From a virus, in the IMG/VR virus record IMGVR_UViG_3300010430_000365, positions 1-28,768 of that record: DNA of 28,768 nt, one strand, 5' to 3'. Positions 1 to 28,768 of the stretch are shown one piece after another. Made by a program: the position numbers and the translations under genes. The first letter of the stretch is position 1. Every line of letters starts with the position of its first letter. The notes beneath the pieces were generated by a model. The model did no database searches, was not told the DNA's origin, and saw only the letters and a list, made by a program, of their open reading frames with translations.

Positions 1-1214
1 CCCCAGCACTTGAACTGGACTGCCTCTCCACCGAACACTGCTATGCGATCCACGATCTCGATGTTCATCTCACCAGGAGTGAAGATCCGCTCTCCACCAC
101 CGGTCATGACATTCGAGAAGGCCCACGATGCGCTGGAGCCGACGTCCTCCTGAAGAAGCTCAGTGACTTCGTCGACAAAGACGTACTGTGTGATGACCGA
201 TCCAGAGTTGCCGTCCGGGGAGAAGAAGATCATCAGCCTGGCTGTTCCAGGTGTCGTCTCTTGATCGTAGTGAACCCACCATCGATTTGTGTTTAAGCCT
301 GACCCTGGACGCAGCCCAGCAGGCATGACTGGTGTTGTGAGATCCGCACTGAATGAGATCACACCGGCAGTGTCGATGAACTTGAGGAAGACGTTGCCGA
401 TACCCCCCGAAGTGGTGTTGAAAATGCCGTAGAGAACGCTGCCATCTGGGCTCGGAAAAAGCGCGTGACGATTCTCGTCAGACGTCCCGGCGACGGAATA
501 AGCTGGAACCTCGAATAGCGTGTTTAGCGTTCCGGAAATCTCTGAGATTCGGAGGTCACCAGAACCGGACCCCCTCCCCATCAAGAGCAGCCGGTCGTTG
601 AAGATCCCAAGCCCTGCGTTGTGCATCTCATCGATTCCGGAGCCGTCGATGACGCCGAAGGAGCCGGCGCCGGGATCGAATGTGAGAATGGTCGAGGGCC
701 CATCACGGAAAAGGGTGTAAAGCACACCGCGATAGACGATGCTCTTCCCGATCTTCTCGCTGGCTGCAACCCCGGTCGAAACCTGTTCGCCTACATCGGC
801 CCACACATCTGTGGTGCCGTTCAGAATGCCGGCGTTCCAGGTGGTAGTTCCTGTGTTCGTCAACCAGCAGACGAACAGAGAACTGACACCATTGATCGTG
901 GCCTGGTAAGGCCCCAATACAGCGTGCTGACGATTGGCGGCTGCCGTTTGGTTGGCAAAGGCATGGTCCAGGGTCCAAGTGCCGGTCGCGCTTGTGGGAT
1001 CGTCCTTCTTGTAGACACCACCCAAAGCAGCCGCGTAGACGTCACCGCCGAACTGAATCACTCGGTTGGTGAGACCCATGTCGTCAGTAGTTACGACTTC
1101 AATGCCACCAGCAGGAAGTGGATCACCAAGCGGCTGCGGCGAAGCACCAGCAACGGTGAAGACCTGCGGCAGCGCACCGTCGCGGTGTTGGAGGGCAAGA
1201 AGCGGTTGCGCCAT
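1..1214 (-). CDS. Virion/adhesin-like protein, partial (C-terminus beyond left edge)
   Basis: An open frame runs from an ATG at 1214-1212 down to the left edge without a stop, giving about 404 residues with the C-terminus missing. It starts MAQPLLALQHRDGALPQVF. The start overlaps the upstream gene's stop by one base (TGATG), as expected inside one operon. The protein is rich in short beta-like segments with Gly/Asp turns and recurring blocks of the type 'G..vYaaalGGvYk', 'iVYRGvLYTLFRDG' and 'sVLYGIFNTTSGG', about 45-60 residues apart. That spacing suggests a beta-propeller-like or repeated beta-sheet fold, which is inference. I do not recognise a named family. Its place in the adhesin operon suggests a virion surface or host-contact protein. 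The frame is secure; the function is not. Confidence 0.8.
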   Translation of the reverse strand, partial: MAQPLLALQHRDGALPQVFTVAGASPQPLGDPLPAGGIEVVTTDDMGLTNRVIQFGGDVYAAALGGVYKKDDPTSATGTWTLDHAFANQTAAANRQHAVLGPYQATINGVSSLFVCWLTNTGTTTWNAGILNGTTDVWADVGEQVSTGVAASEKIGKSIVYRGVLYTLFRDGPSTILTFDPGAGSFGVIDGSGIDEMHNAGLGIFNDRLLLMGRGSGSGDLRISEISGTLNTLFEVPAYSVAGTSDENRHALFPSPDGSVLYGIFNTTSGGIGNVFLKFIDTAGVISFSADLTTPVMPAGLRPGSGLNTNRWWVHYDQETTPGTARLMIFFSPDGNSGSVITQYVFVDEVTELLQEDVGSSASWAFSNVMTGGGERIFTPGEMNIEIVDRIAVFGGEAVQFKCW

Positions 1215-1768
1215 CAGATCACCTCAACCGTGTTGATTCGCAGGCAAGTCCCGTCCTTGACGTTGAACTTGCGCCAGTCGCCGTCTTCGATCCCACCACT
1301 GAAATAGACAGGATCGACGGGCCCTGTATCGCCGGTCCCAGCCGGGACGGCTTCAAGAAGCTCCTGAAGTGTCACGTCAGCGTTCACAACATCAGCGACC
1401 TGCTGAGCAGTGGGCGTGATGGTGAACCCAGCGCCAGTCGTGCCAAAAGTAACAACCACCCTGACTCCATCTTCGTCCTCAAGATCGACGGAGACGGCGA
1501 GTGCGCGAGAGAGGTGTTCGTCGCCGGTCTCACCAATCTCGTACTCGATGAAGATCGAGTTACCAGCGATTCCGCCGTGTATAGCTGTGTAGACGACGTC
1601 ACCGGTGGCACCATGAAGTCCGGGAACCGTCAGGCTGGCCTTCGTGGAGCCCACAAGTGCGTCGGCGCGCTTGGCACCGATCCCGGTGGGGACCATGGTG
1701 TCGTCTTTGAATGTCTCGCTGCGAAGGATCGAAAGACCATCCGCAGAGCAGAAGCAAAGTCGTCGCAT
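1214..1768 (-). CDS. Phage structural protein with TA..GN...GG beta domain
   Basis: 184 residues. The start at 1768 has GGAG 7 nt upstream, and only 4 nt separate it from the stop of the upstream gene. The N-terminus (MRRLCFCSADGLSILRSETF) leads into a beta-rich domain of about residues 55-165. This carries the spaced pattern YTA...G.aGNsI.i.Y, a central valine-rich strand pair, T.qqVadvvNad and finally fSGGieDGDW. The pattern recurs in many phage tail and fibre proteins, and a relative is present in the 638-residue protein at 7432-9348. It probably forms a virion beta-sandwich module that makes up or decorates a tail appendage. The precise structure it belongs to is unknown. Confidence 0.82.
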   Translation of the reverse strand: MRRLCFCSADGLSILRSETFKDDTMVPTGIGAKRADALVGSTKASLTVPGLHGATGDVVYTAIHGGIAGNSIFIEYEIGETGDEHLSRALAVSVDLEDEDGVRVVVTFGTTGAGFTITPTAQQVADVVNADVTLQELLEAVPAGTGDTGPVDPVYFSGGIEDGDWRKFNVKDGTCLRINTVEVI

Positions 1769-1772
1769 AGCC

Positions 1773-3848
1773 CTACTCCAGCCTCACAAAGGGCCGTCCG
1801 ACGAGAATCTCTTCTGCTGCACCCGAGAATACGGCCTTGATGATTACGACGAAGCGACCACTAGCCATGGGCTGTGCGGAGAGATCGAGGTCTGTGCGGA
1901 CGATCTCAGTCGTGCCAACAGGAGGGGCAATAGGACCGGTTGTGTGGACCAGGCCGGAGCCTTCTGCGTGAACCTCAAGCGTGTAGGAGGCTGTTCCTGT
2001 GCCTTTGACGAAGAAGGAGATCCGCTTGATCGTGGTGGTCAGTGCTCCAAGACGACCCTGGTAACCGATGTCAATACTGCCTGCACCGACGGTGGCTTCC
2101 ATTCGGTCGTAGGTCTCGAAATCAGTCAGATCGATGAAGTCAGAGTCGCCGTTAACGCCTGCGCCGACGGCGTTGCCAAAAGATCCATGATTGAGGTATT
2201 CCTCGCGGATCGTGACAGCAGTGACTCCGAGTGTAGAGACCGTCCCGAAGGTGGACATGGCACAGATGAGTTGGAAATCATCGGTGTGTGTGTCAGGACC
2301 AGCCAGACCTCGACGGGCGAGAATGATGGTGACCGCGTCTCCCCTAGAGAGCGCCGACGCCGGGATCGAGAGCACTACCGTGGATTGCTTGGGGACGGTA
2401 TCGTCGCCGGCTCCTGGAGTGAAATCGAATGTCGAGGGTGCAATGGTGTCGATGGTTCCGCCCACAACCCGAGCGATCTTGGCACGAGGTTCGAGACGAA
2501 TGACTCCGGTAGGATCGCTCGCAGAAGTCACGTAATTCAGGCGGACGTCGCAGTCCGTAATCTCGTCCCAGTGCTCAGGAACAGAGAACTCGAACTTGAG
2601 ACCGGTATCAACGCCTGTCGGGAAGTCCTCGACCGAGATGTCTCCAGCGGAGATCGTGTTTGGAGTGGTAGCGGTTTCGCCGGCTGCGTTCTCGAAGAAC
2701 TTCGAAGAGACGGTGGCGACGCGTCCGTTAACGATAGCTGTGTAGGAGAACTGGAACCCGAGGACGCCCCAGTCAGCGAGGTTAGTGTCACCGACGTCAT
2801 TACCTAGACGCTTGACGAGCACCTGAATGTTGTCGCCTCTAGCGAAATCACCGTCGGCGACTGTGAGGATGGTTCGACGCTCGATGTCGGTCGTAGTAGG
2901 CACGGTGTGAGTGCCCTGAGCCTCGGGGTAGCTTCCTGAGTCAATGACCCCCGCCGAGACGTCGACAATCTTGGCCTGGGTCGTGATCTCAACTGAGCCG
3001 GCGACATCAGCCGCACTCATCTGCTGCACAGCCTGCACAACGATGGGACCAGTGAAGTAGTCCTCGGGCACACCAAGAGCGAAGCGAACGCCGGTAATGA
3101 CTGACGGCGGGAAGGCCAAAATGGAGATGTCTCCGCCGCCCGTGAAGTCGTTGTTCGGGGCTGTGATGGAGACGATGTCTTCAACGAACTGCGGCATCCC
3201 TGAGACGGTGCCAGTAGGCCCGCCAGAGGCCGGGGCCCCGAGCGTCTCAAGCTCACCCGAGAGGTTGATGCCCATCGAAACGCCGTCGACCTTGATCTCC
3301 AGAACTCCGGAGACGATGTCGACGGCCTTATCGGTGTCGGCGGTGACCTTACCCTTAGTGGCGCCACCAGAGCCGGCGGTAGCGTCAACGACCGACGCAG
3401 AACCAACGAGTTGGCCAGAGCCGTTGAAGGTGATGGTGGCGCCGTCAACCAGAACTTCGGCGACGTTGCCGACGACGGCCAGACCCTTCATAGAGTCGTA
3501 GGTCGCGGTTCCCTCAACAGCACCGCCTGCGCCCGACGTTGCCGTCGGAGGGGCGCCTGCTAGAACAGCCGCGTCGACATACGCCATGTTGGTGATGTCG
3601 TTCGGATTGGTCGGAACGGTCGTGGTCTGCTTGTTGTCGAGAACCTGAGCGGCGTTCTTGTAGACGACGGCGTCGTCCGCTCCGGGGTCTTCGAAGTTGA
3701 CCGTACGGTCGGCGCCAGCAGGCTCGTCCCAGTCAACGAAGAGCGACTGCACCGCACCGAGATCGCGGGCGATGATCCGAGTCTGGACTGTCGGCTGGGT
3801 AAGAACCTTGTCCGACTGAATGTCGAGATTTTGCTTGGTGCTTGCCAT
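1773..3848 (-). CDS. Tail fibre / adhesin-like structural protein with internal duplications
   Basis: 691 residues; the first gene of the minus-strand operon, with an AGGGG-like site 7 nt upstream of the ATG. The N-terminal 100 residues contain 'ITNMAYVDAAVLAGAP', a tail-fibre-type YVD motif. Residues about 105-215 hold two copies of a roughly 50-residue module (ATSGAGGA.EGT....kGLaVV.nvaEvLVDGatItfNGSGqL, then ATAGSGGA.KGK....kAVDIVSGvLEIkVDGvsm.iNLSGEL). Residues about 247-372 and 411-535 are two diverged copies of a larger beta domain: both start TGv/lkF.f.VPEdyf/hwd, continue with ...akI..v..G.IDs, and end in a R.GD.i.v.l.RrG strand. The last 140 residues look like a separate beta-sandwich cap. 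This modular build fits a fibre or adhesin shaft with tip domains. The receptor is unknown. Confidence 0.88.
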   Translation of the reverse strand: MASTKQNLDIQSDKVLTQPTVQTRIIARDLGAVQSLFVDWDEPAGADRTVNFEDPGADDAVVYKNAAQVLDNKQTTTVPTNPNDITNMAYVDAAVLAGAPPTATSGAGGAVEGTATYDSMKGLAVVGNVAEVLVDGATITFNGSGQLVGSASVVDATAGSGGATKGKVTADTDKAVDIVSGVLEIKVDGVSMGINLSGELETLGAPASGGPTGTVSGMPQFVEDIVSITAPNNDFTGGGDISILAFPPSVITGVRFALGVPEDYFTGPIVVQAVQQMSAADVAGSVEITTQAKIVDVSAGVIDSGSYPEAQGTHTVPTTTDIERRTILTVADGDFARGDNIQVLVKRLGNDVGDTNLADWGVLGFQFSYTAIVNGRVATVSSKFFENAAGETATTPNTISAGDISVEDFPTGVDTGLKFEFSVPEHWDEITDCDVRLNYVTSASDPTGVIRLEPRAKIARVVGGTIDTIAPSTFDFTPGAGDDTVPKQSTVVLSIPASALSRGDAVTIILARRGLAGPDTHTDDFQLICAMSTFGTVSTLGVTAVTIREEYLNHGSFGNAVGAGVNGDSDFIDLTDFETYDRMEATVGAGSIDIGYQGRLGALTTTIKRISFFVKGTGTASYTLEVHAEGSGLVHTTGPIAPPVGTTEIVRTDLDLSAQPMASGRFVVIIKAVFSGAAEEILVGRPFVRLE

Positions 3849-3862
3849 GCTCGGCCCCTGAT

Positions 3863-3938
3863 GGTTACGCGCAAGAAGTTACGACGTAAGTCGTGGTGTA
3901 GTCTGGCGCATTATAGCAGCGTAACCTATTGGTTGCGC
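3863..3938 (-). promoter_or_regulatory. Extended -10 promoter with dyad, upstream of the minus-strand adhesin operon
   Basis: Reading the minus strand, a perfect TATAAT lies at 3915-3910, preceded by TG one base upstream (an extended -10). There is no TTGACA-like -35. Instead GCGCAA lies 17 nt upstream (3938-3933). The segment GCGCAACC-AATA-GGTTACGC (3938-3919) is an 8-bp inverted repeat with one G-T pair, sitting exactly where a -35 and spacer would be. A third copy of the half-site, GCGTAACC, is at 3870-3863 in the leader. The predicted transcript start is near 3903, giving a leader of about 55 nt before the ATG at 3848. The leader also contains the hairpin ACGAC-TTAC-GTCGT (3894-3881). A second promoter with the same architecture lies at 15363-15391. 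Confidence 0.7.
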
Positions 3939-3946
3939 TAGAGTCC

Positions 3947-4822
3947 TCAAGAGGTAATCGAACCAAGTTGATGGGAAAGCCACTCGATTGTTGGAGCGAG
4001 ATCGACTTGGTCGGCCAGCGCGATTAGACCATCCAGTTGGCTCACGTCATCCAGATCGATCTCTTCGGGAAGATCCGGTTGAACTCGATGGTAAGTCCTT
4101 TCACTCTGGAGGAAATGACGCGCCTGGAAGTCGGCGACGTCGACACTGCCATCGACGAATGGGACCAGGAGCTTCTGCCCCCAGTAGGTGATTCCTCGAT
4201 CTCCACCTTCCAAAACGCCTGGAAATCTTCCTGTCCCAAGTGAAAGAACTTTGATCTCGGAGAGAGGTGTTCCCTTGCTCTCCACGTATGCCATGGCACA
4301 TACAGCGCAGTTGTTCGCCGCCAGTCCTCCATCAACGTGACGGTCCGCGCTCGGAAGATAGGTTGGAGCGGAGCCGGACCAGAGGGCTAGATCAGCAACC
4401 CGTAGATCAGCATCGCTGCGGTCGTAGAACTTCGCACGAGCCGGCTCAAAGGGGCTCTTTCGACCCAGGAAATAGGTCGCAACCAAGACGTCCTTCTTCA
4501 GATCGGCGAGCCGAGCGTCCCCAAAGACCTCCCTTAGATTCCGCTTGAGAGCATCATTGGTGTACTTGGCTCGCCAGAAAGTCGTGAACCTGCGCCACCA
4601 CGAAAGCTCAAAGACCTCCGGCAACCGATTGCGATAGAACTCGAAGACTTCGAGTGGCGAGAGGCCGTGCGCCAGCCCAAGGGCGAGAAGTCCGCCTGTT
4701 GACGCACCGGCAATCAGATCGACACGGTCAAGCCAACCTGGAAGCTCGTGTTCGATCCGCAGAATAAGGCTCGCGGTGAGCATTCCGCGCACGCCACCAC
4801 CATCGAGACTCAGAATAAGCAC
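3947..4822 (-). CDS. Patatin-like phospholipase (acyl hydrolase)
   Basis: 291 residues from a GTG start with GGGGGTGA just upstream. Patatin hallmarks are complete and in order: the oxyanion loop DGGGVRG (residues 7-13), the nucleophile elbow G-A-S-T-G with Ser41 (39-43), and the catalytic Asp164 in H-V-D-G-G (162-166). Patatins use this Ser-Asp dyad to cleave acyl chains from phospholipids. There is no signal peptide or membrane segment, so it should act in the cytosol or at the inner face of the membrane. The whole protein is essentially one patatin domain with a short C-terminal tail. It sits alone, divergent from a zinc-knuckle gene and upstream of the adhesin operon promoter. Related bacterial patatins include CBASS effectors such as CapV. 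A phage copy could aid lysis, remodel membrane or exclude competitors; none of these can be chosen from sequence. Confidence 0.93.
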   Translation of the reverse strand: MLILSLDGGGVRGMLTASLILRIEHELPGWLDRVDLIAGASTGGLLALGLAHGLSPLEVFEFYRNRLPEVFELSWWRRFTTFWRAKYTNDALKRNLREVFGDARLADLKKDVLVATYFLGRKSPFEPARAKFYDRSDADLRVADLALWSGSAPTYLPSADRHVDGGLAANNCAVCAMAYVESKGTPLSEIKVLSLGTGRFPGVLEGGDRGITYWGQKLLVPFVDGSVDVADFQARHFLQSERTYHRVQPDLPEEIDLDDVSQLDGLIALADQVDLAPTIEWLSHQLGSITS

Positions 4823-4873
4823 GGCTCACCCCCATGAGAGAAAGAGACCACACCGTTCCTGGGCCAGGATGAA

Positions 4874-4911
4874 CTTGATTCTACCTCGAAGGATAGAGGG
4901 GTAAAATCAAG
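4874..4911. promoter_or_regulatory. 12-bp inverted repeat in a divergent promoter region (putative operator)
   Basis: The arms CTTGATTCTACC (4874-4885) and GGTAAAATCAAG (4900-4911) are inverted repeats matching at 11 of 12 positions, separated by 14 nt. Each arm contains a -10-like hexamer pointing outward: TAAAAT (4902-4907) toward the plus-strand GTG at 4914, and TAGAAT (4883-4878, minus) toward the patatin start at 4822. The plus-strand -10 lies only 6 nt before the GTG, so that mRNA would be nearly leaderless. Neither orientation has a good -35 at normal spacing. The stem is AT-rich with no T-run after it, so it does not look like a terminator. A regulator-bound dyad controlling both genes is the simplest reading. 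Confidence 0.45.
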
Positions 4912-4913
4912 AC

Positions 4914-5363
4914 GTGTCGCAAAGGAAGAATCCAGAGAGATCTCGTGGTCCTGGAGCCGCTCGGTTCAACCGATTGGTGGAGCAGAGACCGCCTGAAAAG
5001 CTTGAAGACGGCAAGCACATGCTCTATGGGCACGCGCTGCGCTGCTTCTGCAAGCTCTGCGGAGCCCTTTTGAATTGGGAGTGTCCAGAGGACATCAGTT
5101 ACACAGAGACCGAGTGCTGTGGCTTCAGTTACCGACTACAACCCTGGACCGTAAAAGTCCGGATCGAAGACGTGAGTTCACGGCCAGTCCTCCCTCAAAT
5201 GGAGGGCTCTGACTACTCGGACCCCGCCTATGAGTTCCCGAAGGAACAGATCATAGGACTCCCGGATCCCCACACCTACGTGATCCGCGCCCGTAAGCCC
5301 AAGAAGAGGTGCGGGATCTGCCGAAGACCGGGGCACAACCGAAAGACGTGCCCAGAGGCGTAG
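4914..5363 (+). CDS. Small zinc-binding protein with C-terminal CCHC zinc knuckle
   Basis: 149 residues from a GTG at 4914. The only SD-like stretch (GAGGGG) is about 12 nt upstream; a nearby TAAAAT -10 would make the message almost leaderless. The N-terminal 35 residues are basic. Residues about 43-70 contain F-C-K-L-C and later E-C-P and E-C-C, a possible zinc-ribbon-like cysteine cluster. The C-terminus is a textbook zinc knuckle, C-x2-C-x4-H-x4-C (CGICRRPGHNRKTC), at residues about 133-146, after a Lys/Arg-rich linker. Such knuckles usually bind single-stranded nucleic acid. A second knuckle protein is at 9382-9975. The role is unknown; nucleic acid binding is inferred from the motif. Confidence 0.82.
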   Translation: MSQRKNPERSRGPGAARFNRLVEQRPPEKLEDGKHMLYGHALRCFCKLCGALLNWECPEDISYTETECCGFSYRLQPWTVKVRIEDVSSRPVLPQMEGSDYSDPAYEFPKEQIIGLPDPHTYVIRARKPKKRCGICRRPGHNRKTCPEA

Positions 5364-5373
5364 CTACGCTTCT
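5354..5373. other. Palindrome formed by two abutting convergent stop codons
   Basis: The plus gene ends ..GAG GCG TAG at 5363 and the minus gene ends ..GAA GCG TAG at 5364, with no base between them. The junction is therefore a perfect 12-bp palindrome, GCGTAGCTACGC (5358-5369), extended by three more matching pairs after one mismatch. Both proteins end Glu-Ala. There is no loop or T-run, so a conventional terminator is not indicated. Confidence 0.6.
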
Positions 5374-5900
5374 AGTTCGACTACGACGGTTCCTGTGGAG
5401 AACGTCGAAGCTCGCTTACCAGAGACATGTACGATCCTGGCGCTAAGCTCCGAGCCCTCCTGAACTGGAGCACTCAGATCACGCCGAAAGGCGCGTCTCT
5501 TGTCAGTCGACGTAATCTTCAAGACGCCTACCACCTCTGCTAGATCGCGCAGGATCTCAATACGATAGCTAGAGCCTTTACGCACTGACATGTCGAGCGA
5601 CACAGCAATGGCGATCAAGTTAACCGTCAGAGGCACTGGGAACCCTACGAGCGCGGTGCTGACGCCTTGGTGCTCACAGTCAACCATTTCGTCGACACCA
5701 ACTCCTGATGGAATCTTGAAGCCAACAAAGTATGGCCGCAGGGTAGGGGCGATGGTGTAACCCCCTCCACCATCGGTAAGAATCGCCTCTCCATAATCGA
5801 AGGGTCCGCCCGGCTGGATGATCTCTACCGTGGGGTCAACCATCCCTGGAGTTGGGATGTGTTTTGGGGCCTTGGGGGGTTGTCGATAGAGGCCGCTCAC
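5364..5900 (-). CDS. Hypothetical beta-rich virion-like protein
   Basis: 178 residues from a GTG start with AGGTGA just upstream. The first 35 residues are Pro-rich (PPKAPKHIPTPG). The rest alternates hydrophobic strands with turns, including 'LTVNLIAIAVSLDMSVRKGSSYRIEIL' split over a loop and a final strand pair 'ARIVHVSGKRASTFSTGTVVVELEA'. This looks like a single beta-sandwich domain of the kind found in head fibres and tail appendages, but I do not recognise the family. It converges on the zinc-knuckle gene with abutting stop codons and is divergent from the 350-residue protein at 5996. A small structural or decoration protein is the best guess. Confidence 0.72.
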   Translation of the reverse strand: MSGLYRQPPKAPKHIPTPGMVDPTVEIIQPGGPFDYGEAILTDGGGGYTIAPTLRPYFVGFKIPSGVGVDEMVDCEHQGVSTALVGFPVPLTVNLIAIAVSLDMSVRKGSSYRIEILRDLAEVVGVLKITSTDKRRAFRRDLSAPVQEGSELSARIVHVSGKRASTFSTGTVVVELEA

Positions 5901-5995
5901 GGGTCACCTGCTTCTAGGAAAGAGGTAGATTGAGGTGATAGTATGGCGGAAGGCGGGCTAAGATCGATGGTTACGTCTGCTCATGAGGAATCGAA

Positions 5996-7048
5996 ATGAG
6001 CCTATTTAGCAAGGTCTTCACCGGTAAACAGCCGGTAGCCGATGTGGAGCCTGACTACACAGTTGGCCCACCTGCGGTCGATCTTGCTGTCGATACTACA
6101 CCTATCGTCACAGAGTCCCAGCCTACCGAGACATCTTTCATGTCCTACGTCAAGGATGTGATGATCCACGGGGCTTCTCAAGCGCCTCTGCCTGCACCTG
6201 TGGACGAGGAAGACTGGGCCTTCGACGAAGAGGACGGCTTCGTCGAAGAAGTCGAGACTCCTCTTGAAGAGGAAGATGAAATTGAGGACGAAGATCTCGT
6301 CGAAGACGAGGTTGAGATCGAGCCGGCCTATGCGCTGACAGAACGTCAGCAGTCGCTCCAGATGAGTTCGACGCCCAATCTCGCCCAAGCGTCCTCTATC
6401 TCACAGAAAGGCGACGTACAGGTTCAGCGAATCGTTGATGGCCTATTTGATCGCATGCACGCAGTTTGGCCCGAAAAGGCCGAAGAACCAACGCCGCAGG
6501 TAGAGCAAACGCAACCCCCTCGCAAGGCCCTACGCGACCCACAAAGCGTCGAAACAACGGCCCTGGCGCTGACTGAAAGCAAGGCGGAAATCTCGAAGAT
6601 CATCCGCCGCGAGATCCCCCAAGCTATGAAGGGCGAGTTCGTTAAGGTCATGCGCACCGAGGTCATGCGCGCTGTTCGAGCCGAGATCGTGCGAGTTGTC
6701 CGCGAAGAGTTCGAAGTTCTGAACCGAAACCTAGCCAAGAACCTTGAGCGCCTTCACGGGATCGAGGCACGAATGGCGAAGATCGAAGGTGCTGTGGGGC
6801 AAGAGGTGAAGGTCAACCTCCCGAAGGGCATGGTCAAGATCGAGGCGCCTGTATCCGTGACAGTTCCGGAGCGCGAAGTGAAGGTCGCAGCACCCATTAA
6901 CGTGCAGCCTCCGAGCGTCGTCTTTGACGAGGGTGCAATCAGTGTCCAGTTCAACAAGCCTGGTGGTAAGAAGCAGGTTCGCTTCGAACGGGACCCTCAC
7001 GATCAGAACATCAAGACGGCTGAGATCATCGACGCTCCCGAAAGGTAA
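5996..7048 (+). CDS. Acidic, coiled-coil and beta-repeat phage protein (possible trimeric fibre component)
   Basis: 350 residues; AGGA lies 7 nt before the ATG. Layout: a low-complexity, very acidic segment at residues about 65-110 (runs of Glu/Asp); a Gln/Pro-rich linker; a long charged amphipathic helix at about 190-265 (REIPQAMKGEFVKVMRTEVM onward), predicted coiled coil; then about 60 residues of alternating V-x-V strands broken by prolines (VKVNLP.., VKIEAPVSVTVP.., VKVAAPINVQPP.., AISVQF). The C-terminus (KKQVRFERDPHDQNIKTAEI) resembles the conserved tail 'v.f.RDp.g.I..ae' seen at the end of several phage head and fibre proteins. A trimeric coiled-coil stalk followed by a beta-needle is a reasonable structural guess. 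No named family is recognised. Confidence 0.82.
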   Translation: MSLFSKVFTGKQPVADVEPDYTVGPPAVDLAVDTTPIVTESQPTETSFMSYVKDVMIHGASQAPLPAPVDEEDWAFDEEDGFVEEVETPLEEEDEIEDEDLVEDEVEIEPAYALTERQQSLQMSSTPNLAQASSISQKGDVQVQRIVDGLFDRMHAVWPEKAEEPTPQVEQTQPPRKALRDPQSVETTALALTESKAEISKIIRREIPQAMKGEFVKVMRTEVMRAVRAEIVRVVREEFEVLNRNLAKNLERLHGIEARMAKIEGAVGQEVKVNLPKGMVKIEAPVSVTVPEREVKVAAPINVQPPSVVFDEGAISVQFNKPGGKKQVRFERDPHDQNIKTAEIIDAPER

Positions 7049-7123
7049 CAGCCTTATAGTCACAGCCAAGATCTGTTTAGAGGCTCAGGTAGGGTAGTAG
7101 TCCCTCAAGGATCGTCTTAGTTC

Positions 7124-7417
7124 GTGCTCCTCAGTGTTTCCCAATCAACCAACACTCGCGTCTACAACGAGGTTCCCTCGGGGGCGATCAATGACGCGAA
7201 CACGGTCTACACGACGGCGGCTGAGTTCGTCGACGGCGGGGAAACTGTCTATTTCAATGGAGTCAGGCAAATGGAGGGCGTTGGCTGCGATTATGTTCGC
7301 TCGGAATCTGGTGGAGTGGGCACGGGTTACGATACGATCACCTTTGCGGTTCCCCCTAGGGACCGGCCGGGTTCAAAGCCGGACGACGTAGTAACCATCG
7401 ATTATGATCCGGTTTAG
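7124..7417 (+). CDS. Small phage tail/fibre domain protein
   Basis: 97 residues from GTG 7124. AAGG is about 14 nt upstream, so the ribosome site is poor; a TATAGT hexamer at 7055-7060 could be its -10. The protein is almost entirely one widespread phage module, with the pattern EVPSGAINDANTVYTTA then V..GeTVYFNGVRQ.eG..cDY then G.g.dTITFAvPPr and a final D.v.iDYdPV. The same 'GAIDDANTVYT' motif appears inside the tail sheath insertion of this phage (near 23220). Free-standing copies usually belong to fibre or baseplate assemblies. It directly precedes the large structural gene at 7432 and is probably co-transcribed with it. Confidence 0.8.
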   Translation: MLLSVSQSTNTRVYNEVPSGAINDANTVYTTAAEFVDGGETVYFNGVRQMEGVGCDYVRSESGGVGTGYDTITFAVPPRDRPGSKPDDVVTIDYDPV

Positions 7418-7431
7418 GGAGAACTAACCTC

Positions 7432-9348
7432 ATGGCGCGGACATTCATTCGGCAAGACACTCAGGTCCGCAGTTCGGACGTTTACGACGATACCGTCACT
7501 GTAAGCGAGGCCAACTTCGAGACGAACCCGGGCCACATCGAGACTGACCTCAACAACCAGCGCTCGATGTTGTCGCACCTGCTCGACGTCCAGGCGGGCA
7601 ACTGGTGGGATCAGATCAGCACGCCCTCCACTTTGGAGGCGGGCACGCAGCGTGGTGTCAGCAACCTGAACGACGCGCTCCACTTGGTGGAGAAGAAGCG
7701 CGTGCTCAAGTGCGTGTGGAATCTCCACAACGTCGCTGTTCCTGCGGCGGTGGCCGCCACCGCGACGCTGACGAACGCTACCAACTTCATCGACACAGAG
7801 ACCGTCACCATCGACGGCAAGGTCTACCAGTTCCAAGCGGTCCTGACGAACGTCGACGGTAACGTCCAGATCGGCGGCACAGTCGCCCTCTCCCACGAGA
7901 ACCTGCGTCGAGCGATCAACCTCGATGGTGTGGCGGGCACCAACTACGCGACCGCGATGACATTGCACCCAACTGTGAGTGCAACCGACACAGCCACCAC
8001 CACCGTGGTGACGGCGAAGACGTCTGGAACAGCAGCGAACGCGATTGCGGTCAGTCAAGCCACCGCTACGGCGACCTGGGGCACTGCAACCCTGACCGGA
8101 GGCGCGGGCGACGCCGTGATCCTGGGCACAGGCGAGCTTCCCTCTGAACTGGTCGCCGCCGTCGGAGCAGTCACCAGCCTGGGCACCGTCGTTGCTACGC
8201 ACACCGGAACCTTCGGCGAGACCTCACTGGACGAGGTCGCCGGGTCCACCGCAATCAGTCCGAAGAACCTGCTTCAGATCGTCGACGGGGCGACCCGCGA
8301 CCCGATCCTGTCTGGTACTCAGCAGGTCTACGGTCTCCTGCAAGGTGAATCTGGCCTGGCCGATGGTGACACCATCGTGATCGGCACCCCGGACCGGGTT
8401 CAGATCAGCTTCGTCCGAATCAACGGCACTGGCGACGATCTGGAGGCCGTCCCGGCGTCCGACATTGGCGGCGAGACCATCGACTACTGCTCGGTCGAGC
8501 GTGTTCGCCTGGAAGACCTGAACGAGGCCGACTTCCTCGGTGGTGCCAACGTCGACGTCCCCTCTGGTTCCACCGTCACCCGGCAGGTGGCCTACGACAA
8601 CCAGGGTGTCACTCCGGTCGAGTTGACCACCAACGCGGACCTCGATCTCGCGGCTGGTATCGAATGGTCGATTCGTGACCTCACCGACGCTGATCTGTTC
8701 CGGATCATCGAAGGTAGCGGTGGCGGTAACTCGGAGATCAACATCCACTCGGGCGTCGACCTCTATGACAACGACGCTATCGACGTGGACTTCGCCTCTG
8801 GTGCCACGATCAACAGCGGTGGCACGCGGCCTATCGACATCGGGGTCAACGACGGTGTGATCGAGAGCACCGCAGGTGATCTCCGCATCATCGGCGCCGC
8901 CGAGATGTTCCTGGACGACGTCAACCAAACGACCTCTACATGGGCTCAGACCGACGGGATCAAGCTCTCCGACACCACCGCCGAGTGGGACGCCTTCGAG
9001 GTGGAGTTCGGCGAGGTCAGCCTCCTGAACGCCATCGTTCAGGCGAGCAACCAGGGCGGCATCGTCAAGACGTGCGCCAACGTCACCGTGACGACCAATG
9101 CTGACACTGACGTCTCTCTGAGCGACGGCAACCTAGACGCGGCCCTCGGTGATCTCTCGCAGGGTAACTTCGTCGACGATCACGACATCTACCTCAACGG
9201 TGCTCTGCTGCGAAGTGGTGCCAACGCTGCCGCAAACAACGACGTCTACCCGGGTACCGATTTGAACAACACAGCAGATGGACAACTCATGTTCGAGTTC
9301 GTCGTCAAGGTGAACGACGTGATCTGCGTCATCAACCGCGCTGCCTAA
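7432..9348 (+). CDS. Large tail fibre / appendage structural protein
   Basis: 638 residues; GGGAGA about 10 nt upstream of the ATG. The N-terminal 60 residues (MARTFIRQDTQVRSSDVYDD then ..L.NQRSMLSHLLD) resemble attachment segments of phage fibre proteins. Residues about 105-225 form a recognisable adhesin module: TETVTIDGKVYQFQ, GNVQIGGTVALSHENLRRAIN, GTNYATAMTLHPTVSA, TAKTSGTAANAIAVS, TLTGGAGD. The middle is Asp/Gly-rich beta sequence. The last 65 residues (hDIYLNGALLRSGANAAANNDVYPGTD..MFEFVVKVNDVICVI) match a C-terminal 'YLNG..L..G....DvY...fef.v..nDvI.vI' domain common to fibres of large phages. Low Lys and Cys content also fits an extracellular virion protein. It is likely a fibre or collar appendage. 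Confidence 0.88.
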   Translation: MARTFIRQDTQVRSSDVYDDTVTVSEANFETNPGHIETDLNNQRSMLSHLLDVQAGNWWDQISTPSTLEAGTQRGVSNLNDALHLVEKKRVLKCVWNLHNVAVPAAVAATATLTNATNFIDTETVTIDGKVYQFQAVLTNVDGNVQIGGTVALSHENLRRAINLDGVAGTNYATAMTLHPTVSATDTATTTVVTAKTSGTAANAIAVSQATATATWGTATLTGGAGDAVILGTGELPSELVAAVGAVTSLGTVVATHTGTFGETSLDEVAGSTAISPKNLLQIVDGATRDPILSGTQQVYGLLQGESGLADGDTIVIGTPDRVQISFVRINGTGDDLEAVPASDIGGETIDYCSVERVRLEDLNEADFLGGANVDVPSGSTVTRQVAYDNQGVTPVELTTNADLDLAAGIEWSIRDLTDADLFRIIEGSGGGNSEINIHSGVDLYDNDAIDVDFASGATINSGGTRPIDIGVNDGVIESTAGDLRIIGAAEMFLDDVNQTTSTWAQTDGIKLSDTTAEWDAFEVEFGEVSLLNAIVQASNQGGIVKTCANVTVTTNADTDVSLSDGNLDAALGDLSQGNFVDDHDIYLNGALLRSGANAAANNDVYPGTDLNNTADGQLMFEFVVKVNDVICVINRAA

Positions 9349-9381
9349 CAGGCGCGCAACGACATACCGGTGGGGTGAAAT

Positions 9382-9975
9382 ATGTCGATGGAGAAGTCTG
9401 AACTGAAGGCGGCGCTCGCACACTCTTTTGGGTGTGACGCCGATGATGACTTGGAGGCTGCCCAACGTGATGTGCTGCGCGCAACAGGTCGCGGGCAGGC
9501 AGCACAGATGATGGCAAACGAGATCACCAAGATCATCGCCAAGCTAGACGGTGACATGGAGTCTGAGGCGCCTCCGTTCCGCTCGTTGGAGGACCACTCG
9601 AAGGCCAAGTTCTACCTCGGGGCGTGCCTCGCACAAGCCGTCACGCTGGGGAAACAAAGCGACAACCTGCGCCTCCAGATGGAGGGGAAGGTGATGGCCT
9701 TCGAGCACACCGTCAAGAGGCTCGCCAAGATCAAGGAGGCGGAGGAACGCAAAGCGGTGGCGATCAGAGAGGCAGAGACATCTCCACCCGAAGCGGGCGA
9801 AGCACGACTGCCTGGAACCCATCCAGGGCCGTCGATTGCAACCCAGCGAAAGGCTGAGGCGGCAGAGGGCAAGAAGCGGACCAGCAAGCGCAAGTGCGGA
9901 AACTGTGGGGAGCCTGGTCATACGGCCCGCACCTGCAAAAAGAAGAAGAAGACAAAGAAGACGAAGAAGAGCTAG
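9382..9975 (+). CDS. Zinc-knuckle (CCHC) protein with coiled-coil and poly-lysine tail
   Basis: 197 residues; GGGGTGA lies about 4 nt before the ATG. Residues 1-80 are helical. Residues about 85-135 form a charged helix (coiled-coil-like, with ..KRLAKIKEAEERKAVAIREAE..). A flexible Pro/Gly/Ala segment follows. The C-terminus has a perfect C-x2-C-x4-H-x4-C knuckle (CGNCGEPGHTARTC) and then a run of Lys/Thr (KKKKKTKKTKKS). The arrangement of helix, basic linker, knuckle and lysine tail resembles nucleic-acid-binding proteins such as retroviral nucleocapsids. It is embedded between tail-fibre genes and its stop overlaps the next start (TAGTG). It could be an assembly factor that binds mRNA or DNA, or a minor virion protein; neither is proven. 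Confidence 0.85.
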   Translation: MSMEKSELKAALAHSFGCDADDDLEAAQRDVLRATGRGQAAQMMANEITKIIAKLDGDMESEAPPFRSLEDHSKAKFYLGACLAQAVTLGKQSDNLRLQMEGKVMAFEHTVKRLAKIKEAEERKAVAIREAETSPPEAGEARLPGTHPGPSIATQRKAEAAEGKKRTSKRKCGNCGEPGHTARTCKKKKKTKKTKKS

Positions 9976-11030
9976 TGGCGCGGACACCGGGCGTAAAGAT
10001 CTCCTATAACGAGGCGTTGGTCGATCCAACCGTCAACGACGACGTGTCCGAAGCATGGGACATCGGTTCGCGGTGGGTCAACACCGCGCTCGGTAGAGTT
10101 TGGTTCTGCGTAGATACCACCGCAGGCGCCGCCGTCTGGAAGGACGTCTCCGACGCCACAGCAGGCTCTCACCCCGTCACCCTAGACACTGTCGACCCAG
10201 CAGTCACAAACGATAGCAACTCTAGCTTCGCAGTCGGTGACCACTGGATCAACACGGCTGCTGTCCCAAGGCGCGCATGGCAGGCGACCGACGTCTCTGT
10301 GGGCGCGGCTGTTTGGAAGCGCGTCACAAACGTCAAGAACAACATCTCGACTGCTGAACCTCTGGTTACCGACGACGCGAACAGTGACTACGAGGTTGGT
10401 TCGCAGTGGTTCGAGTCGCAGTTGCAGGAACTCTATATCTGCACCGACGCCACGGTTGGGGCGGCTATATGGCTCCCAGCCGGGCAGGTCGGTTCCAGAG
10501 TCCTGCCCGGTGCCGTCCTGGTCGGCTCCATTCTCGACTACCCGTCCTCAGGAAGCGGATCCGCTAACCAAATCCAGTACGTCGCTGTTCGCCTTTTCAG
10601 TGGCCGAATCTACGACCGTATCGTCACCTTCGTCGACAGTGGTGGCACTGTTGGACGATTCGTGCAGGGAGGCGTTTACGACGTAGCCGATCCCGCCGTC
10701 TTCTCAAATCCGCTCAACCGGGTCGCCCAGACCGACGTCGTCGACACCAACATCACCCAGCCCGGCTACTACGAGATCCCTCTAACGGACGGGGCTGGAA
10801 CGCCGCAGACGTATTCGCCCCCGGTTACAGGTGTTTACTGGATCGCCTTCATTCAGAGCAGTAACGGCGTCAAGTTCGCAACCACTGTCCAGTTCCGGGC
10901 TGACTTCCTGGCGCGGCGAACCGAATCTGTCGGCAGTACGCTGCTGCCCGCTTCTCCTGGCGCTCTGACCAATCCGGCCTCCTCTATGATCTTGGTGGCC
11001 TTGCTTGAGCAAGGGATCGTGCTGCCATGA
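9975..11030 (+). CDS. Tail fibre protein with three WVN/GAAVW repeats (paralogue 1)
   Basis: 351 residues from the GTG at 9975-9977, which overlaps the previous stop (TAGTG). An earlier in-frame ATG at 9894 exists but would overlap the knuckle gene by 80 nt, so the GTG is preferred. Residues about 15-56, 72-115 and 124-166 are three copies of a phage collar/fibre repeat: DPtVNDD....w.iGsrWvNTa.g.vw.CvDtTaGAAVWk. The C-terminal 180 residues begin 'PGAVLVGSILDYPSSG', contain rtFvDSGG-like and 'GYYEIPLT' strands, and end 'SMILVALLEQ', consistent with a jelly-roll tip domain. The next gene is a diverged copy of the same architecture. Probably a host-binding fibre. Confidence 0.87.
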   Translation: MARTPGVKISYNEALVDPTVNDDVSEAWDIGSRWVNTALGRVWFCVDTTAGAAVWKDVSDATAGSHPVTLDTVDPAVTNDSNSSFAVGDHWINTAAVPRRAWQATDVSVGAAVWKRVTNVKNNISTAEPLVTDDANSDYEVGSQWFESQLQELYICTDATVGAAIWLPAGQVGSRVLPGAVLVGSILDYPSSGSGSANQIQYVAVRLFSGRIYDRIVTFVDSGGTVGRFVQGGVYDVADPAVFSNPLNRVAQTDVVDTNITQPGYYEIPLTDGAGTPQTYSPPVTGVYWIAFIQSSNGVKFATTVQFRADFLARRTESVGSTLLPASPGALTNPASSMILVALLEQGIVLP

Positions 11031-11983
11031 GCATTCCAGAGACCGATCTCAATAAGCTGGGGGACACCGTCTACACGGAGCCGGCCACCGGCACAGCCAT
11101 TCCTTCTCTGCCTGCTGTTGATGGACGCCAGGTCGTTGGTCGAATCAACGTCGCCGCCATCGATCCTGTTGTGGGAGACGACAACACGTTGGGCTACGCC
11201 CCCGGACTTCGCTGGGTGAACACCACGAGTCCAGTCAAGAGCTACGTCTGCGTGGACGCCTCTACAGGAGCAGCAATCTGGATCCGCGAAGGCAACATCA
11301 AGATCAACATCATCACGTCGAATCCGAGCATCACGAACGACGACACAGAGGACTACGAGGTTGGCTCGGTCTGGATCAACACAGACAACGGGAGCACGTT
11401 CGTAGCGACCAGCGTGGCCACGGGGGCGGCGGTCTGGAAGACAGCAGCGGAGAGTGGCGGTGGAGGTGCGTCCTCTGCCGTGAACCCGGGCGAACTCATG
11501 TTCGGCACGCTGCTCGACTACCCGGCGGCTGGTAACGTCACCTCTGGCACCGTCTTCTTCCTTCGCTTGAAGCTCAACGCCGGTCTCGTCGTCAGCGACA
11601 TGCGAACCTTCATAGATTCCGGTGGGAGCGGGTCTCGCGAGCTACGGATGGGCCTATACACGCAGACCGACCCGACAAGCGAAACTGGGGAACCTGCTAC
11701 CCGTGTGAGACAGACAGCCTCAGTTGTCACCACCGGCTTGAGCGGAACGTTTCACACAGAACCATTTATCGGTGGCAACTACACGATTGCCACGACCGGC
11801 TTCTACTGGGTCGCCATCGTTTCTGACTCCACGTCGTTGAAGTTCGCAGTCAGCGCTGTGGCTCGCTCGAACTTCCTGCCTGTTCGTCAGGAATCTGGAT
11901 CAGGAACCAACCTGCCCGCTACGGTCGGCACGCTGCTGAACCCGGTTAGCTCGATTCTCTACATCGCTGCCGTGGAGGCATAG
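11027..11983 (+). CDS. Tail fibre protein with two WVN/GAAVW repeats (paralogue 2)
   Basis: 318 residues; its ATG overlaps the upstream stop (ATGA). After a 40-residue lead-in it has two of the repeats found three times in its neighbour: DPVVGDDNtlgYapGLRWVNTT..yvCVDAStGAAIW (about 44-85) and NPSITNDDtedYevGSVWINTD..fvATSVAtGAAVW (about 96-138). A Gly/Ser linker follows, then a jelly-roll-like C-terminal domain matching paralogue 1 throughout (PGELMFGTLLDYPAAG, MRTFIDSGGSGSREL, tGFYWVAIVSDST, SSILYIAAVEA). Tandem duplication followed by divergence in repeat number is clear. The two may form alternative or successive receptor-binding units. Confidence 0.87.
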   Translation: MSIPETDLNKLGDTVYTEPATGTAIPSLPAVDGRQVVGRINVAAIDPVVGDDNTLGYAPGLRWVNTTSPVKSYVCVDASTGAAIWIREGNIKINIITSNPSITNDDTEDYEVGSVWINTDNGSTFVATSVATGAAVWKTAAESGGGGASSAVNPGELMFGTLLDYPAAGNVTSGTVFFLRLKLNAGLVVSDMRTFIDSGGSGSRELRMGLYTQTDPTSETGEPATRVRQTASVVTTGLSGTFHTEPFIGGNYTIATTGFYWVAIVSDSTSLKFAVSAVARSNFLPVRQESGSGTNLPATVGTLLNPVSSILYIAAVEA

Positions 11984-11984
11984 C

Positions 11985-12356
11985 ATGGCGATGCTGCCAG
12001 ATCGTCAAGGACTCTACGACATGCCATTCACCAAGGTGGTGGTGGTGTCGTCCTCCTACTTTGCCGCGAATGCGTTCATGTTCCATGGCTCTGATGAGGT
12101 CGGTATCCCAAAGACGATCTGCACCATTTGCGGCATCATCGATGCCGTCACATTCGATGTAAGGGTCTATGACGTCACGAACAATGCGGTGATCGCAGAG
12201 CTAACGGGGAAGTCCGACGCTTACCCGACATGCCTCGATATGGGGACGTTGGCTAACATCCCGCAGATGAAAGCCATTTGGGAGGTTCAAATCCGTAGAG
12301 CGTCTGGCGGTGGACAAAAAGAAGTCGCCGTGGCCTCCCTACACATGGAGTTTTAG
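11985..12356 (+). CDS. Small beta-sandwich virion-like protein
   Basis: 123 residues; one base separates it from the previous stop. The sequence alternates beta strands (TKVVVVSSSYFAANAFMF, AVTFDVRVYDVTNNAVIAEL, KAIWEVQIRRAS, EVAVASLHMEF) in the pattern of a single beta-sandwich. It has a C-T-I-C pair near residues 47-50 that is unlikely by itself to bind metal. The closing strands resemble those of the neighbouring fibre tips, so it may be a small cap or accessory to the fibres. Family not recognised. Confidence 0.75.
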   Translation: MAMLPDRQGLYDMPFTKVVVVSSSYFAANAFMFHGSDEVGIPKTICTICGIIDAVTFDVRVYDVTNNAVIAELTGKSDAYPTCLDMGTLANIPQMKAIWEVQIRRASGGGQKEVAVASLHMEF

Positions 12357-12359
12357 CTC

Positions 12360-13424
12360 GTGGCTGCAAAGCAATACAAGATTTACTGCGAGACAGACTC
12401 TAAGTGGGAGACATGGCTCCTCGATGAGGATGCTCCAGCACCTACCACTTGTCCTACTGATACCGGACACACCGTCACCGGTGGCTCTGTGGCAGAGGTG
12501 CGGACCATCGGAATGGGCGACGTCGTCGTCACCAACACCCCAGGCGTCCAGATGCGTAAGCCAGACGGCCTGACCCACGGGCGGGTCTACGGGTTCTCAG
12601 TCAATTTCTGCGACAAGACCACCTGGTATCACAACGCGCCTGAGGTGGCGGACGAAGCTGTGGGAACCGGAGACGGGGCCCAGGTTACATGGCCCTTGGC
12701 GCACGGCACCGACACCCACGCGGACGAGCGGATTATCGACCTCTCACACGGAAAGCTCTCAGAAGAGAACAACATTCCGAACCCGGCGGGCACCTTCCGG
12801 GAGATGGGCAATGGATACGGCGCTACGTTGGCTGCGACCCTGAGCGGCTACGTTCCCATCGTCAAGGTGAACGGCGTCGAGTTGACTGAGCGTCCCTATG
12901 GGGACGCCAGCGGTAGCGACTACACCGTCGACTACGTCACCGGCGAGATCACGTTCATGGTGGCGCCTCCGGACACGCACGCGATCACCGCGACTTACTA
13001 CTACGCCGCTGCCACAGACGTTGCTTGCTCAATCGTCGTTCCGGAGGCTGGCAAGAAGTATCAGATCGACCGGGTCGAGATCCAATCGACGCCTGATTCT
13101 TGCCCCATGACCGACATCGTCATGAACGTCTACGCTGGCGCTGCGCCCCCGAACGGCTTTCCGATTGCCCGCCCTACGATCATCAAGAACGTCACGGACA
13201 TCGTGAACTGGGCCTACGGCGCTCGACCGCAGATTCCCGCGCAGGGCGGAGCTAACGCTCGTGCGCTCGACACCGCCGTCAACATCCACCAAGTTCGCTA
13301 CGCGTCCTCGATCCCACTCCTGTCGAGCATGGCGATGTATATGCAGGTCCATCTTGCTGGACCAGTCGAGTTCGACGGGACGTGGGCCACCATCGTAATC
13401 TACGGAATCGAAGAGGCAGAGTAG
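12360..13424 (+). CDS. Phage tail/baseplate-type structural protein
   Basis: 354 residues from a GTG 4 nt after the previous stop; TGGAG in the end of the upstream gene serves as SD. The N-terminus carries a small module common in large-phage structural proteins: YKIYCETDSKWETWLL..APTTCPTDTGHTVTGGSVAEV, with two Cys about 20 residues apart. The middle contains two strand-turn modules (VTWPLAHGTDTHADERIID and VKVNGVELTERPYGDASGSD.TVDYVTGEITFMVAPP), the second being the same 'DY.TGeItF..aPp' motif found in the tail sheath insertion. The C-terminal 140 residues are a beta-sandwich with 'KYQIDRVEIQSTPDSCPMTD'. A virion appendage or baseplate component is likely. Confidence 0.83.
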   Translation: MAAKQYKIYCETDSKWETWLLDEDAPAPTTCPTDTGHTVTGGSVAEVRTIGMGDVVVTNTPGVQMRKPDGLTHGRVYGFSVNFCDKTTWYHNAPEVADEAVGTGDGAQVTWPLAHGTDTHADERIIDLSHGKLSEENNIPNPAGTFREMGNGYGATLAATLSGYVPIVKVNGVELTERPYGDASGSDYTVDYVTGEITFMVAPPDTHAITATYYYAAATDVACSIVVPEAGKKYQIDRVEIQSTPDSCPMTDIVMNVYAGAAPPNGFPIARPTIIKNVTDIVNWAYGARPQIPAQGGANARALDTAVNIHQVRYASSIPLLSSMAMYMQVHLAGPVEFDGTWATIVIYGIEEAE

Positions 13425-13453
13425 GACCGGAGGTTCGGTAGACTGGGTGAGGT

Positions 13454-13996
13454 ATGGACTGCCGAGAGATCGAATACAACGACGTTGAGCCCATCGTCGT
13501 CAGCACGGGTAAGACCGGGCAGGCGGTCACGATCCGTATTTGCCGGACCTCCGACGACTTCTTCCTGGACTGGAGCGACAACGTCTTCAAGACCGTGGCC
13601 TCAGTCACAACGCTCGATCAGGCCCTCACGGAGAAGGACGCGACGAACGCTCCAGGGATCTACAAGCTCACCTCTGTGAGCCACCCAGTCGGCCTGGACA
13701 CATCGATCCTGACCGTCCTCGACCCGACGACAGACGACTCACTGGTCGTCATGCCCACCGCTCTCTCGCCGAAGCGCACTGTCGAGGCGGGCGAGATCAA
13801 GCTGAAATGCCTGATCGACGGCTGCGTGAACCGCAAGACGGTCCTCTCGCGCGTCAATGCCATGGTAGTAGGCGATGTGACGCTTACGCCGGCTCCGGCC
13901 CCGTGTCCCACGGTTGACGCCGCCTACGCCGACGAGAAGGGCAATCTGCTCTTCACGACGCACAACACGGGTGGGGCCAGGACAACGACGCCGTAA
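13454..13996 (+). CDS. Phage fibre-associated protein with Ig-like N-terminal domain
   Basis: 180 residues; the ATG follows GGTGAGG closely. Residues about 15-75 match a widespread phage Ig-like pattern: TGKTGQAVTIRICRTSDDFFLDWSDNVFKT, ALTEKDATNAPGIYKL. In other phages this domain is attached to fibre or baseplate parts. The second half is beta-rich with four Cys and ends in a Thr/Pro-rich tail. Its stop overlaps the next start (TAATG). It probably belongs to the tail-tip assembly with the flanking genes. Confidence 0.8.
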   Translation: MDCREIEYNDVEPIVVSTGKTGQAVTIRICRTSDDFFLDWSDNVFKTVASVTTLDQALTEKDATNAPGIYKLTSVSHPVGLDTSILTVLDPTTDDSLVVMPTALSPKRTVEAGEIKLKCLIDGCVNRKTVLSRVNAMVVGDVTLTPAPAPCPTVDAAYADEKGNLLFTTHNTGGARTTTP

Positions 13997-14295
13997 TGGC
14001 TACCTTGCCAGCAGCGCCGTCTGACTGCACCTTCGACTCTCTGGGTCTATTCACCCACGGTCAATTCCGGTGCTTCCAGAGCCAGAACGCGTGCCTATCT
14101 CTCTTCACCCACGGTGAGTTCCCAAGAGGACTCGCTGACGTCGCTGTAGGCGGTCCTGGGGGTCAACCTCCAGGTGTTGGCAATGCGCGCCAGCAGCGGC
14201 GCTACAAGCCTCCTGTGGAGGTCGTCTACGTCTGTGACGACGAAGAGGCGATCATCCTGTCGCTCCTCTTGGCTGAGGACGACGAATGGTGGTAA
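13996..14295 (+). CDS. Small hypothetical protein with duplicated LFTHG motif
   Basis: 99 residues, translationally coupled to the upstream gene (TAATG). It contains two copies of a short motif: 'LGLFTHGQFRC' near residue 17 and 'LSLFTHGEFPRG' near residue 35. A Gly/Pro/Gln-rich linker (VGGPGGQPPGVGNARQQRR) follows, then an acidic tail ending ILSLLLAEDDEWW. No known family is recognised. The motif pair may be a small binding or trimerisation element. It ends exactly where the convergent minus-strand gene ends. Confidence 0.75.
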   Translation: MATLPAAPSDCTFDSLGLFTHGQFRCFQSQNACLSLFTHGEFPRGLADVAVGGPGGQPPGVGNARQQRRYKPPVEVVYVCDDEEAIILSLLLAEDDEWW

Positions 14296-14301
14296 CTACC
14301 A
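14290..14301. other. Palindromic junction of abutting convergent stops
   Basis: The plus gene ends TGG TAA at 14295 and the minus gene ends TGG TAG at 14296. Together they make TGGTA-AC-TACCA, an inverted repeat centred on the junction. It has the same geometry as the junction at 5363/5364. No T-run follows. Confidence 0.5.
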
Positions 14302-14610
14302 GGCGAAGATCCTGAATGCCGCGCCTGTCGTCCCTGTGATGTAGATCCGCCGCTCTCGACGGAAGTCCTGCGTCAGGGGCTCGTTGCCAACGAGAATTCC
14401 ATGAGGAGTGCCGGTGCCAGGATCCGGACTCCAGCGGAAAGAGAGAGCGGTGCCGGCGTCGTTGAGGATCTGCACCGTCTTAGACACGAACGGCGTACCG
14501 TCGTCCGCATCGATGAAGATGTGCTCGTTGGCCGCGAAGCCACCAGCGACGATGGTCCCACTGAAGAAGAAGTTGTAGCTGCGAACGCTAGTGTTACCCG
14601 TGCCGGCCAT
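14296..14610 (-). CDS. Small beta-barrel virion-like protein
   Basis: 104 residues with a perfect AGGAGG 7 nt before the ATG and 3 nt after the stop of the upstream minus-strand gene. Sequence blocks: SVRSYNFFFSGTIVAGGFAANEHIFIDADDG, then KTVQILNDAGTALSFRWSPD, then RRERRIYITGTTGAAFRIFAW. This order of strands with 'iln..gTaLsFRws' and 'rriyItGttGAaFrI.a' resembles small phage beta-barrel components such as decoration or baseplate accessory proteins. It shares a two-gene minus-strand unit with the baseplate-like protein at 14614, read from the promoter at 15363-15391. Confidence 0.78.
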   Translation of the reverse strand: MAGTGNTSVRSYNFFFSGTIVAGGFAANEHIFIDADDGTPFVSKTVQILNDAGTALSFRWSPDPGTGTPHGILVGNEPLTQDFRRERRIYITGTTGAAFRIFAW

Positions 14611-14613
14611 AAC

Positions 14614-15342
14614 TTAGCCTCCTGTGAACGGACGATCCGAGAGGCCCCGGAATCGGTACTTGTTGCCCTCGGTCTCGAAGTCGTCTCGGCCGATGAACTT
14701 GACCTTGGTCGAATTGGATTGACCACCACCGCCAGCGCCTTGGACGATCTCACTGAAGGTCAGAGTTACAGTGGCGACCCGGATCTCTCCGTTTGGGAAC
14801 CAGGACTCAATGGTGATCGGCGCCGACTTCAAGATCACTCGAATGAGGTCCGAAGATCCGCCCAACTTGGTGTTGGGGAACACCAGGGTCAGGATCTTGG
14901 GAGGCTCTGTCTCACCAAGCCGACCGCCTTCTGAATACTTGGGCATCATCCAGGACCGGATCTTGGAGAGCGCAGCAGAGACGTTGACCGTGAACGGCGC
15001 TGAAGGCACCGAAGTGAATGTGGTATTGGCTGTGATGTTCGTGCCGCCATCGAGGTCGTTGGCTAAATTCAACTCGGCGGTGAAGATCGCCTCGAACGTG
15101 ATCGTGCGCCCACGCCCTCCAACCCACTGGTAGACCGGGTGAGAGCCGCCAGGAATCGAGTGCTCAGCGTATTCGACGCCATAGTCGTCCGAAAGCGAGC
15201 CCGGCCAGTATTGAAAGAAGAGAGACTGCTGCTGGGCGATCTGCTGCTTTCCCTTGGCCCCCATAATGGCACCGTCGTTCGTCGGGAACAGATAGCACCT
15301 TTGAGGTGCCTGGTCCTGCAAACTGTCTTGTGTCGTGCCCAT
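14614..15342 (-). CDS. Baseplate / contractile-injection tube-type protein (putative)
   Basis: 242 residues; GGAG lies 7 nt before the ATG. The order of blocks fits the N-terminal domain of CIS tube/LysM baseplate proteins (Afp7- or T4 gp53-like): 'LFFQYWPGSLSDDYGVEY', then 'PVYQWVGGRGRTITFEAIFTAEL', a helix 'VSAALSKIRSWMMPKYSEGG', then 'PPKILTLVFPN', 'SDLIRVILKSAPITIESWFPNGEIRVATVTLTFSEI'. In that family the domain links the inner tube to the baseplate hub. No LysM domain is visible, since the protein ends about 35 residues after the last strand. Baseplate assignment is by pattern recognition and is plausible, not certain. Confidence 0.65.
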   Translation of the reverse strand: MGTTQDSLQDQAPQRCYLFPTNDGAIMGAKGKQQIAQQQSLFFQYWPGSLSDDYGVEYAEHSIPGGSHPVYQWVGGRGRTITFEAIFTAELNLANDLDGGTNITANTTFTSVPSAPFTVNVSAALSKIRSWMMPKYSEGGRLGETEPPKILTLVFPNTKLGGSSDLIRVILKSAPITIESWFPNGEIRVATVTLTFSEIVQGAGGGGQSNSTKVKFIGRDDFETEGNKYRFRGLSDRPFTGG

Positions 15343-15362
15343 GATCGCTCCGCTTACCTGCG

Positions 15363-15391
15363 ATTATGTCATGGTAAGTCGGGACTTGCGC
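15363..15391 (-). promoter_or_regulatory. Extended -10 promoter for the minus-strand baseplate pair
   Basis: On the minus strand CATAAT (15368-15363) is preceded by TG one base upstream, and GCGCAA (15391-15386) lies 17 nt upstream. Between them TTAC sits at the same position as in the promoter at 3910-3938. The 4-bp arms AAGT and ACTT around CCCG form a small dyad in the same place as AACC/GGTT in the other promoter. The expected transcript start is near 15356, 14 nt before the ATG at 15342, just leaving room for its GGAG site. Confidence 0.65.
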
Positions 15392-15429
15392 CGCGTCGAC
15401 GATGGATCCTTCAGTAACCCTAGGGGAAA

Positions 15430-15477
15430 GTGGATAGAAACGAAAGAAGGCGGCCTCAACCGAAGTTGGTGCCGCCT
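15430..15477 (-). terminator. Strong intrinsic terminator with UUCG tetraloop
   Basis: Reading the minus strand: outer stem AGGCGGC/GCCGCCT, a 2x2 internal loop, inner stem CAAC/GTTG capped by UUCG with a C-G closing pair, then the T-rich run TTCTTTCGTTTC (15447-15436). The polarity is unambiguous, because the tetraloop and the T-rich tract exist only on the minus strand. No minus-strand protein gene of convincing quality lies just upstream, so it probably terminates the structured RNA at 15435-15981. Confidence 0.8.
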
Positions 15478-15981
15478 GCTTCCTAACTCTTCGTCGACTG
15501 GGCTGCTAGTTCTGTTTGGACGGTGAAGAACATCCAGACCTAGCCGCTGCACGCTTAGTCGGCATTACCCGCTACTACTCGCTGTTATCCCAGCTTCCCC
15601 GCCGCGCCTCTTCCTGGTCGGGCACCTTCCGGATTTGACTCCATGGGCAATCCCGTCCGATCTCAGCCTACCGAAGTGGACTGACCAGAGCACCGACCCG
15701 TTCGCTTGTTGTGGCTTTCACCACAGCTTGCTTGCGCGTCGACTTGACCCTTCTTCTCTGCCTCCCGAAAGAGACAGAACCTTCTGGGCTCTGCACGAAC
15801 AACCGATCCAGGAGTTTCCTGGTGAACCTGAATCCTTCCCGAGCCGAAGCTCGCTCTTGATCCCGATTTGCGCGCCGCTCTTCCTCCGAGTAGCCTGCCG
15901 AAGCTGACTGCTCGATGGCTCCTAACGCCCTCGATCTCACGGTGAAGTTGTCAAACTGCAACACCCAGCCGTCGCTGAGCA
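15435..15981 (-). ncRNA. Putative large structured non-coding RNA (about 545 nt)
   Basis: The gap between two divergent gene blocks is dense in minus-strand hairpins. In transcript order: CUCAGC/GCUGGG (15979-15964); arms CGAGCAGUCAGC and GCAGGCUACUCG with a UUCG loop (15914-15887, two mismatches); CGAGC/GCUCG with UUCG (15853-15840); CCAGGA/UCCUGG (15822-15808); GUCUC/GAGGC around UUUCG (15779-15754); UGUGG/CCACA (15725-15710); CAGUCCAC/GUAGGCUG with UUCG and two bulges (15683-15664), which with GGGAUU/AAUCC is enclosed by a long-range GGUCGG/CCGACC pairing (15698-15693 with 15621-15616); GCUG/CAGC (15594-15581); UAGU..CGG/CCG..ACUA (15577-15556); then the terminator. Four C(UUCG)G loops on one strand only argue for RNA function. 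It sits where GOLLD- or ROOL-like phage RNAs might; class membership is untested. Confidence 0.55.
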
Positions 15982-15987
15982 GGACTC

Positions 15988-16035
15988 TTTAGACCAAAGC
16001 GCCCTGACAGCCTCAAGCCTAATCTCAAAAAAAAA
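15988..16035 (-). promoter_or_regulatory. Putative promoter with T9 upstream element for the structured RNA
   Basis: On the minus strand TTGAGG (16016-16011), a 17-nt spacer ending in TGG, and TCTAAA (15993-15988) make a modest promoter with extended -10 character. A run of nine T (16035-16027) lies about 10 nt upstream of the -35, in the position of an UP element. The predicted start near 15981 immediately precedes the first hairpin of the structured RNA. Confidence 0.4.
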
Positions 16036-16131
16036 CGTAAGTGCCTCCAAGACCACACCTGGCGGGATCAGCACGATGTCAGGTTGCTCACCAACCTGCT
16101 AGGATAGCTGGACTTCTGAGTAGGAAGATCC

Positions 16132-16941
16132 ATGGCAACCGACGGACAGAATGTCCCTGAAGAAGTCCCTCTGGGGGCACCAGCCGGTCAACCCGGCCCT
16201 ACAGGGAAGACCAAAGACGAATGGTGGGGCTACGCTCTGCGCAAGCTGGGCAGCGGAATCATCGACGTCGAACTGACGAACGAGCAGAAGATCGACTGCT
16301 TGGACGACACAGATCGGTGGTTTGCTGAGCGTGTCGGGTTCATTCAGTACTCGCAGCTTCCGATCATTCCGGGCCAGTCGAACTACTTCCTATCGAGCAA
16401 CGTCATCGAGGTTTTCGACCTCTGGCTGCCGAGCTTCCAGCTTCCAACGCTGGATGTCGACTCGTTCTCCTTCACCTACTTCACGAGTCTCTTCGGCGCC
16501 TGGACAAGTCCTCAACAGGCCCCAATGCCCTACTCAGACCTCGTTCAGCGTCTCCAATACCTGGAGACCATTGGTCGAATCTTCTCGACCGACCGCGACT
16601 GGGACTGGCAGCCGGAGCTTCGTCGCCTGGTGATCTCACCTCCTCCGCGCGCAGGCGGGCTCGGAACCATGGTCGCAAGCGCGATCATCAAGGCGGGCTC
16701 TGCCACCATCTACCCCGAACAACTGGATCCCCGAAAGGGCGACTTCTACCGGCGCAAGCTCCTCATTGAGGCTATGCGCACATTGGGAAACATCCGCAGC
16801 ACATACGACGCCTACCCCACAGTGGGTGGTGAACGCTCCATGAATGGTGGTGCGCTGATTCAGCGAGCAGACACCCTGGAAACCAAGCTGGAGCAAGACG
16901 TCATCAACCATGAGCGGTCTACCCCGCTCATCTCTGGTTAG
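16132..16941 (+). CDS. Putative neck / head-completion protein (T4 gp13-like)
   Basis: 269 residues; GGAAG 7 nt before the ATG. After a Pro/Gly-rich 25-residue leader, residues about 28-110 read 'WWGYALRKLGSGIIDVELTN' then 'EQKIDCLDDTDRWFAERVGF' then '..NYFLSSNVIEVFDLWLP'. This pattern (LG..vi.VELT.eQ....ld.a..w) is shared by neck or head-tail adaptor proteins of T4-like and other large myoviruses. The middle is a Trp-rich beta/alpha region and the C-terminal 70 residues are helical. It is the first gene of the plus-strand neck-sheath-tube block, which fits a head-tail joining role. The named function is inferred. Confidence 0.6.
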   Translation: MATDGQNVPEEVPLGAPAGQPGPTGKTKDEWWGYALRKLGSGIIDVELTNEQKIDCLDDTDRWFAERVGFIQYSQLPIIPGQSNYFLSSNVIEVFDLWLPSFQLPTLDVDSFSFTYFTSLFGAWTSPQQAPMPYSDLVQRLQYLETIGRIFSTDRDWDWQPELRRLVISPPPRAGGLGTMVASAIIKAGSATIYPEQLDPRKGDFYRRKLLIEAMRTLGNIRSTYDAYPTVGGERSMNGGALIQRADTLETKLEQDVINHERSTPLISG

Positions 16942-16955
16942 GACAGGCGATAAGC

Positions 16956-17282
16956 ATGGCAACACTCTTTGACCGAATCCTGTACGAAGCGCGACAACGT
17001 CCTAACGTGAAGAGCCGAAACATCGTGAAGATGATGGACCGAGTCCATAGTCAGGCAACCAAGACCTACTTGAAGGGTGGCGGTGATCCTGAGAAGAAAC
17101 ATCGCTTTTATCCTTCGGATGAAGACCAACCGAAGCAGCAAAAAGCTCAGATCAAAATGGCAAAGCTCCTCCGTCCTGCGCGAATCCGTATCGGAGGCTC
17201 AGGAAAAGATCGAGCCCATGAGCGAGATTGGGCGAAGCGGAAGATCGAAGGCAGCCGTGGCGAGCGCTACTGGAAGCGCTAG
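16956..17282 (+). CDS. Small basic hypothetical protein
   Basis: 108 residues, strongly basic (Lys/Arg/His-rich), with a short AGG-type site 7-8 nt upstream of its ATG. It starts 'MATLFDRILYEARQRPNVKS' and ends 'GSRGERYWKR'. No metal-binding or membrane motif is visible. The high charge and its place between a neck protein and a co-chaperonin suggest a DNA- or assembly-related small protein, but this is speculation. I do not recognise a family. Confidence 0.75.
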   Translation: MATLFDRILYEARQRPNVKSRNIVKMMDRVHSQATKTYLKGGGDPEKKHRFYPSDEDQPKQQKAQIKMAKLLRPARIRIGGSGKDRAHERDWAKRKIEGSRGERYWKR

Positions 17283-17338
17283 ACTTCTGTATCACACAAA
17301 ACAACTCTGGTTAGCCTAAAAGGCAAGGTAAGGTCCCC

Positions 17339-17704
17339 ATGGCTCTACGAGCACGACCCCTCTACGACCGCATCATCGTCCGGTGCGACACCGAAGATCC
17401 CATGACCGATGGTGGCATCTTCATCCCCGGCAAGGAGGGAAAGAGAAAGCCCAGCGCCGAGGTCGTCGCTGTCGGCCCTGGTCCGCGCAACAGGAAGGGA
17501 GAGACCATCCCTATGACCCTCAAGGTCGGGGACCGCGTCCTCCTGGGGCGAAACCAAGGTGTTGAGATCACACTCGAAGGCGAGTCCTACCAGATCATGC
17601 GCGAAGGCGACATCGCAGGCATTCTGGACGCCGAGGCAACCGTCGAAGGTGTGGGTCCTGGCAGCAAGCGCCACAACGCTCACGCCCACTACCTGGACGG
17701 TTGA
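17339..17704 (+). CDS. GroES-type co-chaperonin
   Basis: 121 residues. The fold signature is complete: 'ARPLYDRIIVRCDTED' (first strand), the mobile loop ending 'GGIFIPGKEG' (the I-x-I hydrophobic tripeptide contacts GroEL), 'SAEVVAVGPGPRN', 'KVGDRVLLGRNQGVEITLEG', 'YQIMREGDIAGIL'. GroES caps the GroEL chamber; phage versions such as T4 gp31 replace host GroES so that large capsid proteins fold. About 20-25 extra C-terminal residues (ATVEGVGPGSKRHNAHAHYL) extend past the usual end. No GroEL gene is in the window, so it must work with the host chaperonin or one encoded elsewhere. It is embedded in the neck/tail block and probably transcribed late with it. Confidence 0.93.
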   Translation: MALRARPLYDRIIVRCDTEDPMTDGGIFIPGKEGKRKPSAEVVAVGPGPRNRKGETIPMTLKVGDRVLLGRNQGVEITLEGESYQIMREGDIAGILDAEATVEGVGPGSKRHNAHAHYLDG

Positions 17705-17709
17705 GCTAG

Positions 17710-18321
17710 ATGGGGCTCAGTCAAAAGCCGAACAAGTTCGGCCTCGATCCGTTCCTGATGTGCGACACCGCTAAGGCCGATTACTACTACGGCAGAACGG
17801 ATGTCGAGCCCGACACTGAAGAAGGAGAGAAACGGGCCCTGATGTCAGCAGCCAGGGGAGAGCGTCCTGTCCTCGACAAGACCCTCCCTTGGATGTTGCT
17901 GGCGCGAGGGATGTTCAAGTTCCTCTACAGGGACGCGATTGCGAAGGACAACAAGAACCAGGGGCGCAAGAAGCGCATCCCTGGTTCTGACCTCCCTCAC
18001 AAGATCACAATCACTCCGCAAGAGTGGGCCAAAGCATTCAATATGCTCACGTTCTCTTACGTCAAGCACAACTTCTTCAAGCGTCCGAGCGGTCCCGTGT
18101 CAAAAGACCCTGATGCGCACGGAGGACGCAAGCTCGCACTTGTCCTGGAACAGGACCCCGGCAAGGGACTAGCTAAGAGCGGGGACTATGTAGAGCCAGA
18201 CCAAAAGGATGAGACGGTGAAGATCTTGAGGCGCATGGAAACGCATCGCCTCGATCTAGCTGAACGTCAAGACGTTAAGGAGCATCTAGCCTCACTTCAT
18301 GATCCAGAGGCTAGAAGCTAA
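17710..18321 (+). CDS. Hypothetical protein in neck block
   Basis: 203 residues, starting 5 nt after the co-chaperonin stop with GAG as a weak SD. It is hydrophilic and mostly helical with a conserved-looking core: 'DKTLPWMLLARGMFKFLYRD', a Lys-rich loop, 'KITITPQEWAKAFNMLTFSYVKHNFFKR', and a charged C-terminal helix. There is no signal peptide, metal site or catalytic motif that I can name. Position between the co-chaperonin and the neck-like gene at 18331 suggests a role in head or neck assembly. Family not recognised. Confidence 0.78.
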   Translation: MGLSQKPNKFGLDPFLMCDTAKADYYYGRTDVEPDTEEGEKRALMSAARGERPVLDKTLPWMLLARGMFKFLYRDAIAKDNKNQGRKKRIPGSDLPHKITITPQEWAKAFNMLTFSYVKHNFFKRPSGPVSKDPDAHGGRKLALVLEQDPGKGLAKSGDYVEPDQKDETVKILRRMETHRLDLAERQDVKEHLASLHDPEARS

Positions 18322-18330
18322 ACTCAAGGT

Positions 18331-19155
18331 ATGCCCGAGGAAGAAACCAACTACGACCCCTTCGACAAGGACCGTGGAAACGGTGACATCCCGGACTCTG
18401 ATGGAATCCCAGAAGAAGATCTAGGCGTTCGAAGCGTCTCCGATACCCCACAGGGTCAACCGTCGCCTCAGCAGCCGTCTGACAGCTTCAGAGACACACT
18501 CTTTGGCCCGAGGGATAAAGGCTATCTAGACTTCCTCTCGCGGCGCATGACGAAGCTGCGAGGCTCCAACGTCGTCTACTACGTCCTCCTTTCTCAGACC
18601 GAGAAGACGGACGATGTCATTCCTGTCTCGAAGAACCGAATGGCCGGGCCTCTGGACAACATTCGACACGCGGGGGGCACCACGTCGCCTGCGTTGAGGA
18701 ATGAAGCGGGAATCTCCGCTATGTATGGCGAGCCGGTCGTTGTGGGAGAGCGACTGTCCTCCGTCGAACGAGAGTTCACACCCACATGGTGCTTCGACGA
18801 TCCAATCGAAGTCCGTGGGATCCTCTTCGACCCAGAGCGCAGTGAGATCCCCGACCAGCGCGGCGCGATCTACACACAGCGCATCCGCCTGTCACTCGCA
18901 CGCGTGCTATGTGAGACCGAATGGTGCATCCGCCCCCGGATTGGGGACATGATACGGATCGCGACCATTACGAACCCGCCCAGAGAACAGGACGACTACT
19001 ACGACGTAGAAGAAGTCGTCTACAACGACACACGATTTGGGTCGACCGGGTTCTTCACCGCGTTTACCCTGCAACTTGCTCGTTCCTCGCGGCACGCGCC
19101 AGATCGAAAGCTACCCGAAAAGGATCTCCGAGATCCTCCGAACCCGCCCGTTTGA
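18331..19155 (+). CDS. Putative neck protein (T4 gp14-like position and pattern)
   Basis: 274 residues. Its ATG has only AAGG directly before it, so the ribosome site is weak; the next in-frame ATG is near residue 73. The first 60 residues are acidic and Pro/Gln-rich. The core has 'LDFLSRRMTKLRGSNVVYYVLLSQ', '..EFTPTWCFDDPIEVRGILFDP', 'RIRLSLARVLCETEWCIRPRIGDMIRI', '..DDYYDVEEVVYNDTRFGSTGFFTAFTLQLARSSRHAPDRKL'. The order (l.G..v.YY; a F..pie; a rP..GD.I; a y.veev) resembles gp14-type neck proteins. The assignment rests on pattern and gene order, so it is tentative. Confidence 0.55.
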   Translation: MPEEETNYDPFDKDRGNGDIPDSDGIPEEDLGVRSVSDTPQGQPSPQQPSDSFRDTLFGPRDKGYLDFLSRRMTKLRGSNVVYYVLLSQTEKTDDVIPVSKNRMAGPLDNIRHAGGTTSPALRNEAGISAMYGEPVVVGERLSSVEREFTPTWCFDDPIEVRGILFDPERSEIPDQRGAIYTQRIRLSLARVLCETEWCIRPRIGDMIRIATITNPPREQDDYYDVEEVVYNDTRFGSTGFFTAFTLQLARSSRHAPDRKLPEKDLRDPPNPPV

Positions 19156-19162
19156 GGACGAC

Positions 19163-19639
19163 ATGACATTGAACGACATCAAGCTCAAGCGACTCACTGA
19201 AGCGGCCGAGAAGCGTGAGAAGAAGAAACGGCCTAAGAAGAAGCTCCACAGGCTTTCGAGCGGCTCTCAGGCTTACGTTGACCCAGACGCGGTCAACGAG
19301 GGAAAGGACTACAAGGATCCGAAGTTCGTAAGGGACTGCGTGTCGGCTATCACCCAAGATCCGGTCAAGTTGGCGAAGGTGCAGGAGAGACCAGGTGGCT
19401 CACCTTTCCCGATCTGCAAGAAGACCTACAGCCGAAACAAGGCAGCCCTCGCAGCCAAGCACAGCCAAGGTCGTCATCACTCGAACAAAGACTACGAGGA
19501 GTCTCTGAAGAAGCTTCGTGAAGCTGTCGAGGCGCGAGCCGCTCAGAACATCGATCCACGCTCAGTCTGCTTTGGTCCTCGTCTCGAAGAGGACAAGATC
19601 TTGGACCCCCGGACGATCCGGTTCGCCCCTGGAGAGTGA
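19163..19639 (+). CDS. Basic hypothetical protein with PICKKTYSRNKAALA motif
   Basis: 158 residues if started at the ATG at 19163, which has GAGG at good spacing 7 nt after the upstream stop. A longer in-frame version from 19037 would overlap the previous gene and is less likely. The first 40 residues are extremely Lys/Arg-rich (KREKKKRPKKKLHRL). The middle 'FPICKKTYSRNKAALAAKHSQGRHH' followed by a charged helix resembles a short motif, 'yPi.....arAAla.a.q', seen next to phage head and protease modules. The role is unknown. A nucleic-acid- or scaffold-binding protein would fit the composition. Confidence 0.7.
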   Translation: MTLNDIKLKRLTEAAEKREKKKRPKKKLHRLSSGSQAYVDPDAVNEGKDYKDPKFVRDCVSAITQDPVKLAKVQERPGGSPFPICKKTYSRNKAALAAKHSQGRHHSNKDYEESLKKLREAVEARAAQNIDPRSVCFGPRLEEDKILDPRTIRFAPGE

Positions 19640-19642
19640 TAC

Positions 19643-19981
19643 GTGGACCAGGTAGCAATCAACTGGGCGCTAAAGAATGGTGCCCCGATCACCTGCGCTA
19701 CGTGTCGTCACTTTCACGACGGAAACATGCACTGCGGTAAGACCGAGTGTGGCGGACCCGGCGTCGGACGCGACTTCCCGACCTACGATGGTCCAATCCC
19801 TCGTGAAAGCTTCATCGAGCGCTGCTTGGTCTGCGGCGGCCCTAACGTCGAGTTTCACATCGTGCTGGAGGGAGGCAAAACTCGATTCGCCCTCTGCAAG
19901 AAGCATAGGAAGGTCTTCGCTCACGTCGGTGCTGCGGAAGGAAAGCTCAAACACCCCGTCAAACTGATCGCCGTTCCATGA
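19643..19981 (+). CDS. Small Cys/His-rich, probably zinc-binding protein
   Basis: 112 residues from a GTG with GGAG 8 nt upstream. It has two Cys/His clusters: 'CATCRHFHDGNMHCGKTECGG' (residues about 18-38) and 'CLVCGGPNVEFHIVLEGGKT' followed by 'ALCKKHRK' (about 61-95). Each could bind one zinc ion in a ribbon- or treble-clef-like manner. It differs from the two CCHC-knuckle proteins in this phage. The last four bases overlap the next start (ATGA). Function is not recognisable; adaptor or nucleic acid binding is possible. Confidence 0.75.
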   Translation: MDQVAINWALKNGAPITCATCRHFHDGNMHCGKTECGGPGVGRDFPTYDGPIPRESFIERCLVCGGPNVEFHIVLEGGKTRFALCKKHRKVFAHVGAAEGKLKHPVKLIAVP

Positions 19982-20733
19982 CGATCAGTCTCAACGGTAA
20001 GTGGAACTCCGACGCGCAGAACCTCAAGAAGGATCTCAAGAAGCGCCTAGAGAACGTTGGACGAGAACTTGGACGACAGGTCTCAACCAAGGCTACCCGG
20101 ATCGTCCGTAAGCGACTCAGAGGTAGTGGTTGGATCAAGATATACCGAGACGCGATCTTCTATCGAGAGACGCCTGACGGCACTGAATGGGCCATTGCTG
20201 GGCTTTCTCAAGAAGAAGGTCTGTCGAAGTTCCCATCGAAAACAAGCCTCGCCTCATTTACACCGTCAGGCGACGGTCGTTGGCCGGCGGAATACAACCC
20301 TTGGCCCATCGACATGATCCCGTCCGCCTACTATCGCGGATCGTCCATCATCGTTCGGAACGCCTCTGAAAGCGCTGTCGAAACGTATCGAGGCCACCGC
20401 TCCAGAAACCTTCCGACGCTTCTAGATGTCCTCAAAGATCAAGGGATCATGGTCAATGACGATGGGTTTCCGGTCGCCGACAACGGCGTCTTCGCAGACA
20501 TCGCATACCTTGCCCGTCGCCTTGAGCTTGGTTACCCAGGATTCCCTCGCATTCCGCACTGGGGACCTGCTGCTGCCGCTACCGGCTCCTCGATTGATGG
20601 GTGGTTATCAGAGCCAAGGCTCCTACGCCTGGTAGAGGACGCCATTAAGGGTGCGGAACCCAAGCAGGTTCCTCAGATGACCAAGGCAGAATCCTCCGAT
20701 CTTGCTAGACTGAGGGAGGCAACTTGGCCTTAG
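19978..20733 (+). CDS. Putative tail/neck completion protein
   Basis: 251 residues, translationally coupled by ATGA to the zinc protein. The N-terminal helix 'LKKDLKKRLENVGRELGRQVSTKATRIVRKRL' followed by a short beta region is reminiscent of HK97 gp10-like tail completion proteins, but the body is much longer. It contains aromatic-rich stretches (GDGRWPAEYNPWPIDMIPSA) and 'LARRLELGYPGFPRIPHWGP'. Its position before the gp15-like gene is where neck and tail-terminator functions are expected. The assignment is weak. Confidence 0.5.
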   Translation: MTISLNGKWNSDAQNLKKDLKKRLENVGRELGRQVSTKATRIVRKRLRGSGWIKIYRDAIFYRETPDGTEWAIAGLSQEEGLSKFPSKTSLASFTPSGDGRWPAEYNPWPIDMIPSAYYRGSSIIVRNASESAVETYRGHRSRNLPTLLDVLKDQGIMVNDDGFPVADNGVFADIAYLARRLELGYPGFPRIPHWGPAAAATGSSIDGWLSEPRLLRLVEDAIKGAEPKQVPQMTKAESSDLARLREATWP

Positions 20734-20737
20734 TTTC

Positions 20738-20775
20738 TTGAGACCATTGGAGTTGCCGCATAGAATGCGGGAACG
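20738..20775 (+). promoter_or_regulatory. Sigma-70-like promoter immediately before a start codon, with hairpin
   Basis: TTGAGA (20738-20743), a 17-nt spacer and TAGAAT (20761-20766) each match the sigma-70 consensus at 5 of 6 positions. The ATG of the next gene is at 20776, so transcription would begin about 0-3 nt before it, giving a leaderless or near-leaderless mRNA. The -10 overlaps a perfect 6-bp hairpin, CCGCAT-AGA-ATGCGG (20756-20770). No good SD precedes this ATG. Confidence 0.55.
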
Positions 20776-21600
20776 ATGTCGAACCAGTTCACCCAATTCG
20801 GAATGCGCAACGGTCACGTCGATCTCATCGACTTTGACCTCGCCGTACTTCGTCAAACGGGTGCGGTATACGACGGCGAACAAAACGAGTGGTACCTGCC
20901 GATCAATTTCCACATCGAAGATAAGGCAAAAGGGCCGGTTGCGCTGGAACGCGCACTCGTGGTCTACAAGCGTCCAGAGCCAACTCAGGTCGAACACAAG
21001 GTTCCACAGATCGCGCTGATCTTGGACGACATCGACTTTGACGCGACACGCCTCTACTCGCCTACAACGCAGTATCGAGTCCCCGCAGCAGGTGCGACTC
21101 CCGTTTGCGTCCCTTGTGGGCCTTACGGTGAAAGCACCATCGGCTACGACTGCTACGAGACAAAAGACAAAGAACAGCCTTACAACCTGACCTACACCAT
21201 TGAGGTCTGGAGCCGGTACAAGGTCCCAGCCATGGTCTTGCTCCAGACGATGATGAAGCGCTTCCCGCCCAGGGGAACACTCACTGTCTCGGCTACAGAG
21301 GAAGCTGGAAGAAACGTAGAGTGTGATCGCACCTACCTTTTCCTTCAGGAAGGTGTCGCTGACCTAACCGAGTTGAACTCGATGGTTGAGCGAATTCCCG
21401 GTTACTCGCTTACAATCCGGGTTGAGGCAGAGTTGACTCTGGACATGGAGCCGTATACCGTCAGTGCGTTCACCGGGGCTACCTCGGAGCAACCTATCCC
21501 AGGAACCCCAAGTTTTCCTGACGGTTGCCCCGGACTTCCCCCCGGCGGATTGTATGGTGATGGTCGGGCCACTGTCCGAACGACACTTCTGGAGGACTAG
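20776..21600 (+). CDS. Putative tail sheath stabiliser / tail terminator (gp15-like)
   Basis: 274 residues starting at an ATG that sits at the end of a promoter-like sequence. The key block is 'QPYNLTYTIEVWSRYKVPAM' then 'VLLQTMMKRFPPRGTLTVSA'. This Pyn...i.i.sr....m..l.q.m..FpP pattern is typical of gp15-type tail terminator/sheath-stabilising proteins of myoviruses. Before it lies a beta-rich region with several Cys and a proline-rich loop; after it come paired strands and a flexible Pro/Gly tail. Gene order (two genes before the sheath) supports the call. The C-terminus may be disordered. Confidence 0.58.
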   Translation: MSNQFTQFGMRNGHVDLIDFDLAVLRQTGAVYDGEQNEWYLPINFHIEDKAKGPVALERALVVYKRPEPTQVEHKVPQIALILDDIDFDATRLYSPTTQYRVPAAGATPVCVPCGPYGESTIGYDCYETKDKEQPYNLTYTIEVWSRYKVPAMVLLQTMMKRFPPRGTLTVSATEEAGRNVECDRTYLFLQEGVADLTELNSMVERIPGYSLTIRVEAELTLDMEPYTVSAFTGATSEQPIPGTPSFPDGCPGLPPGGLYGDGRATVRTTLLED

Positions 21601-21602
21601 AC

Positions 21603-22007
21603 ATGGCAAAGCAGGTCGGATTTGAAGTCATTGCGCAGCGAGCCGTCTGCGTTGACTTCCGAGATGGGCGCGCAGTCAGCTTTCGCCCAGGCCAAAGGTT
21701 CAAAGCCTCCAAGACGAACACCTCCGTCATGCGACTGGTTCGTACGCGGTCTCTCCGCGTCCTTGGACCATACGAGCCAATCCCGGCGCTCCCAGTGAAA
21801 CTGGGTGCTCCACGACGCGTTCAGAACGTTCTGAAGGCGCGAGCACAGGTTGAGCAAGCCAAGAAGGCTGCACAAGCCCGTTTGGCGGCCAGTCGTCAGG
21901 CTCCGCCCAAGATCGAAGAGGCGAAGCCGATGCCTGCTCCTAAGAAGAAGAAAAAGCCCAAGTCAAAGGCTCCGACAATGTCGTCGCAGCCCGAAGCAGA
22001 CAAGTAA
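21603..22007 (+). CDS. Conserved-looking small protein preceding the sheath
   Basis: 134 residues; GGAGG inside the end of the upstream gene is its SD. Residues 1-80 form a compact domain with 'VDFRDGRAVSFRPGQRFKAS' and 'KTNTSVMRLVRTRSLRVLGPYEPIPALPVKLGAPRRVQNVLKAR' as its core. The remainder is a charged helix and a disordered Lys/Pro/Ala tail (KKKKKPKSK). I have the impression that the first domain recurs next to sheath genes in other phages, but cannot verify it. It could be a small connector or assembly factor for the sheath. Confidence 0.75.
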   Translation: MAKQVGFEVIAQRAVCVDFRDGRAVSFRPGQRFKASKTNTSVMRLVRTRSLRVLGPYEPIPALPVKLGAPRRVQNVLKARAQVEQAKKAAQARLAASRQAPPKIEEAKPMPAPKKKKKPKSKAPTMSSQPEADK

Positions 22008-22027
22008 GGACCGAGGGGGTATAGATC

Positions 22028-25000
22028 GTGGCACAGGTCCAGCAACTCTCTCCGGGAGTCTTCGGAGTTGAGGTAGCCCCAACGAGGGCACAAGAAGGCA
22101 TTTCACCCGCCAAGATGGGAATCATTGGCTGGACGGACCGTGGTCCGACCAACACTCCCATCGAGGTTCGCTCCGTTGAAGAGTTCAACTCTTTCTTCGG
22201 GCCGATCAACCAGCGTGGCCTTGTGGCCATCTCCATGCGTGCCTTTTTCGGCACCGGTGGTCAGCGCGCGTGGGTTGTTCGAGTCGTCCCTGCTGACGCT
22301 GTCGAAGCGACAGTGGACGTCGACGCGCCCGCGAAGTGGACCTTCACAGCGAACGGTGAAGGTATCTGGGGCAATGACCTCATCATTCAGATCGAAGGCA
22401 ACCGGAACTTCCTCGACCGGACGGCCGGCGCTGAGGCGTGGACCAAGTTCGACCTGAAGGTTCTCCAGCCGACAGCGTTCGATCCTGCGATCTTCGCTGC
22501 TGCCGAGACGTTCGAGGCGATCCAGTTCGACGATCCGCTCGCTTCGGACTACGTCGTCGCAGCCATGACCGATCCGCGAAACCCGTCGCTGCTGGTGGAC
22601 ATCGTCACCGGCGCTGGTGGGACGCCGGATGGTCTGCTTCGGACTGACGTCGCTGACCTAGTGATCGGCACGGGTGACGCTCTGGGAACGACTCAGTTCC
22701 TCGGCACTCTAGCCCCAGTACCCGTGATGACCAACACCCTCCGAATCATTGCAGCCGATACGGCTGTCGCTGATGAGGATCAGTCGACTGGTGTTGCCTC
22801 GGGTCCGACCACTCTCTTCACCAACCCTGGTGTTGCGGCGGTCCATGATCTGGCTACGACCCCGATCACGGTCGGCCTGTCCATGGCTCCTGGCTCTGTG
22901 AGCGTCTCCATCGATATCGGTGCTGGTCCTGTGGCCCAGGTCGATGACGGAGCAGGTGCGTTCCCGATCACGGCTGAGCTTCCGGCTGGTGGCACGGTGG
23001 ACTACAACACCGGTGCGCTGACTGGGATCACGGCTGTTCTGCTCGCAAGTTCGGCGATCACCGAGTCTCACACGACTTCGTTGGTCACCCCGGCTATCGA
23101 CAACGCGGCGACCGGCTTCACGTTCACCCTCCCGACCGCTCCGGTTCTGGACGGCAGCCTGCGTCTCTTCGCAGCCCGCAGCCCAGCCATTGCGAACGAG
23201 GCGGTGACCGTCACCGGAGCTATCGACGACGCCAATACGGTCTACACCGTGGCGACTGGCGCGCTGACCGACAAGGTCCACCGTGAGACTGCTGTCTTCC
23301 GGCTCAAGTACGCGGCAACCGGGTCTTCTGTCGGTCCCACCAATATCGGTGCGAGCGCCGGACCTGCTGTTGATCTGAGCACTATGACTGCAATCGGCAC
23401 CCTGCCGGTTCACCCAGGCACGCTCTCTATCGACACGATCACGGGTGCTGGTTCGATCACCGACGATGGCGCCGGTGGCCTGATCGGCGTCGACATGGCC
23501 GGTGCAGGAACCATCGACTACGACACCGGTCTCATGACCGGTATGACCGTTCCTCTCGCAGTTGGCACTCTTGACGAGACGCACAACACGTCCTCGATCA
23601 TCACGAAGACTTCAACTGGCGACAACCTGGAGGTCGGTGCAGCGCTGGCCGGCGCTGTCACCGCAGGCACCATCGACCTGGTCGACAATGTGACGACTCC
23701 GACCGCCAACGGTGCGCTGTCGTTCACGACGACTGTGTCTCCGACCGCCGGCACGCTCTTCTTCCTGGACTTCGTCCGGCTCATGGTGATCTCTTCGGAC
23801 GTCGCCGGAAACCTGACCGGAGACATCGGGATCGGCAACAACCTGGCTGACTTCGTCACTGGTGACGTCGACATCGAGTTTGCGGCTGCCCCCCTTCAGG
23901 GTCAGACGCTCGACGCCAGCTACCAGACTGGTCAGGTGGCAATCGACGACGGCCTCGGGAACCTGGTGGGAGACGTCGACGCTGTCGGCAACAACACCAT
24001 CGACTACGAGACCGGTGACTACGACATCACCTGGGACTCGGCACCGCCTGACACAACCGCGATCTTGGCGAACTACGTCAACATGCCGCGCGTCGTCCAG
24101 TTCCAGTTGGCTGGTGGCCTAGACGGCACGGCTGTCACGCGCGCAGATATCTCCGACCCGGCGTTGGAAGACGCCCGCGAGGGTATCTATGCGTTTGACG
24201 ACGTCGAAGACCCGCTCAACCTGGTCGTTCCCGACTTCGAGGGTTCGCTCTTCGTGCAGGCCGACATCGTCGACTACTGCGAAGCGCGAAACACCCGGTT
24301 CGCGATCCTCGGGTTCGCGAACGGCACCTCGAAGGAAGAGGCGATCAAGTACGTCCTGGTCGATCAGGCTTACGACACGAAGGTGGCGGCGACCTACTGG
24401 CCGAACGTCTTCTTCGTCAACGAGGTCTCGAACCGTCCGGAACTGATTCCGGTCACCCCATTCATTGCGGGTGTCTACGCCAAGACGGCGTTCAACAAGA
24501 ACGTCGGCAAGTCGCCTGGTGGTATCGAAGACGGTGCCCTCGACGCGAACGGTGTGGTCGGTCCAGAATACGGCAAGCTCATCAACGACATTCGTGTCCG
24601 CGACGACCTCTACCAGAGCCGGATCAACCCTCTCTTCAACAGCGACGCCACCGGCTTCGTTGTCTGGGGCGTGCGCTCGCTGTCGACCGAGTTCCGTTGG
24701 AGGTACGTCAACGCGCGTCTCCTCCACAACTTCCTCATGGACGCAATCAACCGGCAGCTTCAGTGGGCTGTCTTCGAAAACAACGGCCCCCAGCTTTGGA
24801 TCAAGATCGAGACCGCCCTCAAGGGCTTCATGGGCTCGCTCTACCGCCAGGGCTACTTCGCCGGAGTCACCGAACCTCAAGCGTTCTTCGTGGTCTGCAA
24901 CGCCACGAACAACAACCAGGGGACTATCGACAACGGTCGAGTCATCATCGATATCGGCTTCAGCCCATTCAAGCCGGCCGAATTCGTCATCTTCCGGCTC

Positions 25001-25030
25001 AGCCAGCCGGCCAGCACGATCACGGTCTAA
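22028..25030 (+). CDS. Tail sheath protein with large beta-domain insertion
   Basis: 1000 residues from a GTG with AGGGGG upstream. The N-terminus is classic sheath: 'LSPGVFGVEVAPTRAQEGIS', 'GIIGWTDRGPTNTPIEVRSVEEFNSFFG', 'ISMRAFFGTGGQRAWVVRVVP'. The C-terminal third (about residues 685-1000) is the polymerising sheath domain: 'ATYWPNVFFVNEVS', 'GPEYGKLINDIRVRDDLYQSRINPLF', 'WGVRSLSTEFRWRYVNARLL', ending in 'IDIGFSPFKPAEFVIFRLSQP'. Sheath subunits slide past each other as the tail contracts. Residues about 230-685 are an insertion with three 'DDG.G.l....G.iDY.TG' modules and a 'GAIDDANTVYT' module, making the protein much longer than the 400-660 residues usual for sheaths. The insertion is probably displayed on the tail surface. 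Confidence 0.97.
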   Translation: MAQVQQLSPGVFGVEVAPTRAQEGISPAKMGIIGWTDRGPTNTPIEVRSVEEFNSFFGPINQRGLVAISMRAFFGTGGQRAWVVRVVPADAVEATVDVDAPAKWTFTANGEGIWGNDLIIQIEGNRNFLDRTAGAEAWTKFDLKVLQPTAFDPAIFAAAETFEAIQFDDPLASDYVVAAMTDPRNPSLLVDIVTGAGGTPDGLLRTDVADLVIGTGDALGTTQFLGTLAPVPVMTNTLRIIAADTAVADEDQSTGVASGPTTLFTNPGVAAVHDLATTPITVGLSMAPGSVSVSIDIGAGPVAQVDDGAGAFPITAELPAGGTVDYNTGALTGITAVLLASSAITESHTTSLVTPAIDNAATGFTFTLPTAPVLDGSLRLFAARSPAIANEAVTVTGAIDDANTVYTVATGALTDKVHRETAVFRLKYAATGSSVGPTNIGASAGPAVDLSTMTAIGTLPVHPGTLSIDTITGAGSITDDGAGGLIGVDMAGAGTIDYDTGLMTGMTVPLAVGTLDETHNTSSIITKTSTGDNLEVGAALAGAVTAGTIDLVDNVTTPTANGALSFTTTVSPTAGTLFFLDFVRLMVISSDVAGNLTGDIGIGNNLADFVTGDVDIEFAAAPLQGQTLDASYQTGQVAIDDGLGNLVGDVDAVGNNTIDYETGDYDITWDSAPPDTTAILANYVNMPRVVQFQLAGGLDGTAVTRADISDPALEDAREGIYAFDDVEDPLNLVVPDFEGSLFVQADIVDYCEARNTRFAILGFANGTSKEEAIKYVLVDQAYDTKVAATYWPNVFFVNEVSNRPELIPVTPFIAGVYAKTAFNKNVGKSPGGIEDGALDANGVVGPEYGKLINDIRVRDDLYQSRINPLFNSDATGFVVWGVRSLSTEFRWRYVNARLLHNFLMDAINRQLQWAVFENNGPQLWIKIETALKGFMGSLYRQGYFAGVTEPQAFFVVCNATNNNQGTIDNGRVIIDIGFSPFKPAEFVIFRLSQPASTITV

Positions 25031-25047
25031 GGCGGAGGTAGAAACCC

Positions 25048-25530
25048 ATGGCTCGTTCAGTCGAAACTGATCCCTACCACGACTTCCGATTCCACCTGGT
25101 GGACCCGGCTGGCGGCAATCTGGACCCTGTGGCCGGCTTCATGTCGGTCACGATGCCCGATCTCGCAGTCGAAGAAGCTCCCTATCGTGAGGGAACCTTC
25201 ATCTACACCCAGAAGTATCCGGGTGTTCCGACCGTTGGTGACGTCGTCATGCAGAAGGGGATCTTCAAGCGAGATTCTGACTTCTTCAATTGGGTCCTCA
25301 AGGTCGTCAACGGTGGCCAGGAGTATCGGACCGAACTGGTGCTCCAGCAGTACCACATCACTGACGAGTTTGGGATCAACGGCACGCCGACTCGCATCAC
25401 GCGGCTGCGGGAGTGCTGGGGCAAGATGGCTAAGCCGACCGGGGACGTGGACGCGACCTCTTCGGCAGTCAGCATCCAGAACCTCACGATCTCCGTGGAA
25501 GAGTTCGAAGTCGAAATCATCTCGACTTAG
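25048..25530 (+). CDS. Tail tube protein (T4 gp19-like)
   Basis: 160 residues; GGAGG about 10 nt before the ATG and 17 nt after the sheath stop. The family pattern is intact: 'DPYHDFRFHLVDPAG', 'AGFMSVTMPDLAVEEAPYREG', 'RKYPG'-like 'QKYPGVPTVGDVVMQKGIFKRDSDFFNWV', and C-terminal strands 'NLTISVEEFEVEI'. Tube subunits stack as hexameric rings inside the sheath to make the DNA channel. The length is normal for the family. The sheath-then-tube order is the standard myovirus arrangement. Confidence 0.95.
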   Translation: MARSVETDPYHDFRFHLVDPAGGNLDPVAGFMSVTMPDLAVEEAPYREGTFIYTQKYPGVPTVGDVVMQKGIFKRDSDFFNWVLKVVNGGQEYRTELVLQQYHITDEFGINGTPTRITRLRECWGKMAKPTGDVDATSSAVSIQNLTISVEEFEVEIIST

Positions 25531-25548
25531 TCGTTCGGGGACCCTTGT

Positions 25549-26958
25549 ATGAACCTCGGACGCTCCCCGCTCCTCATCGAGGGTATGCCTCAACGGCGGA
25601 CCGTTGATCCAAGAGCAGAGACTCAAGTATTGCCCAAGCCTGGTTTCCGGCTTGGGCAATCTGACGCTAAGGCTCCTACTCGTCAAAAGGGTCGCCTAAG
25701 CACGTCCGATTCTGCCCCTCTAGGTCTCTCTTCAAGCCCAGACGCCTCGAAGAGTAAGAGCCAAGCGGACGCTCGGGACTTCCACATCTCGATCTCGCAA
25801 GACACGCAGAAAAGGATGAAGCGGCCAGGCAGCGAAGATAAGACGCAGATCATGCGTCGTGGTCCTGGAGAAACGCAGGAACTCGGTCGCTCATCTGTAG
25901 GCGCAAAAAAGTCTAGCTCCCGCAAATACGACCCTCGCTTCCCATCAAAGCTACACCGTGACGTCCACAAGATGTCTGCTGACGATGCCCACAAGGCGCT
26001 CGATGGAATCTGGGAGCGACGCCATAAGGAGAACCCTCGGGACAGGAACCCAGAGGTCGACTTCAGCAGATTGACAGGCCCCAAGAACCGGCCTGATCTG
26101 ACCGGTCGTATGAAGAAGACAGGCAACAAGCACATGCTTCCGCATGTCATGCCTGGGATTCATCACGACGACAAGAGTGTGCGAGAGCGTGCCTGGAAGA
26201 TGCAGGCACAAGCGCACGCTAATTCGATGGGGGACAGCTACTCGAAGCGTCTACCGAGCGGCAAGCGGACGTCGGCGCGTGTGAAGGTTCGCGTCGTTCA
26301 AGGCCCCTCTGGCCGTTACACCCAGACTCAATTCGCACACAAACCCGGCAATGTATTGCCAAAGGGGCACTCAATCGTTCACTCGACACTCTCTGAGTGG
26401 CTGAAGCGTACAGCACTCCTCCTAGGAGAAGGATTTCGCGCCCCTAAGAGCCCTTACCAAGACAATCTAGCGAAGGGTATGTCTGCAACTCAGGTGTTGC
26501 CGCCCGAATCATTCGAGGCCGAGCTTGAGCCACAGAGGTCTCGCCCCAAGCGCCGGACCGCAAAGACTGTTCGCCTTCCAAAGCAGAAGGCTGAAGATCT
26601 CCTGACGCGGACGAATTTGATCCAGGAGCTTGTGACTACGAGCGGTATCGGTGGTTTGGGTGGCGTGTTCGCCTCTGGACTGAAGCCTGGTGATCCAATC
26701 ACCAGCAGTACCCCACGAGATCAACGCAAGTTGCCGGCTTCGAAGCGTCCTGGTGGCGCAGTCACAACCCGAGACGTCGGCCACACTGCCAACACCGGTG
26801 CTTGGGTTCCGGACAAGAAGAAGCGCGAAGTTGTGTGCCCGGATCTTTCGAAGATCCCCGCAGGCCGCGACGGTATCACTCGCCAGTTGGCAGCTTTGCA
26901 GCCCTCAAATGCTGGTGTCTCTGGAATCCTCGCGCAGATTGCCCGTTCGCGGGGATAG
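25549..26958 (+). CDS. Basic hypothetical protein downstream of tail tube
   Basis: 469 residues, very rich in Lys/Arg/Ser/Pro and largely low-complexity; GGGG about 9 nt upstream of the ATG. The first 110 residues look disordered. A more ordered core lies near 130-300 ('LHRDVHKMSADDAHKALDGI', 'PGIHHDDKSVRERAWKMQAQ'), then an Arg/Lys-rich segment and a C-terminal region with 'VCPDLSKIPAGRDGITRQLAALQ'. No catalytic motif is evident. A 12-bp inverted repeat at 25629-25660 lies inside its 5' end, so a later start cannot be excluded. It could be an assembly or packaged virion protein; function unknown. Confidence 0.7.
   Translation: MNLGRSPLLIEGMPQRRTVDPRAETQVLPKPGFRLGQSDAKAPTRQKGRLSTSDSAPLGLSSSPDASKSKSQADARDFHISISQDTQKRMKRPGSEDKTQIMRRGPGETQELGRSSVGAKKSSSRKYDPRFPSKLHRDVHKMSADDAHKALDGIWERRHKENPRDRNPEVDFSRLTGPKNRPDLTGRMKKTGNKHMLPHVMPGIHHDDKSVRERAWKMQAQAHANSMGDSYSKRLPSGKRTSARVKVRVVQGPSGRYTQTQFAHKPGNVLPKGHSIVHSTLSEWLKRTALLLGEGFRAPKSPYQDNLAKGMSATQVLPPESFEAELEPQRSRPKRRTAKTVRLPKQKAEDLLTRTNLIQELVTTSGIGGLGGVFASGLKPGDPITSSTPRDQRKLPASKRPGGAVTTRDVGHTANTGAWVPDKKKREVVCPDLSKIPAGRDGITRQLAALQPSNAGVSGILAQIARSRG
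25629..25660 (+). repeat. Perfect 12-bp inverted repeat (hairpin) after the tube gene
   Basis: ATTGCCCAAGCC and GGCTTGGGCAAT are exact reverse complements separated by TGGTTTCC. No T-run follows in either direction. It lies about 100 nt after the tail tube stop and within the first codons of the next gene. In RNA it would form a very stable 12-bp hairpin that could protect the 3' end of the sheath-tube message or slow translation downstream. Confidence 0.75.
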
Positions 26959-26961
26959 TTT

Positions 26962-28768
26962 GTGACCCTGAAGAAGTCAAGAACCTTAGAAGAAGCCTGT
27001 CTCTGCGGCGCCGTATGGGCGTTGAGTGTCAGTCGGTCGGGGAATAGCCTCGATCTTCCTGAGGATGACTTCGTCAAGCGCTACGAAGACTTTCGCGATG
27101 GCTGCCCACATCACAGCAAACCCAGTCACGCGGCCTTCTGCCAGCGATGTGACAACTCTTATCCTTCTCGGATTGGTGGCGCCAATTTCCTTCGCGAGAA
27201 GGGTATCGTCGAGACCAATCCATTCCAAAAGTTCCCCGAGCCTCTGAAACCTCGGGAAGGTCCGAAGGTTTCCCCTCCACTTTGGGAAAGTCTTGGTCCG
27301 TTCATCCCGCGAGTTCCGCTTGTGCCTAGGAATCCTGGGCGTAAAATCGAGGAACTGACAGAAGTTACCGTCTTGGAGAAAGACCTCATGGCCGACACAG
27401 AAGCAACCCGCGCGCTTTTCCGCGAGATCATGGGTATGACGAGCGGTGGAACCACCGGTGGTCGTGGGTCCATGCAACTTCCCGACGACATCATGGACGC
27501 TTTGGCTGGCGATGCTGCCCAAGAGTCCATTGCTCGTTCGAACCTCATCATGGAAATGAATCGTCAGGAGGACAGCCGCCACAACGGTCGCTTTGTCTCC
27601 CTCGATCTCATGGAGATGGAGGCAGGCGACGTCGACGGCTTCCTGAAGTCGGCACGCAAGAAGATCATCAAGCGCTCCAAGCCGACCCGTAAGGCTTGCT
27701 GTGCAAAGATCGGCGGCGTGCTCGATCAGATCATGGGCGCAGGCGGCGGTGACGTCGACGGCGTCGAACTTCAAGGCGTTCGTGATCGTGGTCAGGACGA
27801 TCCGACCGGCGACGTCGATCAGATCGCCGAGGGACGTGGCGAGAAGTGGATCGCACAGCGCCACGGATCTGGTGGCGCAGCAATGCGTCGAGGCGCCGAC
27901 CGGATGGAGAAGCGCGTCGAGACGCGCGTCCGCCGAGAGGGAAAGAAGGCGTCAGACGACTCGATGGATCAGGACGGGGTCAACCCCTCGACGGGTCGCA
28001 AGGAAGAGCACGTCGACCTCATGAACTTCATCGCCGAAGAGTTCTTCTACTTCGAGCACGACCAGAACTGCGCCCTTTCTGACCCGAAGCGCGACGCTTC
28101 CGGGATCCTGGGCGAGTCGAGCGCTCAGGCGAAGCGCGGCATCCTTCGTGATCGCTACAACCTTCGCGAGGGCCGCATGGTCCCTCTCGACAAGGTCGAG
28201 GCCGATCTCGAACGTCTGTCGGAACAGGGTGAACTGACCGGCTCCGACCTGCGCCTCTTCGAACACCTCTGCCGCTTCGCGGCAGTTCTCGAAAGCGAGT
28301 CAACCTCTTCTCCAGACACCTACTACCACCAGGAAGGCGCCAGCATGGAACCGTCCAAGACCGCTTCTGCTCTCTCCAGCTTCATGGAGGCGAAGGGGTC
28401 TCCTGACGCCGGCATGATGCGGAAGGGCGACGCTGGCGAACTCTCGACCAGCACTCGCTCCGACAACGCCGAATACCCCACTGCTCTGACGACCGTCAAG
28501 GGTGGCGGCAGCAAGACTGCTGGTGCCCCGAAGCTCGCCAAGGGTGCGGCAGGTGGTCACACCCCTCGCTGGAAGAAGGGCGCTGACCCTATCGGTGAGG
28601 ACACCGGAGTCTCGGCCACTGCCTATGCCCTCTCCAGCTTCATGGAAGCTTCGGGTCAGTACGCGTGCGCCAAAGAGAAGCTTGCTCTCCGGAACAAGGA
28701 CGCAGGCGACCTCGAACTCGGCAACCGCGAGAATCAGGGCTACGGTCTTCCCTTGGAGAAGGCTGACG
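26962..28768 (+). CDS. Large virion-associated-type protein, partial (C-terminus beyond right edge)
   Basis: A frame open from GTG 26962 (GGGG 9 nt upstream) to the right edge, at least 602 residues. An internal ATG at 27388 in the same frame has a good GGAGA site, so two products or a later true start are possible. The N-terminal 142 residues contain a Cys/His cluster (ACLCG, DGCPHHSKPSH, FCQRCD) that may bind zinc. After residue 143 the protein is charged and helical, with 'LFREIMGMTSGG', 'KKIIKRSKPTRKACCAK', 'KEEHVDLMNFIAEEFFYFE'. The motif ALSSFMEA occurs twice (28369-28392 and 28627-28650) in otherwise disordered, Gly/Ser/Ala-rich sequence. Family not recognised. No tape-measure-like repeat is seen. 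Confidence 0.75.
   Translation, partial: MTLKKSRTLEEACLCGAVWALSVSRSGNSLDLPEDDFVKRYEDFRDGCPHHSKPSHAAFCQRCDNSYPSRIGGANFLREKGIVETNPFQKFPEPLKPREGPKVSPPLWESLGPFIPRVPLVPRNPGRKIEELTEVTVLEKDLMADTEATRALFREIMGMTSGGTTGGRGSMQLPDDIMDALAGDAAQESIARSNLIMEMNRQEDSRHNGRFVSLDLMEMEAGDVDGFLKSARKKIIKRSKPTRKACCAKIGGVLDQIMGAGGGDVDGVELQGVRDRGQDDPTGDVDQIAEGRGEKWIAQRHGSGGAAMRRGADRMEKRVETRVRREGKKASDDSMDQDGVNPSTGRKEEHVDLMNFIAEEFFYFEHDQNCALSDPKRDASGILGESSAQAKRGILRDRYNLREGRMVPLDKVEADLERLSEQGELTGSDLRLFEHLCRFAAVLESESTSSPDTYYHQEGASMEPSKTASALSSFMEAKGSPDAGMMRKGDAGELSTSTRSDNAEYPTALTTVKGGGSKTAGAPKLAKGAAGGHTPRWKKGADPIGEDTGVSATAYALSSFMEASGQYACAKEKLALRNKDAGDLELGNRENQGYGLPLEKAD

Follow-up and report, generated by a model that had tools for sequence, protein, structure and literature searches.

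Genes and homologues around the gap

The analysed stretch of DNA, hereafter the window, is an IMG/VR record of 28,768 nt with virion genes of a myovirus-like phage, i.e., a tail sheath (phrog_23), an Ad2-like adaptor (phrog_211) and a weak phrog_76 match. A gap at 15343-16131 separates a minus-strand gene from a plus-strand gene. The gap measures 789 nt, in agreement with the initial annotation, which had noticed about 790 nt without a convincing gene and had proposed that the minus strand encodes a large structured RNA. The features of the locus are as follows.

14614-15342, minus strand: probable tail (tube-like) protein gene, 242 aa, downstream of the RNA (phrog_76 tail, E 4e-4)
15442-15981, minus strand: structured noncoding RNA of about 540 nt, assigned with high confidence (four homologues, alignment A4, consensus fold)
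15988-16016, minus strand: promoter-like site with conserved spacing, consisting of TTGAGG (16016-16011), a 17-nt spacer ending in TGG, and TCTAAA (15993-15988)
16132-16941, plus strand: head-tail adaptor Ad2-like gene, 269 aa, divergent, upstream of the RNA (phrog_211, E 2e-7)

Against Pfam GpU/CIS_tube, the product of 14614-15342 reached E-values of only 0.03-0.05. When the adaptor protein was searched against 50,697 phage records no close relative of the phage was found; the only matches, at 25-27% identity, were to a pair of phages of about 350-366 kb. The related contig L013, listed below, encodes T4-type portal (intein-containing) and baseplate wedge proteins as well as a prohead core protease, and the RNA gene belongs to a large, T4-like and uncultivated myovirus lineage. 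The portal gene (L072:5887-9579, plus strand) encodes 1230 aa, the intein bearing a Hint module. In the window, the tail sheath gene (22028-25030, plus strand) is unusually long at 1000 aa, and its similarity to phage records lies mostly in the C-terminal third. A patatin-like phospholipase gene (3947-4822, minus strand; Pfam PF01734, E 9e-27) is placed among the virion genes and could encode a membrane-acting or lysis enzyme, while 12360-13424 (plus strand) has a weak glycoside-hydrolase-like match (phrog_2913, E 3e-5) and is perhaps a tail-associated depolymerase.

Searching with the adaptor protein retrieved five IMG/VR contigs, and an alignment of adaptor proteins gave no relatives beyond the same five. 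The adaptor gene adjoins the RNA or its site in all of them, with a product 83-94% identical to that of the window. The RNA was found in four of the five contigs, always between the adaptor and tail genes, in a single copy per contig with the same two neighbours every time, and with a length of 484-548 nt.

L010:11781-12320, contig 3300031965_000607: homologue
L011:4315-4862, contig 3300010412_000867: homologue
L012:102-637, minus strand, contig 3300031565_010528: homologue
L013:3322-3805, contig 3300022699_000232: homologue

When the genomes of IMG/VR and GTDB were scanned for the motifs, real matches came only from the same four contigs; the other matches either lacked the second motif or failed the covariance model, and were counted as chance. 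DNA similarity searches against the 50,697 phage records returned just chance matches of about 25 nt.

The fifth contig, L003 (3300037264_004201), has kept both neighbour genes, with an adaptor protein 87% identical, but only 115 nt lie between them, and the RNA is absent from this gap and from the rest of the 19 kb contig. The midpoint-rooted adaptor tree joins L003, the window and L002/L010 in one group (support 99/98), and on this grouping the simplest reading is that L003 has lost the RNA. Since so close a relative is without it, at least one phage can dispense with the RNA.

Just upstream of the RNA, on the same strand, L011 and L012 carry a gene of 136-144 aa (L005:3527-3937, minus strand; L006:749-1183, minus strand), the two products being 41% identical, and L013 has a remnant of it with no intact frame (L069:2807-3214, plus strand). 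The product had no match in Pfam or in the phage records. Neither the window nor the available sequence of L010 contains the gene, which makes an obligate partnership with the RNA unlikely.

Protein coding was ruled out for both strands by broken frames and by the lack of codon-position bias. A 98-aa frame on the minus strand, whose conservation had been named beforehand as evidence against an RNA, is interrupted by stops in all four homologues (L010, L011, L012 and L013), and a 90-aa frame on the plus strand is interrupted in L010. Substitutions between the window and L010 fall on the three codon positions as 25/41/42 within the RNA, compared with 14/6/89 in the adjacent adaptor gene.

A covarying fold on the minus strand

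The window and its four homologues were aligned by plain MAFFT (alignment A4, five sequences, 568 columns). RNAalifold assigned 175 consensus pairs to this alignment, with 88.9% of cells paired. Of these pairs, 65 are altered on both sides with pairing kept, a number reached in none of 500 shuffles. Relatedness among only five sequences is, however, not removed by such shuffling, and the structure comes from the very alignment on which it is tested. Two controls answer these points in part. Firstly, when the 3' partners were slid by 1-3 columns, pairing fell to 34-46% and changes on both sides to 12-18 pairs. Secondly, in a leave-one-out test the structures derived from four sequences were 79-93% paired in the fifth, against 36-43% after sliding, and 25 of the 34 pairs which differed on both sides from all other sequences could still pair; enrichment over shuffles of the new pair combinations in the left-out row was confined to L010 and L012.

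The RNAalifold consensus energy had a z-score of -15.9 for the RNA strand and -6.1 for its complement (120 column shuffles), a difference which sets the polarity to the minus strand, as predicted in the initial annotation. Single-sequence folding energy was rejected as proof, being too weak for the window: the minimum free energy was 1.5-1.9 SD below dinucleotide shuffles, with the plus strand equally low. The expectation of a folding energy below shuffled controls was thus borderline for the window itself and clearly borne out only in the four homologues (z -3.5 to -5.0). The case from the window sequence alone stayed open, and it was decided by the homologues, which supplied the strong covariation that had been proposed as a check. 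The fold and its polarity are shown by covariation, and 15442-15981 on the minus strand is almost certainly a conserved gene for a structured noncoding RNA.

The core of the consensus fold is made of P1, P2, P4, P12 and P17, and carries the arms P6-P8, P9-P10, P11, P13-P14, P15-P16, P18, P19-P20, P21 and P22-P23. Position p of the RNA corresponds to 15982-p in the window, and the elements, all on the minus strand, are listed below in window coordinates.

15948-15981: nearly invariant 5' motif, TGCTCAGCGACGGCTGGGTG-NNNNN-GTTTGACAA (alignment A4)
15963-15980: P1 5' arm, pairs with 15486-15503 and closes the whole RNA; 15 pairs, 95.9% of cells paired, one compensatory
15958-15962: P2 5' arm, pairs with 15546-15550; 100% paired, 3/5 pairs compensatory
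15939-15950: P4 5' arm, pairs with 15591-15602; 12 pairs, 5 compensatory
15870-15930: branch P6-P8, UUCG cap in 4/5, includes the 12-position stem 15887-15914 (consensus fold)
15825-15868: branch P9-P10, UUCG cap in 4/5, 9 compensatory pairs
15808-15822: hairpin P11, 6/6 pairs in 5/5 sequences (structure-weighted alignment)
15793-15797: P12 5' arm, pairs with 15603-15607; 100% paired
15746-15790: branch P13-P14 (consensus fold)
15692-15743: branch P15-P16; its base, 15738-15743 with 15692-15697, holds 6, 6, 6, 5 and 6 of 6 pairs
15663-15684: hairpin P18, includes the bulged stem 15664-15683, UUCG cap in 5/5, 7/9 pairs compensatory
15620-15653: variable arm P19-P20, absent in L013; alignment uncertain, with just five homologous sequences
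15591-15602: P4 3' arm, pairs with 15939-15950
15551-15582: hairpin P21, 96.2% paired
15546-15550: P2 3' arm, pairs with 15958-15962
15505-15544: hairpin P22-P23, nearly invariant loop GUUCUUCACCGUCCA; 4/5 pairs of P22 compensatory, no covariation support found for P23 in the A4 consensus fold
15486-15503: P1 3' arm, pairs with 15963-15980
15442-15483: 3' hairpin and U-rich tail, probable terminator, with a covarying apical stem

The local hairpins noted earlier on the minus strand are present as described, and the stems at 15887-15914 and 15664-15683 are kept in the homologues with compensatory changes. Also the strand bias of the UUCG loops was reproduced: the minus strand has four CUUCGG loops (at 15903, 15849, 15676 and 15465), and the plus strand of the gap lacks them. 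These caps recur on the same arms in the different sequences, while the stems beneath them differ in sequence. A long-range pairing of 6 bp suggested between 15616-15621 and 15693-15698 did not survive the comparison, as it holds only 6, 5, 3, 2 and 0 of its 6 pairs across the five sequences; it is replaced by the pairing at the base of P15. The 3' boundary, first placed at 15435, lies close by, at about 15442.

The 5' motif, used as a search pattern, retrieves only the same RNA family and chance coding matches. Within it the 5' arm of P1 varies once, from G to A in L012, and the change is matched in the 3' arm. At the tip of P22, the loop GUUCUUCACCGUCCA is conserved beyond what pairing explains, and its CCGUC complements the invariant GACGG at the 5' end; the loop may be a tertiary, intermolecular or protein-binding site. 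A kissing or pseudoknot interaction between GACGG and CCGUC was rejected: 24 of 25 cells are paired, but an A-C mismatch breaks it in L012 and no covariation accompanies it. P1 is preferred, because it uses the same 5' bases and has a compensatory change. Other non-nested stems, with at most three compensatory pairs in stems of 4-5 bp, do not rise above the background of 416 candidates and are unproven.

Probable transcription signals and the downstream tail gene

The promoter-like site is recognisable in all five sequences by TTG and TGGTC at near-identical spacing, and TGGTCTAA occurs in four of them. In the window the first conserved base of the RNA follows the -10-like hexamer TCTAAA at a distance of 7 nt. 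A T9 tract, which had been taken as part of a promoter-like sequence, is not conserved; the promoter-like element that is kept in the relatives is found further downstream. The 3' hairpin is conserved as well, but the textbook intrinsic terminator described earlier is not textbook, its tail being CUUCUUUC. Strict scans made no call, neither for a sigma-70 promoter at 15988-16016 nor for a terminator at 15442-15483. The two signals are therefore supported by their conservation in the relatives, not by consensus score, and we infer that the RNA is transcribed from its own promoter to its own terminator.

The main rival to a free-standing RNA is a cis-acting leader of the downstream tail gene. 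In that case the RNA would serve 14614-15342 as a 5' leader or attenuator of great length, and its folding would set read-through at the 3' hairpin. In five sequences it immediately precedes the tail gene on the same strand, with about 60-110 nt from the hairpin to the start codon, and its 3' end is a terminator-like hairpin. On the other hand, the window, L010 and L013 have a -10-like CATAAT after this hairpin and ahead of the tail gene, and the site is also found in L003, which is without the RNA; this suggests that the tail gene has a promoter of its own, which favours a separate RNA gene over a leader. Moreover, P1 closes the RNA ahead of the hairpin, a scan of stems gave no conserved competing anti-terminator, and the RNA is far larger than ordinary attenuators. 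Taken together we regard the leader as unlikely. GGNACTTRC elements are located upstream of both the RNA (16037-16045, minus strand) and the tail gene (15381-15389, plus strand), and are partly conserved in the relatives; with three matches in the window against 1.3 expected, their enrichment is not significant.

Possible role and relation to known large RNAs

As a free-standing gene, 15442-15981 would be expressed from its own promoter with a start near 15981, and the transcript would end at the hairpin 15442-15483. P1 joins the 5' and 3' ends, and the core P1-P2-P4-P12 bears about eight arms, several of them capped by rigid UUCG loops. The RNA would be present in infection, and useful rather than essential, as judged from L003. 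By analogy to GOLLD and ROOL, the reading we tentatively favour is a trans-acting structural RNA made in infection, either as an RNA-only assembly or as a scaffold for an RNP. More doubtful, but still conceivable, is a new family of natural RNA-only multimers or cages, formed in infection and unrelated to GOLLD and ROOL, or a virion-associated RNA.

A packaging or virion RNA acting at the portal or connector seems quite improbable. The phi29 pRNA is a phage structural RNA, as is the one described here, but it is much shorter, about one third of the length, which counts against such a role. The position beside a head-tail adaptor gene and the restriction to phages would suit packaging, and phi29 offers the precedent, its RNA multimers being mentioned in PMC12286853. 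Against this, the relative L003 has no RNA, and the genes to which it is linked are those for the adaptor and tail proteins, with the portal gene about 62 kb away in the L013 contig.

The RNA was compared with Rfam 15, in which no family, introns, HEARO, OLE, tmRNA and RNase P included, matched it at the gathering threshold, and cmscan of three homologues at E<=10 gave only sub-threshold chance matches. The GOLLD model (RF02032), likewise without a match at gathering, and the ROOL model (RF03087) had no match at E<=10 in the three homologues or in whole contigs, the whole-contig ROOL search having covered all six contigs without a positive control. No tRNA genes were found in the window or in the contigs of the relatives. 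A highly diverged GOLLD or ROOL is therefore very improbable on these unmatched models and missing tRNA genes, despite the size, the phage origin, the multibranch fold and the internal arm that one homologue lacks, which recalls the variable linkers of GOLLD and ROOL. We consider it scarcely probable that the RNA serves as guide or scaffold of a nuclease, retron or intron (HEARO/omega RNA, group I or II, retron ncRNA); such systems use large ornate RNAs of similar size, but besides the negative Rfam result the flanking proteins, when scanned, included no recognisable nuclease or reverse transcriptase, and the small gene beside the RNA in L011 and L012, otherwise only a remnant in L013, has no Pfam match. 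The chance that unrecognised small protein genes explain the locus is practically nil, since the two frames open in the window are broken in the homologues and show no codon bias.

The RNA is a large phage RNA matching no Rfam family, in line with the initial annotation, where it was left unrecognised and the choice between GOLLD, ROOL and a new class was left open. No description of it was found in the open-access literature. To our knowledge, the very large structured RNAs described so far number just a handful. Apparently unrelated to GOLLD and ROOL but of the same size class, and with a covarying fold and a natural relative lacking the RNA, the present family offers an independent test of whether multimer assembly is general among large phage RNAs and of what such RNAs do for the phage. 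It also demonstrates that large RNA classes missing from Rfam can still be found when unannotated gaps of phages are analysed comparatively.

ROOL is an octameric and GOLLD a 14-mer RNA-only nanocage, and ROOL is often found close to tRNA islands. The RNA presented here differs from ROOL in its unmatched covariance model, in having no tRNA genes nearby and in its other conserved motifs. It resembles ROOL in being phage-encoded, multibranched and apparently non-essential, with a variable internal arm, ROOL measuring about 550-660 nt (PMC12286853). Both GOLLD and ROOL were found in 2025 to form RNA-only nanocages, with function unknown (PMC12286853). GOLLD is, similarly, a large ornate phage RNA, which one prophage reportedly does not need in order to produce phage (PMC7567579), but is usually larger and tRNA-associated. 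OLE is ornate and of about 600 nt, but bacterial and protein-bound at membranes (PMC12054373, PMC12265935). The noncoding RNA of about 800 nt from the Vibrio phage ICP1 had no match to a model of the 3' domain of our RNA (best 2.0 bits). Like the present RNA it is large, unclassified and situated in an ORF-less phage gap, and, being abundant, it shows that a phage RNA of such size can exceed every other transcript in infection (PMC7567579); it adjoins a lysis cluster, whereas ours adjoins virion genes. With its several hundred nucleotides, covarying multibranch fold and noncoding nature, the RNA belongs with these large ornate phage noncoding RNAs as a loose kind.
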